A DNA stretch of 64,000 bases from Gammaproteobacteria bacterium (lineage in GTDB: Bacteria; Pseudomonadota; Gammaproteobacteria; GCA-001735895). Under the pieces are notes generated by a model that worked only from the letters and a program-made list of their open reading frames with translations, did not search any database and was not told the DNA's origin. This document shows positions 1-64,000 of this stretch, in pieces. Both the position numbers and the translations under genes were made by a program. Each line of letters opens with the position of its first letter. Within the stretch, counting starts at the first letter, position 1. The stretch is taken from positions 1 to 64,000 of the forward strand of contig JAAEMR010000257.1 in the NCBI GenBank assembly GCA_024225395.1. The letters are read 5' to 3'.

Positions 1-299
1 ACGATAAAACCCAGCCAGTCCAGAGTCAGGCCGTATAATAATGTCAGTGAAATTAATAGAACTACCGGTATCCATTCCCTTGACTGATCATGATCGTCCA
101 GATCGTGTTTTTTTCCTGTAATGAGTAATACTAGTGAAAACCCTATGCCCATTAGCGAAAGAAAATAAGGCATTGTTCTGGCTGTCATCGGTTCAAGTTC
201 ATCTCCCGGGTAAAGCCGAATTTCACTTCCGTAGTAACCATAGATGATTGACAGGGCTAAAAAAAATAGAGCACCAATTCGTTCTTTAGTGAGATTCAT
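1..299 (-). CDS. TctB-like small membrane subunit of tripartite tricarboxylate transporter (partial)
   Basis: The gene runs off the left edge; about 99 N-terminal codons are visible, starting MNLTKERIGALFFLALSI. The visible part has a first membrane segment at about residues 9-22, a conserved-looking PGDELEPMTARTMPYFLS stretch, a second hydrophobic segment (FLSLMGIGFSLVLLI) and a third starting near residue 77. This layout fits TctB (DUF1468), the small four-helix subunit of TTT transporters that import tricarboxylates or related organic acids with the periplasmic receptor TctC and the large permease TctA. An AGGAG lies about 9 bases upstream of the ATG. It follows tctC on the same strand, so tctA probably lies just beyond the window. 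The assignment rests on topology and context more than on a catalytic motif. Confidence 0.8.
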   Translation of the reverse strand, partial: MNLTKERIGALFFLALSIIYGYYGSEIRLYPGDELEPMTARTMPYFLSLMGIGFSLVLLITGKKHDLDDHDQSREWIPVVLLISLTLLYGLTLDWLGFI

Positions 300-316
300 G
301 AGGACTCTCCTGTTAG

Positions 317-344
317 ACTGGTACAGGGTTGTACCTGTACCAGT
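317..344 (-). other. Stem-loop between tctC and tctB
   Basis: An 11-bp perfect inverted repeat (ACTGGTACAGG / CCTGTACCAGT, six-base loop) fills the gap between the tctC stop and the tctB ribosome-binding site. On the transcribed minus strand no U-run follows it (the T-run is on the plus strand), so it is more likely an mRNA-stabilising or processing hairpin. Such hairpins often leave the binding-protein message more abundant than the permease message. Confidence 0.6.
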
Positions 345-366
345 TTTTTTAGTGGCGTATCTAAGA

Positions 367-1368
367 TTATAGAAAACCAAGTTCGCGCATTAATGCACCA
401 ACCTGTTTTTCCTGATCTTCAAGAAAGCTGTAAAATTTATCACCTGGCTTGAAGACGTTGACCCAGCCATTTCGTGATCGAACTGTCTCCCAGGCCGGTG
501 TGTCATACATTTTACCTAATATGTCTGCATAGGCTTTGGCTTTATCTTTTGACAAACCAGGAGCTCCAAAGAAACCGCGCCAGTTTGCAAAAACGGTTGG
601 ATTACCCATTTCGACTAAAGTAGGTACATCGGGCGCATCTTTTAAACGTGCGGGTGCCGTAATAGCCAGGATACGAACCTGCCCTGCTTTACTCATTTCA
701 AGTGCTTCACCCAGACCGGTTGATAGTAATTTAGCCTCTCCCGACAGAAGTCCTGCCATTGCCTTACCACCTGCGTCATAAGGAATATATCTAAGTTTTT
801 TTGGATCCAGGCCTTCAGCTTTAATTGCAGCTGCAGGTACCAGGTGATCAAGACTCCCTTTAGAAGAACCGCCTGCAAATTTCATTTTACGTGGATTTTT
901 TTTGAAGCCGGCAACAACATCTTTCCAGGATTTAATTGGAGAAGCAGCTGTAACCACAAAAGCTCCATAATCAGCTATGGTTCCAGCGATTGGCGTCAAA
1001 TCCCTGAAAGATTGAGGGAAAACTTTGGTTAAGGATCGGACAACAATGGGGGTTGAATTAACCATTAATGTGCCATGTGACTGGTTAGCCGTTTCAATCA
1101 GGTGGGCTATAGCTTTACCACCGCCACCACCAGACATATTTTGATAAGAGGCTGTTTTGATAAGACCTGATTTTGTCAGGGCTTCCCCGGTACCCCTGGC
1201 TGTTCCGTCCCAGCCACCACCCGCTCCACCAGGTATTAAAAAGTGTATGGAATCAATAGAGCCACTCGCTTGAGCGGATAATGATGTTGTACCAATAGCG
1301 ATACTTGCAATACTGCTTAATGTCATCGCCAGTATGCGGCGACGCCCCAGTTTTTGAATAGATTTCAC
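367..1368 (-). CDS. TctC/Bug-family periplasmic solute receptor
   Basis: This is a periplasmic substrate-binding protein of the Bug/TctC family, which captures tricarboxylates or similar carboxylates for a TTT transporter. The mature part shows typical features: PGGAGGGWDGTARGTGEAL near the N-terminus (ligand loop), a GGGGGKAIAHL loop, FAGGSSKGSLDHL and the PYDAGGKAM segment. I chose the GTG at 1368 (333 aa) because AGGAGGAG lies just upstream and it puts a signal peptide (KSIQKLGRRRILAMTL, then a hydrophobic run to AQASG) at the N-terminus. An ATG at 1407 would add 13 residues. The RRR before the hydrophobic core could suggest Tat export, but the motif is not a good match. It lies between the two-component regulator and tctB on the same strand, so it is probably the regulated transporter gene. 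Confidence 0.9.
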   Translation of the reverse strand: MKSIQKLGRRRILAMTLSSIASIAIGTTSLSAQASGSIDSIHFLIPGGAGGGWDGTARGTGEALTKSGLIKTASYQNMSGGGGGKAIAHLIETANQSHGTLMVNSTPIVVRSLTKVFPQSFRDLTPIAGTIADYGAFVVTAASPIKSWKDVVAGFKKNPRKMKFAGGSSKGSLDHLVPAAAIKAEGLDPKKLRYIPYDAGGKAMAGLLSGEAKLLSTGLGEALEMSKAGQVRILAITAPARLKDAPDVPTLVEMGNPTVFANWRGFFGAPGLSKDKAKAYADILGKMYDTPAWETVRSRNGWVNVFKPGDKFYSFLEDQEKQVGALMRELGFL

Positions 1369-1495
1369 GACTCTCTCCTCCTCGTTTTGGAATAAGTCCA
1401 TACACATTAAAGGTTGAAAGTTATTAAAAAAAGATTACGAAAATACTGGGTTTTTAGTGTATTAAATAAATATTGTTCATAATGTTCACAGTGAT

Positions 1496-2197
1496 TTACT
1501 TTGCACTACGATAGTAGCGTTCGGGCCTGCCAACACCACCATAGCTCACATCTACAATCAACTCTCCACTGCTAACAAGGTATTCAAGATAACGACGTGC
1601 CGTGGTTCGGCTAACTCCAATGTTATCACCCACAGTTGAAGCTCCTAATGGGCTACCCGTGGCCTCGAACAGGTCTCGAACCTTAACCAGGGTCAAAGCA
1701 TCAATACCTTTTGGAAGGGAGTGTTCTGTAGATACATTGGCACTATCTGAACCTCTGCGGGGAAGTAAAGAATCGATAGTCTTCTGATCAACTCTGTGTA
1801 AAGAATTTAATCGTTGAACATGTTGTAAATAATGATTCATGGAATCTTCGATACGCTCAAAAACCAGTGGTTTAACGATATAATCGAATATGCCACCGTG
1901 CATTGCCGATTTTAATGTTTCTATATCACGGGCAGCAGTCATTAAAATGACATCAGTATTAATCTTTTGCTCACGAATTTTTTTCAGGTAATCGAGTCCA
2001 TTGCCGTCAGGGAAATGTATATCGAGTAATAGCAGATCAGGTTGCAGAATCTCAACCATTTGTTCTGTCTGATCGAGACTGTGAGAGAGGCCTACAACTT
2101 CAAAGCCTTCGATACGCTCCATGAAACGTTGCTGAATTTCCGCAATGCGGGAATCATCCTCAGCAATAACAACGCGTATGATATTTTGTGCAGTCAA
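1496..2197 (-). CDS. CitB/DcuR-family response regulator
   Basis: A 233-aa response regulator with an N-terminal receiver domain (acidic pair E13-D15, phospho-acceptor Asp59 in LLLLDIHFPDGNG, Lys in IVKPL) and a C-terminal helix-turn-helix (GVSRTTARRYLEYLVSSGEL). The linker and HTH arrangement are those of the CitB/DcuR/DpiA family, which activates organic-acid uptake genes. The start lies 12 bases after the sensor kinase stop, so the pair is co-transcribed, and tctC follows downstream. I infer that it switches on tctCBA when an extracellular carboxylate is sensed. TTT operons in enterobacteria usually carry an OmpR-type TctD instead. Confidence 0.9.
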   Translation of the reverse strand: MTAQNIIRVVIAEDDSRIAEIQQRFMERIEGFEVVGLSHSLDQTEQMVEILQPDLLLLDIHFPDGNGLDYLKKIREQKINTDVILMTAARDIETLKSAMHGGIFDYIVKPLVFERIEDSMNHYLQHVQRLNSLHRVDQKTIDSLLPRRGSDSANVSTEHSLPKGIDALTLVKVRDLFEATGSPLGASTVGDNIGVSRTTARRYLEYLVSSGELIVDVSYGGVGRPERYYRSAK

Positions 2198-2209
2198 GTT
2201 GAATTCCTG

Positions 2210-3841
2210 TTATTTTAATTTTTTGGGCAAATAAACGATAAAACGGATGCCACCACTTTCTGTATTTTCCAGATCGATATGGCCATTAAATTCCAGCAGT
2301 ATAGATTTTACCAGATAAAGCCCATATCCATGCCCCTGATCTACCTTGCTACTGATTCCTTTATCAAAAATTCGATTTTTATCTTCCTCAGGAATTCCTG
2401 CTCCATGATCTTCTATTTCAAAAATGAGGTCGTTTCCATAATCACTGATTGAAATTAATACCTGGTTTGACCCACTTGTCTGTTTCAGTAGATTTTGACG
2501 GGTAGCTTCAAAAGCATTATCAACAATATTACCCATCAGGGACATCAGCTTTTCAGAAGTCATATGCGGGGGAATATTGGTTAAATGACTGGATGAATCC
2601 ACGACCAGTTCCAGACCCAGTTCATGAGCCCGGTTATATTTGCCAAGGATGCAGCCAGCCAGAACAGGGTCAGGAATAGCTTCAACCAGTAAATGAACCA
2701 GTTCCTGTAATCCCCGGCTTTCCTGGCCTATCAGCTCAAGTGCCTGATCATTAGCATTGATTTGTATGAGACCCGCAATTGTGTGCAACTTATTGGCATA
2801 ATCATGACTTTGTGAACGTAATGTTTCAGCATACTGTTCAATGTGAGATAGTTTCCGGCTCAGAAGTTCGATTTCACCTTTAGGCCGAAAACTGGATACG
2901 ACGCCAGTAACTTTATTGTCGAGCTTTATGGGCAATCGATTCACAATTAAATGTTGATCATTGATGATGATTTCCCGATCAAGCTCTACGTCACCCGTTT
3001 CAAGTACTTTCCATAAGTCACTTTGAGGAAAGACATCCCGTATCGAACGACCTGTCAACTTGTTATCTTTGATGCCCAGTGTTTCAAGAGCGGTTTTATT
3101 GAAAGTAGTAATTAATCCTTCAGCATCAATTGAGATAACACCCTCACGGATAGTTTCAAGAGTGGTGTTACGTTCTTCATATAAGCTAGCTATTTCTTCA
3201 GGCTCCAGACCAAACAGGACTCTTTTGAAATAGCGGGTTACGATTATCCCGGTAATGATACTGATAATTAACGATATCAGTACGACCAGCAAAGCAGATT
3301 GCTGGTAACCCTGAATGGTTTGATCAACACGATCCAGCATATAACCAACGCTGGTTACACCAATCACGTTACCTTCATTATCAAATACCGGCGACTTACC
3401 TCGAATGGATGGCCCGAGACTTCCAACGGCTTTAGAAATATACGACTCACCGGACTCAAGTGCTCTCTGATTATCCCCGCCTACTCTTTTTTTACCAATT
3501 CTCTCGGGGATTGGATGAGAAAAACGTATGTTATTTTCGTCTCCCACCACGATAAATCTTGCATCTGTTTGTTTTCGAAGAAGTTCGGCAAGTGGCTGAA
3601 TCTGGTTAACATCTCTTTGCTGAAGGCCCTGTCTTATCTGTGGCAAATGGGATACAACCTTTGACAGTTGCAGGGCCTGTTCCCCAATTCGATTCTCAAG
3701 GATGACCTGAATATAGCTGTGAGTGATACCTCCTGTAATTGCCGCCTGAATAAGAACAACAAAAGCAAAAGCTAACATTAAGCGAGTTTGTAATTTAAGA
3801 CGTAACCTTGAGCTGGATAATATTGGCATTTTAGATAACAA
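2210..3841 (-). CDS. CitA/DcuS-family sensor histidine kinase
   Basis: A 543-aa membrane sensor kinase. Segments in order: TM1 at about residues 20-42, an extracytoplasmic PAS-like (sCache) ligand domain to about residue 180, TM2 (LLVVLISLIISIITGIIV), a cytoplasmic PAS domain, a histidine motif (LRSQSHDYANKLHTIAGLI) and a GHKL ATPase domain with N-box NIVDNAFEAT, G1 box EDHGAGIPEED and G2 box GHGYGLYLVKS. The xHDxxNKLHTIxGLIQ form of the H-box is diagnostic for the CitA/DcuS/DpiB group, whose members detect citrate or C4-dicarboxylates in the periplasm. It is the first gene of a likely operon with the regulator at 1496-2197. The actual ligand cannot be read from sequence. Confidence 0.92.
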   Translation of the reverse strand: MLSKMPILSSSRLRLKLQTRLMLAFAFVVLIQAAITGGITHSYIQVILENRIGEQALQLSKVVSHLPQIRQGLQQRDVNQIQPLAELLRKQTDARFIVVGDENNIRFSHPIPERIGKKRVGGDNQRALESGESYISKAVGSLGPSIRGKSPVFDNEGNVIGVTSVGYMLDRVDQTIQGYQQSALLVVLISLIISIITGIIVTRYFKRVLFGLEPEEIASLYEERNTTLETIREGVISIDAEGLITTFNKTALETLGIKDNKLTGRSIRDVFPQSDLWKVLETGDVELDREIIINDQHLIVNRLPIKLDNKVTGVVSSFRPKGEIELLSRKLSHIEQYAETLRSQSHDYANKLHTIAGLIQINANDQALELIGQESRGLQELVHLLVEAIPDPVLAGCILGKYNRAHELGLELVVDSSSHLTNIPPHMTSEKLMSLMGNIVDNAFEATRQNLLKQTSGSNQVLISISDYGNDLIFEIEDHGAGIPEEDKNRIFDKGISSKVDQGHGYGLYLVKSILLEFNGHIDLENTESGGIRFIVYLPKKLK

Positions 3842-3955
3842 CCTAAAAACATTAATTCCAGATAAGTATTACCCTGGCAACTTATTATGTCCATTTTTAA
3901 TAATTAGACTGTCCTTCATGGATTTTGAAGAGTCTGTTTTCTCTAATATAAAAGT

Positions 3956-4423
3956 TTACTGCATGTCACTTAATCCGGCTGGGTACCATTTTGCACTCTG
4001 CAACAACCATTTATCCTGTTTGACCAACTCCAGTTCGAATTTATAAATTCTTGCACGTAGACTGGATAGCATACTGACACTGGATATTGCGCTACCGGCC
4101 ATCGCAACATGTAAACTCACCGATGCATCACTATCAGAATGTAAATCAATTTCCAGATTTTTAGTAAAGAGAAATATATTTTTATGCCTGAAGAAATACA
4201 CCCGTAACAGTTTTTCAAGCTGATTTCTGTCCAGATTTCTCTGACCACGATAGTTTTGATGAACGAGGTCTGTAACATCACCAGCACTTCTATTCTCCGC
4301 AGCTTCAATACCTGTTGCAATGTACTGCCTTATTTCATCTTCAGGCGATCGTTGTTTATCCGAACAGGATAGAAGGAACAAAGATAAACAGGATAAAACA
4401 ACGCTAAGGATAACTCTAAACAT
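3956..4423 (-). CDS. Small lipoprotein of unknown function, moeA-linked
   Basis: A 155-aa protein with a lipoprotein signal: hydrophobic residues 4-17 followed by the lipobox LLSC with Cys20, then a charged linker (SDKQRSPEDEIRQYI). The rest (GIEAAENRSAGDVTDLVH, then alternating strands) has the look of an NTF2/SnoaL-like fold, a small alpha+beta cone often found in periplasmic accessory proteins. I do not recognise a named family. It starts 14 bases after the moeA stop on the same strand, so it is probably the last gene of the moeA transcript. A link to cofactor synthesis or to molybdoenzyme export is possible but only contextual. Confidence 0.7.
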   Translation of the reverse strand: MFRVILSVVLSCLSLFLLSCSDKQRSPEDEIRQYIATGIEAAENRSAGDVTDLVHQNYRGQRNLDRNQLEKLLRVYFFRHKNIFLFTKNLEIDLHSDSDASVSLHVAMAGSAISSVSMLSSLRARIYKFELELVKQDKWLLQSAKWYPAGLSDMQ

Positions 4424-4437
4424 CAGATAGTCATTTG

Positions 4438-5697
4438 TTAATAAAACTCAAAAAATTGAATATCAACCAGATCACCCTGCGCTACACTTCCGCGATCCTC
4501 TGTTAACACAATGAAACAGTTAGCCTGACTCATGGAGGTTAAAATACCTGAACCCTGCTTTCCCGTAAGCGTTACCTGCAAATTGCCGTTTTCATCCGTG
4601 GATGCAATCGCCCGTTGAAACTCTCTTCTACCCGGGTTTTTTCTTATAGAACATAAAGATTCCGCCTTGAGTGATAAGGGTGGTTTAAAACTCATGCCCT
4701 TGATCTTGTTAAGAGCCGGTTTTACAAACTGGTAAAAAGTGACCATAACAGCAACAGGATTACCCGGTAAACCAAAAAACATACTGTTATTAATTTGACC
4801 AAAGGTTAATGGTCGACCCGGTTTCATCGCAATTTTCCAGATATCCATGCTGCCAATTTCCTGCAAAATCCCTTTGATGTAGTCAGCCTCTCCAACCGAT
4901 ACGCCACCTGAAGTTAAAATCACATCTGAGCAGGCAGCAGCCGATAGCAGAGTTTGTCTAATGGTATCAGGCTCATCTTTGACCGCCCCCATATCGATGA
5001 TATCCACATCGCAATCAGACAATAATCCGTAAAGGCTATAACGATTACTGTCGTAAATTTCTCCTTTCTTCAGGGTCTGGCCAATGGACTTCAATTCATC
5101 ACCCGTAGAGAAAAAACTCACCCTGGGTTTTCTTACCACTTTTATTTCATTGATGCCAAGTGATGCTAAAACGCCCAGGTCAGCCGATTTAATGACAGAG
5201 CCCTTAGAAAGCACAGTTGAGCCGGTTTTTATATCTTCACCGGCATAGCGAAGGTTTTGATTTTTTTTATGCCCCGGTCCAATTTCTATTGCGCTTTCAT
5301 CATGTACCTGAACGTCTTCCTGAATCACTATGGTATCGGTATTATCAGGCACCATCGCCCCGGTCATAATTCGAACACATTCATTAGCCTGACAACGCCC
5401 TCTAAACGGTTGACCGGCAAACGCAGTGCCTATGACTGTAAACGTTTTACTATCCTTCACGGGGATATCATCAGATAAAATAGCATAACCATCCATCGCT
5501 GAATTATTGTGCCCGGGCACATCAATAGGCGATTTAATGTCTTCAAATAAAACTCTGTACAGGCATTGCCGAATATGCAGTTTACTAAAATCAGCTATTG
5601 AGTGAGTGTTGTTGAGGATATTGGTAACTGCTTCAGGAACAGTGATAACACCGGGTTCTACAGCTGTATGACAGCCGGGTTCATTTTCAATTTTCAT
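4438..5697 (-). CDS. moeA: Molybdopterin molybdenumtransferase MoeA
   Basis: MoeA inserts molybdate (or tungstate) into adenylylated molybdopterin, the last step of basic Moco formation. The 419-aa length is normal. Visible family motifs include PGHNNSAMDGYAI near residue 60, the MPT-binding segment SGGVSVGEADYIKGIL, MKPGRPLTFG and the highly conserved FGLPGNPVAVMVTFYQFV. It lies downstream of mobB on the same strand, but a repeat element of about 165 bp separates them, so it may have its own promoter. Its neighbours (mobA, mobB, an ABC ATPase of tungstate type) make this a cofactor-supply locus. Confidence 0.96.
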   Translation of the reverse strand: MKIENEPGCHTAVEPGVITVPEAVTNILNNTHSIADFSKLHIRQCLYRVLFEDIKSPIDVPGHNNSAMDGYAILSDDIPVKDSKTFTVIGTAFAGQPFRGRCQANECVRIMTGAMVPDNTDTIVIQEDVQVHDESAIEIGPGHKKNQNLRYAGEDIKTGSTVLSKGSVIKSADLGVLASLGINEIKVVRKPRVSFFSTGDELKSIGQTLKKGEIYDSNRYSLYGLLSDCDVDIIDMGAVKDEPDTIRQTLLSAAACSDVILTSGGVSVGEADYIKGILQEIGSMDIWKIAMKPGRPLTFGQINNSMFFGLPGNPVAVMVTFYQFVKPALNKIKGMSFKPPLSLKAESLCSIRKNPGRREFQRAIASTDENGNLQVTLTGKQGSGILTSMSQANCFIVLTEDRGSVAQGDLVDIQFFEFY

Positions 5698-5730
5698 ATT
5701 GTCTACACTTTCAAATATCTTAAAAACTTT

Positions 5731-5893
5731 TGCACCACGAAGTACACGAAGATAAATTTAAAGGATTATAAAATTAAATGGTACTGTATTGTCTGGATAC
5801 CTGTGATTTATACAGAACTCTATAAATGCTATTCTAACCTTTAAATTTAGTGAATTAGCTATCAATAAATAACCTTCGTGAGCTTCGTGGTAA
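5731..5893. repeat. CACGAAG inverted-repeat element, copy A (mobB-moeA gap)
   Basis: The left arm (5733-5752) reads CACCACGAAGTACACGAAG. The right arm (5873-5891), read on the other strand, gives ACCACGAAGCTCACGAAGG. The AT-rich interior of about 120 bp has no coding potential that I can support. The same arm design is present in copies B (19826-19992) and C (39150-39287), and a sequence-variant form is copy D (46986-47147). It lies between two co-directional genes. Confidence 0.75.
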
Positions 5894-5914
5894 ATATTTT
5901 TCCTGTTAAGTCGA

Positions 5915-6439
5915 TCAATAAACCAGGTTAAATATAAAGTCAGCGATAGCATCCGGATTATTCATATCCAACAGCATTAAATCCGTTTCCGTATTAACCG
6001 GATGATCGGTTGCCAGGGCAATAATATCGCTATCATTTTCAAACAGATAGGGTTTATTCAAGCTCTCTCTGTGCAGCTCGATTTTAGCAAAATGTTCGCG
6101 CTTAAACCCCTCCACCAGGATCAAATCTATATTCTCATGATCAAGATCATTAATCAGTTCATTTAACGAGGGCTCATCCTGAAAAGATGCAAATTCAGTA
6201 ATCAGTGCTTTTCGTTTGCCGGAGGAAATTAACATCTGATAAGCATCGGCTTTTCTTAACTCAAAGCTATCTTTACCAGGATGATCTATTTCAAAATCAT
6301 GGTGGGCATGTTTGATGACTGCCAGTCTTATGTCCCGCTTACGCAATAGTGCAATAATCTTTTTTAGCAGGGTAGTTTTCCCGGTACCACTGTAGGCAGA
6401 AAATCCAATAACGGGAGGCAACCTTGATTGTTGGGACAT
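5915..6439 (-). CDS. mobB: Molybdopterin-guanine dinucleotide biosynthesis protein MobB
   Basis: A 174-aa GTP-binding adaptor that assists MobA in making the guanine dinucleotide form of the molybdenum cofactor. The Walker A loop is SAYSGTGKTTLLKKI near residue 15. Other family marks are VIKHAHHDFEIDHPGKDS (the conserved H-D-x-D-xPGKDS segment) and ILVEGFKREHFAKIE. Its start codon overlaps the mobA stop by one base (TAATG), indicating translational coupling. Function and operon partners agree, so the call is firm. Confidence 0.95.
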   Translation of the reverse strand: MSQQSRLPPVIGFSAYSGTGKTTLLKKIIALLRKRDIRLAVIKHAHHDFEIDHPGKDSFELRKADAYQMLISSGKRKALITEFASFQDEPSLNELINDLDHENIDLILVEGFKREHFAKIELHRESLNKPYLFENDSDIIALATDHPVNTETDLMLLDMNNPDAIADFIFNLVY

Positions 6440-7026
6440 TAGCTGTATTTCTTCAGGTCCTGAGGTGTATTGATATTGGTAAAAAACTCACTATCGGCAG
6501 CAAATTCAACCAGCGTAAAGTCATGTTGTTGATACCATAAGTCTATTTTTCGTTCACCACTGTCAAGAAACTGGTTAAGGCTATTTTTTAAATTCACTGG
6601 AATCAATGCATACACCGGCTGCATTCTGCTCCCATCATAAGCTATCGCTAAATCTGCTTTTGTTTGATTTAATCCTTGCAGCATTTTAGTCACATAATTT
6701 TCAGTAATAACGGGGCCATCGCAAGGCAAGGTGAGGATATAGTCTGTCGTGACACTCGACATCGCAGCAAGAAACCCGGCCAGGGGGCCCTGAAAATCAG
6801 TTAAAGTATCTTCAATCACCGGATAGCCAAAAGCGGCATATTCAGCGACATTTCGGTTCGCATTAATCACTATTTGAGAGGTTTGCAGACTGATTGCATC
6901 GATAACATGTTGTATCAATGAGAAATTTTTATAGTTGACCAGGCCTTTATCCTGCCCCCCCATTCGTCGCCCTTTACCACCCGCAAGGATAACAACGGTT
7001 ATGTCTTCAAGTTGCAGTTGCTTCAT
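6439..7026 (-). CDS. mobA: Molybdenum cofactor guanylyltransferase MobA
   Basis: MobA transfers GMP from GTP to molybdopterin, giving the MGD cofactor used by DMSO-reductase-family enzymes. The N-terminal nucleotide-binding loop is ILAGGKGRRMGGQDKGLV, followed by LPCDGPVITENYV (metal/nucleotide site) and a C-terminal FTNINTPQDL typical of the family. Its length of 195 aa is normal. It overlaps the upstream ABC ATPase gene by four bases (ATGA) and the downstream mobB by one base, so the three genes are translationally coupled. The presence of MobA/MobB implies bis-MGD enzymes elsewhere in the genome. Confidence 0.95.
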   Translation of the reverse strand: MKQLQLEDITVVILAGGKGRRMGGQDKGLVNYKNFSLIQHVIDAISLQTSQIVINANRNVAEYAAFGYPVIEDTLTDFQGPLAGFLAAMSSVTTDYILTLPCDGPVITENYVTKMLQGLNQTKADLAIAYDGSRMQPVYALIPVNLKNSLNQFLDSGERKIDLWYQQHDFTLVEFAADSEFFTNINTPQDLKKYS

Positions 7027-7727
7027 GCACTTCTGGCTTTGTAATTATTGATATCGGTGATTTTATCTGATTTTTTACGTGGTTTCAGGTTTGTTAATTT
7101 ACCATTGTCCAGTTGCAAACGCTCATCCTGTAGCGTGGTAAAAATATCAGGATCATGACTGGCAATAATCATCGCTATGCCACGGCTTTTGAATTGTTTT
7201 AATAACTTCAGGGTTCTTAATTTTGAAACATGGTCCAGGTTAGCAGTGGGTTCATCCAGCAACACAACTTCGGGGTTTCTCAAATAAGCTCTGGCGATTG
7301 CAACTCGTTGTTTTTCACCACCAGATAGATTTTTTGCATCCTGATGAATGATATCGTGCAGTCCTGCCCATTCAATCGCTGCATCAATTAACTGCGCCGG
7401 TTGTCTGCTGACTTTGACCAGGTATTGCAGGTTTTTTTCCACGCTGCCATCAAACATATAAGGTTGTTGATGCAGGTACATAATATTTTTCAGTAAAACA
7501 GACTTGCCCTGCCCCCACTTATAATCTTTGTCATTTATTCGAATCAAACCACTATCAGGTTTTTCAAGGCCGGAAATTATTTTAAGCAGTGTTGATTTGC
7601 CACAGCCATTCTCGCCGATCAACAAAGTACAACAGGCATTTTTAACCTTTAATCGAGCATCTTTAACCACGGATTTAGAACCAAAGGTCTTGTTGATGCC
7701 GAGGAAATTATATTCAAAAGTATTCAT
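7023..7727 (-). CDS. tupC: ABC transporter ATPase, TupC-like (tungstate)
   Basis: A 234-aa ABC ATPase with Walker A GENGCGKST, Q-loop YLHQQPYMFDGSVEKNL, signature LSGGEKQRVAIARAY, Walker B VVLLDEPTANLD and switch His in ASHDP. It lacks the C-terminal TOBE/MOP domain of ModC (the C-terminus is only a short basic tail), which fits the TupC group. No permease gene is adjacent. A TupA/TupB pair lies at 62622-64000 on the same strand and has no ATPase beside it within the window, so I infer that this is their partner. It is fused into one transcript with mobA and mobB by a four-base overlap, which ties oxyanion import to cofactor assembly. Confidence 0.78.
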   Translation of the reverse strand: MNTFEYNFLGINKTFGSKSVVKDARLKVKNACCTLLIGENGCGKSTLLKIISGLEKPDSGLIRINDKDYKWGQGKSVLLKNIMYLHQQPYMFDGSVEKNLQYLVKVSRQPAQLIDAAIEWAGLHDIIHQDAKNLSGGEKQRVAIARAYLRNPEVVLLDEPTANLDHVSKLRTLKLLKQFKSRGIAMIIASHDPDIFTTLQDERLQLDNGKLTNLKPRKKSDKITDINNYKARSA

Positions 7728-7879
7728 TGTTGAGTCTAATTCTTATTAAGATCGAAACTTATGATTATGCAAAACATGGACCAGGGTGAATTCTCAAATA
7801 ATACCTTAAAAACTTTACTTTAATAAAGAGCAATAATGGGATTACAGCTGATAATCCTGATATTATAACCTCTCCGGGT

Positions 7880-7987
7880 ATGGGTACAGAATTTATAATT
7901 TATCGACTATGTGGCACTGTTATGATAGAAGATGAAAAAATGATCCAGGAACAACTGGAAGAAATTGAAGCCGATATCTCAGACTAA
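7880..7987 (+). CDS. Possible 35-aa small ORF upstream of the thioesterase
   Basis: An ATG at 7880 opens a 35-codon frame reading MGTEFIIYRLCGTV then an acidic helix (MIEDEKMIQEQLEEIEADIS) and TAA. It ends six bases before the ATG of the thioesterase gene, and the frame stays open upstream to 7802. The thioesterase lacks a clear Shine-Dalgarno of its own, so translation could be coupled. The composition looks like coding sequence, but there is no recognised family, and it may equally be the 3' remnant of a lost gene. Confidence 0.3.
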   Translation: MGTEFIIYRLCGTVMIEDEKMIQEQLEEIEADISD

Positions 7988-7993
7988 TAGCAC

Positions 7994-8524
7994 ATGTATC
8001 CATTTCGACGACTAATCACCTCAATAGCTCATGCAGCTTTATCTAAACCTGTAGAATTTTCTTCTATTACTGAAACCACGTTCCTTTGCATGCCCTGGGA
8101 TATTGATATTTTTCTCGAAATGAATAATGGAAGAATTTTAACGTTATATGACCTGGGAAGATTTAACCTGTCGGTAAGAACAGGATTTTCAAAAATTCTG
8201 AAGCAAAACAGCTGGGGTTTAGTGGTGGCAGGAAGCACGATCAGATACAGGAAACGGGTAAAGATGTTCAACAGGGTAAGCATGCGTACCCAGGTTGCCG
8301 GGTTTGATGAAAAATGGATTTATGTAGCACAGTCTATGTGGATTAAAGATCAACCCGCTTCATCCGTTTTACTACGTACCGCTGTTACCGGTAAAGGAAA
8401 AGTAGTTCCAACTGAAAAAGTTCTAGCCGCAATGAAAATCTCCAATTTACAAATTCAACAGTCCGACTGGTTAAAGTCATGGGTAGCCAGTGAAGAAATG
8501 AGGCCGTGGCCACCATCACCTTAG
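7994..8524 (+). CDS. THEM6-like acyl-CoA thioesterase (hotdog fold)
   Basis: A 176-aa protein of the 4HBT_2/THEM6-like hotdog family, probably hydrolysing acyl-CoA thioesters. Typical marks are TFLCMPWDIDIFLEMNNGRI (the family's D-x-D-x-x-x-H/E-MNN-GRYL-type segment), YDLGRFNLSVRTG, and a central beta-sheet run IRYRKRVKMFNRVSMRTQV. No signal peptide follows the charged N-terminus, so it is probably cytosolic or loosely membrane-associated. It stands alone on the plus strand, facing the PAS-GGDEF-EAL gene, and a bidirectional hairpin separates them. The natural acyl substrate is unknown. Confidence 0.75.
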   Translation: MYPFRRLITSIAHAALSKPVEFSSITETTFLCMPWDIDIFLEMNNGRILTLYDLGRFNLSVRTGFSKILKQNSWGLVVAGSTIRYRKRVKMFNRVSMRTQVAGFDEKWIYVAQSMWIKDQPASSVLLRTAVTGKGKVVPTEKVLAAMKISNLQIQQSDWLKSWVASEEMRPWPPSP

Positions 8525-8548
8525 GATTATCGCTGCTGTAGTTGTTAA

Positions 8549-8580
8549 TAAAAAAGCATACAAAATAATTGTATGCTTTG
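8549..8580. terminator. Bidirectional intrinsic terminator
   Basis: An 11-bp stem (AAAGCATACAA / TTGTATGCTTT, five-base loop) lies between the convergent thioesterase and GGDEF-EAL genes. Reading on the minus strand the stem is followed by a T-rich run, so it best terminates the GGDEF-EAL transcript; the plus-strand tail is weaker. Confidence 0.75.
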
Positions 8581-8586
8581 TTAAAG

Positions 8587-11019
8587 CTAACTACACCATT
8601 GATTATTTGATGGCCAGTTTTGGGCCCAGGGATAAATATCTGCAGCAGGCATAGGTCTGGCAACTCCGTATCCCTGCACATGATTACAACCCATTTTCTG
8701 CAGTAATTCACCCTGGGCATAGGTTTCTACACCCTCGGCTATCACATTCAGGTTGAAAGATTTAGCTAACCCGACAATACCTTCAATAATTGCAAGGTCT
8801 TCACTATCTTCTAACATATCTCGCACAAAGGTCTGGTCAATTTTAATCATGCTTGTGGGTAAACGTCTAAGATAGGTAAGAGACGAATAACCTGTACCAA
8901 AATCATCCAGAGCAAAGCTTAAGCCTAAATCAACACAGGCATGCATTATCTCTGAAACCTGTTTTAGATCACCTAATGCACTCGTTTCCAGCACCTCTAA
9001 TTCTAAAAGATCTGGCGATATATCAGGGTAGGCAGATAATACACTGGATAAAAATTTTACAAAACCGTCACTCTGTAATTGCTGTGCACCTATATTCACG
9101 CTGACAGGCATGATTAAACCAGATGATTTCCACTCGTTTATTTGATTTAGAGCTGTTTCAATAACCCATTCGCCTAAATCAATACTAATGGGGTGATTAT
9201 CAATAACGGGCAGAAAATCCAGCGGAGGAATTAAACCCCGCTCTGGATGAATCCAGCGAATTAAAGCTTCAGCACCAATCACGGTGCCCGTCAACATATT
9301 AATCTTGGGCTGGTAATAAAGTACAAATTGTTTCGCCTCGAAAGCATGCTTTATTTCCTGCATACTTTCTCGATGAATTTTCACTTCATCATCATGTGCA
9401 GTATCAAAGAAGTGATATCGGTTTTTGCCTCGTTGCTTCGAAACGTACATTGCCTGGTCAGCATGTCGAATAAGTTTATCAGCATCAGAGTCATCATCAG
9501 GATAAATAGTCACCCCCATACTGGCTGAAACTTTCAATACATAATCACGAATAATCACCGGTTCTTCAGCGACCTCTAACATTCGATTCAATATGGGTTC
9601 GCAATCTTGAACCGTCTCCAGGTCAGCTAGTATCGCGACAAATTCATCACCACCAAAACGTGATAATGTATCACCTTCTCTTAAGGCACCTTTCATTCGG
9701 TCTGACAGGGCGATTAGCAGCTCATCACCAATATTATGACCATGGGAATCGTTGATATCCTTGAACCTGTCAATATCAATAAATACAACTGCCAGGGATG
9801 TTTTCCTTCTCTGGCACTGCGTCATAGCCTGTTCTATGCGATCAGCAAATAAGATTCTATTCGGTAGGTTAGTGAGTACGTCATAATGAGCCATACGCTC
9901 TAACTCAACCTGATGTTCTTTTGATCGAGTTATATCAGTAAAAAAACCAACATAATTTAAGGTATCACCCAAAGGATCCCCAACTGTTGTTATTGAAAGT
10001 GATAATGGATAAACCTCTCCATTTTTACGACGATCCCAGATCTCTCCCTGCCAATGCCCTTTATCACGAATACTTTTCCACATATCGACATAAAAGGAGG
10101 GTGGATGTCTACCAGACTGAAAGATACTCGGGTTTTCACCTATAACTTCTTCAGCGCTATAACCTGTAATTTCAGTGAATGAGTCATTTACATCAATGAT
10201 TAAACCGTTTATATCGGTAATGGTAATACCTTCTTTCGCATTTGAGAAAACGCTTGCAGAAAGCTTAAGTCTGGCTTCTGCATTCTTTTGATCGGTAATA
10301 TCCCTGAATTCTATGACTCTTGCCGTCTGACCTTTAAAGGTAATATTTTTTCCTTTGATAGCGACAGGGTAAATTGAACCATCCTTACGGACCCCTTCAA
10401 CTTCATAACTTTTAGTATAGCCACTTTTAATATTTGAGAGCACCGTTTGAAGAGAACTGTTAGCAATTAATTCGAGTCCATTCATCCCGACTAATTCCTG
10501 ATAGGTAAAACCTGTGATATCGGATAAACTTTTATTACACTCTAAAATGAGCCCCTTATCATGAATAATAATACCCCCATATGATGCATCACTGAGGGCC
10601 TTGAAACGATCCTCGCTATCAATCAGCGCTTTCTCAATAAGTTTCTGATTCGTAGTATCGTGAATAATTGAGAAGACTAATGATCTATTAGCTATAGATA
10701 TGGGGTTGGCATAAACTTCGACAGAACGAATATCTCCTGAAGCAAGACGGTGGGAAAAATTGAAATGATTTTTTTGTTCCTTACAGACTGCCTCCATTTC
10801 GATAGTAAGATCAGCTTTGCTCAAGGTATTGACCTCAAAAATGAGCATCGATGTCAGCTTTTCGAGGGAATAACCGTAGTATTCACATGCACCGATACTG
10901 GCATCGACTATTGCCCCGTCACCAGGGTCAGTAATGAGCATAACAGCCTTATTCCTGGAGAAAACCTGGTGGTTGTTAATGACATTATCACTTGTTGAAA
11001 GTATGCTTTCCGAGTCCAT
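8587..11019 (-). CDS. PAS-PAS-PAS-GGDEF-EAL cyclic-di-GMP protein
   Basis: An 810-aa soluble signalling protein. Three PAS modules span about residues 15-385; each ends with the DIT/IIHDTT-type linker, and the third contains SIFQSGRHPPSFYVDMWKSI. A GGDEF domain follows (RFGGDEFVAIL, intact catalytic motif), then an EAL domain (GAEALIRWIHPERG, DDFGTGYSSLTYLRRLP, KIDQTFVRDM, IAEGVET). Both catalytic signatures look intact, so it could make and degrade c-di-GMP; in the family EAL activity is often dominant and GGDEF regulates it through GTP binding. No transmembrane segment is visible, so the signal is probably intracellular (redox, light or small ligand through PAS). Confidence 0.92.
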   Translation of the reverse strand: MDSESILSTSDNVINNHQVFSRNKAVMLITDPGDGAIVDASIGACEYYGYSLEKLTSMLIFEVNTLSKADLTIEMEAVCKEQKNHFNFSHRLASGDIRSVEVYANPISIANRSLVFSIIHDTTNQKLIEKALIDSEDRFKALSDASYGGIIIHDKGLILECNKSLSDITGFTYQELVGMNGLELIANSSLQTVLSNIKSGYTKSYEVEGVRKDGSIYPVAIKGKNITFKGQTARVIEFRDITDQKNAEARLKLSASVFSNAKEGITITDINGLIIDVNDSFTEITGYSAEEVIGENPSIFQSGRHPPSFYVDMWKSIRDKGHWQGEIWDRRKNGEVYPLSLSITTVGDPLGDTLNYVGFFTDITRSKEHQVELERMAHYDVLTNLPNRILFADRIEQAMTQCQRRKTSLAVVFIDIDRFKDINDSHGHNIGDELLIALSDRMKGALREGDTLSRFGGDEFVAILADLETVQDCEPILNRMLEVAEEPVIIRDYVLKVSASMGVTIYPDDDSDADKLIRHADQAMYVSKQRGKNRYHFFDTAHDDEVKIHRESMQEIKHAFEAKQFVLYYQPKINMLTGTVIGAEALIRWIHPERGLIPPLDFLPVIDNHPISIDLGEWVIETALNQINEWKSSGLIMPVSVNIGAQQLQSDGFVKFLSSVLSAYPDISPDLLELEVLETSALGDLKQVSEIMHACVDLGLSFALDDFGTGYSSLTYLRRLPTSMIKIDQTFVRDMLEDSEDLAIIEGIVGLAKSFNLNVIAEGVETYAQGELLQKMGCNHVQGYGVARPMPAADIYPWAQNWPSNNQWCS

Positions 11020-11652
11020 ATACTTAAATCGTTGTATTCAAATAAATAAACCGTCATTTAATCGGCTTAATATTACTTCTACTCATCTACTTTTTAATAA
11101 GAAAAGACTTATAAAAATAGAATGATCAAAAATAGAAAAAATTAATGACTTAATTATAGTCTAAATATTTTTCTACATGCCCTTTTCTCGTCCAGAGATG
11201 ACTCATACCAAAATTACTAACTGACAATTTTTAAATAATTACAGCCAACTTGTTTACAGCCGGATCTATGTCATCACTATCAGTGGCTGCAAAACCTGGT
11301 ATCAACCCCTGGCTTTGCTTTTTGAGATTGATAAAGTAATGATAAAGGTCTCACTGTCATAATCATCTTCCAGAATCCAGCATTCGAGCTGGCAACAAAG
11401 TTTCAATGCTAACGGGTGCAGTTCAGGAACGCAGTTTAAAATGTGCCTGGTTAGAAACCAGCACAACAGGGCAAACGGTTAACGTCTTGATAGATAATCA
11501 AAGTAAAACGGATATCGCAGAGGGTGCTGCTTTTTATGATACATTTGTCGATATCGAATTAATATAGATCGAATCAGGTCTTCATCTGCATACCGTTATG
11601 TTACTCTAAATTATAATAAAATTTATCAGAACAACATACAGGTCATGGTTGC
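11020..11652. other. 633-bp gap with possible gene remnants
   Basis: No full gene is supported here. The left 150 bp are strongly AT-rich and should hold the promoter of the GGDEF-EAL gene. A 53-codon frame at 11406-11567 (MLTGAVQERSLKCAWLET..., ending in VDIELI) remains open upstream to 11346, and a different frame upstream is open through about 11240-11360. The two adjacent frames look like the traces of a decayed gene, but I recognise no family. Confidence 0.4.
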
Positions 11653-12183
11653 ATGAATTTTTTTTTGAAAACGTTCTTTCTTATATCACTAATATCACTA
11701 ATATCATCAGTCACAGTTGCGGCCACGCCCGGTGAAGTGGAAGCAGGCAGTTATTTGCGCAAGGCAAAACTGGATGGGCTTAATGGCTCATCAAGTTCTT
11801 TTACAGATTATAAGGGAAAACCACTGATCATTAATGTCTGGGCTAGCTGGTGTGGACCCTGCCGAGCTGAAATGGGATCTCTACAAAGACTTGCGGACCG
11901 GTATAACGGCAAACAATTCAATATTATCGGAGTTTCTACAGATGACTACAGAGACAGAGCAAAATCATTCATCTCAAAAACTGACATAAATTTTAAAAAT
12001 TACCTGGACAGTCAGCTGTTTCTGGAAAATATGCTCGGAGCAGATAGAATTCCACTGACCCTTCTTGTCAATGCTGAAGGTAAAGTTTTAAGAAAAGTTA
12101 GCGGGGCTTATGAGTGGGATAATCCGGAAATCGTTGAGGCTATCGGAAAAACATTTGAAATTGAAATGAACATCAACGAGTGA
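11653..12183 (+). CDS. TlpA-like thiol-disulfide oxidoreductase
   Basis: A 176-aa exported thioredoxin-fold protein. Residues 1-24 form a signal peptide (long hydrophobic run with isoleucine/serine repeats, cleavage probably after VAA). The catalytic site is [12 protein letters not shown], followed by [16 protein letters not shown] and the cis-Pro segment [12 protein letters not shown]. This is the TlpA/ResA type of periplasmic reductase used in cytochrome maturation or repair of oxidised cysteines. It is a single gene converging on gltD with a shared hairpin. The particular client is not deducible. Confidence 0.88.
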
Positions 12184-12189
12184 AGTTCT

Positions 12190-12210
12190 GTGGTGCGCAT
12201 GGCGCACCAC
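12190..12210. terminator. GC-rich hairpin between tlpA-like gene and gltD
   Basis: A perfect 9-bp stem, GTGGTGCGC / GCGCACCAC with a three-base loop, lies seven bases after the tlpA-like stop. There is no long T-run on either side, so it would be an atypical terminator or 3'-end protector shared by the convergent gltD gene. Confidence 0.5.
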
Positions 12211-12231
12211 TATTTACCTTGAATCTAAAAT

Positions 12232-13686
12232 TTATCGAGGTAACTCGCTTGAACCCATCAGATATTCATCAACTGCGCGAGCACACTGGCGCCCTTCACG
12301 TATAGCCCATACCACCAGAGACTGTCCACGCCGCATATCACCAGCAGAAAAGATGCCATCGATAGATGTTTTATAAGCAGTGACGCCTTCTGTTTCGCCT
12401 TTTACATTACCCATGCCATCGAGCTCTACTTTCAATTCCTCCAGCATACCTTCCTTAACTGGATGCACAAAACCCATCGCAAGAGTCACCAGGTCAGCTT
12501 TCAATTCAAATTCAGAACCTTCCACTTCAGTCATCTTCCAGTTGTCTTCTTCGTCTTTATTCCATTCAACTTTTGCACATTTAACGGCTTTGACATTGCC
12601 TTCATCATCACTGATAAACTCTTTAGTCACCACACTCCACATGCGCTCACAACCTTCTTCCTGAGAACTTGAAGTACGCATTTTGTTCGGCCAGTCCGGC
12701 CAGGTTAATCCTTTGTTTTCTTTCTCAGGAGGACGCGGCATTATTTCAATCTGGGTGACTGAAGTTGCACCATGACGTGTCGAAGTACCAATACAGTCAG
12801 AGCCCGTATCACCACCACCTATAACCACCACATGTTTTCCGGTAGCTGAAATAAATTCGGAATCAGGAAAACAGTCATCCTGTACGCGGCGGCTATTATT
12901 ACGCAGAAAGTCCATCGCAAAATGTATGCCGTTAAATTCACGACCAGCTACAGGCAGGTCACGTGGATGTTCAGATCCACCTGTTAATACAACGGCACTG
13001 AATTCATCCACCAGTTTACGGGCTGGAATATCAACACCGATATGGGTATTTGCATGAAAAATGACGCCTTCAGTACGCATCTGAGCCATACGCCTGTCGA
13101 TAATACGTTTGTTCAATTTGAAATCAGGGATGCCATAACGCAACAATCCACCGATTTTACTTTGTTTTTCGAACACCTGTACTGTATGCCCTGCACGCGC
13201 CAGTTGCTGTGCACAGGCAAGCCCTGCTGGACCGGAGCCGACAACTGCAACTCGCTTACCACTCTTGTGAGCAGCAATCTGAGGTTCAATCCAGCCATTT
13301 TCCCAGGCCTTTTCGACAATACTGCGTTCAATAGTTTTGATAGTGACCGGTTTATCGTCAATATTTAAGGTACAGGAAGTTTCACAGGGAGCAGGACAAA
13401 TCCGTCCAGTGAATTCTGGAAAATTATTGGTGGAATGTAATACAGCTACCGCTGCCTGCCAGCCCTCTTTGTAAACCATGTCATTCCAGTCAGGAATCAG
13501 GTTATTCACCGGGCAACCACTATGACAATAAGGTATACCGCAATCCATACAACGAGCAGCCTGCTGTTTTAACTCGTCATCATTCAATGCAACCACAAAT
13601 TCATTGTAATGAGTGATGCGATCAGCGACTGGTGTGTAGCTACTATCCTGACGATTGAATTCTATAAAACCTGTTGGTTTGCCCAT
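12232..13686 (-). CDS. gltD: Glutamate synthase small subunit GltD
   Basis: The 484-aa beta subunit of NADPH-GOGAT, which passes electrons from NAD(P)H through FAD and 4Fe-4S clusters to GltB. The N-terminal cluster ligands are visible in [20 protein letters not shown] and CPAPCETSC. The FAD site is [17 protein letters not shown], and the second Rossmann site is [17 protein letters not shown]. The C-terminal FAD motif is [20 protein letters not shown]. Its start overlaps the gltB stop by one base, so the two subunits are translated in a coupled way. Confidence 0.97.
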
Positions 13687-16600
13687 TATCTGGCCCTCTT
13701 ACTATTTTCACAACTCTGAGACTGTTCAGCCTGCAATTCTTCAAGTGCTCTTCGATAATCGACCGGCATGACCTTAACAAAACGAGGCAATTCTTCAGAC
13801 CAGTTATCGAGAATTCTTCGAGCGACATCACTGTTGGTATAATGCAAATGATTTTCCAGTAACTGGCGTAACCGAATGGCATCAAAACGCGTCATGTCAT
13901 GACTGACATCAACACGACCATGAGTCTCCAGGTCACCACCCTGATGATCCAGCGCTTCCAGCGCATCGTCTTCTTCTATTATCGGCTCAAGCTCGACCTG
14001 AGCCAGATTACAATGTTGCTCGAATGTTCCATCTTCATCCAGCACATAAGCAATACCACCGGACATTCCGGCAGCAAAGTTACGACCGGTAGAACCGATA
14101 CACACCACGATACCACCCGTCATGTACTCGCAACCGTGGTCACCCAGACCTTCGACAACTGCTGTTGCACCGGAGTTACGCACGCAAAAGCGCTCACCAG
14201 CAACTCCACGGAAATAACATTCACCTTTAATAGCTCCGTACAGTACCGTATTACCCACAATGATATTTTCTTCTGCTTTGGCAATGCCAGAATCTTCAGG
14301 GGGGTAGATAACCAGTCGACCACCGGATAAACCTTTACCCACGTAATCATTGCCTTCACCAGCCAGTTCAATAGTGACCCCTCTGGCTAACCAGGCACCA
14401 AAAGACTGGCCAGCGGTACCATTAGCTTTAATATAAATCGTGTCTTCAGGTAGACCGGCAAACCCGTAACGTTCAGCTACACGGCCTGACAGCATGGCAC
14501 CAAAAGTACGGTTATAGTTATGAATATCAATATCAATCTTGACTGCTTCACCATTTTCAAGCGCAGGGGCAGCCTGTTTGATCAACTCGTGATCCATAGC
14601 TTTATCCAGACCATGATCCTGAGTTTCAGTATGGTAAATAGAGACTGATTCATCGACTTCCGGTTTAGTGAGTATGCGAGAATAATCAAGACCCTGAGCT
14701 TTCCAGTGATCGATCGCTTTACGCATGTCCAGATGTTGCATCTGACCAATCATGTCATCGAATTTACGGTAGCCGAGTTTTGCCATCAGATGGCGAGCTT
14801 CTTCAGCAACAAAGAAGAAGTAATTGATCAGGTGTTCCGGTTTACCGGTAAAGCGCTTACGTAATTCAGGGTCCTGGGTGGCAACGCCAACCGGACAGGT
14901 ATTCAAATGACATTTACGCATCATGACACAACCTTCAACGATCAGTGGTGCCGTCGCAAAACCAAACTCATCGGCACCTAATAGCGCACCAATCACCACA
15001 TCACGACCGGTACGAATTCCACCGTCTACCTGAACTACTATTCGTCCGCGTAATTGATTCAGAACCAGGGTCTGATGAGTTTCAGATAAACCGATTTCCC
15101 ATGGAGAACCGGCATGTTTAATTGAGGTTAACGGGCTAGCGCCTGTTCCACCGTCATAACCGGAAATAGTCACATGATCTGCGTGCGCCTTGGAGACACC
15201 CGCTGCTACGGTTCCAACACCCACTTCAGAAACCAGCTTGACCGAAATCCGGGCTTTAGGGTTGACGTTTTTCAAATCATGTATCAGCTGAGCCAGATCC
15301 TCGATTGAATAAATATCATGATGCGGCGGCGGTGAAATCAATCCAACACCCTGAGTTGAGTGACGGACCCGCGCAATTTGTGCATTTACCTTGTGTCCCG
15401 GTAACTGACCGCCTTCACCAGGCTTGGCACCCTGAGCCATCTTGATCTGAATATCATCGGCATTGACCAGGTATTCATTGGTCACACCAAACCGGCCTGA
15501 AGCAATCTGTTTAATGGCAGAACGTTCAGGATTTTGGGTTCCATCCGACAACGGGTTAAAACGGGAATCTTCTTCTCCACCTTCTCCGGTGTTAGATTTT
15601 CCACCAATTTTATTCATCGCAACCGCAAGTGTCGAATGCGCTTCATAAGAGATACTGCCGAAAGACATTGCGCCCGTCACAAAACGTTTCACAATCTCTT
15701 TAGCTGGCTCAACTTCATCCAGAGGAATTTCTTCTTCGGCCAGGTCCAGATCAAACAAACCACGAAAAGTTAGCAGACTCTCCTGCTGTTCATTCATCGC
15801 TTTGGCATAAACATCATAGGTATCCCAGTCATTGGCTCGAGTGGCCTGCTGTAATTTAGAGATAGTTTGCGGAGTCCAGGCATGATCTTCTCCGCGTAAA
15901 CGATAAGCATAGTCCCCACCCACATCCAGGTGATTTTTATAAATAGGGTTATCACCAAAGGCATCTGAGTGCCACCTGATGACTTCATGTGCTATTTGCT
16001 GAAGACTGAGACCTTCGACCGTAGTCGCCGTACCGGTAAAATATTGATCAATAAATGTGCTGGATAAACCAATGGCATCAAATATCTGTGCCCCGCAATA
16101 AGACTGGTAAGTCGATATACCCATCTTAGACATAACTTTCTTCAAACCTTTACCAATGGCTTTGATATATCGTTTTTGAGCCTCGTCAAAACTGAGATCA
16201 TCCGGTAATTTAGGTAACATTGACTGAATAGTATCGAATGCCACGTAAGGGTTTACCGCTTCGGCACCATAACCGGCCAGTGTTGCAAAATGATGTACTT
16301 CCAGCGCAGCACCGGTTTCAACAACCAGACCTGCACTGGTACGTAAACCTTTACGAATCAGGTGCTGATGAACTGCAGAGGTCGCCAGCAAGGCAGGAAC
16401 AGCCACATTATCGGCATCCATTTGACGATCAGATAAAATTAGAATATTAAACCCTTCACCAACGGCTACTTCTGCACGATCACAAAGCCTTTCCAGTGCA
16501 GGCTTCATACCTGCTGAGCGTTGATCAGCGGAGTAACACATATCCAGGGTTCGGGTACGAAATGCACCACCCGTGTTATCTTCAATATTTCGGATACGCT

Positions 16601-18326
16601 CCAGATCTGTATTAGTCAATACGGGTTGCTGAACGCCCAGACGTTTATTATTGCCACCATGACTAAGATCCAGCAAGTTAGGACGCGGTCCAATCAGCGA
16701 AACCAGTGACATCACTATTTCTTCCCGAATCGGATCAATCGGCGGATTAGTGACCTGGGCAAAATTCTGTTTGAAGTAAGTCGACAGGTGCTTTGACCGG
16801 TGTGAAAGAACAGAAGGCGGAGTATCAGTACCCATTGAGCCTGAACCTTCCTGGCCGGTCAGTATCATTGGCGTCAGCAGGAACTTAATATCTTCAGACG
16901 TGTAACCAAAAGCCTGCTGCCCGTCGCGTAGTGTTACGGGATCAGGTGACATAGAACCCACGGCTTCCGGGAGAGCATTTAATTCAATTTGAGTTTCATT
17001 CAGCCATTGCTGATAAGGGTGAGCAGAAGCTAAGTCTTCTTTTAATTCAGCATCATCAACAATTCGCCCCTGTTGTGTATCGATCAGAAACATTTTGCCT
17101 GGTTGCAGACGCCATTTTTTAATAATCTTTTCTTCCGGAATATCCAGCACACCCATTTCAGAAGCCATGACCACCAGGTCATCATCGGTAATAATATAAC
17201 GAGCCGGACGCAAACCATTACGATCCAGCGTTGCACCAATCTGGCGACCATCGGTAAAAACAACGGCTGCAGGGCCATCCCAGGGTTCCATTAAAGCTGC
17301 ATTGTATTCGTAAAACGAACGCCTTTTTGAATCCATTAACGGATTTCCAGACCAGGCTTCAGGAATCAATATCATCATTGCATGTGCCAATGAATAACCA
17401 CCCTGCACTAACAGTTCCAGGGCATTATCAAAACAGGCTGTATCAGATTGACCTTCAGGTATCAGTGGCCAAACTTTGGCCAGGTCCTGACCCAGAACTT
17501 CTGAAGCCATACTGTGTTTACGTGCTGCCATCCAGTTGACATTACCCCGCATGGTATTAATTTCACCATTATGGGCAATCATTCGAAACGGTTGAGCCAA
17601 ATCCCAGGTCGGGAATGTATTGGTAGAAAAACGTTGATGAACCAGCGCCAGGGCAGAAACCATTCGCTCATCATTCAGGTCTGGATAAAATTCACCAACC
17701 TGTCCAGACAACAACATGCCCTTATAGGCAATAGTCAAGGATGACATAGAGGTAAAATAAAATGCCTCTTTACCTTCCAGTTCTGATAAACGGATTTCAT
17801 TTTCAATTTGCTTACGGATAACAAATAACTTACGTTCAAAAGCTACCTGGTCATTACATTCTTCACTGCAATGAATGAATATCTGGCGGATAAAAGGTTC
17901 GGAGGGTAAAACACTGTATCCCAGACCACTATTATCAACAGGTACATCTCTCCAGCCAAGAACAGTCTGATCCTCAGCTTCAATGAAGCTGATTACTGCA
18001 GCTTCAGCTTCTGCACGAGTTTCTTCATCACGAGGCAGAAAAAGCATGCCAATAGCATACTTACCGGCTTCTGGTAGTTCAAAATCAACAACCGCTCTGA
18101 AGAAATCATCTGGAATTTGAAGCAAAATGCCTGCGCCATCTCCCGCCAGAGGGTCAGCACCAACGGCACCTCTATGGGTCAGACGATCCAGAATATTTAA
18201 TCCCTGCTGTACAATGTCATGGCTTTTGTTTCCTTTAATATTGGCCACAAATCCAACGCCACAGGCGTCGTGTTCATTTTTCGGATCATAAAGACCCTGT
18301 TTTTCCGGCAATGCCCGATAACTCAT
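13686..18326 (-). CDS. gltB: Glutamate synthase large subunit GltB
   Basis: The 1546-aa alpha subunit of glutamate synthase makes two glutamates from glutamine and 2-oxoglutarate. A 21-residue propeptide precedes the N-terminal nucleophile Cys22 ([13 protein letters not shown]), the glutaminase site after self-cleavage. Further features are the FMN/2-oxoglutarate barrel ([49 protein letters not shown]), the 3Fe-4S ligands in [16 protein letters not shown], and the C-terminal glycine-rich beta-helix domain ([14 protein letters not shown]-type repeats). It is first in the gltB-gltD operon, behind a leader of about 180 bases. Length and motifs are normal. Confidence 0.98.
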
Positions 18327-18545
18327 CGCAAACCTCTTTTATTCTGTCCAGCCGTATATCCCGGTAATTTTCTACCGCGTACTAACCGTTTTATCTGAAT
18401 TGATTCCGCTGTTTCCCGGAACCTTACTAATACCCGTCTTGCGAATAGACCCGAAGAGGCTAAATCAAGCGGAAGGAACCGCGTAGGATACTGGAAGTTG
18501 AACCCTCAGGCTAGCCTATATTTCTCATTCGATACAAGACAAAAA
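18327..18545 (-). promoter_or_regulatory. Promoter and possible structured leader of gltB
   Basis: On the minus strand a TTGTCT (18537-18542) and TATAGG (18515-18520) pair, 16 bases apart, could be a sigma-70 promoter, giving a leader of about 180 bases. The leader contains a GCGG-TTCCTT-CCGC hairpin (18469-18482) and a GTCT/AGAC hairpin (18436-18450); a 10-bp palindrome AGGCTAGCCT (18508-18517) lies at the expected start. I recognise no known riboswitch class. The rest of this gap (18546-18674) is AT-rich, with a second weaker promoter-like pair (TTGAAG at 18584-18589, CTATAA at 18560-18565). Confidence 0.4.
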
Positions 18546-18674
18546 AGTAAGTCATTGATTTATAGAGATTTGTTAAAAAAGAGCTTCAATAAATTTAAGA
18601 TATGATTCGTTCTGGAATAAAGGAAGCAGACCCGAGACATAGCAAAGGCCTGCTGAAAGGATCTAAACAAAGGA

Positions 18675-19787
18675 CTATTTAGCAAAAACTGAATTAAATT
18701 GTTCTCCAGTTCTTACAAATGATGTGCATTTACTCAACCACTTGAGTTTTTTGGCCCCCGCATAGGTACAGGTACTGCGAATACCACCCAGCAAATCCTG
18801 TACTGTCGAATTAATTTCACCCCGATAAGGCACCAAAACTTCCCGCCCTTCAGATGAGCGATATTGTTTCAATCCACCGAAATGCTTTTCATTAGCAGCG
18901 CGCGAGCTCATGCCGTAAAACTGCACAAATTTACGTTCTTCAATAATATCCTGCCAGTCATTTCCCTCTTTGTAGACTTCGCCCGATTTATAGTATTTGC
19001 TCATAACTTCACCACCTCCTTCGTTATGACCAGCCAACATACCACCGAGCATCACAAAATCAGCACCCGCAGCAAATGCTTTAGCCACATCGCCGGGACA
19101 GGTGCATCCGCCATCCGCAATAATGTGACCACCCAGTCCATGCGCAGAATCAGCACATTCAATGACGGCTGATAATTGCGGAAAACCGACACCAGTTTTA
19201 ATTCGTGTTGTACACACACTGCCCGGCCCAATACCCACCTTCACGATATCCGCACCGCTCAGAATTAGTTCTTCGGTCATTTCACCAGTCACTACATTAC
19301 CGGCAATAATCACAATATCGGGGAAAGCATCTCTAAGACGTTTGATAAAGGCAGAAAAGCGCTCCGAGTATCCATTCGCAACATCAACGCAGACATATTT
19401 TAAACTTGTCTCCGCATGGCTGTAGACTGAACTGAATTTGTCAAAATCACGTTCCATAATACCCATTGAATAAGCGACATTTTGTTTAAGACTGCTGTCA
19501 TCATTGCTGAAAAAACTGATTAATTCTTCAGCACTATAGCTTTTCACCAGGCAGGTAAACAGGCCTAAGCTAGATAGCGCTTTTGCCATGTCAAATGTCC
19601 CTACCCCATCCATATTGGCCGCCATAACAGGTATGCCGTTATAATGAGAACCTGTTTGTGGGCTGCTGTAATTTCGAAAAAAGAACTGTCGAAACAGGTC
19701 GACATCCTTTCGACTGCCAAGAGTACTTCGCTTGGGTCGGATTAAAACGTCTTTATAATCGAGCTTGTTATCGTCTTCTATTCTCAT
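18675..19787 (-). CDS. guaC: GMP reductase GuaC
   Basis: GuaC deaminates GMP to IMP with NADPH, connecting guanine to adenine nucleotide salvage. At 370 aa it is slightly longer than the usual 345. The start [23 protein letters not shown] and the active-site segment [25 protein letters not shown] (catalytic Cys) are diagnostic of GMP reductase rather than IMP dehydrogenase, as are [20 protein letters not shown] and [14 protein letters not shown], with no CBS domains. It stands alone between gltB and repeat element B. No NtrC-like or PurR-like site is obvious upstream. Confidence 0.95.
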
Positions 19788-19825
19788 GACTATTTATTCT
19801 TTTCAAAGAAATTTAAATATTAAAG

Positions 19826-19992
19826 GCATTCACCACGAAGACACGAAGCGCACGAAGAAAAAAATTATTATTAATAACGTATTCAACTAAATAATTTTCA
19901 GCAAGGTTGCACTTGATAGTCAATTTTCAGAATGACTTGAAACAAGTATTAAATATTCCTTCGTAATTCTTCGTACTTTGGTGGTGAATGCT
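19826..19992. repeat. CACGAAG inverted-repeat element, copy B (guaC-DUF5062 gap)
   Basis: The left arm (19826-19857) reads GCATTCACCACGAAGACACG and continues with further ACGAAG units. The right arm (19959-19991) read on the opposite strand gives GCATTCACCACCAAAGTACG followed by AAGAATTACGAAGG. The arms therefore match over about 30 bases with a few differences, and an AT-rich interior of about 100 bp separates them. This is the clearest copy of the family in the window. Confidence 0.85.
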
Positions 19993-19996
19993 TTTT

Positions 19997-20233
19997 TTAT
20001 TTTAACCTGGATGCCCAGATTGCCAGTTTATGCTTCATCGATAACTGCGATATCTGATCTTCTGGAACGGGTTGAATAACCTTGTCATGAACCAGTAAAC
20101 GGTAGATATACTCAATTTTTTCACTGGCAGAGTCGGTCGCTTCAAACTCAACGACTCCCCTCCCTTCGGCATATTTTACGCCTTCAACAATGGCCTTTTT
20201 AACCAGTTCTTTTTCATTCTTAAGCTTTTTCAT
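19997..20233 (-). CDS. DUF5062 family protein
   Basis: A 78-aa basic protein starting MKKLKNEKELVKKAIVEGV with KIEYIYRLLVHDKVIQP and the ending MKHKLAIWASRLK. This pattern matches my memory of DUF5062, a small cytosolic protein widespread in Vibrio, Shewanella and related gammaproteobacteria, with no known function. AGAGGA precedes the ATG. It lies 36 bases downstream of the kinase gene on the same strand and could be in its operon with the TPR response regulator. Confidence 0.75.
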   Translation of the reverse strand: MKKLKNEKELVKKAIVEGVKYAEGRGVVEFEATDSASEKIEYIYRLLVHDKVIQPVPEDQISQLSMKHKLAIWASRLK

Positions 20234-20269
20234 ATCCTCTCCACTATGGAAACAGCTTTATAATTATTG

Positions 20270-20950
20270 TTATGGCAATGTAATCTGAAAACTACCACCA
20301 TTCAACAGTCCATCGTTGCTTAAATGAATACTTCCCTGCCTGTCTGACCGATGATGGTTATGCGCAATGGTCGCCGAAAAAAACAGTCCCAGGCCTGTAC
20401 TACCGGTACTGTAATTTACTTTTTTAATAAATTGGTCAGGATTTTCAATCATATTTTCAGGATAACCTGGGCCATCATCATCTATTTGAATAACCAGGTG
20501 ACCTTCAACCACCTTTACCGAAACAATAACCTGTTTTCCGGTATAACGGATACTGTTTCCAAGAATATTTTTAATCGCAATTCCAACCATATCCTGATCA
20601 AAAAACCAGATGATAGAATCATCACAATCAACCTCTAATTGAATCCCGTTATTCTCAGCCAGCAGAGAATGAGTAGCAATACAGTCTTCAATAAAGTCGA
20701 CGACTTCAACTTCAGATATCTGTATAAAAAGTTGATTATTCTCCAGCTTGTATAATGTTAATAGCTGCATCAGAGACTGGTTTATTCTTGATGATTCGTA
20801 TCGAATACTGGAAACAGCCTGTTGGTTTTCACTGCCTACTTCAAGTCGAAGACTTAAATTATCCAGCTGCCCCATCAACAGGCTTAAAGAGTTTTTCATG
20901 TCGTGTACCGTTGAAGCCAGTACAGTTTCAAATAAGGATTGCTTACCCAT
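20270..20950 (-). CDS. Soluble sensor-less histidine kinase
   Basis: A 226-aa kinase consisting of only a dimerisation/phospho-acceptor helix pair (STVHDMKNSLSLLMGQLDNL, H-box) and a HATPase domain (N-box NILGNSIRYTG, G1 IDDDGPGYPENM, G2 STGLGLFFSATIAHNHH). No membrane segment or sensory domain is present, so it must receive its signal from another protein. Its start overlaps the end of the upstream TPR response regulator gene by eight bases. I infer that the two form one pathway, with the TPR regulator as partner. In length and layout it resembles kinases that act in chemotaxis-like or phosphorelay modules. Confidence 0.85.
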   Translation of the reverse strand: MGKQSLFETVLASTVHDMKNSLSLLMGQLDNLSLRLEVGSENQQAVSSIRYESSRINQSLMQLLTLYKLENNQLFIQISEVEVVDFIEDCIATHSLLAENNGIQLEVDCDDSIIWFFDQDMVGIAIKNILGNSIRYTGKQVIVSVKVVEGHLVIQIDDDGPGYPENMIENPDQFIKKVNYSTGSTGLGLFFSATIAHNHHRSDRQGSIHLSNDGLLNGGSFQITLP

Positions 20951-22538
20951 TCTTCACCCGTTCCAGTAGCTTTTGATAACGTTTCCAACGAATATCAGAT
21001 TCATCCATATGGATTTTCTCCTGTAGATAATGCATGGCCTCTTTGACTGTTTCAGGATCGGAGTTCAACTCTTTATATTCAATGATGATCTGCGCTGCAT
21101 TTAATAAATAATTGATATTATCCGGTAAAATTTTAATGGCTTCCCTGAATTTTATTAATGCTTCCAGGTGATGCCCCTGTTTTGAAAGTTGAATACCTTC
21201 TGCATTAGCTTTTTTCGCAATAACAGCCTGGCCAGGTGCTTGCTTTTCAACTTTAATCTCCTGGTTAATGATATCTATGCGAGATGAAATCTGATCAAGG
21301 TATTTATCAGTCGACTTTTCCTGTGCAAAGGACTTCATATTTTTAGAGATAGTATCGGCCTGCTTTTCTGATAATTTACATTCAGGGTTTTCCAGCGTTT
21401 TAGTTAGCTTAGAGAGTATTGCACTGGCTCTATCTGACCTGCCGGCGGAAGAAAACAATAAGGCGACTGAACTCAGATTTGCAGCCATTGCTGTTGGATC
21501 ATTTTGATAGGCTCTCTCCATTTTTTTATACACGGTTTCTGTTTGAGCCAATATCTTTGACAGCTCTCTTCCCTTTAATTTGTTGACTACCTCACGAGAA
21601 TTATCGTAATAATGTTCGAAGTGCTGCGGTCGTTGCATGCAGGAATAAGTCCCTTCATGAATTGTTTTTTCAAAAGCCTTTTGTGCCAGTTCATAATTAT
21701 TTAAAGAGGCAGCAACTGTTCCCAGAGTCGCCTGGCGCATCACCGATTTAGGTGAAATCGCAACGGCTTCTTTGAGCGTTTCCTCGGACTTTTCTATCTG
21801 ACCCAGTTCATTCTGACATTTTGCTATCCAGTCAAGCAAGCTAACCTGACGTGAAAAAGTTTCTTGCATTGACAGAAAGTGTTCCAGAGCTCTGGGCACA
21901 TCTCCAGTCTTAAAATAAAGGCGACCGAGTCCCACCATAGCCCATAAAACGGGCTGCTCATTTATAACTTCATTATATAAAGCTAACAACTCATCATTTC
22001 GTCCAGTTTGATCAAGTAGTTCCGCTTTGATACGCAGGCAGGAGTATTTCAGTTTAGGCGTCTCAGTTATAACTGCATCACAAGTTTCAATAGCTTTGGT
22101 TAATTGACCGGCATTTATAGCTATGTAAATATTATTTAAAGCCGTGTTTTTCAGGATTAACCTTAATAATCGTTGCCCAAGTTGCTCACCGGTAAAGGGT
22201 TTGGTCAAATAGGAATCGGGTCGGTATTCAATGGCTCCCATCACCTGAGCCGAAGTTGTCTCGGCCGTCACCATAATAAAAAGAGCCCCTTTACGCATTA
22301 AGGAACGCTGATGTAACTCTTCTAGAATTTGGTGACCGTCCTGGCCATCACCCAGGTTATAGTCGCAGAAAATAATATCGTAATCTTCTTCGCTACAGCG
22401 TTTGACGGCCTCGCTACCATTGCTGGATTGATCGATATGCTGTGCACCTAAACGGCCAAGCATTGTTTTTATTGTTTGTCTGAAACCCGCAAAATCATCG
22501 ATAACAAGAATTTTTGACTTTGATAAAAGATTAAACAT
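20943..22538 (-). CDS. Response regulator with long TPR output domain
   Basis: A 531-aa protein. Residues 8-128 are a receiver domain (acidic pair DD14-15, phospho-acceptor Asp59 in FCDYNLGDGQDG, Lys in LTKPFTGEQ). The rest is a chain of TPR-like helix pairs (for example MVGLGRLYFKTGDVPRALEHF, ATLGTVAASLNNYELAQKAF, and SKQGHHLEALIKFREAIKI near the C-terminus). There is no DNA-binding or enzymatic output domain, so phosphorylation probably switches protein-protein contacts. Similar receiver-TPR proteins occur in Shewanella, Vibrio and Pseudomonas, but I do not know a defined role. It overlaps the kinase gene. Confidence 0.88.
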   Translation of the reverse strand: MFNLLSKSKILVIDDFAGFRQTIKTMLGRLGAQHIDQSSNGSEAVKRCSEEDYDIIFCDYNLGDGQDGHQILEELHQRSLMRKGALFIMVTAETTSAQVMGAIEYRPDSYLTKPFTGEQLGQRLLRLILKNTALNNIYIAINAGQLTKAIETCDAVITETPKLKYSCLRIKAELLDQTGRNDELLALYNEVINEQPVLWAMVGLGRLYFKTGDVPRALEHFLSMQETFSRQVSLLDWIAKCQNELGQIEKSEETLKEAVAISPKSVMRQATLGTVAASLNNYELAQKAFEKTIHEGTYSCMQRPQHFEHYYDNSREVVNKLKGRELSKILAQTETVYKKMERAYQNDPTAMAANLSSVALLFSSAGRSDRASAILSKLTKTLENPECKLSEKQADTISKNMKSFAQEKSTDKYLDQISSRIDIINQEIKVEKQAPGQAVIAKKANAEGIQLSKQGHHLEALIKFREAIKILPDNINYLLNAAQIIIEYKELNSDPETVKEAMHYLQEKIHMDESDIRWKRYQKLLERVKNG

Positions 22539-22687
22539 CCGAATTTATTTCCTGTTTCTAATTATTGATCAGGAACTTCTCAGGTCTGGGTGAAAGTCTG
22601 AAAGTCATCTGGAGTATAGAAAATATTTCAGCAAAGGTATCCGGATATATCAAAAAAATGGAAAGAATTTAAATCATAGATTCCAGA

Positions 22688-23407
22688 TTAAAGTTCAGCA
22701 TCATGATAAATATTCTGCACATCATCCAGATCATTTAGCATTTCGATGAATTTATTAAACATCTCGATATCATCATCGCCTGTTACCGGGGTAGAACCTT
22801 TAGGCAGGAATTGAATTTCATCAACCTCAAATTCGATGCCTTCGAAAGTATCCATCAATGCCTGTTTGGCTTTTCCATAATCAATATCAGCTGTAAAAAC
22901 AGATATATTCCCATCTTCACTTTCAATATCAGTTACATCGACATCAGCCTCCATCAATGCATCAAGCGCTGCTTCTTCATCATCTCCTTTAAAAACCAGA
23001 ATGGCAGAATGGTCAAACATATGGCTAACCGTGCCCTGGGTGCCTATTTTACTTTTCGTTTTAGTGAAACATTGCCTCACATCGCCAAAAGTACGATTCG
23101 GGTTATCCGTCAGGCATTCAACGATGACCATGCAACCACACGGACCAAAACCTTCGTAGCGTGCAGGGGCAAAATCTTCTCCGCCTCCACCCTGGGCTTT
23201 TTTCAGGGCTTTATCTATAACATGTGTAGGTACCTGATCTTTTTTGGCTTTATCAATCAATCCACGTAAAGTCAGGTTACCATCTGGATCGAATCCTCCA
23301 GCCTTGGCACAGACATAAATTTCACGGCCATACTTACTATAGACTTTCGCCTTGGCATCAGACGTTTTAGCCATGGATTCTTTACGATTTTGATAGGCAC
23401 GACCCAT
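22688..23407 (-). CDS. YebC/TACO1-family protein
   Basis: A 239-aa protein of the YebC/PmpR family. The start [27 protein letters not shown] and the middle [21 protein letters not shown] fit the family well. Members were described as transcriptional regulators; recent work links the family to relief of ribosome stalling on proline-rich stretches. The conserved NRT and acidic C-terminal parts are present. It is flanked by unrelated genes on the same strand with gaps above 100 bp, so it is probably monocistronic. Confidence 0.93.
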
Positions 23408-23531
23408 TCTTCTGGTGCTCCAGTTATATTAATAAATTTGTAAATTTTACTGATAAGATTTGATATGGCAAACCATTAAACCTGTTCTTATTTTATGTAT
23501 AAATACTGTATTGCGATCTACGGGACAAACT

Positions 23532-26500
23532 CTATTCCATCGGGTCAGCACCCAGCGTGCCAACCAGCTCCTGTAAATAGTCAGTTTGCGAAACCTGTTG
23601 TAATTTATCATTTGCAACATTTAGCTGTTCAGAAATTTTCAGCCGCCCTGCTTCGTCAGCATGACTTTCTCGTTCAAGAAAGTCAGTCAGGTAATCGATA
23701 TGACGCTGCCATAATGCCATGTCCCGTTGCTGTTTCACCTGTAAACGTTTGTTGTACCAGTCAGAAGACATCATGCCTTCACGAGTAAACAGCGCACGAA
23801 TATCAGGATGATGCACATCTTTTCCTTCATATTCACCTTTCGCCATGATAGTTATCAATGCCTTAAGTGGAGGACAGGCCTGATCGATAGAGCCATCCTC
23901 AAGATAAGTACTGGCCACTTTTTGCTGCGCTTCAACGATATTGTTTATGCCATCGACAAAATCATCCATATTCTGGGTTTCAGGCTGTAGAATTTTCTCA
24001 TCGAAAACAACCGACGGATTATCAAAAATCTTACCGAAGAAACCGTGCACAAACAGGTTAGTGATGCGATAACCGAGTCGACTGGCCAGAACTGTTTGAC
24101 CATTATGTTCAAAGTCTTCCAGCTTTTCTAACTGACCTTTGTTGATCAGGTAATCAGGCCGTCTCTTTTCAGGTTTTAACTGAGCCCAGATTTCAGGAAT
24201 AATCAAACTAACATCATGATTGACCCTGATGTGAGGACCAACATATCCAGCTGCACTACTGAAACCAGAGTAATCCGTCAAAATATAGGAAACCAGTGCA
24301 TTGTTTAAATCCGCTGTCGGCAACAGAGCGTTGAACGGCCCTTTGGTTAAAGCGCCCTCAGAACCTGCCCCGGTGGTTGATGGTGATTTACCAGTAAGAC
24401 TGCAAATAAAATCCATAAACAGCTCAGGTAGCTCCTGGTAATGAATCGGGTTATAAACGGCCAGAGAGCGAATACCGGCTGCCGCATCGGGCGGGTTATT
24501 TCGACGCCCGGTTAATACCGAATCAACAGGAAAGCAAATGGGTTCGTCTAAAGTTGCTCGGCGATGAAAACGAGCACTGGTTTCAGCCAGATGTAATTTA
24601 ATCGGTTTGGCCAGATCGGAGCGTAACTGTAGATAACGTGGATTTTTACTGGGCTTACCATCAACAATCAATGGATGAGCAGATGACACGGCAGTTTTTC
24701 CATTCTTCAGACTATCCAGTAATAAATCACGCATCGGTTTTGTATACAGGTCAAACTCGACCTGGTCTTCAGTAATTTCTTTCAGGTCATCTGTCGTCAA
24801 TGGTTGATAGTTAGCCACAAAATTATCTGGCAAGGCCATTTCCATCTCTGTCTGTTTATCGAACCCTTTAATAATGGCGTCATCGGGGCGCTGGAATAAA
24901 CGGTATTCACAATTCTTTACCAGCTTGATGCATTCATGGGTGTTTTTTTCCGGCATATTCACCAGTCTTTTCGCAGGTACGACAACGGATGCGCTGATAT
25001 CGTCTTCCATCTGTACCTTCTCTGCGACCACATAATCCTGACGCAGTTTATAAATACGCCAGGCAGAATTTTCATCAAAACCCATGCGTAAATAGGACAT
25101 ATCCAGCATTCTATCCTGGAACTTTAATTCATGACCCTGTACACCATCAACCATATCGACAGTAAAATACTTCTTCCAGTTATCACCCCATTCTGAGCGA
25201 TAAAAACGTTTGATCATGAACGCCAGTGCCTTGATAGATTCAGGAATGCTTTCTACCCATTCATTATATTCCGGCGTAAACTTTTCTTCGGAAGGCGTGA
25301 GCATCTTGATCATCGAGCCCAGGCTTCGTTTCATACTTAACGGTGAACGTGGAGGATTATCGGTATAATCCGGCTGAAACTCACTTTTATAACGATGAGA
25401 ATAATCATTATCAAAAAGGCTCTGCACCTGTTGCAATGATTTATCCAGTTCATTCACAAATAAGGGACCAAAAATAACTGCATCATCAATCGCTTTGGAA
25501 ATTTCAGATTTTCCACCACCGGAAACGGTACAGGGTTTATGACAGAATGTGCCTTCAGCATCTGTACCCACGATTTGCCAGGAAGGTGCTTTAGGATGTT
25601 TTTCCATGGCAATTTTATAACCACTGGGATGCATGTAAATCAAACCGGGTTTCAATTTAATCGTGGTTGTTTTGCCTTCCTGTTTCCAGCTAACAGTTTG
25701 TTCATTTAGGTCCATTTGCAGGTTTTCAGGAACATATAATATTTGCGGGTAATTTTTATCGATGGCATAGCCTTCTTCCTGCAGTTCCATCATGTCGCCA
25801 TATCTTTTCAGTACTTCTGAAAATTTATAATCAGTATTTTTAGTGCGTGTATCACGCCCAAACTCTTCACCATGATTATGCCGTGGAAAAGCCAGTGCAC
25901 CACCGGAATGCTCCTCTTCAGCCAGGCCAAACAGGTTTGCTGCGAAACTAATCTGAGTTTTAACTTCTTTTTTACAATAACCAAAGTAGTTATCCGCCAC
26001 GATAGTAACGATAACGCCTCTTTTATCTCTCGCTGTAATTTTAAATGGCTGGCCACCATTGTATAAATCATCTTCCTGCTCCCAGCACATGCCATCCCGT
26101 TTCTGTCTTTCAGTGGCATTTTCGATATCTGGCAGTCCCAGGTCTTTTTTCTTCATGTTGACCAGGTGTGGCGCCAGAATGACGCAACCGGTATGACCGG
26201 ACCAGTGTTGAATATCCAGACCCGCATCATTTTCAGCAAGGGTCGGGTTACCCGCATTTCCAAAAATACTTTCAACAAAATCCAGGTTACTGGTTAAACT
26301 GCCCGGTGCAAAAAAACGAACTTCCATGGTTTTTTCTGGTTCCGTTTTAGTCGCATCAAACGATGGAATTTCCGGGCAAACAACAGGACGAAGTAAACTG
26401 GATACAAAACTTTGAGCTTTAACTATCTGTTGTGACGTAAATGGCAGTGTTAACAGTTTTTCAGGAGGGTTTAACGCTTCCTTCAATAAATTGGCATAAG

Positions 26501-27014
26501 CTATTTTGGGCACAGATTTTTTGTCACCCGGAATAGGTAAACCACCTTCAGCAATATGAAATGAACCCGCAGTAGTACGTCGATCGCGAGACGTATTATG
26601 TAAAACGCCCTGACTCACGCGAAAACTTTTCACGTATTCAGATTCAAAATAATCATCATCGGCCGGTAAGGACAATTCACGCGCAACACCATGACGATCG
26701 AGGATTAAGGTATTTGAAGGCAGTACCGGTGTTTCCTCGATTCCACTGTCTTTTAGATAAGAGTCGAGAAAGTCCTGAATTCGCTGATCTGCTGGACAAA
26801 GGTATTGTGATAGCAGCCGGGATTTTTCTCTATAGCTCTGTAACAGATCATCAGCTATAGAGAAAAATTCATTGCCACAGTCCATAGATTCACAGGCCGG
26901 TAAGCCCGAAGAATGTAACTTAAGATTGATATAAAGTTGTAATCGCTTTCTCTTCTCATCGGCTTCTACACGGTCGTTAGATGTCATTAAGCCAATTGAT
27001 TTTGATAAATCCAT
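23532..27014 (-). CDS. Probable PPi-type phosphoenolpyruvate carboxykinase
   Basis: A 1160-aa cytosolic protein without signal or membrane segments. Several stretches fit my recollection of the pyrophosphate-dependent PEPCK family (about 1100-1200 aa, known from Propionibacterium and Entamoeba): a phosphate loop-like CTVSGGGKSEISKAIDD near residue 497, IVADNYFGYCKKEVKTQISF followed by AANLFGLAEEEHSGGALAFP, and GHTGCVILAPHL. That enzyme interconverts oxaloacetate plus PPi with PEP, CO2 and phosphate. The gene diverges from the type III glutamine synthetase gene, sharing a 490-bp control region, so carbon and nitrogen supply may be co-regulated. The name rests on memory of motifs; a conserved protein of unknown function is the alternative. 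Confidence 0.6.
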   Translation of the reverse strand: MDLSKSIGLMTSNDRVEADEKRKRLQLYINLKLHSSGLPACESMDCGNEFFSIADDLLQSYREKSRLLSQYLCPADQRIQDFLDSYLKDSGIEETPVLPSNTLILDRHGVARELSLPADDDYFESEYVKSFRVSQGVLHNTSRDRRTTAGSFHIAEGGLPIPGDKKSVPKIAYANLLKEALNPPEKLLTLPFTSQQIVKAQSFVSSLLRPVVCPEIPSFDATKTEPEKTMEVRFFAPGSLTSNLDFVESIFGNAGNPTLAENDAGLDIQHWSGHTGCVILAPHLVNMKKKDLGLPDIENATERQKRDGMCWEQEDDLYNGGQPFKITARDKRGVIVTIVADNYFGYCKKEVKTQISFAANLFGLAEEEHSGGALAFPRHNHGEEFGRDTRTKNTDYKFSEVLKRYGDMMELQEEGYAIDKNYPQILYVPENLQMDLNEQTVSWKQEGKTTTIKLKPGLIYMHPSGYKIAMEKHPKAPSWQIVGTDAEGTFCHKPCTVSGGGKSEISKAIDDAVIFGPLFVNELDKSLQQVQSLFDNDYSHRYKSEFQPDYTDNPPRSPLSMKRSLGSMIKMLTPSEEKFTPEYNEWVESIPESIKALAFMIKRFYRSEWGDNWKKYFTVDMVDGVQGHELKFQDRMLDMSYLRMGFDENSAWRIYKLRQDYVVAEKVQMEDDISASVVVPAKRLVNMPEKNTHECIKLVKNCEYRLFQRPDDAIIKGFDKQTEMEMALPDNFVANYQPLTTDDLKEITEDQVEFDLYTKPMRDLLLDSLKNGKTAVSSAHPLIVDGKPSKNPRYLQLRSDLAKPIKLHLAETSARFHRRATLDEPICFPVDSVLTGRRNNPPDAAAGIRSLAVYNPIHYQELPELFMDFICSLTGKSPSTTGAGSEGALTKGPFNALLPTADLNNALVSYILTDYSGFSSAAGYVGPHIRVNHDVSLIIPEIWAQLKPEKRRPDYLINKGQLEKLEDFEHNGQTVLASRLGYRITNLFVHGFFGKIFDNPSVVFDEKILQPETQNMDDFVDGINNIVEAQQKVASTYLEDGSIDQACPPLKALITIMAKGEYEGKDVHHPDIRALFTREGMMSSDWYNKRLQVKQQRDMALWQRHIDYLTDFLERESHADEAGRLKISEQLNVANDKLQQVSQTDYLQELVGTLGADPME

Positions 27015-27285
27015 ACAGGGTACCTTTGCTAATTGTCAGGCCATTATTTCCGAGTTAAATGACCCGAATGGAATTTTAAAACGCGCGCAATCTAACAGAT
27101 TTTGAGAGTTATAGATATTCTGTATTGATGGATTTAATAGTTAAGCTAGATCTATATCAGGTACTTAAGTAATTTTTTTCTCTAAACTCCCCCGTTTTAT
27201 CAGCAGTTTCACAGCATCCATAATTTTAAAATGATGATGTATAACCGATAATTCATATCGACACCGCATAAAAGCATTTATTTAC

Positions 27286-27300
27286 GCATTATTTTAGTGC
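27286..27300. promoter_or_regulatory. NtrC-like enhancer site 1 upstream of glnN
   Basis: GCAT-N7-GTGC, one base off the GCAC-N7-GTGC core of NtrC sites. Its centre lies 20 bp (two helical turns) from site 2 and about 160 bp before the predicted transcription start. Confidence 0.65.
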
Positions 27301-27305
27301 GTGAA

Positions 27306-27320
27306 GCACCTTTTTAGTGC
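27306..27320. promoter_or_regulatory. NtrC-like enhancer site 2 upstream of glnN
   Basis: GCACCTTTTTAGTGC matches the GCAC-N7-GTGC core of NtrC binding sites exactly. It lies about 140 bp before the predicted sigma-54 start, a normal enhancer distance. Confidence 0.7.
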
Positions 27321-27427
27321 AACAAGTTTCTTCATTTATGAATTAATAGCAAAAGTGATAAGATAAGAATTTGCTCACATAGCCATATTTGAGGCTGATA
27401 CTGCACTTTATGCCTCATCGAAAAACC

Positions 27428-27443
27428 TGGCCTATTTATTGCT
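27428..27443 (+). promoter_or_regulatory. Sigma-54 (RpoN) promoter of glnN
   Basis: TGGCCTATTTATTGCT has the invariant GG (27429-27430) and GC (27441-27442) separated by ten bases and matches TGGCAC-N5-TTGCW in all but two positions. Transcription should start near 27454, leaving a leader of about 53 bases to the ATG at 27507. Confidence 0.75.
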
Positions 27444-27506
27444 AACCATATTCATCGTCAACATTTCAACAGACTTAAGTAAGTTTATTTTATAGAGGAA
27501 AACTAA

Positions 27507-29681
27507 ATGAGTGGAAACTTATCCCGCGAAGAAGCGGTTCATCAAATAACTAACCGTGAAGCAACGGTCGTCACAAAAACAGATAGTCTCGGAAAAATCT
27601 GGGCTTCCGATGTATTCAATCTTGCCAGAATGGAATGGGCTCTATCCAAGAACGCATTTAAAGCTGTTAAGAAAACTGTAGAAACTGGCGAACCTCTTGA
27701 TGCCGCGACTGCTGATGTTGTTGCTGCTGCAATGAAAGAATGGGCTGTCTCTAAAGGTGCCAAGTTCTATTCTCATATCTTCTACCCATTAACCAATGCA
27801 TCAGCAGAAAAGCACGATGGATTTATTGTCACCGATCCACAGGGTAATGCGATTACTGAATTCAGTGGTAGTTTGCTGATTAAAGGTGAACCAGATGGTT
27901 CATCTTTCCCTAACGGTAGTATTCGTATGACGAATGCCGCTCGTGGTTATACTGCATGGGATCCAACCAGCCCTGCTTACATCATGGAAACACCAAATGG
28001 TGCAACTCTAACTATTCCTAGCGTATTTATGTCATGGACCGGTGAGTCTCTGGATAAGAAAATTCCATTACTTCGTTCTAACGACGCAATGAATAAAGCA
28101 GGACAAAAAGTACTCTCCCTGATGGGCGAAACAGAAATTGCTCCATTGAATTCAAGCTGTGGTGCTGAGCAGGAATACTTCCTGGTTGATTCAAACTTTG
28201 CTAACAGCCGCCCTGATTTATTATTAGCTGGACGTACCCTGTTTGGTGCTGCTTCAGCTAAAGGTCAGGAATTTGATGACCATTACTTCGGTGCTATCCC
28301 TGAACGTGTTCAGGTATACATGCAGGATCTTGAAGACAAGTTATATCGCCTGGGTATCCCGGCTAAAACTCATCATAACGAAGTAGCTCCGGGACAATTT
28401 GAAATTGCACCTTATTTTGAAGCGGCTAACGTTGCTGCTGATCATCAGCAAATGCTGATGACACTGTTAAAAACAACCGCCAAGAAACATGGTTTTGTTT
28501 GTCTATTACATGAAAAACCATTTGCCGGTATTAACGGTTCTGGTAAGCACGTTAACTGGTCGGTTGGTAACTCAACTCAAGGTAACCTGTTAGACCCGGG
28601 TAGCACTCCTCATGACAACCTGAACTTCCTGTTATTCTGTGGCGCGGTTATTCGTGGCGTTCACTTACACGGTCCATTATTACGTGCTGTTATCGCTTCA
28701 GCATCCAACGATCACCGTTTAGGTGCAAACGAAGCACCTCCTGCGATCCTGTCTGTTTATCTGGGTGACCAGTTAGAAAAAGTTTTTGAAGATATTAAAG
28801 ATGGTAAGTTATCCGGATCCGAAGCAGGTGGTTTAACCGATATGGGGCTGACTCAAATTCTTGATTTCGAACGTGATCCTGGTGATCGTAATCGTACATC
28901 TCCTTTTGCCTTCACCGGTAACCGTTTTGAATTCCGTGCGGTAGGTTCTTCACAGTCAGTTTCAGGGCCATTAGTGGCAATGAATACGATGTTAGCTGAC
29001 TCTCTAAACTGGATTGCAGATAAACTGGAGACTGAACTGTCTTCTGGTAAAGATCAGACAGCTGCTGTTATCGCAGTTCTTCAAACACTGATGAACGAGC
29101 ATGGAAATGCTGTATTCGGTGGTGACGGTTACTCTTCAGAATGGCACGAAATGGCTGTTAAAGAGCGTGGCCTGAAAAACATTCCAACGACTGCTGATGC
29201 CTTACCCGCTTTGCAGGAAGACTCCGTTAAGAAACTGTTTGAAAGCACTGGTGTACTTTCTCCAATCGAACTGGAAAGTCGTTATGAAGTTTATGCTGAA
29301 CAATATATTCTATCCATTGAAGTTGAAGCTAAACTTGTCATTGAAATGGCTAAATCTTCAATTTACCCCGCTGCACTTCATTACATGACGGGGCTTGCTG
29401 ATGCCAATGCAAGCATGGCGAGTATGGATATTGAGCTGGATAACTCGGTTGCAAAAACAGTTGCCGCCGCTTCTAATGCAATGATGGCTGCTGTTGCGAA
29501 ACTCAGTACTGCAATGGAAAAAGAAGGTTTTGCATCGACTGAAGAACATATGCAGCATTGTGCAAATGATGTACGTAGCCTGATGGATGAAGTTCGTTCT
29601 CATGCTGATGTACTCGAGGCAGAAGTTGCTGATGAATTATGGCCTCTTCCAAAGTACCGTGAAATGCTGTTTATTAAATAA
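27507..29681 (+). CDS. glnN: Type III glutamine synthetase GlnN
   Basis: A 724-aa glutamine synthetase of the large GSIII class (GlnN), which makes glutamine from glutamate, ammonium and ATP. GSIII-specific stretches are ITEFSGSLLIKGEPDGSSFP in the N-terminal part, the ATP/metal segments GAEQEYFLVD and HHNEVAPGQFEIAPYFEAAN, and KPFAGINGSGKHVNWS. The protein is far longer than GSI (about 470 aa), and I see no GSI-type adenylylation site. An AGAGGA lies eight bases before the ATG and a sigma-54/NtrC control region lies upstream. A strong terminator follows. GSIII is common in Bacteroidetes and cyanobacteria and uncommon in gammaproteobacteria. Confidence 0.95.
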   Translation: MSGNLSREEAVHQITNREATVVTKTDSLGKIWASDVFNLARMEWALSKNAFKAVKKTVETGEPLDAATADVVAAAMKEWAVSKGAKFYSHIFYPLTNASAEKHDGFIVTDPQGNAITEFSGSLLIKGEPDGSSFPNGSIRMTNAARGYTAWDPTSPAYIMETPNGATLTIPSVFMSWTGESLDKKIPLLRSNDAMNKAGQKVLSLMGETEIAPLNSSCGAEQEYFLVDSNFANSRPDLLLAGRTLFGAASAKGQEFDDHYFGAIPERVQVYMQDLEDKLYRLGIPAKTHHNEVAPGQFEIAPYFEAANVAADHQQMLMTLLKTTAKKHGFVCLLHEKPFAGINGSGKHVNWSVGNSTQGNLLDPGSTPHDNLNFLLFCGAVIRGVHLHGPLLRAVIASASNDHRLGANEAPPAILSVYLGDQLEKVFEDIKDGKLSGSEAGGLTDMGLTQILDFERDPGDRNRTSPFAFTGNRFEFRAVGSSQSVSGPLVAMNTMLADSLNWIADKLETELSSGKDQTAAVIAVLQTLMNEHGNAVFGGDGYSSEWHEMAVKERGLKNIPTTADALPALQEDSVKKLFESTGVLSPIELESRYEVYAEQYILSIEVEAKLVIEMAKSSIYPAALHYMTGLADANASMASMDIELDNSVAKTVAAASNAMMAAVAKLSTAMEKEGFASTEEHMQHCANDVRSLMDEVRSHADVLEAEVADELWPLPKYREMLFIK

Positions 29682-29700
29682 TAATCAGTTTCAATAGTTG

Positions 29701-29729
29701 AAAAGCCCGGTTTATCCGGGCTTTTTTTT
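29701..29729 (+). terminator. Intrinsic terminator of glnN
   Basis: A 10-bp stem AAAAGCCCGG / CCGGGCTTTT with a four-base loop and an eight-T run follows the glnN stop by 20 bases. The A-run on the other side also lets it work for the convergent gene at 29755. Confidence 0.92.
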
Positions 29730-29754
29730 GTCCTGGAGCTAACCACGCAATCGA

Positions 29755-31923
29755 TTAAAACACATCAACATTTGCTCTATCAGGCTGAGAGTTTATAACC
29801 ATTTTGCTAGCATCGTTATGACAATTCTGCTGCAACAGTTGATGAATTTCATCAGCAGGTAAAGGTTTTGAAAAGTAATATCCCTGAATTAATTTACAGC
29901 CCATGGCTTTCAAACGATTCAACTGATCGCTTTCTTCCACTCCTTCTGCAATGAGATTCATGTCAAAATCTCTCGCCAGTAACATCATGGTTTTTACCAA
30001 CCGCAAGCCTTTTCCTTCAGCTCCCATATCCTGAACAAAGTCTTTATCAATCTTTAATGTATCAAAGTCAAATTCATGTAAGTAGGTTAAAGAGCTGTAG
30101 CCTTTACCAAAATCATCAACACTAATCTCAATACCCATCTCCTGCAATTCATCAATCACTTTTCCACTTTTTTCACGGTTTATAATGACAGCCGTTTCAG
30201 TCACTTCACAATGTAACTGTTTTGCATTAAAGCGGGTTTCAGACAGGATATTTTTAATATTCTTTGCAATGTCACCTTGAACTAAATGGTTGCCTGAAAG
30301 ATTTACTGCAACAATAAATGGATGACCGTTCCCAAACTCAAGATTCCATTCTCTGACTGAAGTGCAGGCCTGTTTCATCACCCAGCTCTCAATTTCATAG
30401 ATAAATCCGGTATCTTCGGCAACCGGGATAAATACATCAGGGGGTATCATGCCAAGTTCAGGGTGTTTCCAGCGCAACAAAGCCTCAAAACCATAAATAC
30501 TGTTTTTACTGATATCAATAACTGGCTGGTAGTAAACATAAAACTGCTTTTTTTCTAGCGCAAAACGCAAATCATTTTCCATTTGCATAACTTGTTTAGC
30601 TTTCTCATGCATATCCCTATTGAATATATCGATTCTTCCCCTACCGCTTTCTTTGGCCCGGTAAAGTGCAATATCTGAATCTCGTAACATATCTTCTGCA
30701 CTGGTATAAACATGATTGTTTAAACAAACACCTATACTGGCATTCACAAAAACCTCACCAAAGTCAGTAGCAAAAGAACGGGTTAGAGACTCGAGAATTC
30801 GTTCAGCAATCAACACTGCTTCTCTCAACCCATCAACGCCGTCTAACAGAAAAGTAAATTCATCACCTCCTATTCGTGCAACACTATCAGCAGGGCGAAG
30901 AACATGGCTTAACCGTTCTGCTACTTTAATTAATAAACTGTCTCCTGCCTGGTGTCCGTAGCTATCATTTATATTTTTAAACCTGTCCAGATCAAGAAAA
31001 CAAACTGCAAAGTTATAATCGGGTTCACGTGCCGAACGGTTCACAGCATGTTCAAGTCTATCGGTGAATAAAAGCCGGTTAGGCAGACTGGTCAAACTAT
31101 CATGTACCGCATCATGCTCCAGCTTTGTTAATAATTTAACGAGGTCCCGTTGTCTGGCGCGTGCAAAATGAGTAAACAATATTATTGAGAAAAGTGCTAA
31201 CAACCAGATAACCGAATGTGTAACCCACATCCCCTGGGCAGTTTTAGCTGCTGCAGAAAAATATGGGCTGAGAGGAATAGAGACACTGACCCCGCCACGT
31301 AAATCACCGTCTTTAAAACCCAGAAAACCATGACACTTCACACAGCCTTCCGTCATAAACATCGGTTTCATAAAACGTAAGAAAGGCTGACCCTGTATCA
31401 TCGTTTCTTCAACGACCTCAGTAGTTCCATTCTCAAACAAAGTCAGTGCTTCAAGCTCCCACTCATCCGGTTTATTGGCCGAGTTAATTTGCACTTTTCC
31501 AGTGAGGCTCCCCTTGATGCCATAGGTTTTTTCAAACTGCTCAGCTATCTGGGACATTATATATGCCCCGTTCATCAGCGTGAGTTTAGTACCATCAGTG
31601 GTAGTTACATCCCTGTGTGGTAAATGGGCAAGAAAGGGATTTGGAGGTGTTCTGCTATCAGGTTTAACGTAGACACCACCATGGCGTGAGGCCCACCGAC
31701 GTAGAGCAGCATCTTTGTTCCAGAAAGATTTTGCTTCAGCAGTCGCCAGATTGATTTTTTCCTGATTAAGGTTGGTTATATTCCAGTACAGAGAAAAGCC
31801 AATAAAAAAAGTTACCAGAATTGACACCATTATGGCGGTGAAAAATGTTGAAGATTTGACAAACCGATTCCTGGTAGTCTCAGTCCCACTCATTAATGTC
31901 AATACCTGATTCTCAGCATCCAT
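29755..31923 (-). CDS. DUF3365 (haem-site) sensor with GGDEF and EAL domains
   Basis: A 722-aa membrane protein. TM1 lies at about residues 27-48. The periplasmic part (about 50-230) is a DUF3365/Tll0287-like domain with a c-type haem motif GCVKCHGF near residue 193. TM2 (VTHSVIWLLALFSIILFTHF) leads into a GGDEF domain (IGGDEFTFLLDG, intact) and an EAL domain (FEALLRWKHPELG, CEVTETAVI, DDFGKGYSSLTYLHEFDF, IAEGVEE). It is therefore likely a redox- or gas-sensing protein that tunes c-di-GMP. It converges on glnN with a shared terminator. The ligand at the haem cannot be told from sequence. Confidence 0.92.
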   Translation of the reverse strand: MDAENQVLTLMSGTETTRNRFVKSSTFFTAIMVSILVTFFIGFSLYWNITNLNQEKINLATAEAKSFWNKDAALRRWASRHGGVYVKPDSRTPPNPFLAHLPHRDVTTTDGTKLTLMNGAYIMSQIAEQFEKTYGIKGSLTGKVQINSANKPDEWELEALTLFENGTTEVVEETMIQGQPFLRFMKPMFMTEGCVKCHGFLGFKDGDLRGGVSVSIPLSPYFSAAAKTAQGMWVTHSVIWLLALFSIILFTHFARARQRDLVKLLTKLEHDAVHDSLTSLPNRLLFTDRLEHAVNRSAREPDYNFAVCFLDLDRFKNINDSYGHQAGDSLLIKVAERLSHVLRPADSVARIGGDEFTFLLDGVDGLREAVLIAERILESLTRSFATDFGEVFVNASIGVCLNNHVYTSAEDMLRDSDIALYRAKESGRGRIDIFNRDMHEKAKQVMQMENDLRFALEKKQFYVYYQPVIDISKNSIYGFEALLRWKHPELGMIPPDVFIPVAEDTGFIYEIESWVMKQACTSVREWNLEFGNGHPFIVAVNLSGNHLVQGDIAKNIKNILSETRFNAKQLHCEVTETAVIINREKSGKVIDELQEMGIEISVDDFGKGYSSLTYLHEFDFDTLKIDKDFVQDMGAEGKGLRLVKTMMLLARDFDMNLIAEGVEESDQLNRLKAMGCKLIQGYYFSKPLPADEIHQLLQQNCHNDASKMVINSQPDRANVDVF

Positions 31924-32257
31924 TTTTCTAAACTTAATTTGTATCTAACTTATATAGCTTAAAAATATATAAAAAATTACATTAACTGCCATTAAGTTAA
32001 TTTAAGTTTATGTTTTTTAAGATTTTATTATCTGGTTGAATTTGACGACTATGAAACATGATCCCCTCATTATAATTTTTTCAAATAAAAACCCCTTTAA
32101 AAATTGCTAAATGCATTGAAAACAGGTGGTTATCTATTATTTTTTATGGCTAAAGCATCAACAAGTTTATTCATAGACTGAATTAATATTTTTAAATTTT
32201 TCCGGTTTTCTTATTAATGAACCCATAAACTTTAAGACTGTCACATGGATGCCCTAA
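31924..32257. other. 334-bp AT-rich divergent promoter region
   Basis: Very AT-rich spacer between the haem-site GGDEF-EAL gene and the aminotransferase gene. I found no RNA gene, inverted repeat or sigma-54 motif. It presumably holds both promoters. Confidence 0.5.
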
Positions 32258-33547
32258 ATGAATACAGATGTTTCTACTGATCACCGGATAGCGTTATCAG
32301 CTGCTCTACAAAATGTACCAAAATCTGCCACTCTTGCGATTAATGAAAAAAGTAAGCAACTGCAATTAGAAGGTAAAGATGTTATTCGACTAGGACTTGG
32401 ACAGTCGCCCTTCCCTGTTCCTGACATCATGCTACAAAGTTTGAGGGAATATGTTTCGGCCAAAGATTATATGGCTGTTCAGGGATACCTGCCTTTGCGA
32501 GAAGCAATCACTGCATTTATCAATAGAACAGAACAGCTAAGTCGTAAAGCTGAAGATGTCATCATCGGGCCAGGCAGTAAGGAGCTTCTTTTCGGGTTAC
32601 AAATGGTTATGGATTGCGATCTGGTATTACCCTCCCCTTGCTGGGTATCTTACGAACCTCAGGCAAGATTACTGGGTAAGACAGTACATTGGCTAGCTTG
32701 TCGAGCCGAAGATGGCTGGAAATTAACAGCAGAAAGTCTTGAAGAGCACTGTAAAAAACATACCACCAAACAACAGCTTTTAATTCTGAACAGTCCGAAT
32801 AATCCAAGCGGAGCGTGCTTTACTGAACAGGAACTTATCGCTTTGGCCGATGTTGCTAAAAAATATAATCTGTACATTCTATCTGATGAAATTTACAGCG
32901 AACTTCACTACCAGGGACAACACCAGTCAATTGCACGATATTATCCACAGGGAACCATTATCAGTAACGGAATTAGTAAATGGGCAGGAGCAGGAGGATG
33001 GCGACTGGGTTTTTTCATCTTTCCCCAAAACCTGAAGCCTATTTTAAAATTAATGATTGTGTTAGCCAGTGAAACCTTTACCTCGGTCAGCGCTCCAATT
33101 CAAATGGCTTCTATCTGCGCATTTGAAAAGCCACCCGAAATGGTAAGCTATATTCATGCCTGTCGAAAAATCATGCAATCTATAGGTATCAATTTCAGTC
33201 AGCGGTTAAATCAACAACAGATCCAGACTGTTGAACCTTCAGGTGGCTTTTATAACCTGGTAGATTTTTCAACATTCGAGCAAAAGCTTGCTGCAAATGG
33301 AATTCATAATGCTAACCAGCTCAGCCAGAAAATGCTTGAAGAGACAGGTATTGCCGGCTTACCCGGGAAAGATTTTGGTTTACAGCAGGGGCTGTTAATG
33401 CGCCTGGCATTTGTAGATTTTGACAGCAGTTCATTACTTCGACAGGTTATCAAAGATCCTGACATTGTTCTGAACTCTGAAACCACTGAACTCAGGCGCC
33501 TTTTTTCTGCTGCTGAACGTATGGGTAACTGGCTGCATAACCTTTAA
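32258..33547 (+). CDS. Class I/II PLP-dependent aminotransferase
   Basis: A 429-aa fold-type I aminotransferase. Recognisable features are the N-terminal IRLGLGQSPFPVPD, LNSPNNPSGACFTEQEL (conserved NPxNPxG-type loop), ILSDEIYSELHY (Asp and Tyr that bind PLP) and SNGISKWAGAGGWRLGFF with the PLP lysine at residue 241. The C-terminal Arg in GLLMRLAFVDFD fits the alpha-carboxylate-binding arginine. The overall form is close to aspartate-type aminotransferases, but substrate preference is not deducible. It precedes the NAD-GDH gene by 121 bp on the same strand, suggesting a joint role in amino-acid/glutamate turnover. Confidence 0.88.
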   Translation: MNTDVSTDHRIALSAALQNVPKSATLAINEKSKQLQLEGKDVIRLGLGQSPFPVPDIMLQSLREYVSAKDYMAVQGYLPLREAITAFINRTEQLSRKAEDVIIGPGSKELLFGLQMVMDCDLVLPSPCWVSYEPQARLLGKTVHWLACRAEDGWKLTAESLEEHCKKHTTKQQLLILNSPNNPSGACFTEQELIALADVAKKYNLYILSDEIYSELHYQGQHQSIARYYPQGTIISNGISKWAGAGGWRLGFFIFPQNLKPILKLMIVLASETFTSVSAPIQMASICAFEKPPEMVSYIHACRKIMQSIGINFSQRLNQQQIQTVEPSGGFYNLVDFSTFEQKLAANGIHNANQLSQKMLEETGIAGLPGKDFGLQQGLLMRLAFVDFDSSSLLRQVIKDPDIVLNSETTELRRLFSAAERMGNWLHNL

Positions 33548-33668
33548 CTCGAACCCTGAGAACACTTGTGCTCATAGTCGAATAAATATTAAAGAACTTT
33601 CAACATAAAGATTCCTACATGCTAAGCTTTTAAATAACAATAAAATTATACCTCTAGCAAAGTACAGT

Positions 33669-36600
33669 ATGAATATTAACTGGATTAAAGACCTGGAAAA
33701 TCATATTAATGATTCAGAAGTCTCAGAATTTTTACAGGGAAAAGATTTAAACCTTATATTTCCACGTGGTTATCGCGACGACTTCCAGATCATTGATGCC
33801 TATGAAGATTTCATAAAAATAAGTCATTTGGTAAAGCTACAGGCTTTACAGGTCAAATTAACGGATAACAGCCAGGCTAAACAATTTTATATCAAACTCT
33901 ATTCACTTGATAAGGCCGTTACGCTTTCTCAGTCCATGTCTATTCTGGAGTCAATGGGTCTGGAAGTTTTGCTGGAAAAACCCTATCAATTAAAAGTTGA
34001 TGGCCATTATGTCTGGCTACATCACTTTACCTTGCAAAGATGTCATGACTTATGTGCTTATGATCATGGCAAAATGCCTCGTTATTTTAGAGAACTGTTT
34101 ATATCGGTGTGGAATAATGAAACCGAAAATGATAACTTCAATCAGTTGCTTTTTTCGACCTGTTTAAAGAAAAATAACATCGCTATCCTCAGAGCCTATA
34201 CCGCTTATTTGAATCAGGTCAATTTTCCTTACAGCCAGGCATTGATCATAGAAACATTAAATGCCCACCCATTAATCACTTTAAAATTTATTAAATTATT
34301 CCTGTATAAATTTGACCCGGAAAAAAATCTGCATGAAAAGTATACAAAAGCTCACGCAGAGTACCTCGATTTATTAAATGATATCGAGTCACTGGATCAG
34401 GATTTAATATTCAAACGCTTCCTGAATCTGATTGAAGCAACGGTTAGAACCAATTATTTTCAACCTTCTCAACAGAATAATGCTTACATCAGTTTTAAAT
34501 TAGAATCCGCTAAAGTAACAAAGCTACCTCACCCCCATCCCCTGTATGAAATTTTTGTCTACAGTTCTCGCTTCGAAGGTATTCATTTACGCGGTGGCAA
34601 AGTTGCACGCGGTGGATTGCGCTGGTCTGATCGCAAAGAAGACTACCGGACTGAAGTATTAGGCTTGATGAAAGCGCAAATGGTCAAAAATGCCGTGATA
34701 GTGCCTGCAGGTTCTAAAGGCGGTTTTATCACTAAACAAACTGTGGGGCTCAACCGCGACGATACGTTCGAAGAAGTAAAAACCTGTTATCAGTTATATA
34801 TTCATGCACTGATTGAATTAACAGATAACTTAATCGCAGGTAAGGTACAAAAACCACTGTTAACAAGACTCCATGATCAGGATGATCCGTATCTGGTTGT
34901 AGCTGCTGACAAAGGCACAGCTACTTTCTCTGATATTGCAAATACCGTCTCCGAATCTCACAATTTCTGGTTACAGGATGCTTTTGCCTCAGGCGGTTCT
35001 GCCGGCTATGACCATAAAGTCATGGGCATAACAGCTCGCGGTGCCTGGGAATCGGTCAAAAGACATTTTCGGGGTATGGGTAAAAATATACAGACCGAAA
35101 AATTCACTGTACTGGGCATAGGTGATATGTCAGGAGATGTTTTTGGTAATGGCATGCTGTTATCTCCTGCTATACAGTTAGTAGCCGCATTTAATCATAT
35201 GCATATCTTCATCGACCCTTCCCCCGATATCGAAGCCAGTTACCAGGAAAGACAGCGATTATTCGTATTACCCCATTCAAGCTGGACTGATTATAAGAAA
35301 AGTTTGATCAGTAAAGGGGGTGGAATATTTAGCCGTAAATTGAAAAAAATTCCAATGTCGGCTCAGATGAAGTCTCTCACCGGTAGCAGTTCAAGTTACC
35401 TGACACCCGATGAACTGATCAGGCTATTACTTAAATCACAGGTTGACCTGTTGTGGAATGGGGGCATTGGCACCTATGTAAAAGCCACTACAGAAAGCAA
35501 TGAACAGGTAAAAGACAAAACCAACGATTCATTAAGAATCAATGGGTTAGAGCTTAAAGCTAAAGTTATAGGCGAAGGTGGAAATCTGGGCTTTACTCAA
35601 CTGGGTCGTATAGAATACGCTAAAAAAGGCGGCCTGATTTACACTGATTCAATCGATAATTCAGCAGGTGTTGACTGTTCTGACCATGAGGTAAATCTTA
35701 AGATAATGCTTTCTCAGCTTGTAATAAATGGCGAGTTGAGTATGCAGGATAGAAATACACTGCTTTCTGATATGACAGATGATATCGCTCATTTATGCCT
35801 ACAGAATAATTACGACCAGACTCAAATTATTGACATAGTGCTATCAAGGTCATCCAGATTAATGCACGAACATAATCGATTTATCCGTCACCTGGAAAGC
35901 ACTAAAGTACTAAATCGTAAAATTGAGTTTCTACCTTACGAAGATGCCATCACAGAACGTAACTCACAAAACCAGGGCCTGTATGGCCCCGAACTATGTA
36001 TTCTTTTATCCTACAGTAAACTCACCTACAAAGAGGCTCTGCTGTCTTCAAATTTAGCCGACGAACCTTTCTTTGATAAAACCTTACTGGATTACTTCCC
36101 TGTCAGCATTCAACAAAAATACAAAAATGAAATTCTGGCTCATCCACTTAAACGTGAGATTATCGCAACCCAGTTGAGCAACCAGGTCATTAACCAGATT
36201 GGCCCGGGCTTTGGTTTTAGAATGCGCGAAGAAACCGGAGCCAACCTCGTTAGTATTGCAAAAGCCTATGCTATCTGTAAAAAAGTTTTCTGCACCGATA
36301 ATTTATGGAAAGAGATTCAACAACTGGACAATCAGGTTAATGAGCAAAATAGGTATGCCAGTTTTCGGATGGTAAGTGGTTTCCTGGAACGTTCTATCAG
36401 TTGGTTACTACGAAACCACCCTGCACATATGGACGTAGAGCGCTTGATAAAACGTTATGCAAATGATTCTACCCGGTTGCGTAAAGTGATACCTCATGCA
36501 CTCGCCGGACAGGCCAGAAAAACCTACACAAGCACTAAACGACAACTGCTTAAACAGAAGTTCCCTGAACATATCGCAAAGGAACTTGCTGAAATCAGCA

Positions 36601-37007
36601 TTCTTGCTTCATCTTTTGACATAATAGAAATCAAGATATCCCAGCGTTCTAATACAGAAAATACGGCACGCCTGTTTTTTGCACTGTCAGAAAGGCTCCA
36701 GCTTAACTGGATAAGACAGCAAATTTCAGAAACCAATATTCGTAATCACTGGCACCAACTCGCTATTGCCAACATGAGAAATGAGTTACACAGAACACAG
36801 CGTCAACTCACAGAGTTAATATTACAGTCTGTAAAAAATAAACGTCATACAACTAAAGCTCTGAAACAATGGATGCATAAATATGACTATGCCATCAGGC
36901 GTTATGAGCAGATGCTCAGTGAATTACAGGCATTGAGAAAACTCGATTTCACCATGGCCAGTGTGGCTGTATTTGAAGTTAGACGACTTTTATCTCTAAC
37001 CCCATAA
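33669..37007 (+). CDS. NAD-specific glutamate dehydrogenase, short form
   Basis: A 1112-aa protein matching the Bac_GDH (NAD-GDH) family, which oxidises glutamate to 2-oxoglutarate and ammonium. The catalytic core is clear: FEGIHLRGGKVARGGLRWSD, LMKAQMVKNAVIVPAGSKGGF with the catalytic lysine near residue 338, LQDAFASGGSAGYDHKVMG, GIGDMSGDVFGNGML and WNGGIGTYVK. Classical bacterial NAD-GDH has about 1600 residues. Here about 450-500 N-terminal residues (the ACT-like regulatory part) are missing, and the 121-bp gap upstream has no room for them, so this is a short form, not a broken gene. The C-terminal helical domain is present. It probably works catabolically. Confidence 0.9.
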   Translation: MNINWIKDLENHINDSEVSEFLQGKDLNLIFPRGYRDDFQIIDAYEDFIKISHLVKLQALQVKLTDNSQAKQFYIKLYSLDKAVTLSQSMSILESMGLEVLLEKPYQLKVDGHYVWLHHFTLQRCHDLCAYDHGKMPRYFRELFISVWNNETENDNFNQLLFSTCLKKNNIAILRAYTAYLNQVNFPYSQALIIETLNAHPLITLKFIKLFLYKFDPEKNLHEKYTKAHAEYLDLLNDIESLDQDLIFKRFLNLIEATVRTNYFQPSQQNNAYISFKLESAKVTKLPHPHPLYEIFVYSSRFEGIHLRGGKVARGGLRWSDRKEDYRTEVLGLMKAQMVKNAVIVPAGSKGGFITKQTVGLNRDDTFEEVKTCYQLYIHALIELTDNLIAGKVQKPLLTRLHDQDDPYLVVAADKGTATFSDIANTVSESHNFWLQDAFASGGSAGYDHKVMGITARGAWESVKRHFRGMGKNIQTEKFTVLGIGDMSGDVFGNGMLLSPAIQLVAAFNHMHIFIDPSPDIEASYQERQRLFVLPHSSWTDYKKSLISKGGGIFSRKLKKIPMSAQMKSLTGSSSSYLTPDELIRLLLKSQVDLLWNGGIGTYVKATTESNEQVKDKTNDSLRINGLELKAKVIGEGGNLGFTQLGRIEYAKKGGLIYTDSIDNSAGVDCSDHEVNLKIMLSQLVINGELSMQDRNTLLSDMTDDIAHLCLQNNYDQTQIIDIVLSRSSRLMHEHNRFIRHLESTKVLNRKIEFLPYEDAITERNSQNQGLYGPELCILLSYSKLTYKEALLSSNLADEPFFDKTLLDYFPVSIQQKYKNEILAHPLKREIIATQLSNQVINQIGPGFGFRMREETGANLVSIAKAYAICKKVFCTDNLWKEIQQLDNQVNEQNRYASFRMVSGFLERSISWLLRNHPAHMDVERLIKRYANDSTRLRKVIPHALAGQARKTYTSTKRQLLKQKFPEHIAKELAEISILASSFDIIEIKISQRSNTENTARLFFALSERLQLNWIRQQISETNIRNHWHQLAIANMRNELHRTQRQLTELILQSVKNKRHTTKALKQWMHKYDYAIRRYEQMLSELQALRKLDFTMASVAVFEVRRLLSLTP

Positions 37008-37033
37008 ATTAACGTTTAGCATATAAAACTGAG

Positions 37034-37050
37034 GGTGCTATATGCGCACC
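37034..37050. terminator. Weak hairpin between NAD-GDH and ATL genes
   Basis: GGTGC / GCACC with a seven-base loop between the convergent gene ends. The stem is only five base pairs and lacks a T-run, so a terminator role is doubtful. Confidence 0.3.
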
Positions 37051-37057
37051 ACAGTGT

Positions 37058-37402
37058 TTAAAACTCAAGCTCCATCAGCTCCCCTAAACCGGGGCTCCAA
37101 CCAAAATCTTTGAGTTTAACCCGGTTATTCAACACCACCACGCCTTCTTCCTGTAGCAAACCCTTCTGTCGTTCAGCCTGTAATGACCCGGCCGGGAAAG
37201 CAAGCTGACCATTACTTTTTAAAATTCGATACCAGGGTACCTCCAGTTCATCAGGAGCATATTGCATCACTTTACCAACCAGCCGCGCTCGCCCGGGTAA
37301 ACCGGCTAAATCGGCAACAAAGCCATAACAGCTGACTTTACCAACTGGCACTTTACACACTGTTTTCCAGATTTTTTCAGCTTTTAAAGTATCAAATACC
37401 AT
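37058..37402 (-). CDS. Alkyltransferase-like protein (ATL)
   Basis: A 114-aa member of the MGMT fold. The segment VPVGKVSCYGFVADLAGLPGRARLVG is the DNA-binding helix-turn-helix with the arginine finger. The active-site PCHRV of true methyltransferases is replaced by PWYRIL, with Trp at about residue 56 in place of the reactive Cys. Such ATL proteins bind O6-alkylguanine without repairing it and direct lesions to nucleotide excision repair. It has its own promoter region, divergent from the M48 gene. Confidence 0.9.
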   Translation of the reverse strand: MVFDTLKAEKIWKTVCKVPVGKVSCYGFVADLAGLPGRARLVGKVMQYAPDELEVPWYRILKSNGQLAFPAGSLQAERQKGLLQEEGVVVLNNRVKLKDFGWSPGLGELMELEF

Positions 37403-37513
37403 GATTTAAATGTTTCATTACTCGAATATTTAAAATAATTACCTGATTTAGCCTCTCATTTAATGAACTTGTCTGTTATCTTATCACCTGATATTTATTA
37501 CCCGAAACTTGTT

Positions 37514-38305
37514 ATGACCCCCCGTTATTTGAAATTTTTCACTACAGTTATTATCTTAACGCTTGTTTCTGCCTGTGCGACAAATATAGCAGGACGCAAA
37601 CAGTTTATGCTAGTTTCAGAAAGCAGTGCAATCGAATCGTCTAGACAGGCTTATATCAATACTCTCGAGCCATTTAAAAAGGAAGGTAAGCTAGATAATA
37701 ATTCTGCCATGGTTCAACGAGTCAATAGCATTACCGCTAAACTTATTCAACAGGCCAAAATTATTCGTCCTGGTACTAAAAAATGGCAATGGAGCGTTAA
37801 AATAATTGATGACCCGAAAACCATCAACGCCTGGTGTATGGCGGGTGGAAAAATGGCTATCTATACTGGGCTGATTAACCAGCTAAAGGCTACAGATGAT
37901 GAAATAGCACAGGTGATGGGACATGAAATTTCTCATGCCCTGGCCAATCACACCGCTGAACGTATGTCAGTAGCGATGGCCAGTGACCTGGCAATCAACC
38001 TGTATAATAGTTCCATCGGAGAATCATCCGGCACAACATCTCTGGCAACTGCAGCTGCCCAGGTGGCATTGAAACTACCTAATAGCAGAACATCCGAGTC
38101 AGAAGCCGATATGATTGGAATAGAACTCGCCGCAAAAGCTGGGTTTAACCCGAATGCAGCCGTCACTTTATGGCAGAAAATGGCAAAAGCCGGTGGTGGA
38201 TCCAGTCTAGAATTTTTGAGTACTCACCCGTCACCTAAAAACAGGGAACAGGCATTAAAGAAAGCAATCCCTAAAATGATGCCCTATTATCAGTCAGCAA
38301 AATAA
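37514..38305 (+). CDS. M48-family metalloprotease, lipoprotein
   Basis: A 263-aa zinc metalloprotease of the M48 (Oma1/LoiP/YcaL-like) group. I chose the ATG at 37514 because it gives a lipoprotein signal (FFTTVIILTLVSACATN, lipobox VSAC); an ATG at 37463 adds 17 residues that break the signal. The zinc site is MGHEISHALANH (HExxH near residue 137), with the third ligand in SESEADMIGIELAAKAG. A final STHPSPKNREQALKKAI is typical. It is expected at the outer-membrane periplasmic face, where related enzymes remove misassembled membrane proteins. It converges on dapB with only 13 bases between them. Confidence 0.9.
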   Translation: MTPRYLKFFTTVIILTLVSACATNIAGRKQFMLVSESSAIESSRQAYINTLEPFKKEGKLDNNSAMVQRVNSITAKLIQQAKIIRPGTKKWQWSVKIIDDPKTINAWCMAGGKMAIYTGLINQLKATDDEIAQVMGHEISHALANHTAERMSVAMASDLAINLYNSSIGESSGTTSLATAAAQVALKLPNSRTSESEADMIGIELAAKAGFNPNAAVTLWQKMAKAGGGSSLEFLSTHPSPKNREQALKKAIPKMMPYYQSAK

Positions 38306-38318
38306 AAAGATAATTTAC

Positions 38319-39128
<810 letters not shown>

Positions 39129-39149
39129 TCAAATGTTCTGTAATAATTT

Positions 39150-39287
39150 TTATCACAAAGAGCACGAAGGGTTTGATAAAAATGAATAAGGACTAATGAG
39201 TTTTAACCTGTTTCATTCACGTATAATTTAAGGCTAATAATATTTGAGCCCTTAATTACTCTTCGTGTTCTTCGTGGTGAAATGTTT
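39150..39287. repeat. CACGAAG inverted-repeat element, copy C (dnaJ-dapB gap)
   Basis: The left arm (39152-39170) reads ATCACAAAGAGCACGAAGG. The right arm (39258-39287) on the opposite strand gives CATTTCACCACGAAGAACAC followed by GAAGAG. It fills nearly all of the dnaJ-dapB gap, its right end touching the dnaJ stop codon. The arms are more diverged than in copy B. Confidence 0.7.
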
Positions 39288-40414
39288 TAAGACTTCATAT
39301 CCTCAAAGAATTTTTTAACACCATCCATCCAGCTGTTTTCATTCGGGCTATGTTTCTTGACTGACTTACCCATGGAGTCAGCAAACTGTTCTAATAACTC
39401 TTTCTGATCTTTATTCAATTTAACAGGTGTCTCAACAATAACTCTACAAATTAAATCGCCTATCGGTCCACCACGAACAGGTTTCACACCCTTTCCACGC
39501 ATCCGAAACAATTTATGAGATTGTGTGCCCGCTGGAATTTTCAGCTTCAGGCGACCATTTAAACTCGGTACTTCAAGTTCACCACCAAGCGCAGCAATAA
39601 CAATACTGATCGGAACATCACAGTAAAGATCAGCATTGTCTCTTTCAAATATTGAGTGAGCTTTTACTCTCATCTGAACATACAAATCACCCGGAGGTGC
39701 ACCGCGCTCACCCAGATCACCTTCACCGCTGAGACGTATTCTATCGCCATTATCAACACCCGCTGGAACTTCAACCGAGAGTGATTTGTAATGTTTAACC
39801 TGACCTTCACCATGACAGGAATTACAGGGATCTTTGATGACCTGCCCAGTACCTCGACAGGCAGGACATGTTTGCTGAACAGAGAAGAAACCCTGTTGCA
39901 TTCTTACCTGGCCATGACCGGCACAGGTTGTACAGGTTTCAGGAGATGAACCTTTTTTAGCACCTGTTCCTGCACAATCAGTACAGGTTTTGTGTGTAGG
40001 TACTTTGATTTTTACTGTGGTACCGGCTACGGCATCTTCCAGGTTGAGTTCCAGGTTGTACTGAAGATCAGCACCTTTGCGAACACGTTGGCCACCGCCA
40101 CCACCGCTAAAAATATCACCGAAGATATCACTAAATGCATCCCCAAAACCGCCACCACCGAATCCACCACCGCCACCGGCCTGTTGATTCACACCGGCAT
40201 GACCAAACTGGTCATAAGCAGCTCGTTTTTGTGAATCCGTTAAAACTTCGTAGGCTTCCTTGGCTTCCTTGAATTTATGTTCAGTTTCCTCATCACCATC
40301 GGTATTGCGATCAGGGTGATATTTCATTGCCAGGCGACGAAATGCCTTTTTCATTTCAGCACTTGAAGCCGTCTTACTCACCCCAAGGACTTCGTAATAA
40401 TCTCTTTGCGACAT
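39287..40414 (-). CDS. dnaJ: Chaperone DnaJ
   Basis: The Hsp40 co-chaperone that stimulates DnaK ATPase and presents clients. The J-domain (residues 1-70) has the HPD motif in [13 protein letters not shown] Gly-rich linker ([15 protein letters not shown]) follows, then the zinc domain with four CxxCxGxG-type repeats ([32 protein letters not shown]) and the C-terminal client domains. The 375-aa length is normal. It lies 97 bases after dnaK, with a hairpin between them. Confidence 0.98.
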
Positions 40415-40456
40415 AATATATTTCTATTCAATTTTCTTCAGCATTTAAACGCAAGA

Positions 40457-40486
40457 AGCGGACGAATGTTTTCACACTCGCCCGCT
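40457..40486 (-). other. Stem-loop between dnaK and dnaJ
   Basis: On the transcribed minus strand a 13-bp stem (AGCGGGCGAGTGT / ACATTCGTCCGCT with two G-U pairs) is capped by a GAAA tetraloop, a stable GNRA hairpin. No T-run follows, so mRNA processing or 3' protection of dnaK mRNA is more likely than termination. It could set the DnaK:DnaJ ratio. Confidence 0.6.
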
Positions 40487-40511
40487 ATGGGATCGTTAAA
40501 GCTATTAACTT

Positions 40512-42449
40512 TTACTTCTTATCGTCTTTAACTTCTTCAAATTCAGCATCAACGACATCGTCATCAGCATTGTTTGCTGCACCGGCATCATCACCTGCGG
40601 GGGCACCTTCAGCACCTGCCTGTTCACCGGGATTTGCAGCATAAGCTTTTTCTGCCAACTTGCCAGAAGCTTCAGCCAGAGTTTTAGTCTTAGCTTCAAT
40701 CTCTTCTTTATCAGTGCCTTCAAGCGCTTTCTTCAAGTCAGCAGTCGCTGATTCAATCGCTTCTTTATCGGCAGCTTCTACCTGGTCACCGAGGTCTGAT
40801 AATGATTTTTCAGTTGCATGAATCATCGCGTCAGCCTGGTTGCGAACCTCAACAAGCTCACGAACTTTACGATCTTCATCAGCATGAGCCTCAGCATCCT
40901 TGATCATATTCTCAACTTCATCATCGGATAAACCGCTGGATGCCTTGATCACAATCTTTTGCTCTTTACCGGTAGCTTTGTCTTTTGCCGATACGTGCAA
41001 GATGCCATTCGCATCAATATCAAAAGTTACTTCAACCTGAGGTACACCACGTGGAGCCGGTGGTATATCTGACAGATCAAATCGACCTAAAGATTTGTTA
41101 GCAGTTGCAACTTCACGCTCACCTTGCAATACATGTACGGTAACTGCTGTCTGGTTATCTTCAGCCGTAGAAAAAGTTTGCGCGGCCTTGGTTGGAATGG
41201 TTGTATTCTTATCGATCAGCTTGGTCATAACACCACCCAGCGTTTCGATACCCAGAGATAATGGCGTTACATCCAGTAATAAGACGTTTTTAACATCTCC
41301 ACCTAAAACACCACCCTGGATTGCTGCACCCGAAGCAACGGCTTCATCAGGGTTAACATCTCTACGAGGGTCTTTACCAAAGAAGTCTTTAACCACTTCC
41401 TGGACCTTAGGCATACGAGTTTGACCACCGACCAGAATAACGTCATTAATTTCTGAAACTGATAAACCGGCGTCTTCAAGCGCAGTTTTTAATGGCTCGA
41501 TAGTACGTGCAACCAGGTCATCTACCAGAGATTCGAGTTTGGCACGAGTAATCTTAAGATTAAGGTGCTTTGGTCCAGAGGCATCAGCTGTAATGTAAGG
41601 TAAATTTACATCAGTCTGAGTGCTTGATGACAATTCAATTTTGGCTTTTTCAGCAGCTTCTTTCAAACGTTGCATCGCCAGGGGGTCACCACGTAAATCC
41701 ATGCCCTGCTCTTTTTTGAACTCATCAGCAAGATAATCGATCAGACGGAAGTCAAAATCTTCACCACCGAGGAATGTATCACCATTGGTTGAAAGTACTT
41801 CAAACTGATGCTCACCATCAATTTCAGCAACCTCAATGATAGAGATATCGAAAGTACCACCACCCAGATCGTAAACAGCCAGGGTTTTATCACCGGTAGC
41901 TTTATCCATTCCATAGGCCAGTGCGGCAGCAGTTGGCTCATTGATAATACGTTTTACATCAAGGCCGGCAATTTTACCGGCATCTTTAGTCGCCTGACGC
42001 TGCGAGTCATTGAAATATGCAGGTACGGTAATAACCGCTTCAGTCACTTCTTCACCCAGGTAATCCTCAGCCGATTTTTTCATCTTCTGCAAAACACGAG
42101 CTGAGACTTCAGGAGGAGCCATTTTCTTAGTCTTGGCTTCAACCCATGCATCACCGTTATCAGCTTTTAATATAGTGTACGGCACCAGATCAATATCTTT
42201 CTGAACTGCTTTCTCTTCAAAACGACGACCGATCAAACGTTTTACCGCGTACAGTGTATCGTTAGGGTTTGTGACAGCCTGACGTTTGGCAGGTTGACCG
42301 ACCAGCACCTGATCATCATCCGTGAATGCAACAATAGAAGGAGTGGTGCGATCGCCTTCTGAATTTTCTATAACCTTGGGTGCGTCACCTTCCATGACAG
42401 ATACGCATGAGTTGGTTGTACCCAGGTCAATACCAATAATTCTACCCAT
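40512..42449 (-). CDS. dnaK: Chaperone DnaK
   Basis: The 645-aa Hsp70 chaperone. It starts [20 protein letters not shown] with the phosphate 1 loop. [15 protein letters not shown] (phosphate 2), [14 protein letters not shown] (adenosine) and the linker [22 protein letters not shown] are all standard. The lid ends in an Ala/Gly/Asp-rich tail and the EEV-like acidic ending [13 protein letters not shown]. Upstream lie a sigma-32-type promoter and, beyond it, the terminator that ends the grpE transcript, so dnaK is heat-induced from its own start. Confidence 0.99.
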
Positions 42450-42490
42450 AATAAATCTCCAAATTTCTATAAATATTTAACTTGTACCAG

Positions 42491-42520
42491 AAGTAGGGTC
42501 TTTTTCTCTGCTTTCAAGGG
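42491..42520 (-). promoter_or_regulatory. Sigma-32 heat-shock promoter of dnaK
   Basis: On the minus strand CCCTTGAAA (-35; core 42512-42518) and CCCTACTT (-10; 42491-42498) are separated by 13 bases, closely matching CTTGAAA-N11-14-CCCCATNT. It lies about 45-70 bases upstream of the dnaK ATG. I see no CIRCE element. Confidence 0.8.
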
Positions 42521-42590
42521 CTTAGTAAAGAAGTTTTGTAAAATTTAAGTTTTCTCTGGTTTTGAACCTGTTTACAACACTTCCAGTAAA

Positions 42591-42625
42591 CAAAAAAGCG
42601 CTACTCAAAAACTGAATAGCGCTTT
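42591..42625 (-). terminator. Terminator after grpE
   Basis: A 9-bp stem (AAAGCGCTA / TAGCGCTTT, 13-base loop) runs into a T-run on the minus strand. It lies between grpE and the dnaK promoter and ends the hrcA-grpE transcript. Confidence 0.85.
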
Positions 42626-42661
42626 ACTTAAATCTTAAAATTACAGCTGTGCTGGCAGTGG

Positions 42662-43252
42662 TTATGAACTTTTAGCCCTGGAAACCACAACCATTGCAGG
42701 ACGAATCAAACGGTCATTTAACAAATAACCTTTTTGCATAACTGCCATAACGGTATTTGGATCTGATTCATCACTTTCCATCATGCTCATCGCCTGGTGT
42801 AACTCAGGGTTAAACTTTTCCCCCAGAGGATCGACCGATGTTATGCCATTCTTTTCCAGAGTTTTTTGAAACAGATCCAGCGTCATGGAAATACCTTCTT
42901 TAATGGAATCAATATTAGCATTTTCAGCTTCAGCCGCGCTCATTCCCATTTCCATACTGTCAGAAACAGGTAACAGGGCTTCTGCAAAGTTTTTAACCGC
43001 AAATTTATGCGCATTTTCAATGTCTCTTTGAGCACGTTTACGATTGTTTTCCATTTCAGCATTGAGACGCATAATCTGATCCCAGTAATCCTTGATAGTG
43101 ACCTGAGCCTTGGCAAGTTCTACTGCAGCATCATTTTCATCCGTGCTATCCTCATCATCGACCAGATCATTGATTTCTTCTACACCTTCTGGTTGCCTGG
43201 TTTCTCCAGCTTCCAGTGGTTCCTGTTCAGGTGCATTTGGCTCAGATGTCAT
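42662..43252 (-). CDS. grpE: Nucleotide exchange factor GrpE
   Basis: GrpE releases ADP from DnaK. The 196-aa protein has an acidic, disordered N-terminus (QEPLEAGETRQPEGVEEI), a long coiled-coil helix (NAEMENNRKRAQRDIENAHK) and the C-terminal beta domain (FNPELHQAMSMMES, GYLLNDRLIRPAMVVVS). It follows hrcA by about 53 bases on the same strand, and a terminator follows before dnaK. Confidence 0.97.
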   Translation of the reverse strand: MTSEPNAPEQEPLEAGETRQPEGVEEINDLVDDEDSTDENDAAVELAKAQVTIKDYWDQIMRLNAEMENNRKRAQRDIENAHKFAVKNFAEALLPVSDSMEMGMSAAEAENANIDSIKEGISMTLDLFQKTLEKNGITSVDPLGEKFNPELHQAMSMMESDESDPNTVMAVMQKGYLLNDRLIRPAMVVVSRAKSS

Positions 43253-43305
43253 GTTTATTCTCCATTGTAAGGATCAATTAAAAAATATTGGCAAATAGGT
43301 ATGGA

Positions 43306-44349
43306 TTATTTTTGGGTATTCAAGGCTGAACTTAATAATCTTGCGGTTAAATCTACGGCAGGAATAACTTTATCGTATGCAATTCGAGTTGGGCCAATTA
43401 CCCCTAGCACACCAACCACATCATCTCCAAGGCTATAGGGCGCTCCGATAACGGTACAATCACTAAGAACTTTATACCCTGACTCACTACCAATGAAGAT
43501 TTGCACTCCTTCGGTATCAGAGCAACCATCCAGGATATGCAACAGATCTCTCTTCTGATTAAAGGTATCGAAAATATCTCTTAATTTATTAATATCCGAC
43601 AATTCGGCAAATTGCAGCAAATTTGATTCTCCCGCCGTTAACAGTGAATCATGAGTGTTTTCATTTTCACAGACCGAACCCATCACATCCAGTACAGAAT
43701 TCATGATGTTATTCACATCATCTTTATGCTGTTTGAGCTCCTGTTGTAATTTCTTTTTAGCCGCATTAAAACCAGACCCGATTAAATAACGGCTTAATAA
43801 TTTTTCCGCTTCGGTTAATTCAAGATCCGTATAATCTCGATCCACCTGAATCACTTTGTTATGCACCTGATCAGAATTGACCACCATAATCACCAGAATA
43901 CGGCGTTCAGTTAATTTCATGAATTCAATATGGCGAACATTAACCCTGGCTGGACGTGACACACTGATAAGCCCGGTTAACTGAGTCATTTGCGACAAAA
44001 TGCCCGTTGCACTCTGAATTAAATCATTACTGGTTTTATCAACACTGAAAGTATCACTCAAAGTTTGCTCGGCAGACTTTCCTAAATCCCTGACTTCCAA
44101 TAAACTATCGATGAAAAATCGGTAACCAGCCTGAGTTGGAACTCGACCCGCAGAAGTATGTGGTGAGTCCACCAGACCCAGTTTTTCAAGGTTATGCATG
44201 ATATTGCGAATTGTCGCTGAACTAACATCAATTCCTGATTGCTGAGCCAGGCTTTTAGAGCCAACCGGTTGTCCATCTTTAGTGTAGGATTGAATCAGCT
44301 GCCTGAATAGAATTTGTGCACGTTCATCGAGTTCGTATTTTTCAGACAT
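43306..44349 (-). CDS. hrcA: Heat-shock repressor HrcA
   Basis: A 347-aa repressor that in many bacteria binds CIRCE operators at groE or dnaK. The N-terminal winged helix has LFRQLIQSYTKDGQPVGSKS and ATIRNIMHNLEKLGLV, and the C-terminus ends VIGPTRIAYDKVIPAVD, both typical. It is the first gene of hrcA-grpE, divergent from nadK. No CIRCE was seen in front of hrcA, grpE or dnaK, so its targets probably lie elsewhere (for example groES). Confidence 0.96.
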   Translation of the reverse strand: MSEKYELDERAQILFRQLIQSYTKDGQPVGSKSLAQQSGIDVSSATIRNIMHNLEKLGLVDSPHTSAGRVPTQAGYRFFIDSLLEVRDLGKSAEQTLSDTFSVDKTSNDLIQSATGILSQMTQLTGLISVSRPARVNVRHIEFMKLTERRILVIMVVNSDQVHNKVIQVDRDYTDLELTEAEKLLSRYLIGSGFNAAKKKLQQELKQHKDDVNNIMNSVLDVMGSVCENENTHDSLLTAGESNLLQFAELSDINKLRDIFDTFNQKRDLLHILDGCSDTEGVQIFIGSESGYKVLSDCTVIGAPYSLGDDVVGVLGVIGPTRIAYDKVIPAVDLTARLLSSALNTQK

Positions 44350-44420
44350 TAGCGGTTAAATCATAGTGATATAAATAATATTAAGAATTGTAAACTGAAT
44401 TATCTGTCTGTAAAGAGCCC

Positions 44421-45293
44421 ATGATCAAGACTGCATTTAAAACCATTGGATTAATAATCCGCCAGGACAGCATTTCTCATCAGAGTGAAATTCAAACCAT
44501 CTGTAAATCTTTATCCCGACATGCAGATTTACTGATCCATTACCTGGATGATCAAATTATAACCAAAGAATACACACAGGTTAGTCTGCAACAAATGGGG
44601 CAACAGGCTGACCTTGCTGTGTCTGTCGGAGGTGATGGCACTATATTGAAGGCTGCACGTCATCTGGTCGATTTTGGCATTCCACTGTTTGGTATTAACC
44701 TGGGACGCCTGGGTTTCCTGGCGGATGTAACCATGGCTGAGCTTGACAAACACCTGGATGACATTTTCAAAGGCGACTACAGCGTTGAAAAACGTTTCCT
44801 GCTTGAAGGTGCCATTCAAATGCAGGACAGTGAAACGATTCATCACATCGCACTCAATGACATCATTTTGCACAGTCATCAATCCATTAGCATGATAGAG
44901 TTTGAGGTTTTCTCAAATAACCAGCTAATTAATAAACAACGTGCTGACGGTTTGATTGTTTCAACACCTACCGGTTCAACTGCCTATTCATTATCGGGAG
45001 GCGGCCCCATCATGCATCCTGGAGTGGATACCATCGCACTGGTTCCCATCTGTCCACACACCTTGAGTAACCGCCCTATTGTTTTACCGGCCAACCAGCA
45101 AATTGAAATCAGGTTAAGCCAGACTGATATGGTGGGGCAAATCAGTTTCGATGGCGCAACCCAGGCAATCATAAAATATGGAGACAGTGTTCAGGTAAAA
45201 CGTTACCCGAAAGAAATCACCCTGTTGCATCCTGCTAATTATGATTACTTTCAAATCTTAAGAGCCAAACTCAAATGGAGTAATCAACCCTGA
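44421..45293 (+). CDS. nadK: NAD kinase NadK
   Basis: NAD kinase phosphorylates NAD+ to NADP+. The 290-aa sequence has the GGDGT motif (SVGGDGTILKAARHL), the conserved NLGRLGFLAD, and STPTGSTAYSLSGGGPI. It is transcribed divergently from hrcA with a 71-bp gap, and its stop overlaps the recN start by one base (TGATG), giving coupled translation. This hrcA/nadK/recN arrangement is frequent in gammaproteobacteria. Confidence 0.97.
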   Translation: MIKTAFKTIGLIIRQDSISHQSEIQTICKSLSRHADLLIHYLDDQIITKEYTQVSLQQMGQQADLAVSVGGDGTILKAARHLVDFGIPLFGINLGRLGFLADVTMAELDKHLDDIFKGDYSVEKRFLLEGAIQMQDSETIHHIALNDIILHSHQSISMIEFEVFSNNQLINKQRADGLIVSTPTGSTAYSLSGGGPIMHPGVDTIALVPICPHTLSNRPIVLPANQQIEIRLSQTDMVGQISFDGATQAIIKYGDSVQVKRYPKEITLLHPANYDYFQILRAKLKWSNQP

Positions 45294-46978
45294 TGTTAGA
45301 GTCTATAGTGATCAGTAATTTTGCGATTATTGATCGTGTTCACATTGAATTTAATAAGGGCATGACCGCACTCACCGGTGAAACGGGAGCCGGTAAATCG
45401 ATCCTGCTGGATGCCATTCAACTGGTATTAGGTGACAGAGCTGATAGCGATTGCGTCAAGGCAGGCAGTGACAAAGCTGATATAAGCGTTAGTTTTGATA
45501 CCACTCAACATGTGGAAGCACAGCAATGGTTAGAGCAATTTGAACTGGCTGATGCCGATGAATGTCTATTACGCCGCGTAGTTCAGGCGAGCGGGCGCAG
45601 CAAAGCTTTTATCAATGGATCACCCGTGACACTAACCCAGTTGAAAGCGCTGGGAGAAAAACTGGTCGATGTTCATGGACAGCATGAGCATCAATCTTTA
45701 CAAAAAAAGTCGGTACAACGTCAATTACTGGATGCATCATTGCCCGACTCAAGCCTGCTTAAGGAGACTCAAACAAAGTTCAGTGAGTGGAATGCATTAA
45801 AAAAACAGCAGCAACAGGTGCAGGATCAATCGCTGGAAAAAGAACAGCGCATAGATTTACTCAAACTTTACACTCAGGAATTTGAAGAGTTATCACTGCA
45901 GGATAATGAAGTCATATCATTACAGGAAGAATACAGTCGTCTTTCCCATGCAGGTCAGATCATCGAAACTTCATCGTCAGTATTATCATCTTTATTCGAA
46001 AATGACGACACAAATATCCAGCAACAATTGTCTCATTGCGTACAACAAATGGAGTCTTTAAAGAATTTAGATGCAAGCTTGAACGACACCACCGACATGG
46101 TTAAAAGTGCATTAATTCAGATACAGGAAGCTTCTTCTGAATTGCGCAATTACCAGGATAATATCGACATTGACCCAAACCGGCTGGACTGGCTGAATAA
46201 CCGCCTGAGTCAAACCCAGGGCCTGGCAAGAAAACATCAAATCGGTGTTGAAGAACTGGTAAATTATGCAGCTTCTTTAAAACAGGAACTGAATTTACTG
46301 CTACTCGATGAAGAGGATGTGGAAAAACTTCAGCAACAACTTGAACAGGCCGCAGAAAAATACCTGGTCACTGCAAAAAAACTATCTGAGTTACGTTCAA
46401 ACACTGCAATGACATTATCCGGGCAAATCACTGAAGTTATGCAAACTTTGGGCATGCAGGGTGGTCAATTTGAAATTCAGGTACAGAACCTGCAACTTCA
46501 AAGCCAGTCAGATACACCCACCTTTACAAATTATGGTATCGACCAGATTCAATTCATGGTCAGCGCTAATCCCGGGCAGTCAGTTAAAGCATTAAACAAG
46601 GTCGCATCGGGCGGTGAATTATCGCGCATTAGTCTCGCCATCCAGGTAATTTTAAGTGAATCAAGTCCGATCCCCACATTAATATTCGATGAAGTCGATA
46701 GTGGTATTGGTGGAGGTATAGCTGAAATAGTAGGTCGTAAACTTCGCCAGATAGCCGCTAACCGGCAGGTATTTTGCGTCACCCACCTGCCCCAGGTCGC
46801 TTCACAGGCCCATCAACACCTTCAGGTCAACAAAACCAAAACCGATATTGAAACCAGCACCGATGTAGTAAACCTGGATCAAAATCAACGACTGGAAGAA
46901 ATAGCCCGCATGTTAGGCGGCATGACCATCACCGATCAAACAAGAGCTCATGCTCAGGAAATGATTAATAACGTTTAA
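45293..46978 (+). CDS. recN: DNA repair protein RecN
   Basis: RecN is an SMC-like ATPase for double-strand break repair. It has 561 aa, Walker A TGETGAGKSILLDAIQL near residue 29, a long central coiled coil (about residues 160-370, rich in Gln/Glu/Leu), and a C-terminal half with the signature KVASGGELSRISLAIQVIL and Walker B LIFDEVDSGIGGGIAE. It is slightly longer than the 553-aa E. coli protein. A LexA box is not obvious upstream because it is coupled to nadK. Confidence 0.97.
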   Translation: MLESIVISNFAIIDRVHIEFNKGMTALTGETGAGKSILLDAIQLVLGDRADSDCVKAGSDKADISVSFDTTQHVEAQQWLEQFELADADECLLRRVVQASGRSKAFINGSPVTLTQLKALGEKLVDVHGQHEHQSLQKKSVQRQLLDASLPDSSLLKETQTKFSEWNALKKQQQQVQDQSLEKEQRIDLLKLYTQEFEELSLQDNEVISLQEEYSRLSHAGQIIETSSSVLSSLFENDDTNIQQQLSHCVQQMESLKNLDASLNDTTDMVKSALIQIQEASSELRNYQDNIDIDPNRLDWLNNRLSQTQGLARKHQIGVEELVNYAASLKQELNLLLLDEEDVEKLQQQLEQAAEKYLVTAKKLSELRSNTAMTLSGQITEVMQTLGMQGGQFEIQVQNLQLQSQSDTPTFTNYGIDQIQFMVSANPGQSVKALNKVASGGELSRISLAIQVILSESSPIPTLIFDEVDSGIGGGIAEIVGRKLRQIAANRQVFCVTHLPQVASQAHQHLQVNKTKTDIETSTDVVNLDQNQRLEEIARMLGGMTITDQTRAHAQEMINNV

Positions 46979-46985
46979 AAGATTT

Positions 46986-47147
46986 GAACCGCGAGGACAC
47001 GAAGATACGCAGAGGTTTTTGGTTTGGTGCTGTTGGTAATACCTGTTTTTAAATTGATAATTTCTGGTAGGCTGTCGATAAATTAAATTCAGAAACTGCT
47101 GAATAACTTAACCCGTTCTCCTTTGCGTACCTCTGCGTCCTCTGTGG
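46986..47147. repeat. Related inverted-repeat element, copy D (CGCAGAGG type)
   Basis: The left arm (46986-47015) reads GAACCGCGAGGACACGAAGA and continues TACGCAGAGG. The right arm (47118-47147) on the opposite strand gives ACCACAGAGGACGCAGAGGT followed by ACGCAAAGG. Size and design agree with copies A-C, but the repeated unit is mostly CGCAGAGG. It lies between the convergent recN and fur genes. Confidence 0.7.
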
Positions 47148-47157
47148 TAAACAGGTT

Positions 47158-47565
47158 TTAGGTTTTATCATCAAATTCACCATACAGGATCATAGTATGA
47201 TCACTGATGGTGAAGCCATATTCAGCGGCTATTTCTCTTTGTCTTTTCTCGATAATTTCATCATAAAACTCAACAACTCTACCGGTTTTAATATCCACCA
47301 GGTGGTCATGATGCTCTCCGTCATTAAGTTCGAAAATGGCATGTCCACCTTCAAAATGATGTCGAGTGACCAGCCCGGCAGCTTCAAACTGGGTTAGCAC
47401 ACGATAAACAGTCGCCAATGCAATATCTTCACCAGCATCCAGCAGCATTTTATAAATATCTTCAGCCTTCAAGTGGCGTTCACCATTATTTTCCAGCAAA
47501 TCCAGTATCTTCATTCTGGGTAAGGTAATTTTCAGACCTGCTTTTTTAATATCCGAGGATTCCAT
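47158..47565 (-). CDS. fur: Ferric uptake regulator Fur
   Basis: A 135-aa iron-responsive repressor. The N-terminal winged helix contains GLKITLPRMKILDLLENNGERHLKAEDIY and LATVYRVLTQFEAAGLVTRH; the metal site is HHDHLVDIKTGRVVEFYDEIIEKRQREIAAEYGF. The CxxC of E. coli Fur (LICLDCGKV) is replaced by LVDIKTGRV, as in Pseudomonas-type Fur, so the structural zinc site differs. The divergent neighbour is bamE, a common gammaproteobacterial arrangement. Confidence 0.95.
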   Translation of the reverse strand: MESSDIKKAGLKITLPRMKILDLLENNGERHLKAEDIYKMLLDAGEDIALATVYRVLTQFEAAGLVTRHHFEGGHAIFELNDGEHHDHLVDIKTGRVVEFYDEIIEKRQREIAAEYGFTISDHTMILYGEFDDKT

Positions 47566-47662
47566 ATTAATCTCAATTATTGGGGTTACTAGCGTTGCTG
47601 TTTGATGATTAGCAAAGTATCATCATCCGCCTGTTAAATAGAACTAAATTCATCAGAACATT

Positions 47663-47971
47663 ATGCGCATCAGACTACTTCTCTTAGTTGGATTTTTGAT
47701 TATAACATTACAGGCCTGTATTTACCGAATGGATATACCACAGGGAAATCAAATTGACCCGAAGAAATTAGAGCAATTAAAAACCGGTATGACTAAAAGT
47801 CAGGTAGAGTTTTTACTCGGAAGCGCCGCAATCAATGATCATTATCATGCCAATCAGGCACATTATGTGTATTACCGTTATAACGGAAAAGATCAAACCA
47901 CAGAACTGAAAAAGATGATATTAACCTATGATGCTGATGTGCTGGTAAATATTGAAGGAGATCTAAATTAA
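47663..47971 (+). CDS. bamE: Outer-membrane assembly lipoprotein BamE
   Basis: A 102-aa lipoprotein of the SmpA/OmlA family, part of the BAM complex that inserts beta-barrel proteins. The signal LLLVGFLIITLQACIYRMD carries a lipobox ending in Cys19. The conserved QGNQIDPKKLEQLKTGMTKSQVEFLLGSA is diagnostic. It diverges from fur across 97 bp and converges on the rnfH gene. Confidence 0.93.
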   Translation: MRIRLLLLVGFLIITLQACIYRMDIPQGNQIDPKKLEQLKTGMTKSQVEFLLGSAAINDHYHANQAHYVYYRYNGKDQTTELKKMILTYDADVLVNIEGDLN

Positions 47972-47976
47972 AACAT

Positions 47977-48330
47977 TTAGCCAGATGCTTTAACATCGGC
48001 TTTAGCAGCTTTACCTTCGTCTTTACCACCACCCTTTTTCATTCGCATACCTTCTGCTGCACGCCTCTTTCGCACTTCCTTGGGATCAGCTAACAGGGGT
48101 CTATAAATTTCTATCCGGTCACCATTGCACAGTTCATGATCGGGACGAATAGCCTTGCCAAAAATACCGATATCACAGGTTTGTTTATCAATTTCAGGAA
48201 AATAAGTCTCAATGTCAGATTGCAGAACAACGTCTCTCGGAGTGGAATCAGAAGCAACCTGTAACTCCAGGATCACCTGTTGCTCAGGTGTGGCATAGGC
48301 AATTTCAATATGTAGGTTTTCAGTTTCCAT
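47977..48330 (-). CDS. rnfH: RnfH-family ubiquitin-like protein
   Basis: A beta-grasp protein of the RnfH family (about 100 aa). I chose the ATG at 48330 (117 aa, METENLHIEIAYATPEQQ), which begins right before the first strand and lies after the ratA stop; a further upstream ATG at 48381 overlaps ratA. Other family segments are VASDSTPRDVVLQSDI, DIGIFGKAI and GDRIEIYRPLLADPKEVRKRRA. The C-terminus is a lysine/glycine-rich tail. It is paired with ratA; function is unknown apart from the rnf link in some genomes. Confidence 0.9.
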   Translation of the reverse strand: METENLHIEIAYATPEQQVILELQVASDSTPRDVVLQSDIETYFPEIDKQTCDIGIFGKAIRPDHELCNGDRIEIYRPLLADPKEVRKRRAAEGMRMKKGGGKDEGKAAKADVKASG

Positions 48331-48337
48331 ATGTATT

Positions 48338-48772
48338 CTATTTTTTGTAAATTTGATGAGCACGCTGACAAAAAGCATCAACTAGAGAATCGGCTATCTG
48401 GGTAAAAACAGGCCCGATCAACAGACTGACAATTCGGCTTGAAAACTCAAAATCCAGGTGTAATTCAATTTTACTGGCCTGTTCTGATAACTGGGTGAAA
48501 ATCCAGTCACCGGATAAACTTTTAAACGGACCGTCAATTAATTGCATATGAATAATTTCATTAGCCGTCAGCGTATTTTGAGTACTAAAACTATGGTTTA
48601 ACTTTCCCTTTTTCATCAGTATGGATGCTTCCATACTGGTCTCGGACATACTGAGTACTTTACTGCTGGCACACCAGGGTAAAAAATCAGGATATTTCTC
48701 CACCGAATTTACAATATCGTACATTTGTGCAGCAGTAAAAGGCATTAGAGCACTTCGATTGATTTTTGCCAT
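48338..48772 (-). CDS. ratA: RatA/YfjG-family START-like protein
   Basis: A 144-aa SRPBCC/START-fold protein. The N-terminus AKINRSALMPFTAAQMYDIVNSVEKYPDFLPWC is highly characteristic of RatA, named in E. coli as an inhibitor of 70S association and also related to the COQ10 coenzyme-Q-binding proteins. It has no signal peptide. It sits just upstream of rnfH (stop seven bases before the chosen rnfH start), as in many gammaproteobacteria. The natural role may be ubiquinone binding rather than toxicity. Confidence 0.92.
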   Translation of the reverse strand: MAKINRSALMPFTAAQMYDIVNSVEKYPDFLPWCASSKVLSMSETSMEASILMKKGKLNHSFSTQNTLTANEIIHMQLIDGPFKSLSGDWIFTQLSEQASKIELHLDFEFSSRIVSLLIGPVFTQIADSLVDAFCQRAHQIYKK

Positions 48773-48814
48773 GCTAGTGCTCCATCAACATAATAAATGC
48801 GAGTTCAGAAATGT

Positions 48815-50236
48815 TCATGCTGAAGGAGCACCGCTCACTAAACCCAATGCCGAGAGAAAGACGATAAAAACCAGTATTGGCGTAATATAACGAATAGTAA
48901 AATTCCACAATTCAAAGATTTTTCTGTTAGGCAAATCCAAAGCTTCATAACTCACACTTCTGGGTAAAATCCAGCCGACAAACAGCGCTATACAAAGTGC
49001 AACCAATGGCTGAATAATATGACTGGACAGGTAAATAATAGCATCGTGAAATCCAGCCTGATTCACCACACGATAGGCGTCATCACCAAAATACAGCGTC
49101 ATGGTAAAACCCGAGTCATTCCACTGGCTATAGGAAAAGATAGTGCCCAGTCCAAATATCCACACCGCCAGTCCAATTTGAGTCGCAGCCTGAATCCGCG
49201 TCCGGTTAAATTTTAATTTATAACCAGTAATCAAGGCTTCAAGAACAGCTACCGCAGTAGTGACAGCAGCCAGGGTTAGTAACAGATAAAATAAAGCTCC
49301 GAATAAACTACCGTATTCAAAAGAGCCAAAAATAACTGGCAAAACCCTGAACGCCAGTTCATCGTCAAGAGCCGGTGTGAGATTGGCTGAAAAGACCAGC
49401 GCATTAATGGCCAGGCCGGTAAAAATTGAAAATAATAAATCAATGACTATTATCTGAGCAGACACATAACCAATTGACACTTCCTCATCGAGGTAAGAGC
49501 CATAGATTACCATGACACCCAAACCGAGTACCAATGTATAAAAAGCTCGCTGCAGCGCCAGCAAGGGCATATCAGAATCAATTCGTGACAGGTCCGGATA
49601 CAAAATATAGTTAATACTATCAACCATGCCCGATGAGTAAAAAGCGTAAACCAGTCCAATCAGCAATAAAATGGCCATGGTTGGCACAACAATGATAAAA
49701 ATCCTTTCCAGACCTTTTTTAAGGCCTTGAGAACCAATAGAAATAATCAATATGACAAAAAGTGTGTGCCACAACATCATTGATTCTGAATTGGCTCGAA
49801 AGTTTTTGAACAGCGCAGTCACACCATCATGCGTTGCTCCAGAATAAACACCCAGACCTGTTTTAACAAAATAAGCCAGTGACCAGCCGGAAACCACACT
49901 GTAAGAAGATAGAATTAGAAATCCTGCGAGCAGAGCCAATATGCCAACAACTCGCCAGTAAATGGATGCATTATGCTCTGCAGCTAAACTATTGAGTCCG
50001 TCTACCAGGTTTTTGCGTGTCAGACGACCCAGCATGAATTCACTCATTAACAGGGGTAAACCCAGTAGAACCAGGAAGAAAGAGTAAAACAGTAAAAAAG
50101 CCCCTCCTCCATTTTCTCCAGCCATCACTGGAAAGGTAAGAAAATCCTTAAGACTCAGTGTAGCCCCTACAGAAATCACAATAAATGTGGTCTGATTTTT
50201 CCATAGGAAATTTGTGTTGTTATTATTAGTTTCCAT
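48815..50236 (-). CDS. Neurotransmitter:sodium symporter (NSS) family transporter
   Basis: A 473-aa inner-membrane protein with about 11-12 hydrophobic segments. The beginning, FLTFPVMAGENGGGAFLLFYSFFLVLLGLPLLMSEFMLGR, is the TM1-TM2 signature of the SNF/NSS family of LeuT-fold transporters, which carry amino acids or compatible solutes with sodium. FSIFTGLAINALVF and LFGALFYLLLTLAAVTTAVAVLEAL fit TM7-TM8. The substrate cannot be read from sequence. It is a single gene. Confidence 0.9.
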   Translation of the reverse strand: METNNNNTNFLWKNQTTFIVISVGATLSLKDFLTFPVMAGENGGGAFLLFYSFFLVLLGLPLLMSEFMLGRLTRKNLVDGLNSLAAEHNASIYWRVVGILALLAGFLILSSYSVVSGWSLAYFVKTGLGVYSGATHDGVTALFKNFRANSESMMLWHTLFVILIISIGSQGLKKGLERIFIIVVPTMAILLLIGLVYAFYSSGMVDSINYILYPDLSRIDSDMPLLALQRAFYTLVLGLGVMVIYGSYLDEEVSIGYVSAQIIVIDLLFSIFTGLAINALVFSANLTPALDDELAFRVLPVIFGSFEYGSLFGALFYLLLTLAAVTTAVAVLEALITGYKLKFNRTRIQAATQIGLAVWIFGLGTIFSYSQWNDSGFTMTLYFGDDAYRVVNQAGFHDAIIYLSSHIIQPLVALCIALFVGWILPRSVSYEALDLPNRKIFELWNFTIRYITPILVFIVFLSALGLVSGAPSA

Positions 50237-50349
50237 AAAACAGTAAAGTTAAGCAGGAAGAGTCATTATCCCAATCAAGGCTACCAGAGTAAACAGCACA
50301 ACTATAAAATTACAGTTTTTAGCTGTTTTTCATTGCTTTATGTTTCTGG

Positions 50350-50721
50350 CTATCTAAAAGACCAGAATTTAGTACCGATAAAATTAACCACAAGGGTAAT
50401 CACTATCATAACTAATTGAGCCAGCAAAGGGTCAAGCAAAAACGAATCAACCAGCAATAACATGCCAGTCAAGTTAATCATTAAGGAAATAAGGTTTACG
50501 ATTAAGAATTTATAAAACTGGTGGCTTTGATATCCGTTTTTATATCCAAATGTCCAATGTTTATTAACAAAATAGCTATTGGTTACAGCAAAACAGAAAC
50601 CTGCAGTCGATGCTAATAGATGGTAAACCCCCAGAAAACTGTACAGGTAGAAAAATACAGCATAGTGAATGGCAGTATTGAGAAAACCTACCGTGGAGAA
50701 TTTGATTAACTGCGTGAGCAT
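50350..50721 (-). CDS. GtrA-family membrane protein
   Basis: A 123-aa, four-helix membrane protein of the GtrA family (VGFLNTAIHYAVFFYLYS, AVTNSYFVNKHWTFGYKNG, VNFIGTKFWSFR). GtrA members are thought to flip undecaprenyl-phosphate-linked sugars across the inner membrane. It follows the GtrB-like gene by 28 bp on the same strand, and a DUF6056 gene lies further upstream, so it belongs to a three-gene surface-glycosylation cassette. Confidence 0.9.
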   Translation of the reverse strand: MLTQLIKFSTVGFLNTAIHYAVFFYLYSFLGVYHLLASTAGFCFAVTNSYFVNKHWTFGYKNGYQSHQFYKFLIVNLISLMINLTGMLLLVDSFLLDPLLAQLVMIVITLVVNFIGTKFWSFR

Positions 50722-50749
50722 TGTCAGGGAAATATTAATTTAAACATCG

Positions 50750-51709
50750 TTATTCTGACGTGTTTTCAAACCCGACTGTCCGTTTGATCAAATACACAGG
50801 CCGCTGTTTAACTTCAATAAATACCCGCCCCAGATATTCACCTAAAATACCCAGGCCAATCAGGTTGATACCACTGAAAAAAAGAATAATCGAGACGATG
50901 GACGCATAACCCGGCAGGTCAATCCCGTAAATCAGGGTCTTGGCGACAATAATCAACAGATAAAACAGGGAAAAAAAGGACACTAACAGTCCAGCATAAG
51001 TCCACATTCTTAGAGGAGCGGTTGAGAATGAAAAAATACCATCAAGCGCATAATTGAACAATTTCCATAAGCGCCATTTACTCCGACCTACTGCCCGATC
51101 CGGTCGGGTAAAATCAATCACCTCTGTCTCATAACCCGGCCAGGATAGAATGCCCTTCATAAAACGATTTCTCTCGGGTAACAGGCAAATACTATCCACA
51201 ACCGTCCTGTCCATTAAACGGTAATCACCGACATCGACCGGGATTGGCGTAGAGCTTAAAGAAGATATGAGTTTATAAAAAATATTAACGGCAAACCTTT
51301 TCAGGTAACTGTCTGAAGGTCTATTTAATCTGCGTGCCAGCACAACATCCGCACCGGCTTTCCACTTTTCAATCATCTGTGGCATTAACTCCACCGGATC
51401 CTGAAGATCGACATCGATGGGTATAACAGCGTCACCTGTCGCCAGTTCCAAACCAGCTGTTAAAGCCGCTTCTTTACCAAAATTCCTGGATAATGAAATC
51501 ACCTTGACCTGCGGATTCTGTCCAGCCAGTTTAATCAGTATAGGCAGTGTTTCATCCTGACTACCATCATCAACAAACAGTATCTCAACATTATCCTGAA
51601 GCGACTTAAGCACAGGGGTAATCGAGTTCATAAAAACACGGATACTTTCCTGCTCATTAAAACAGGGAACCAGAATAGATATTAATTTATTGGATTTTTT
51701 TTCAGACAT
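50750..51709 (-). CDS. GtrB-like polyprenyl-phosphate glycosyltransferase (GT2)
   Basis: A 319-aa GT2-family enzyme with an N-terminal catalytic domain (VPCFNEQESIRVFM, FVDDGSQDETL, VIPIDVDLQDPVELM, RNRFMKGILSWPGYE) and two C-terminal membrane segments (TYAGLLVSFFSLFYLLII and YASIVSIILFFSGINLIGLG). GtrB enzymes transfer a sugar to undecaprenyl phosphate. With GtrA and the DUF6056 protein it would modify a cell-surface polysaccharide. It is a close match to the family in length and order of motifs. Confidence 0.92.
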   Translation of the reverse strand: MSEKKSNKLISILVPCFNEQESIRVFMNSITPVLKSLQDNVEILFVDDGSQDETLPILIKLAGQNPQVKVISLSRNFGKEAALTAGLELATGDAVIPIDVDLQDPVELMPQMIEKWKAGADVVLARRLNRPSDSYLKRFAVNIFYKLISSLSSTPIPVDVGDYRLMDRTVVDSICLLPERNRFMKGILSWPGYETEVIDFTRPDRAVGRSKWRLWKLFNYALDGIFSFSTAPLRMWTYAGLLVSFFSLFYLLIIVAKTLIYGIDLPGYASIVSIILFFSGINLIGLGILGEYLGRVFIEVKQRPVYLIKRTVGFENTSE

Positions 51710-51790
51710 TAAAAACGTAATTACCTGTCACTAAACCTGTGATGTGATGATTGTAACTATTTTAGGGAAACTACTCTATTGCCTCTGTAA

Positions 51791-51842
51791 ACGTTTCATT
51801 TTGTGATCAGGTTTTTTAAGCTGCTTCTCCCTGCCAATTACC
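51791..51842. repeat. 52-bp direct repeat, left copy
   Basis: The sequence ACGTTTCATTTTGTGATCAG and onward to 51842 equals 53268-53319 with one mismatch (51 of 52). The right copy lies inside the 3' end of the DUF6056 gene, encoding its near-terminal residues; similarity stops sharply at both ends. Together they flank the epimerase gene. Confidence 0.9.
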
Positions 51843-52162
51843 AATGTGGAGCAATATTTTAAAACCAGAAATCTCTCTGGATATACTAGATGAATATACA
51901 TGACAAATGAGTAATAATGAAACTGCAGACCGTCTGTAAATAGCACCACAAAAGCTATTTTTTTTTATTTTCAAACAGGATAAAACAAGTTGACTGGTTT
52001 GGGTTTCATCAAACACATTACAATAATCGTTATGCAAAACTTATCATCATTGGCACAAAGGACGTTACTCTTATTTGCCATAAGGATAGGCACAAACTGA
52101 GAATGATGCTGTGAAAGTACTTGAAGAATCAAATAAAATTTAAAAAAGAAATAATTTATATC
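51843..52162. other. Spacer between left repeat and epimerase gene
   Basis: About 320 bp of AT-rich sequence without a supported gene. A minus-strand frame of about 60 codons running into the left repeat stays open in the same frame as the repeat's DUF6056 codons, so it may be a relic. A TTGCCA near 52075 could be the -35 of the epimerase promoter. Confidence 0.35.
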
Positions 52163-53143
52163 ATGTCAGAAAAAAAACGAATTCTCGTGTGTGGTGGTGC
52201 AGGATTTATTGGTTCAAATTTTGCCAATTTTCATAAAAATGATTATGACGTCATTGCGCTGGATAATCTTTTTTTAGGTGATCCGCGTAATTTAGATGAA
52301 GGTGTTAATTTTATAGAGGGTGATGCCTGTAAGACTGAAGACCTGGATAAGGTTGGTTCAGTGGATTATATTTTAAATCTTGCTGGCACATCGTCACAAC
52401 CAATGTTTAATGGTGATGGCCTTGTTAGTGGGTATGTCAATTCTGTAGAATCATTTATGCGCGTCCTCGAATGGGGTCAAAAAAATGATGTAAAAAAAGT
52501 ACTCTACGCCTCTACGTCATCATTATATGCGAATAATCCATTACCACTCATAGAAACACAAGAGGTTATACCTCCAAATCATTATGCTGTCACAAAGATG
52601 CTTTACGAAGGTGCGAGTCGCTGCTTTAATGCGGTACATCCAGAAATGGAGATCATAGGCTTCCGTTTCATGAGTATTTATGGTCCAAATGAAGAGGCAA
52701 AAGGAGAGTTTGCAAATTTAATTTCTCAGTTCGTGTGGGATATCGCGCGCGGTCTTCGTCCGATGATTTACGGTGATGGATCACAGACTCGTGATTTTAC
52801 AAATGTGTTGGATGTTGTTCAGGCTGTTACGCTTGCTATGGAGAGTAAATCACATCTTGGAGCAAACGTTTTCAATATTGGCACAGGAAATTCTGTATCA
52901 TTGAATGAGATTACAGATGCTATCTATAAAGCATTTGGAAAAGAAAATGACGCTGAACATATCGAAAACCCCATTAAAGAATCATATATTCAAGATCAGT
53001 ATGCCGATATCACAAAAATTCAAGATGCTTTGAATTTTGCCCCAGGTGTAAAGCTTGAAGACGGTATAAAGCAACAAGTTGAAAACTTACGTATAGAACG
53101 TATTCGTCATTCAAGCTCCGACCTTATGCGTGGTATGAAATAA
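52163..53143 (+). CDS. NAD-dependent epimerase/dehydratase (extended SDR)
   Basis: A 326-aa sugar-nucleotide epimerase/dehydratase. The Rossmann motif is VCGGAGFIGSNFANF, the catalytic Ser/Thr region YASTSSLYA and the YxxxK pair NHYAVTKMLYE; QTRDFTNVLDVVQAV is typical of UDP-glucose 4-epimerase-like enzymes. I chose the ATG at 52163 (MSEKKRILVCGGAG) because it starts directly before the first strand; an upstream in-frame ATG at 52121 adds 14 lysine-rich residues. It is on the opposite strand to the glycosylation genes on both sides and lies inside a 52-bp direct repeat pair, which suggests acquisition. Its substrate is unknown. Confidence 0.85.
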   Translation: MSEKKRILVCGGAGFIGSNFANFHKNDYDVIALDNLFLGDPRNLDEGVNFIEGDACKTEDLDKVGSVDYILNLAGTSSQPMFNGDGLVSGYVNSVESFMRVLEWGQKNDVKKVLYASTSSLYANNPLPLIETQEVIPPNHYAVTKMLYEGASRCFNAVHPEMEIIGFRFMSIYGPNEEAKGEFANLISQFVWDIARGLRPMIYGDGSQTRDFTNVLDVVQAVTLAMESKSHLGANVFNIGTGNSVSLNEITDAIYKAFGKENDAEHIENPIKESYIQDQYADITKIQDALNFAPGVKLEDGIKQQVENLRIERIRHSSSDLMRGMK

Positions 53144-53255
53144 ACATGAAAAATTAGATAAAATGATGCGAAGAATTTTATCACTTAAAATGGAGAGTCT
53201 GCCATGGTGGCATGACTCAAACTAAACACCCTCCGGAATTCCCGGGGCGATTCAA

Positions 53256-54746
53256 TTATCTGGAAATACGTTTCATTTTGTGATCAGATTTTTTAAGCTG
53301 CTTCTCCCTGCCAATTACCTGCAACCCGAAATAGTCTGCATAACAGGCATTTCTCCAGTCTCTGTAATCAGGCACGATGTCATTAAAATAGATACTGCGC
53401 GGGAATTCCTGATTAAACGCCGGAACCAGCAACGCCAGATGTTTGTGCGTTACGGATTGGTTAATTAAGGCATATCGCTGCAACATATACGCATTAAAAG
53501 GTTCTGCACGTAACCAGAGATCCTGCTGGACACGTTGAAATTTAAAATTTCCCGCAACGGCCAGCATAAATAATACAGCACCCATTGAAAAAATTAGCCC
53601 ATTTGAGGTCGAGAAATATTTTCCACTGGAATTTAAAAAATCGGTCGGAGCAAAGCGGATCGTTAGAACACCCAACATCAAAAACCAGCTCAGCAAAAAT
53701 ACAAAAAAGGTAGCATCTACGGTGCGCGGAGGTGGCCACCCTCCCATCGCCCACCAGGCTGGAAACTGTAATACAAATGGTATAGCCAGCGTCAGCAAAA
53801 TAACAAACACAAGCGAGGCATTTGACAGGGTAAAAGTGCATGGAGACAAGGAGTAAAGCCGGGTTATGGCAAATGGAGTTAGCAATGTTGCAACAATAAA
53901 CAGTGGATTGAGCAACCAGCCCATCAACACCCACCACCCCATATCCAGGCTACCGTAAACAGCTCGAGTAAAATCATGTCTAAGTGGAAAAGAAGCTTCT
54001 CTCACTGCATTGCCGGGGGCAAAATAAACAATGGCAAAACAACCCAGGGTGATAACTGACAGAATCAACCAGGGTTTAACTGAAGACCAGCCTGAACGCA
54101 GCTGAAAAAGAAAAGCGAGAGCCACTATTCCGCTTAAGGCAAGCATGTTGGTTTCATTGGTACCCATGCCCAGAACAATGACAATAATCAGTGTAAACAG
54201 CACACCATAAAAACTGTTCTGCTGTTGTAACCGATCGCATAAACTGACCATTAAACCCAGCGTAAACATCAACAAAATATTGGCTGTTTGATAGCTTAGA
54301 GCTCCAGCAGGCCAGTACAGGCTGCTAGCAGTATGTTTCATACCCAGCAGAAAGACAGTGACAAAAACCAGAGAAATGAGGAGAACAGGTTTTGAGAATA
54401 ACCCTAACCTGAATAACCTGGATAGAAAAAAACTACAGGATAGAAATAGCAGCAAGATTAATAGTGCCGGCATAAAAACAAGCCCGCTAAACATGCCAAA
54501 AATTAGTGGATAAATTGCATACAGAGCATTGCCCGAATAACGCCCGCTCCATTCAACATAATGATTCCATAGGTGTGGAAACAGACCTTCCTGCCTGACA
54601 CCTGCCGCCATACAAAAATCATCAGATGATGGATGCGCATACTGTCCCAGCCAGATAAATGACAGCAACACAATAAAACCAGATAAACCAATCAGGTAAG
54701 CAGCATACCGTTGAATTACCAGTTGAGTATTTGTTTCTAACTTCAT
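53256..54746 (-). CDS. DUF6056-like membrane glycosyltransferase-type protein
   Basis: A 496-aa protein with about 10-12 membrane helices. The first periplasmic loop carries SSDDFCMAAGV and WNHYVEWSGRYSGNAL; an acidic pair after TM1 is a hallmark of GT-C-fold transferases, and this form matches DUF6056. A GtrC-like sugar transferase role would complete the gtrA/gtrB cassette. The C-terminal 52 bp of the gene is duplicated at 51791-51842. The frame is intact and ends MKRISR. Confidence 0.75.
   Translation of the reverse strand: MKLETNTQLVIQRYAAYLIGLSGFIVLLSFIWLGQYAHPSSDDFCMAAGVRQEGLFPHLWNHYVEWSGRYSGNALYAIYPLIFGMFSGLVFMPALLILLLFLSCSFFLSRLFRLGLFSKPVLLISLVFVTVFLLGMKHTASSLYWPAGALSYQTANILLMFTLGLMVSLCDRLQQQNSFYGVLFTLIIVIVLGMGTNETNMLALSGIVALAFLFQLRSGWSSVKPWLILSVITLGCFAIVYFAPGNAVREASFPLRHDFTRAVYGSLDMGWWVLMGWLLNPLFIVATLLTPFAITRLYSLSPCTFTLSNASLVFVILLTLAIPFVLQFPAWWAMGGWPPPRTVDATFFVFLLSWFLMLGVLTIRFAPTDFLNSSGKYFSTSNGLIFSMGAVLFMLAVAGNFKFQRVQQDLWLRAEPFNAYMLQRYALINQSVTHKHLALLVPAFNQEFPRSIYFNDIVPDYRDWRNACYADYFGLQVIGREKQLKKSDHKMKRISR
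53268..53319. repeat. 52-bp direct repeat, right copy
   Basis: Second copy of the repeat described at 51791-51842 (51 of 52 identical). It encodes residues VIGREKQLKKSDHKMKR near the C-terminus of the DUF6056 protein on the minus strand. The distance between the copies is 1477 bp. Confidence 0.9.
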
Positions 54747-54925
54747 TTAATTATCTAGTGTATTTTAGAAAGCAGGCATATTACACCTAAGATAAACTTT
54801 GAATGTTAATAAAACTCCATTAACAGGTATTAAAAGCAGTTTTTTACTCAATCTGAATCATAACAACATCGACATGGTAATAAACAACCAGCCATAAGTA
54901 GTACAAGAAATTAATTATATAAATA

Positions 54926-54947
54926 TTGTCACATTACTGTCACATTA
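54926..54947 (+). promoter_or_regulatory. Pho box upstream of phoB
   Basis: TTGTCACATTA followed directly by CTGTCACATTA: two PhoB half-sites with an 11-bp period, close to CTGTCATAAAACTGTCAT. It is 38 bp upstream of the phoB start, so phoB is autoregulated. Confidence 0.88.
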
Positions 54948-54984
54948 CTATGATGTGATCATGTTTTTGGATAACATCATTTAA

Positions 54985-55677
54985 ATGAATATACTGGTTA
55001 TTGAAGACGATCAGGCTATCCGTGACATGATCTGTCTATCATTGTCTCAGGCAAACTATTACACATCGGGTTGTGTCGATGTGAAATGCGCAAAAAAATA
55101 TATCTTAGAGATTAAACCGGATTGTTTAATTGTCGACTGGATGTTACCCGATAGCTCCGGTATCGAGCTTATACGCTGGTTACGCCGCCAGGAAAATTTC
55201 AAGCAAATCCCGGCCCTGATGCTGACTGCAAAGTCAGAAGAATCCGATAAAATTACCGGTCTCGACTCTGGAGCCGATGATTACATGACAAAACCGCTTT
55301 CTTTACGGGAGTTACATTCGCGTATCAAGGCGTTATTAAGAAGGCCCCTCAGTTATACCAATAACGTGCATTTGATACAGTCCGGCCCAATTACAATGAA
55401 TACAGACAATCACGATGTGCTCATCAATAATAACCCTGTTGATCTGACAAAAACTGAATATCTGTTACTCAAATTTTTTATCTCCAATGAAAACAAGGTG
55501 TTTTCACGAGACCAGATTTTAAATAGTGTGTGGGGTGTTAATGCGTACCTGGGGGATAGAACGGTAGATGTACACATACTGCGATTACGCAAAATATTGA
55601 AACAGTTTAAACTGGAAAAAATGGTTAAAACTGTTCGTGGGTCCGGTTATAGATTCAGCTCAAAAAAAACAACATGA
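54985..55677 (+). CDS. phoB: Phosphate regulon response regulator PhoB
   Basis: A 230-aa OmpR-type regulator. The receiver has E7-D9, phospho-acceptor Asp51 in LIVDWMLPDSSG and Lys in MTKPLSLRELHSR. The winged-helix domain has LTKTEYLLLKFFISNENKVFSRDQIL and the recognition part DRTVDVHILRLRKILK, ending VRGSGYRF. Under phosphate limitation PhoB activates pst and other genes. A Pho box lies just upstream, and phoR follows by seven bases. Confidence 0.95.
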   Translation: MNILVIEDDQAIRDMICLSLSQANYYTSGCVDVKCAKKYILEIKPDCLIVDWMLPDSSGIELIRWLRRQENFKQIPALMLTAKSEESDKITGLDSGADDYMTKPLSLRELHSRIKALLRRPLSYTNNVHLIQSGPITMNTDNHDVLINNNPVDLTKTEYLLLKFFISNENKVFSRDQILNSVWGVNAYLGDRTVDVHILRLRKILKQFKLEKMVKTVRGSGYRFSSKKTT

Positions 55678-55684
55678 TAAGGTC

Positions 55685-57007
55685 ATGAATAAATTATGGG
55701 TGACGGAGAAATTTGCAATCTTTTTTACCATCGGGTGGATATTTTTACTTGGCATTATTTTTCAGAACTGGCTGGTAGCAACTGTGTTACCTCTGGTCAG
55801 TTATATTATCTGGATATACGTTCGTTTATACCGGCTAGAAAAATGGTTATCACAAGGCACTAAAATAAGTCAGGTCTTCGATGACAATGGTTTCATCGGT
55901 ATAATTATCCGCCATTTATACCAACAGAAGAAAGTACACAGCAAACGAAAAAAACGCCTCAAAAATATTTTACGACGCTTAAATACCAACATTTCAGCAT
56001 TACCCGATGCGACCGTAGTGCTCAATCAACAACTGGAAATCGAGTGGTCAAACGCTCCTGCATCCTACCTGCTAGGCATAAACCGAGAAGATATAGGCCA
56101 GCGTATCGACAACCTGCTACGTCAACCTGAGTTTTTTCAATATCTGATGAAGCCGGAAAACAAAGCAAACCTGGAAATGCCATCTCCCCTTAATCACAAG
56201 GAGTCGCTGCAAATAAAAGTGGTTAATTTTGGAGATAATCAACGCCTGATTATTGTACGTAATATTAGTGAGCAGAAACATTTACAGGAAGCATTAAAGA
56301 ACTTTGTTGCTAATGCCTCCCACGAATTACAAACCCCATTAACCTCTATAATTGGTTATCTGGAAATGCTCGAAATGGAGCAGGAATTATCAGCTGCAGG
56401 CAAACAGTCTATCACTGTGTTGCAACAACAATCACAACGGATGAAACAGTTGATTCAGGATTTATTGTTGTTATCTCGGGTTGAAAGTTATCAGCTTCAA
56501 CCGGAAGAAGGAGACCATGTTTCAATTTCTGACAGCATGGACAATGTCATGGTTGTCATAGGAGAAACCTGCAACCATAAATCTATTCAGTGTGATACAC
56601 CTGAAGGATTTTATGTACTGGGCATACAATCTGAAATTGAGGGTCTTTGTATAAACCTGATTGAAAATGCAATCAAGCATAACCCTAAAGATACACCCAT
56701 TAAAATTAGCTGGGCACTAAACAGGCAGGGGGAATATAGTTTCAGCGTTACAGATAAAGGCAGCGGAATTAAGGCAAAGGACATACCCTGTTTAACAGAA
56801 CGTTATTTTCGTGGCAGTAAAACAACAAGTGAACAGGTTTCAGGTTCCGGTCTGGGTCTTGCCATTGTCAAGCAGACTGCACAAAAACATGGTGCAAGGC
56901 TGGATATTAACAGTAAGTTAAACAAGGGAAGCACTTTCAAAGTAACATTTCCAAGTTACAGAACTATTCAACAAAGTCAGAAAATTAGTAACGTCTATTC
57001 TTTATAG
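55685..57007 (+). CDS. phoR: Phosphate sensor histidine kinase PhoR
   Basis: A 440-aa membrane kinase. I chose the ATG at 55685 (MNKLWVTEKF), just after the phoB stop. Two closely spaced TM segments (FAIFFTIGWIFLLGIIF, LVATVLPLVSYIIWIYV) are followed by a basic linker, a PAS domain (NTNISALPDATVVLNQQ), an H-box FVANASHELQTPLTSIIGYLEML and an ATPase domain (NLIENAIKHNPKD, DKGSGIKAKDI, GSGLGLAIVKQ). The lack of a periplasmic domain is normal for PhoR, which reads phosphate status through PstB/PhoU. Confidence 0.95.
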   Translation: MNKLWVTEKFAIFFTIGWIFLLGIIFQNWLVATVLPLVSYIIWIYVRLYRLEKWLSQGTKISQVFDDNGFIGIIIRHLYQQKKVHSKRKKRLKNILRRLNTNISALPDATVVLNQQLEIEWSNAPASYLLGINREDIGQRIDNLLRQPEFFQYLMKPENKANLEMPSPLNHKESLQIKVVNFGDNQRLIIVRNISEQKHLQEALKNFVANASHELQTPLTSIIGYLEMLEMEQELSAAGKQSITVLQQQSQRMKQLIQDLLLLSRVESYQLQPEEGDHVSISDSMDNVMVVIGETCNHKSIQCDTPEGFYVLGIQSEIEGLCINLIENAIKHNPKDTPIKISWALNRQGEYSFSVTDKGSGIKAKDIPCLTERYFRGSKTTSEQVSGSGLGLAIVKQTAQKHGARLDINSKLNKGSTFKVTFPSYRTIQQSQKISNVYSL

Positions 57008-57117
57008 AAATAAATAAGCAATTCAAAATTTCAAGCTGCAGTTTACCCATAATAACTCACCGAAATTTAACCCATATACGTGAAATTCTTATCTATATGA
57101 ACTTCAATTGCATTGAG

Positions 57118-57141
57118 TTTTTGTAACAGTTTCGTAATATT
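57118..57141 (+). promoter_or_regulatory. Possible Pho box upstream of pstS
   Basis: TTTTTGTAACAGTTTCGTAA keeps the 11-bp spacing of two half-sites (TTGTAACA and TTCGTAAT) but is weaker than the phoB box. It lies about 60 bp upstream of the pstS ATG. Confidence 0.5.
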
Positions 57142-57198
57142 CAGTATTCATAATGCTCCTTATTGATATACGCCAATTTTCATCCATCAGGAGTTTTT

Positions 57199-58239
57199 AT
57201 GAAAAAGTTAGTCATTGCAGCAGCCATATCCACAAGCTTAATATCAATTCAAGCCCAGGCCGCTGGTAGAGACACCATCAACATCGTCGGTTCATCAACG
57301 GTTTATCCTTTTGCTACCGTTGTTGCTGAAAAATTCGGTAAAAAAACTAAATTCAAAACACCCAAAATTGAATCTACCGGTTCAGGTGGTGGCATTAAAT
57401 TGTTCTGCGCTGGTGTTGGTCTCAGTACACCCGATATCACTAATGCTTCACGTGCCATGAAAAAGTCTGAATATGACAAATGCCAGAAAAATGGTGTGAC
57501 TGATATCACTGAAGTTCAAATCGGCTACGATGGCATAGCAATAGCTAACTCAAAAAAATCTCAGCAATTCAAGTTAACACAAAAGGATTTATTCCTTGCA
57601 TTAGCTAAACAGGTTCCTAACCCTGACGGTAGTGAATCTCTGGTAGATAACCCTTACAAAACATGGAAGCAGGTTAATGATGCTCTTCCTGATTCAGCAA
57701 TTGAAGTTTTAGGACCTCCCCCAACTTCCGGTACACGTGATGCTTTTGCCGAACTGGCTATGGAAGGCGGTTGTAAAAAGATTGTCTGGATTAAAGCCAT
57801 GAAGAACAAAGATAAATCAGCTTATAAAGCCCTCTGTCACACGGTACGTGAAGATGGCCCTTATATAGAAGCCGGTGAAAACGATAACCTGATCGTTCAA
57901 AAACTGGAAAAAAATCCTAATGCCCTGGGAATTTTCGGGTTCTCATTCCTTGAGCAGAATGATGACAAGGTTCAGGGATCACTGGTTGAAGGAAAAACAC
58001 CTGAATTTGAAACTATCTCCGACGGTTCCTACCCTATTTCACGTCCATTATTCTTTTATGTTAAAAATGCTCACGCTAGCTCAATTCCAGGCATGAAAGA
58101 ATACCTGAAAGAATTTACTTCTGAAGCCACCATGGGTGATGAAGGTTATCTTTTGGATAAAGGTCTCATTCCTTTATCCGCAACTGAGCGCTCAACTTTG
58201 CGTAAAGCGGTCATAATGGGTACAAAATTTAACATGTAA
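57199..58239 (+). CDS. pstS: Phosphate-binding protein PstS
   Basis: The periplasmic phosphate receptor of the Pst system, 346 aa. I used the ATG at 57199 because CAGGAG lies six bases upstream and the signal peptide starts there (KKLVIAAAISTSLISIQAQA). The phosphate site is visible as VGSSTVYPFA, ESTGSGGGIKLFC and GPPPTSGTRDAF. It is expressed ahead of pstC, with a stable hairpin between. The presumed Pho box makes it phosphate-regulated. Confidence 0.95.
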   Translation: MKKLVIAAAISTSLISIQAQAAGRDTINIVGSSTVYPFATVVAEKFGKKTKFKTPKIESTGSGGGIKLFCAGVGLSTPDITNASRAMKKSEYDKCQKNGVTDITEVQIGYDGIAIANSKKSQQFKLTQKDLFLALAKQVPNPDGSESLVDNPYKTWKQVNDALPDSAIEVLGPPPTSGTRDAFAELAMEGGCKKIVWIKAMKNKDKSAYKALCHTVREDGPYIEAGENDNLIVQKLEKNPNALGIFGFSFLEQNDDKVQGSLVEGKTPEFETISDGSYPISRPLFFYVKNAHASSIPGMKEYLKEFTSEATMGDEGYLLDKGLIPLSATERSTLRKAVIMGTKFNM

Positions 58240-58274
58240 ATATTTTAAACTTCCAGAAATTGTGTCCAGAAGTT

Positions 58275-58295
58275 CCTGACCTGGTCAGGGGGGGT
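58275..58295 (+). other. Hairpin between pstS and pstC
   Basis: CCTGA / TCAGG palindromic hairpin (CCTGACCTGGTCAGG) followed by a G-run. No T-run follows, so it is a likely 3' stabiliser of pstS mRNA, which would explain a surplus of the binding protein over the permeases. Confidence 0.45.
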
Positions 58296-58353
58296 TATTC
58301 ATAATTTCTAATTACCATTAATAATTAAATATACTGAAAAGCACCAGTCAACA

Positions 58354-59724
58354 ATGAACAGTTCAGCTCTATTTCTACTGATCACAGGACTCAGCCTGAT
58401 CGCCTATTTTACCGGGAGGCGGCAAGCATTTAGTCATGCTTTACAGGGCAAATTAAAAGCCCTGCCCAAACATTATGGCATTTTAACAGCCATGTGGAGT
58501 GGTATTCCTGCGTTGCTACTCATGTTAATGTGGATCATGCTGCAACCGTCTTATTTACACCAACAAATTCTGCATAGCCTTCCTGATTCAATAGCAAACC
58601 AGTCTTCAGACACTCTGGAACTGTATATAAATAATATTAACCTGGCCATTGCAGATGGGTCTGACATTGATGACCCGATTATACAAAAGGCTATAAACGG
58701 TTATCGACAGGCAGAAAATAATAGTAGATATTTATTAACCGGACTGGTCTTTCTACTCAGTTTGTCAGGCATTATTTTTGGCCTTACTAAAAAGCTGATT
58801 AATATTCACGCCCGTATCAGCATCGAAAGAGCCGTTAAAGGGTTCCTGGTATTATGTTCCGGCGTTGCCATCGTCACAACAGTGGGCATCGTTTTATCAG
58901 TCCTTTTTGAAGCCTTACGTTTTTTTGAATCCATTTCTTTTTTCGATTTCATGTTTGGCACTAACTGGAGCCCACAAACTGCTATCCGTGATGATCAGGC
59001 TGGATCATCTGGCTCATTCGGTGCAATCCCCTTATTTGTTGGCACCATGCTCATTTCTGCCATTGCCATGATGATAGCAGTGCCCGTCGGATTATTATCC
59101 GCTATCTATTTATCCGAATATGCAACAGCCAGATTTCGCACTATTGCAAAACCCACACTCGAACTTTTAGCAGGTATCCCAACCGTAGTTTATGGTTTTT
59201 TCGCAGCACTCAGTGTAGCTCCTTTTATCAGAGAGGCCGGAGAATCTATCGGACTTTCCGTGGCCTCTGAATCTGCACTGGCTGCAGGCATTGTCATGGG
59301 CGTTATGATTATCCCGTTTGTCTCATCATTATCAGACGATGTGATAAGCGCTGTTCCCCAATCGATGCGAGACGGTTCGCTGGGTCTTGGGGCTACAAAA
59401 TCTGAAACCATCAAGCAGGTCATCATTCCTGCAGCACTTCCAGGCATCGTGGGCGGTGTATTACTCGCAGCATCACGAGCTATTGGAGAAACCATGATTG
59501 TCGTGATGGCGGCTGGCCTGGCTGCTAAATTAACCGCCAATCCGCTGGATGCAGTCACCACGGTAACCGTACAGATAGTGACTCTGTTAACCGGTGATCA
59601 GGAATTCGATAGCCCAAAAACACTTGCTGCTTTTGCGTTAGGTTTGATGCTATTTGCCACCACGCTGATATTGAATGTTATAGCACTACACATCGTCAGA
59701 AAATATAGAGAGCAATATGAATAA
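58354..59724 (+). CDS. pstC: Phosphate ABC permease PstC (extended form)
   Basis: A 456-aa permease, longer than the usual 310-320 aa. The N-terminal part has an added TM segment (residues 35-55) and an extracytoplasmic stretch up to about residue 125 before the normal core. The core holds LFVGTMLISAIAMMIAVPVGLLSAIYLSEYA, the EAA loop (SMRDGSLGLGATKSETIKQVIIPAALPG) and SRAIGETMIVVMAAG. It overlaps pstA by eight bases. This enlarged form occurs in other gammaproteobacteria. Confidence 0.93.
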   Translation: MNSSALFLLITGLSLIAYFTGRRQAFSHALQGKLKALPKHYGILTAMWSGIPALLLMLMWIMLQPSYLHQQILHSLPDSIANQSSDTLELYINNINLAIADGSDIDDPIIQKAINGYRQAENNSRYLLTGLVFLLSLSGIIFGLTKKLINIHARISIERAVKGFLVLCSGVAIVTTVGIVLSVLFEALRFFESISFFDFMFGTNWSPQTAIRDDQAGSSGSFGAIPLFVGTMLISAIAMMIAVPVGLLSAIYLSEYATARFRTIAKPTLELLAGIPTVVYGFFAALSVAPFIREAGESIGLSVASESALAAGIVMGVMIIPFVSSLSDDVISAVPQSMRDGSLGLGATKSETIKQVIIPAALPGIVGGVLLAASRAIGETMIVVMAAGLAAKLTANPLDAVTTVTVQIVTLLTGDQEFDSPKTLAAFALGLMLFATTLILNVIALHIVRKYREQYE

Positions 59725-60982
59725 TACTGACAAGGTTAAACAGAGTTTAAAGAAACGTTACGCTAAAGAAAAACGTTTCCAGCTGTATGGAAAAATTGCC
59801 GTTATGACCGGTTTTGTCTTCCTTGGCCTGTTGTTGCTGGACATTATCACCAAAGCTATTCCGGCATTTCAGAGCACAGAGATTCTGCTGGAGATCCCGC
59901 TTGATAGGCACACTCTTGAATTGTCTTCAAACATAGCGCTCAATGAAGATACTTTAAGTGCTATTGATTATGCAGGATTGGTCAAGAAATCAATGCGTCA
60001 GAAATTTCCTGATATTAAAAAGCGTAAGGACAAAAAACAACTCTATAAACTAATCTCCAGCGGGGCTGAATTTGATTTACGGGACATGGTGATCAGTAAA
60101 CCTGAATTAATCAGTACAACACCACTATTAATCTGGGTAAAAGCCGATGATGACATCGATACGTTTTTTAAACTACAAACCAGGACCAGTCGAGTCACTG
60201 ATAAACAGGCAGAGTTTGTCGAACAGTTAATCCTGCAGGATCAAATTCGTACCAGCTTTAACACCACCTTTTTTACTGCCAGTGATTCAAGAGAGCCTGA
60301 ACAGGCAGGCATCAAAGGTGCCCTGCTTGGATCTTTCTGGACATTACTGGTCACCCTTTTTTTATCTTTACCCATCGGAATCGGCGCAGCTGTTTATCTG
60401 GAAGAATTTGCACCACAAAATAAACTAACCGATTTCATTGAAATCAATATTAACAACCTGGCAGCAGTACCCTCGATAGTATTTGGATTATTAGGATTAG
60501 CTGTTTTTATCAACTTCTTCGGTATGCCCCGATCAGTTCCTTTAGTCGGCGGCCTGGTATTATCCTTAATGACATTACCGACCATCATCATATCCAGTCG
60601 TGCAGCGATTAAATCAGTGCCTCCATCTATTAAGGAAGCCGCCCTGGGTTTGGGAGCTTCACATATGCAGACCGTTTTTCATCATGTGTTGCCATTGGCT
60701 ATGCCAGGAATTCTAACCGGTGCCATTATCGGTATGGCACAGGCACTGGGTGAAACTGCTCCTTTGTTAATGATCGGCATGGTTGCTTTCATCGTCGATA
60801 TTCCCGGGGGTGTAGTTGATTCAGCAACGGTATTACCGGTTCAAATTTATCTCTGGTCTGATAGTCCGGAACGAGCCTTCACCGCTTTAACAGCAGCCAC
60901 TATCCTGGTTTTATTAGCCTTCCTCGCAGTAATGAATATGCTGGCTATCTTTTTACGCAAACATTTTGAACGACGCTGGTAA
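59717..60982 (+). CDS. pstA: Phosphate ABC permease PstA (extended form)
   Basis: A 421-aa permease with an unusually large extracytoplasmic insertion between TM1 ([18 protein letters not shown]) and the transport core, about residues 45-190, with charged Lys/Asp-rich sequence. The core includes [31 protein letters not shown], the EAA loop ([30 protein letters not shown]) and [14 protein letters not shown]. Standard PstA is about 295 aa. It overlaps the pstC stop by eight bases and precedes pstB by eight. Confidence 0.92.
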
Positions 60983-60990
60983 TATCTGTC

Positions 60991-61887
60991 ATGTCAATCA
61001 ATACTTCAGCCAAAATTTCACAGCCTTTTCAAGCGAACACTGAGCCAATGTTAGAAGAAACATCCAATAAAGCCACAACCAAAAGTAGCGACAATAAGTC
61101 AGATATCACCATAGGTGAAAACATCATTGAAAACCCGAAGTTTTCAACGCGTAATGTCGATGTCTTTTACGATGACAAACAGGCGATATTTAATGCCTCC
61201 CTGGACATCGGGAGAAATGAAGTTATTGCGTTAATTGGACCATCAGGCTGCGGCAAGTCGACTTTCCTCAGAACACTCAATCGGATGAATGATACGATTC
61301 CGAGTTGCCGAATTAGCGGTGAAATCACACTGGATGGAGAAAATATTTATGATAAAAAAATGGACCCTGTTCTATTACGTGCAAGAGTTGGCATGGTGTT
61401 CCAAAAAGCCAATCCATTTCCAAAGTCTATTTATGACAACGTGGCTTATGGCCCTCGCCTGCACGGCCTGGCCAGAACAAATTCAGAGCTTGATGAAATT
61501 GTTATCACCAGCCTGGAAAAAGCCGGTTTGTTCAATGAAGTCAAAGACCGACTCACAGCTCCTGGTACTGGTCTTTCGGGTGGACAGCAACAACGGCTCT
61601 GCATTGCCCGTACTATCTCTGTCAGCCCCGAAGTTATTCTGATGGATGAACCGGCCTCTGCATTGGACCCAATTGCAACCGCAATTATCGAAGAACTAAT
61701 AGATGAACTACGTGTAAATTTCACTATCGCTATCGTCACTCACTCCATGCAACAGGCTGCCAGAGTTTCTCAACGTACCGCTTATTTTCATATGGGCAAA
61801 ATCATAGAAGTGGGAAATACCAGCCAGATATTCACAAACCCGCGTCACCAGCTAACTGAAAACTATATTACCGGTAAATTCGGATAA
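60991..61887 (+). CDS. pstB: Phosphate ABC ATPase PstB
   Basis: A 298-aa ATPase with Walker [20 protein letters not shown], signature [15 protein letters not shown], Walker [14 protein letters not shown] and the switch His in [12 protein letters not shown]. The family usually has about 257 residues; here roughly 45 N-terminal residues (Ser/Thr/Asn-rich) precede [16 protein letters not shown]. It energises phosphate import through PstC/PstA and signals to PhoR with PhoU. Confidence 0.96.
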
Positions 61888-61903
61888 CACATTGGAAAGT
61901 AAA

Positions 61904-62620
61904 ATGAATACAGAATCCCCATTAAGCGGACACATATCAAAACGATTTGACAGCGAGTTGGAAGATATTAGAAACAAGGTGTTAACCATGGGTGGACTGG
62001 TGGAAACCCAGGTTAATAACGGCATTCTAGCCTTAATGGAATCAGACTCAGTCATTGCTCAAAAAGTAGCCACAGAAGATTACAAAATTAACGCGATGGA
62101 AGTTGAAATTGATGAGCAGTGTGTTGAAATTCTGGCGCGTAGACAACCTGCAGCCAGTGACCTTCGGCTCGTGGTCACCATCATCAAAACAATAACAGAT
62201 CTTGAACGTATCGGTGACCAGGCTGAAAAGCTGGGACGTTTTGAACTCGAACTCATCGATGAAGGTTCTACATCAACCCAGTATGCAAAACTGGAACATC
62301 TGGGAAACCTGGTCAGTAAAATGCTGCATAATGCACTCAATGCATTTGCCCGACTGGATGGAAACGTTGCATTAAAAACCATCAAAAAAGATAAAAAAGT
62401 TAATGATGAGTTCGAATCATTGATGAGACAGTTAATCACTTTAATGATGGAAGACCCTAGATCCATTAAAAATGCGTTACGTGTTTCCTGGTGTGCAAGA
62501 GCATTGGAGCGGGTTGGTGATCATGCCATCAACATCTGTGAATATGTTTTATTTCTAAAACATGGCAAAGATGTTCGCCATATAGATTACAAGGAAGTTA
62601 AAAAGCAACTTTCAAAATAG
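61904..62620 (+). CDS. phoU: Phosphate signalling protein PhoU
   Basis: A 238-aa all-helical protein that restrains PhoR when phosphate is ample. The start ATG at 61904 follows a GGAAAG; a TTG at 61892 adds four residues. The metal motif EVEIDEQCVEILARRQPAASDLR and the second half LRVSWCARALERVGDHAINICE (E-R-x-G-D-H) are diagnostic. It ends the phoBR-pst cluster and runs directly into the convergent tupB gene (stops one base apart), with no terminator visible. Confidence 0.95.
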   Translation: MNTESPLSGHISKRFDSELEDIRNKVLTMGGLVETQVNNGILALMESDSVIAQKVATEDYKINAMEVEIDEQCVEILARRQPAASDLRLVVTIIKTITDLERIGDQAEKLGRFELELIDEGSTSTQYAKLEHLGNLVSKMLHNALNAFARLDGNVALKTIKKDKKVNDEFESLMRQLITLMMEDPRSIKNALRVSWCARALERVGDHAINICEYVLFLKHGKDVRHIDYKEVKKQLSK

Positions 62621-62621
62621 T

Positions 62622-63326
62622 TTACAAATTAGCCGTATGTGTCTTGTGGTCCATAGAATGAACAAAAGCATTCAATATAAAAGACAATAAAACCATCACT
62701 ATGCCTAACGCAATACCCTGGGAAAAATTGCCCTTGCTGGTTTCCAGAGCAATGGCAGTGGGAATATTTCGAGTATATTCAAGAATGTTACCACCTAGCA
62801 TCATCGATGCCCCTACTTCGGCAATAATACGCCCGTAAGCGGCCAGTAGCGCCGTGATCAAGCCAAAACGAACTTCATATAACAATGTAAAAAAAGCCTG
62901 AATGGGTCCTGCGCCCAGGGTTCTTGCCGTTTCCCAGGCGCGATTATCAACAGCCTGAATAGCCGCTAATGACATCGAAACCAGGATCGGATAACTCAAT
63001 AGAAACTGACCTAATACCATCGCTGTTTGAGTGAACAGCAATCTGAAATCTCCAAGTGGCCCCTGTCGGGATAACATGACGAATAAAGTCAAACCAACGA
63101 CCACGGCAGGAACAGATAACAATGCACTGAAGATAGATATTAAGACTTTGCGCCCGGGAAAACGAAAGTGTGCCAGGACAAATGCAGTTAACAGTGCGGG
63201 AGGTATCGCACAGATGATTGCGACAGTAGAAACCCGGAAGGAAATTCCAATGATTCCCCATATCGTAGGGTCACCACTTAACAGTAACCACAAAGCCTGG
63301 AGAGTTGCATCAGTCAGTGTATCCAT
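62622..63326 (-). CDS. tupB: Tungstate ABC permease TupB
   Basis: A 234-aa permease with about five to six TM helices. I chose the ATG at 63326 (MDTLTDATLQALWLLLSGD), which starts ten bases after the tupA stop; a start at 63389 would overlap tupA. The cytoplasmic EAA loop is WETARTLGAGPIQAFFTLLYEVRFG, and EVGASMMLGGNILEYTRNIPTAIALETS is typical of TupB/WtpB-type permeases. Its ATPase is not adjacent; the matching TupC-like gene lies at 7023-7727 on the same strand. Confidence 0.88.
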   Translation of the reverse strand: MDTLTDATLQALWLLLSGDPTIWGIIGISFRVSTVAIICAIPPALLTAFVLAHFRFPGRKVLISIFSALLSVPAVVVGLTLFVMLSRQGPLGDFRLLFTQTAMVLGQFLLSYPILVSMSLAAIQAVDNRAWETARTLGAGPIQAFFTLLYEVRFGLITALLAAYGRIIAEVGASMMLGGNILEYTRNIPTAIALETSKGNFSQGIALGIVMVLLSFILNAFVHSMDHKTHTANL

Positions 63327-63336
63327 TAGGAAAAAC

Positions 63337-64000
63337 TTAATCCACCATTGGAGTAAAGAGCTGTTTACCCAGCATTTTATATTCTGCAATTAAAGGCTGG
63401 CCTTTAGATTTTGATGTTATCCAGTCAATTAACGCACTCGATCCTGCAAAGTTTATATCCGGATATCGTTCTGGATTTACCGCAATAATGCCATAAGGAT
63501 TAAATAAAGAAGAATCTCCCTCATGAGTAATATTAAGCTGAACTTTAGATTCATAAGCCAACCAGGTTCCACGATCCGTCAAAGTATAGGCATCCAGTTC
63601 ATTTGCCATCTGTAAAACTTTCCCCATACCCTGGCCGACTTCACGATACCAGGACCCGTCTGGTTGAATTCCAGACTGTTTCCAGATGTTTAACTCTTTT
63701 TTGTGAGTGCCGGAATTATCCCCCCTGGAAATGAATAAAGATTGTGATTTTTTAATAAACTGAAAAGCCTGCTTAACCGATTTGGCATATTTTACTTTTG
63801 CAGGGTCACTTGCAGGCCCGATGACCACGAAGTCGTTATACATGACAGGATAACGTTTAACTCCAAAACCGGAATCCACAAAATCTTTCTCGGCCTGCAG
63901 TGCATGAACCAGAACCACATCCACATCACCATCTTTTCCAAGGCGAAGAGCTTTACCCGTTCCTACCGCAATAACATGAACTTTATAACCGGACTCTTTT
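63337..64000 (-). CDS. tupA: Tungstate-binding protein TupA (partial)
   Basis: The 3' two-thirds of a TupA-like substrate-binding protein; about 221 codons are visible, and the 5' end is beyond the window. Visible segments are ESGYKVHVIAVGTGKALRLG, then GDVDVVLVHALQAEKDFVDSGFG, VMYNDFVVIGPASDPAKV and ISRGDNSGTHKKEL, the last near-identical in design to known TupA proteins (ligand Ser/Arg/Thr loops). TupA binds tungstate with very high affinity and selects it over molybdate. The frame has no stop between 63337 and 64000. Confidence 0.9.
   Translation of the reverse strand, partial: KESGYKVHVIAVGTGKALRLGKDGDVDVVLVHALQAEKDFVDSGFGVKRYPVMYNDFVVIGPASDPAKVKYAKSVKQAFQFIKKSQSLFISRGDNSGTHKKELNIWKQSGIQPDGSWYREVGQGMGKVLQMANELDAYTLTDRGTWLAYESKVQLNITHEGDSSLFNPYGIIAVNPERYPDINFAGSSALIDWITSKSKGQPLIAEYKMLGKQLFTPMVD

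Follow-up and report, generated by a model that had tools for sequence, protein, structure and literature searches.

A gammaproteobacterial contig (JAAEMR010000257.1) carries a run of three genes that raises the question of how a histidine kinase with no sensor of its own receives a signal, and which of its neighbors work with it. The window analyzed here is the whole 64,000-nucleotide stretch of that contig (positions 1 to 64,000). The first gene of the run, RTPR (20943-22538, minus strand), encodes a 531-aa protein consisting of a receiver and a TPR array, as judged by Pfam and the predicted structure. The second, HK (20270-20950, minus strand), encodes a 226-aa protein that, on the same two grounds, is a histidine kinase core only, and the third (19997-20233, minus strand) encodes a 78-aa protein that Pfam assigns to DUF5062 (PF16691). 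The stop of RTPR and the start of HK overlap by 8 nt (ATGGGTAA; 20943-20950, minus strand), and 36 bp separate the HK stop from the DUF5062 start. An earlier note on this DNA had described the same layout and had proposed that the three genes act as one unit; both the coordinates and the Pfam matches agree with the layout.

RTPR matches the Pfam model Response_reg at 1.3e-18 along with many TPR models. Its receiver spans residues about 8 to 130 and contains all of the expected residues, namely the acid pair D14/D15, the phospho-acceptor D59, T91 and K113, and a TPR-type helical array continues from there to residue 531. An AlphaFold2 model (pLDDT of 92.1) likewise shows a receiver followed by an all-helical, TPR-like part that extends to the C-terminal end, and a fold search with it returned TPR superhelices in general. 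Conservation extends through the whole TPR part, where W199, D236-W237, S262-P263, R268, N445 and N480 are invariant or nearly so among 25 sequences. We found no DNA-binding output domain in RTPR, either among the Pfam matches, which after the receiver are TPR models alone, or in the predicted structure. The proposal that the output is not DNA binding is thus borne out.

HK matches HisKA at 3.8e-06 and HATPase_c at 8e-12, and two more related ATPase models fall under their cut-offs. Its motifs comprise H16-D-M-K-N20 in the DHp domain and N132, D158-x-G160-x-G162 and G188 in the ATPase domain. These are conserved almost without exception among relatives (H16 in 118/118, N132 in 117/118, D158 in 117/118 and G188 in 118/118). 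Taken together, the two proteins hold what is expected of a two-component system: a receiver with an acid pair, an Asp, a Thr/Ser and a Lys, and a kinase with a His and ATP-binding motifs. In the AlphaFold2 model of HK (pLDDT of 86.5), whose fold matches the kinase cores of ZraS, CusS, CpxA and HK853, the first DHp helix starts at residue 6, and therefore there is no space for a sensor or a membrane anchor. Neither Pfam nor the model revealed a sensor domain or membrane segment within the 226 aa of HK, which confirms the description of a kinase consisting of a DHp and an ATPase domain alone. Since the relatives of HK are almost all 210 to 284 aa long, the exceptions being two run-on open reading frames, the HK family as a whole goes without a sensor and anchor, and the gene in the window is not a truncated copy.

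We surveyed 369 genomes of the class for the three genes, counting HK at strong scores (E of 1.4e-33 or better), and found RTPR in 45 genomes, HK in 39 and DUF5062 in 76. The HK gene directly adjoins RTPR on the same strand in 34 of the 39 cases, every one of them ordered RTPR and then HK. In the remaining five, one HK is linked as well (G249, where the contig starts inside the RTPR that precedes HK), two are cut off by contig ends (G043 and G133), and two are unlinked to RTPR (G381 and G347). A scan of named genomes yielded at least 562 RTPR relatives, and HK adjoins RTPR in 78 of the best 80 of these loci, two of which are contigs of genomes G005 and G008 from the window's own family. The carriers among these 80 include Pseudomonas, Halopseudomonas, Hahella, Aliikangiella, Chromatiaceae, Sedimenticola, Massilia, Chitiniphilus, Nitrospirae MAGs and others. 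When 191 distinct RTPRs were examined, 124 of them proved to have a same-strand HK within 400 bp, and in a separate count that holds a few duplicates HK lies downstream of RTPR in 114/123 paired loci. Within the window's family, the pair is present in eight genomes (G000, G001, G003, G005, G006, G007, G008 and G010), and in families f140, f199 and f203 HK is not beside RTPR. The conserved unit is thus the RTPR-HK pair, which is small and widespread, and the kinase is nearly always linked to RTPR rather than usually to other regulators. RTPR is often present in several copies, numbering two to four in many genomes. A divergent pair (HK at 121.7 bits) also occurs on a MAG contig labeled Klebsiella pneumoniae (L141), a label that looks doubtful.

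RTPR and HK are real genes, as the pair is found again in over 100 loci. The gap between them is mostly -7 to +43 bp, start/stop overlaps or gaps of less than about 45 bp being usual; the longer overlaps reflect, at least in part, where the ORF caller placed the start codon. The 8-nt overlap in the window suggests translational coupling of RTPR and HK, and DUF5062 is probably co-transcribed with them in the window's genus. A promoter and terminator scan of the three-gene region returned sites no more common than in shuffled sequences. Two features flank the run. On one side, DUF5062 is separated from guaC by a spacer of about 180 bp (19815-19995) that has inverted ends (GCATTCACCAC/GTGGTGAATGC) and CACGAAG repeats and gives 35 matches within its own genome, all partial except for itself; the corresponding spacer is just about 26 to 33 bp in G001 and G007, and the 180-bp version looks like a dispersed repeat that was inserted recently. 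On the other side, upstream of yebC, a 1160-aa open reading frame (23532-27014, minus strand) has no Pfam match at an E of 0.1; G007 carries a relative in the corresponding position (L008).

We then compared the phospho-acceptor of RTPR between loci with and without the kinase. Asp59 is present in 123/124 HK-paired RTPRs, the exception being a broken open reading frame that lacks the receiver part, and it is missing from 23 of the 62 kinase-less RTPRs that have room for a neighbor (Fisher 7e-12, with related sequences counted singly). Kinase-less paralogs in which Asp59 is replaced by Gly, Ser, Ala or Glu include those at L174, L177, L178, L180 and L183, and further substituted copies are found at L187-L189, L210, L221, L222, L226, L228, L229, L231 and L236. 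On a tree of 184 RTPRs built without the columns under test, HK presence changes eight times and the state of Asp59 seven times. All seven Asp59 changes fall off the HK-paired branches, which account for 66.1 of about 120 length units (a rough chance of 0.004), and a stricter independent-pairs test on the tree had six pairs, too few to reach significance. In family f140, where HK lies between cysB and a membrane protein gene in eight genomes and was not found in five, an RTPR with Asp59 is present in 8/8 genomes with HK and in 0/5 without it (p of 0.0008, with related genomes counted singly and one to four RTPRs examined per genome). The sole RTPR examined in G723, one of the f140, f199 and f203 genomes, has Glu at position 59. 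Loss of the phospho-site is thus confined to RTPRs with no kinase next to them. This pattern, the f140 counts and the linkage of the two genes make it very probable that HK supplies the phosphate to RTPR. Kinase-less RTPRs keep Asp59 in 39/62 cases, which indicates that RTPR is usable without HK, perhaps with other kinases. Those in f104, f117 and f184 keep it, and other phosphate donors must therefore exist there.

The reading that we favor, and consider likely, is that RTPR and HK would form a soluble two-component pair in the cytosol, with protein contacts serving for both input and output. HK would autophosphorylate at His16, and the phosphate would pass from there to Asp59 of the RTPR receiver, with the overlapping genes presumably holding the two proteins at matched levels. 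Without DNA binding, phosphorylation of RTPR may alter the interaction between its TPR array and a client protein. Lacking its own sensor, HK would have to receive its input by protein contact, and its activity might be set by the TPR array or by a protein encoded elsewhere. DUF5062 would be unrelated to the pair and merely downstream of it in one genus. Several observations speak against this reading: the kinase-less RTPRs that keep Asp59, the lack of significance in the independent-pairs test, the separation of HK from RTPR in f140, f199 and f203, the Glu at position 59 in G723, and the missing receiver-DHp signal in HK-RTPR covariation.

A finer version of this explanation holds that the TPR array gates HK, so that RTPR or its TPR-bound client would be the sensor and the regulator would control its own kinase in a closed loop. 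Almost no HK in the loci has space for a sensor, RTPR is the sole partner conserved with HK, and the TPR part is conserved throughout its length, all of which speaks for such a gate. However, when 118 pairs were analyzed for covariation with a reduced alphabet, TPR-HK residue pairs were not in excess among the top 20, 60 or 150, and HK and RTPR are unlinked in f140. The same analysis placed the true pairs above three shuffles at the 40th rank (4.8 vs. 3.4-3.5) with no enrichment of any domain and no receiver-DHp signal among the 118 pairs, and HK-RTPR mutual information was swamped by invariant columns. With no domain standing out, the covariation does not bear on the docking of the TPR part to the kinase that the earlier note suggested, and 118 pairs are too few for such an analysis. 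We regard gating by the TPR array as a tentative possibility.

An unlikely alternative is that HK acts chiefly as a phosphatase that drains RTPR, which would be loaded by other cellular kinases. N20, four residues beyond H16, occupies the position of the Asn/Thr that HisKA kinases need for phosphatase activity, and the 39 kinase-less RTPRs that retain Asp59 are presumably loaded by something else. Nonetheless, almost every one of the 118 HKs retains its ATP-site motifs, and Asp59 is missing in f140 where HK has been lost, as expected if HK is the donor.

We also looked for a third gene that might supply the input. Clustering the neighbors of the 80 loci revealed no conserved third gene, only neighbors bound to particular lineages, and no conserved sensor gene lies beside HK; RTPR alone is conserved there and the other neighbors vary by lineage. 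Reading the translations by eye, we found the gene after HK to encode, depending on the lineage, an ABC transporter, ribonucleotide reductase, ParA, an acyl-CoA-synthetase-like enzyme, an HrpA-like helicase, CDGSH proteins or others. Near cysB, and often after HK, lies a gene for a membrane protein of about 255 aa with a single membrane pass and a KKKW end (L090:9383-10159, plus strand; L266:902-1672, minus strand; and relatives); the two copies tested have no Pfam match. Input from a lineage-specific membrane protein of this kind, encoded next to HK as in Kangiellaceae-like loci, would agree with the presence of the KKKW gene after the pair in 10/80 named loci and after the unlinked HK in 10 genomes of f140, f199 and f203, and with a different coiled-coil membrane protein gene after a kinase-less RTPR in L062. 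That gene (L062:706-1410, minus strand), whose product has one membrane segment, replaces HK after one of the three RTPRs of G267. Against this, the KKKW gene keeps its place next to cysB in four genomes that lack HK (G174, G699, G701 and G749), was not found in the eight pair-bearing genomes of the window's family, and gives way to quite different genes after HK in most lineages. Since it stays beside cysB where HK is gone, the KKKW gene is a neighbor of cysB; we rejected its product as a partner of the pair, and input by such a route appears quite improbable.

Two further sets of neighbors were taken as local gene order rather than as partners. One is a DGCcoil-GGDEF protein whose gene ends 11 to 88 bp before RTPR in three Sedimenticola loci (L107, L126 and L131, the domain assignment by Pfam being for the L131 copy only), and the other comprises receiver-SpoIIE and STAS proteins near the pair in Kangiellaceae-like loci.

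The small protein downstream of HK is a clear member of the DUF5062 family, matching PF16691 at 4e-34 with 117 bits, where the curated cut-off is 27, and this family has a solved structure (2m4e). The earlier note had put it forward as a candidate partner and had named beforehand an unlinked DUF5062 in relatives as a finding against its proposal, and that is what the genome survey returned. The other half of that condition, a kinase usually linked to other regulators, was not borne out, as HK almost always adjoins RTPR. DUF5062 lies within 20 kb of HK in 1/39 HK-bearing genomes of the class, this one being the window's own, and blastp with the window's protein found it in 0/80 further loci. 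It follows the pair in three of the eight pair-bearing genomes of the family (G000, G001 and G007), which are three species of one genus that keep the order RTPR-HK-DUF5062-guaC. G006 has it on a separate contig, and no copy was found in G003, G005, G008 and G010 (completeness of 82, 79, 98 and 96, respectively), all of which carry the pair. Conversely, 15 genomes from a different genus of the family carry DUF5062; they have no full-length RTPR match, and their HK matches are weak or absent. In the class as a whole, 57/76 DUF5062-bearing genomes have no RTPR, and no neighbor is common to 30 DUF5062 loci. DUF5062 and RTPR do occur together in 19/369 genomes against 9.3 expected if they were independent (hypergeometric 3e-4, not corrected for descent). 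We therefore rejected a three-gene RTPR-HK-DUF5062 module on its linkage: DUF5062 is a self-standing small protein and a local neighbor, or bystander, downstream of the pair in one genus. That it docks to the TPR array or the kinase as a third partner is very improbable in the face of these counts, the gene order kept in that one genus and the excess of shared genomes notwithstanding. This takes DUF5062 out of the RTPR-HK pathway. The description of a compact, undescribed signaling module thus holds for the RTPR-HK pair, which is conserved and for which no description was found, and fails for DUF5062.

A search of the available literature found no description of the RTPR-HK pair or of DUF5062, and the pair is apparently undescribed. 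HK shares the DHp and CA fold and the H box, N, G1 and G2 motifs with orthodox HisKA systems such as those to which the ZraS, CusS, CpxA and HK853 cores belong, and like theirs its gene neighbors that of a receiver protein. It differs from them in lacking a sensor, a HAMP domain and a membrane part, and RTPR differs from orthodox regulators in having a TPR array in place of a DNA-binding domain. H-NOX-associated kinases are soluble kinases whose sensor acts in trans. By analogy, HK would work as they do, as a cytosolic kinase regulated by another protein, although no single sensor gene recurs beside HK. RTPR can also be compared with the Rap phosphatases, which are not known to have a receiver, whereas its own TPR array is fused to one. 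Rap phosphatases resemble RTPR in being TPR proteins that act on two-component phosphate flow by protein contact (PMC3035606). Response regulators that combine a receiver and TPRs in one chain, as RTPR does, appear as rare REC-PAS-TPR or TPR-TPR-TPR-REC architectures in a table of an archaeal census, which there gives no paired sensor-less kinase for them (PMC5847659).

The RTPR-HK pair is a real, widespread variant of the two-component system. It matters because it involves a regulator with at least 562 relatives and, as the usual sensor and DNA-binding output are both missing, it is a clean case for control of a kinase core by protein contact. Lineages that lack both the kinase and Asp59 offer a natural experiment on the regulator without phosphate. 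A bolder and rather doubtful proposal is that the pair represents an undescribed and widespread class of two-component system that has no sensor and no DNA output, and in which the TPR array would serve as both the input gate of HK and the output. If so, such a system would measure the state of the cell's protein complexes rather than a small ligand.

Follow-up and report, generated by a model that had tools for sequence, protein, structure and literature searches.

How did a sugar epimerase gene, read from the opposite strand and bounded by two nearly identical 52-bp sequences, come to lie inside a co-directional gene set of a gammaproteobacterium, and where did it originate? The set in question is located in the window (the whole 64-kb stretch of DNA that was analysed) and consists of three genes:

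50350-50721, minus strand: gtrA-type flippase gene
50750-51709, minus strand: gtrB-type family 2 glycosyltransferase gene
53256-54746, minus strand: DUF6056-family membrane protein gene, whose last codons (ISR, stop) are now derived from the insert and whose orthologues match PF19528

The DUF6056 protein of the window does not itself match PF19528; the name is kept because its orthologues in two genomes of the genus, G007 and G003, score 64.7 and 87.7, respectively, against a gathering score of 27. DUF6056 was found in seven of the eight genomes of the genus. In G003 and G002, both of the same genus, it is directly joined to gtrB and gtrA without an epimerase, and the segment of about 1.4 kb in the window is therefore an insertion relative to this joined arrangement, in agreement with the initial annotation, which had proposed that the epimerase splits a DUF6056-gtrB-gtrA module. 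The empty site that the annotation advised looking for was recovered in its gene order, but the joined modules of G003 and G002 sit at other genome positions and are not strictly syntenic with the window. In G007, gtrB and gtrA are absent, and the neighbour of DUF6056 is the sodium-dependent transporter that also adjoins it in the window. The neighbours of DUF6056 differ in most species of the genus (window 53256-54746; L050, L051, L052, L053, and L054), so that the gene itself seems to have been often moved or exchanged. For the closest DUF6056 relative (L050, 75%), the contig breaks within the gene at G001:C78:82313.

The insertion is bounded by a direct repeat with the following copies:

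51791-51842, minus strand: left copy of the 52-bp repeat, adjoining gtrB and bearing the single changed base; the DUF6056 end that follows it (KRLQRQ, stop) is apparently the ancestral one
53268-53319, minus strand: right copy of the 52-bp repeat, in frame at the DUF6056 3' end, with T (TCT, Ser) kept as in G007

The two copies are identical at 51/52 positions (in two uninterrupted blocks of 20 and 31 bases) and lie 1477 bp apart from start to start, while identity just outside them is 17/60 and 18/60, confirming the repeat and its sharp borders as first described. Outside these two copies, the 64-kb window has no exact direct repeat that reaches 20 bases. The suggestion that the 52-bp sequence might stand beside other cassettes was not borne out, as no further copy with up to three mismatches was found in the 4.45-Mb genome. 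The only difference is a C in the left copy, where the right copy and G007 share a T, which suggests that the left copy is probably the mutated one. The event had been called recent, and the repeats are indeed near-identical, but one difference in 52 bases (95% CI 0.05-10%) bounds its age only loosely.

The reading frame of the right copy runs into ISR and a stop codon, both from the insert, and thus DUF6056 stays open with a replaced tail, as the proposed rebuilding of the gene end had anticipated. The frame of the left copy ends in KRLQRQ and a stop codon about 70 bp before gtrB, resembling the KRLRTP of G007. As the left copy is a DUF6056 gene end, it might be what is left of a decayed DUF6056 paralogue, an alternative already raised in the initial annotation. 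A frameshift-tolerant alignment of the sequence adjoining the left copy with DUF6056 scored 49, within the range of shuffled sequences (mean 47.2, maximum 59), whereas the G007 control scored 362; this alternative is refuted, and we consider it nearly impossible.

Between the two copies, the following features were identified:

51843-51978, about 136 bp, no strand: left part of the insert, for which no matches were found
about 51979-52147, about 170 bp, plus strand: decayed manC 3' end, interrupted by one TGA and three frameshifts and corresponding to the GMP beta-helix domain (PF22640)
52163-53143, plus strand: intact gene of a Patescibacteria-type NAD-dependent sugar epimerase/dehydratase (326 aa) with GGAGFIG and YAVTK motifs
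about 53192-53254, plus strand: IS3-family right end, consisting of the last OrfB codons and the terminal repeat TGAATCGCCCCGGG (on the minus strand), with the inner part missing
53255-53267, no strand: 13-bp spacer from the IS end to the right repeat copy, which gives DUF6056 its new stop codon

The epimerase gene, on the strand opposite to DUF6056, gtrB, and gtrA, is the sole intact gene of the insert, as first annotated, but the manC 3' end and the IS3 right end had been overlooked. The insert is therefore no neat cassette but a mosaic, in which one intact gene stands between the decayed end of manC and a truncated end of an IS. A short open frame, MWSNILKPEISLDILDEYT, is present at its left edge (window 51843-51900). 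With frameshifts allowed, the manC remnant aligns to the last 53-57 residues of manC from Moranbacteria with a score of 83, compared with 45 for the opposite strand and a mean of 43.6 (sd 5.5, maximum 55) for shuffled sequences, and the aligned region of the Moranbacteria manC carries the PF22640 domain. The IS end matches, at 85-87% over 60-62 nt, elements of a family relative, and a matching complete element (L110) encodes HTH_Tnp_1 and rve proteins. Its terminal repeat and OrfB end place it in the IS3 family, for the right end only. Elements of the matching IS3 type were found elsewhere in the family, in other genera. The terminal repeat of the insert has no other match with up to three mismatches in this genome and genus; repeated elements are, however, often missing from MAGs. 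At L111:1138-1840, a shortened IS3-family element was observed, in which the start of orfA continues in frame into the end of orfB; the two terminal repeats on either side are separated by about 700 bp.

A composite transposon was rejected, since one IS end only is present in the window and not one at both borders. No integrase gene was found in the insert, which holds the epimerase, the manC remnant, and the IS3 end only; this point of the initial annotation stands. The search for known RNA families returned one chance match (SNORD47, E 0.097, which falls far short of its gathering score), and terminators were not in excess over chance. Promoter-like sites numbered 12 against 6.5 expected, but this DNA is AT-rich, and they were excluded from the evidence.

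The epimerase reaches 134.1 bits against PF01370 (gathering score 20.9), and both the glycine-rich NAD motif and YxxxK are present. The ADP-heptose 6-epimerase model (TIGR02197) was rejected at 158.8 bits, below its cut-off of 274.6, and none of the named NCBIfam families reached its cut-off. Among solved structures, the nearest are NAD-dependent epimerases with varied substrates. The product is probably a nucleotide sugar for a surface glycan, and the enzyme may thereby affect the surface sugar.

Relatives of the epimerase were sought in GTDB 220 genomes by exact 8-residue peptides, which finds close relatives only. Seven were recovered: from Moranbacteria (76-78%), from Gracilibacteria (66-67%), and two further records at 62 and 70%. 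One of these two, L082 (G396), was recovered again when the phylum of the Moranbacteria genome was searched; the other is L078. In that phylum, relatives reaching E 1e-100 were recovered from 8 of 380 genomes. No relative was found at E 1e-50 in the other 40 genomes of the family or at E 1e-60 in 368 other genomes of the class; close epimerases were likewise absent from viral contigs, and all phage and plasmid matches were below 60% identity. In the phylogenetic tree, the window epimerase is sister to the two Moranbacteria (support 100/100), with three Gracilibacteria next to this group (98/95), and all other rows of the 14-row clade containing it (99/96) are loci from the Patescibacteria search. 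Both Moranbacteria have manC immediately upstream of the epimerase gene, which fits the manC remnant at the same place in the insert; manC is absent upstream in L078, L079, and L082.

The GC3 of the epimerase gene (0.28) is intermediate between that of nearby host genes (0.33-0.44) and of Moranbacteria genes (0.16-0.23), suggesting that the transfer was not very recent or that the donor was another lineage. Of the two comparisons that the initial annotation had recommended, composition is intermediate and phylogeny gives the gene a strongly supported position among the ultra-small Patescibacteria; the epimerase is accepted as foreign. With a nearest relative at only 78% identity, the gene may have come from an unsampled carrier outside Patescibacteria, and since other genera of the family contain this IS type, an intermediate carrier among gammaproteobacteria may also have been involved. 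That the gammaproteobacterium received a surface-sugar gene directly from a Patescibacteria epibiont living on it, and that a glycan bound by epibionts or phages is now altered, we regard as highly doubtful.

The arrangement is carried by one MAG with 4.7% contamination, and its sequence was judged from the assembly alone. Since the best matches are foreign, Patescibacteria sequence might have been joined into a gammaproteobacterial contig during assembly. However, the host direct repeat is present at both junctions with one internal difference, which is not a simple join at a shared word; the insert has an IS end of a type known in family relatives, its codon usage is intermediate, and the gtr side of the contig is largely syntenic with G007. 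An assembly chimera is accordingly very improbable.

We therefore consider it most probable, at roughly 60%, that a horizontally acquired Patescibacteria-type fragment was inserted between DUF6056 and gtrB, leaving a duplication of 52 bp of host sequence. The fragment would derive from a Patescibacteria-type manC-epimerase operon, in which manC decayed to its tail and only the epimerase gene stayed intact, and an IS3-family element once behind the epimerase gene would have been mostly lost. The contents are decayed while the flanking repeats are near-identical, suggesting a two-step history in which the decay of manC and the loss of the IS preceded arrival at the present site. The fragment would then have integrated into the last DUF6056 codons with 52 bp of host sequence left on both sides, and DUF6056 would thereby have stayed open with a new C-terminal tail. 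The duplication may have been made from host sequence during insertion, by break repair or a staggered-cut type of event. We favour this, with moderate confidence, over an integrase acting at a pre-existing attachment site, because the insert contains no integrase and the 52-bp target is conserved at only 33/52 positions in G007, the nearest complete DUF6056 orthologue of the same genus.

One argument against this preferred reading is the location at the 3' end of a gene that stays open, which is how site-specific integration classically looks. Integration at an attachment site, or movement of a small unit in trans, would account for the duplication of the gene end and for an IS remnant lying towards DUF6056. 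Beyond the missing integrase and the poorly conserved target, no other target copy exists in the genome, and two sub-sequences of the target had no match in IMG/VR viral contigs; we judge this route possible but unlikely, and the clean site-specific cassette of the initial annotation does not hold for a mosaic insert. Additive homologous exchange, in which imported DNA already containing the 52-bp stretch (e.g., from the DUF6056 of another strain) entered by a single crossover, would need no special recombinase and would suit the near-identical repeats. But in the donor, these 52 bp, poorly conserved as they are, must have been present next to unrelated sequence, and the left copy has no adjoining DUF6056 remnant, which makes this exchange improbable. 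Insertion of an acquired fragment with duplication of host sequence is thus retained as the best explanation.

As a mobile-element finding, the insert is ordinary: the case, itself well documented, is one of ordinary gene acquisition and not a new kind of mobile element. Its value lies in a well-resolved Patescibacteria-type gene in a gammaproteobacterium, with the manC operon context still visible and the joined arrangement present in relatives. If the epimerase gene came from an epibiont, it would provide a starting point for studying how genes pass from Patescibacteria to larger bacteria.

Among known systems, integrative elements and genomic islands at gene 3' ends, where tyrosine recombinases have their attachment sites, resemble the insert in that direct repeats of a gene end flank them and the gene, its end replaced, remains open. 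Unlike them, the insert has the gene-end repeat at both borders but neither an integrase nor a conserved or reused attachment site, and it is a 1.4-kb mosaic with decayed and truncated pieces. The locus is also similar to three-gene gtr glycosylation modules (gtrA, gtrB, and a specific glycosyltransferase), as gtrA and gtrB lie co-directionally by a large membrane protein gene; it differs in that the third gene encodes a DUF6056 protein, whose role is putative, and that an opposite-strand epimerase gene splits the set. The titles, abstracts, and selected passages searched contained no paper centred on transfer from Patescibacteria to gammaproteobacteria, which does not prove that none exists. 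Gene exchange between Patescibacteria and other phyla is described in one study, where Pseudomonadota are listed among the donors to Patescibacteria (PMC12455944). Inter-phylum transfer involving Patescibacteria is common to that study and to the present case, whereas the tree here points from a Patescibacteria-type source to a gammaproteobacterium.
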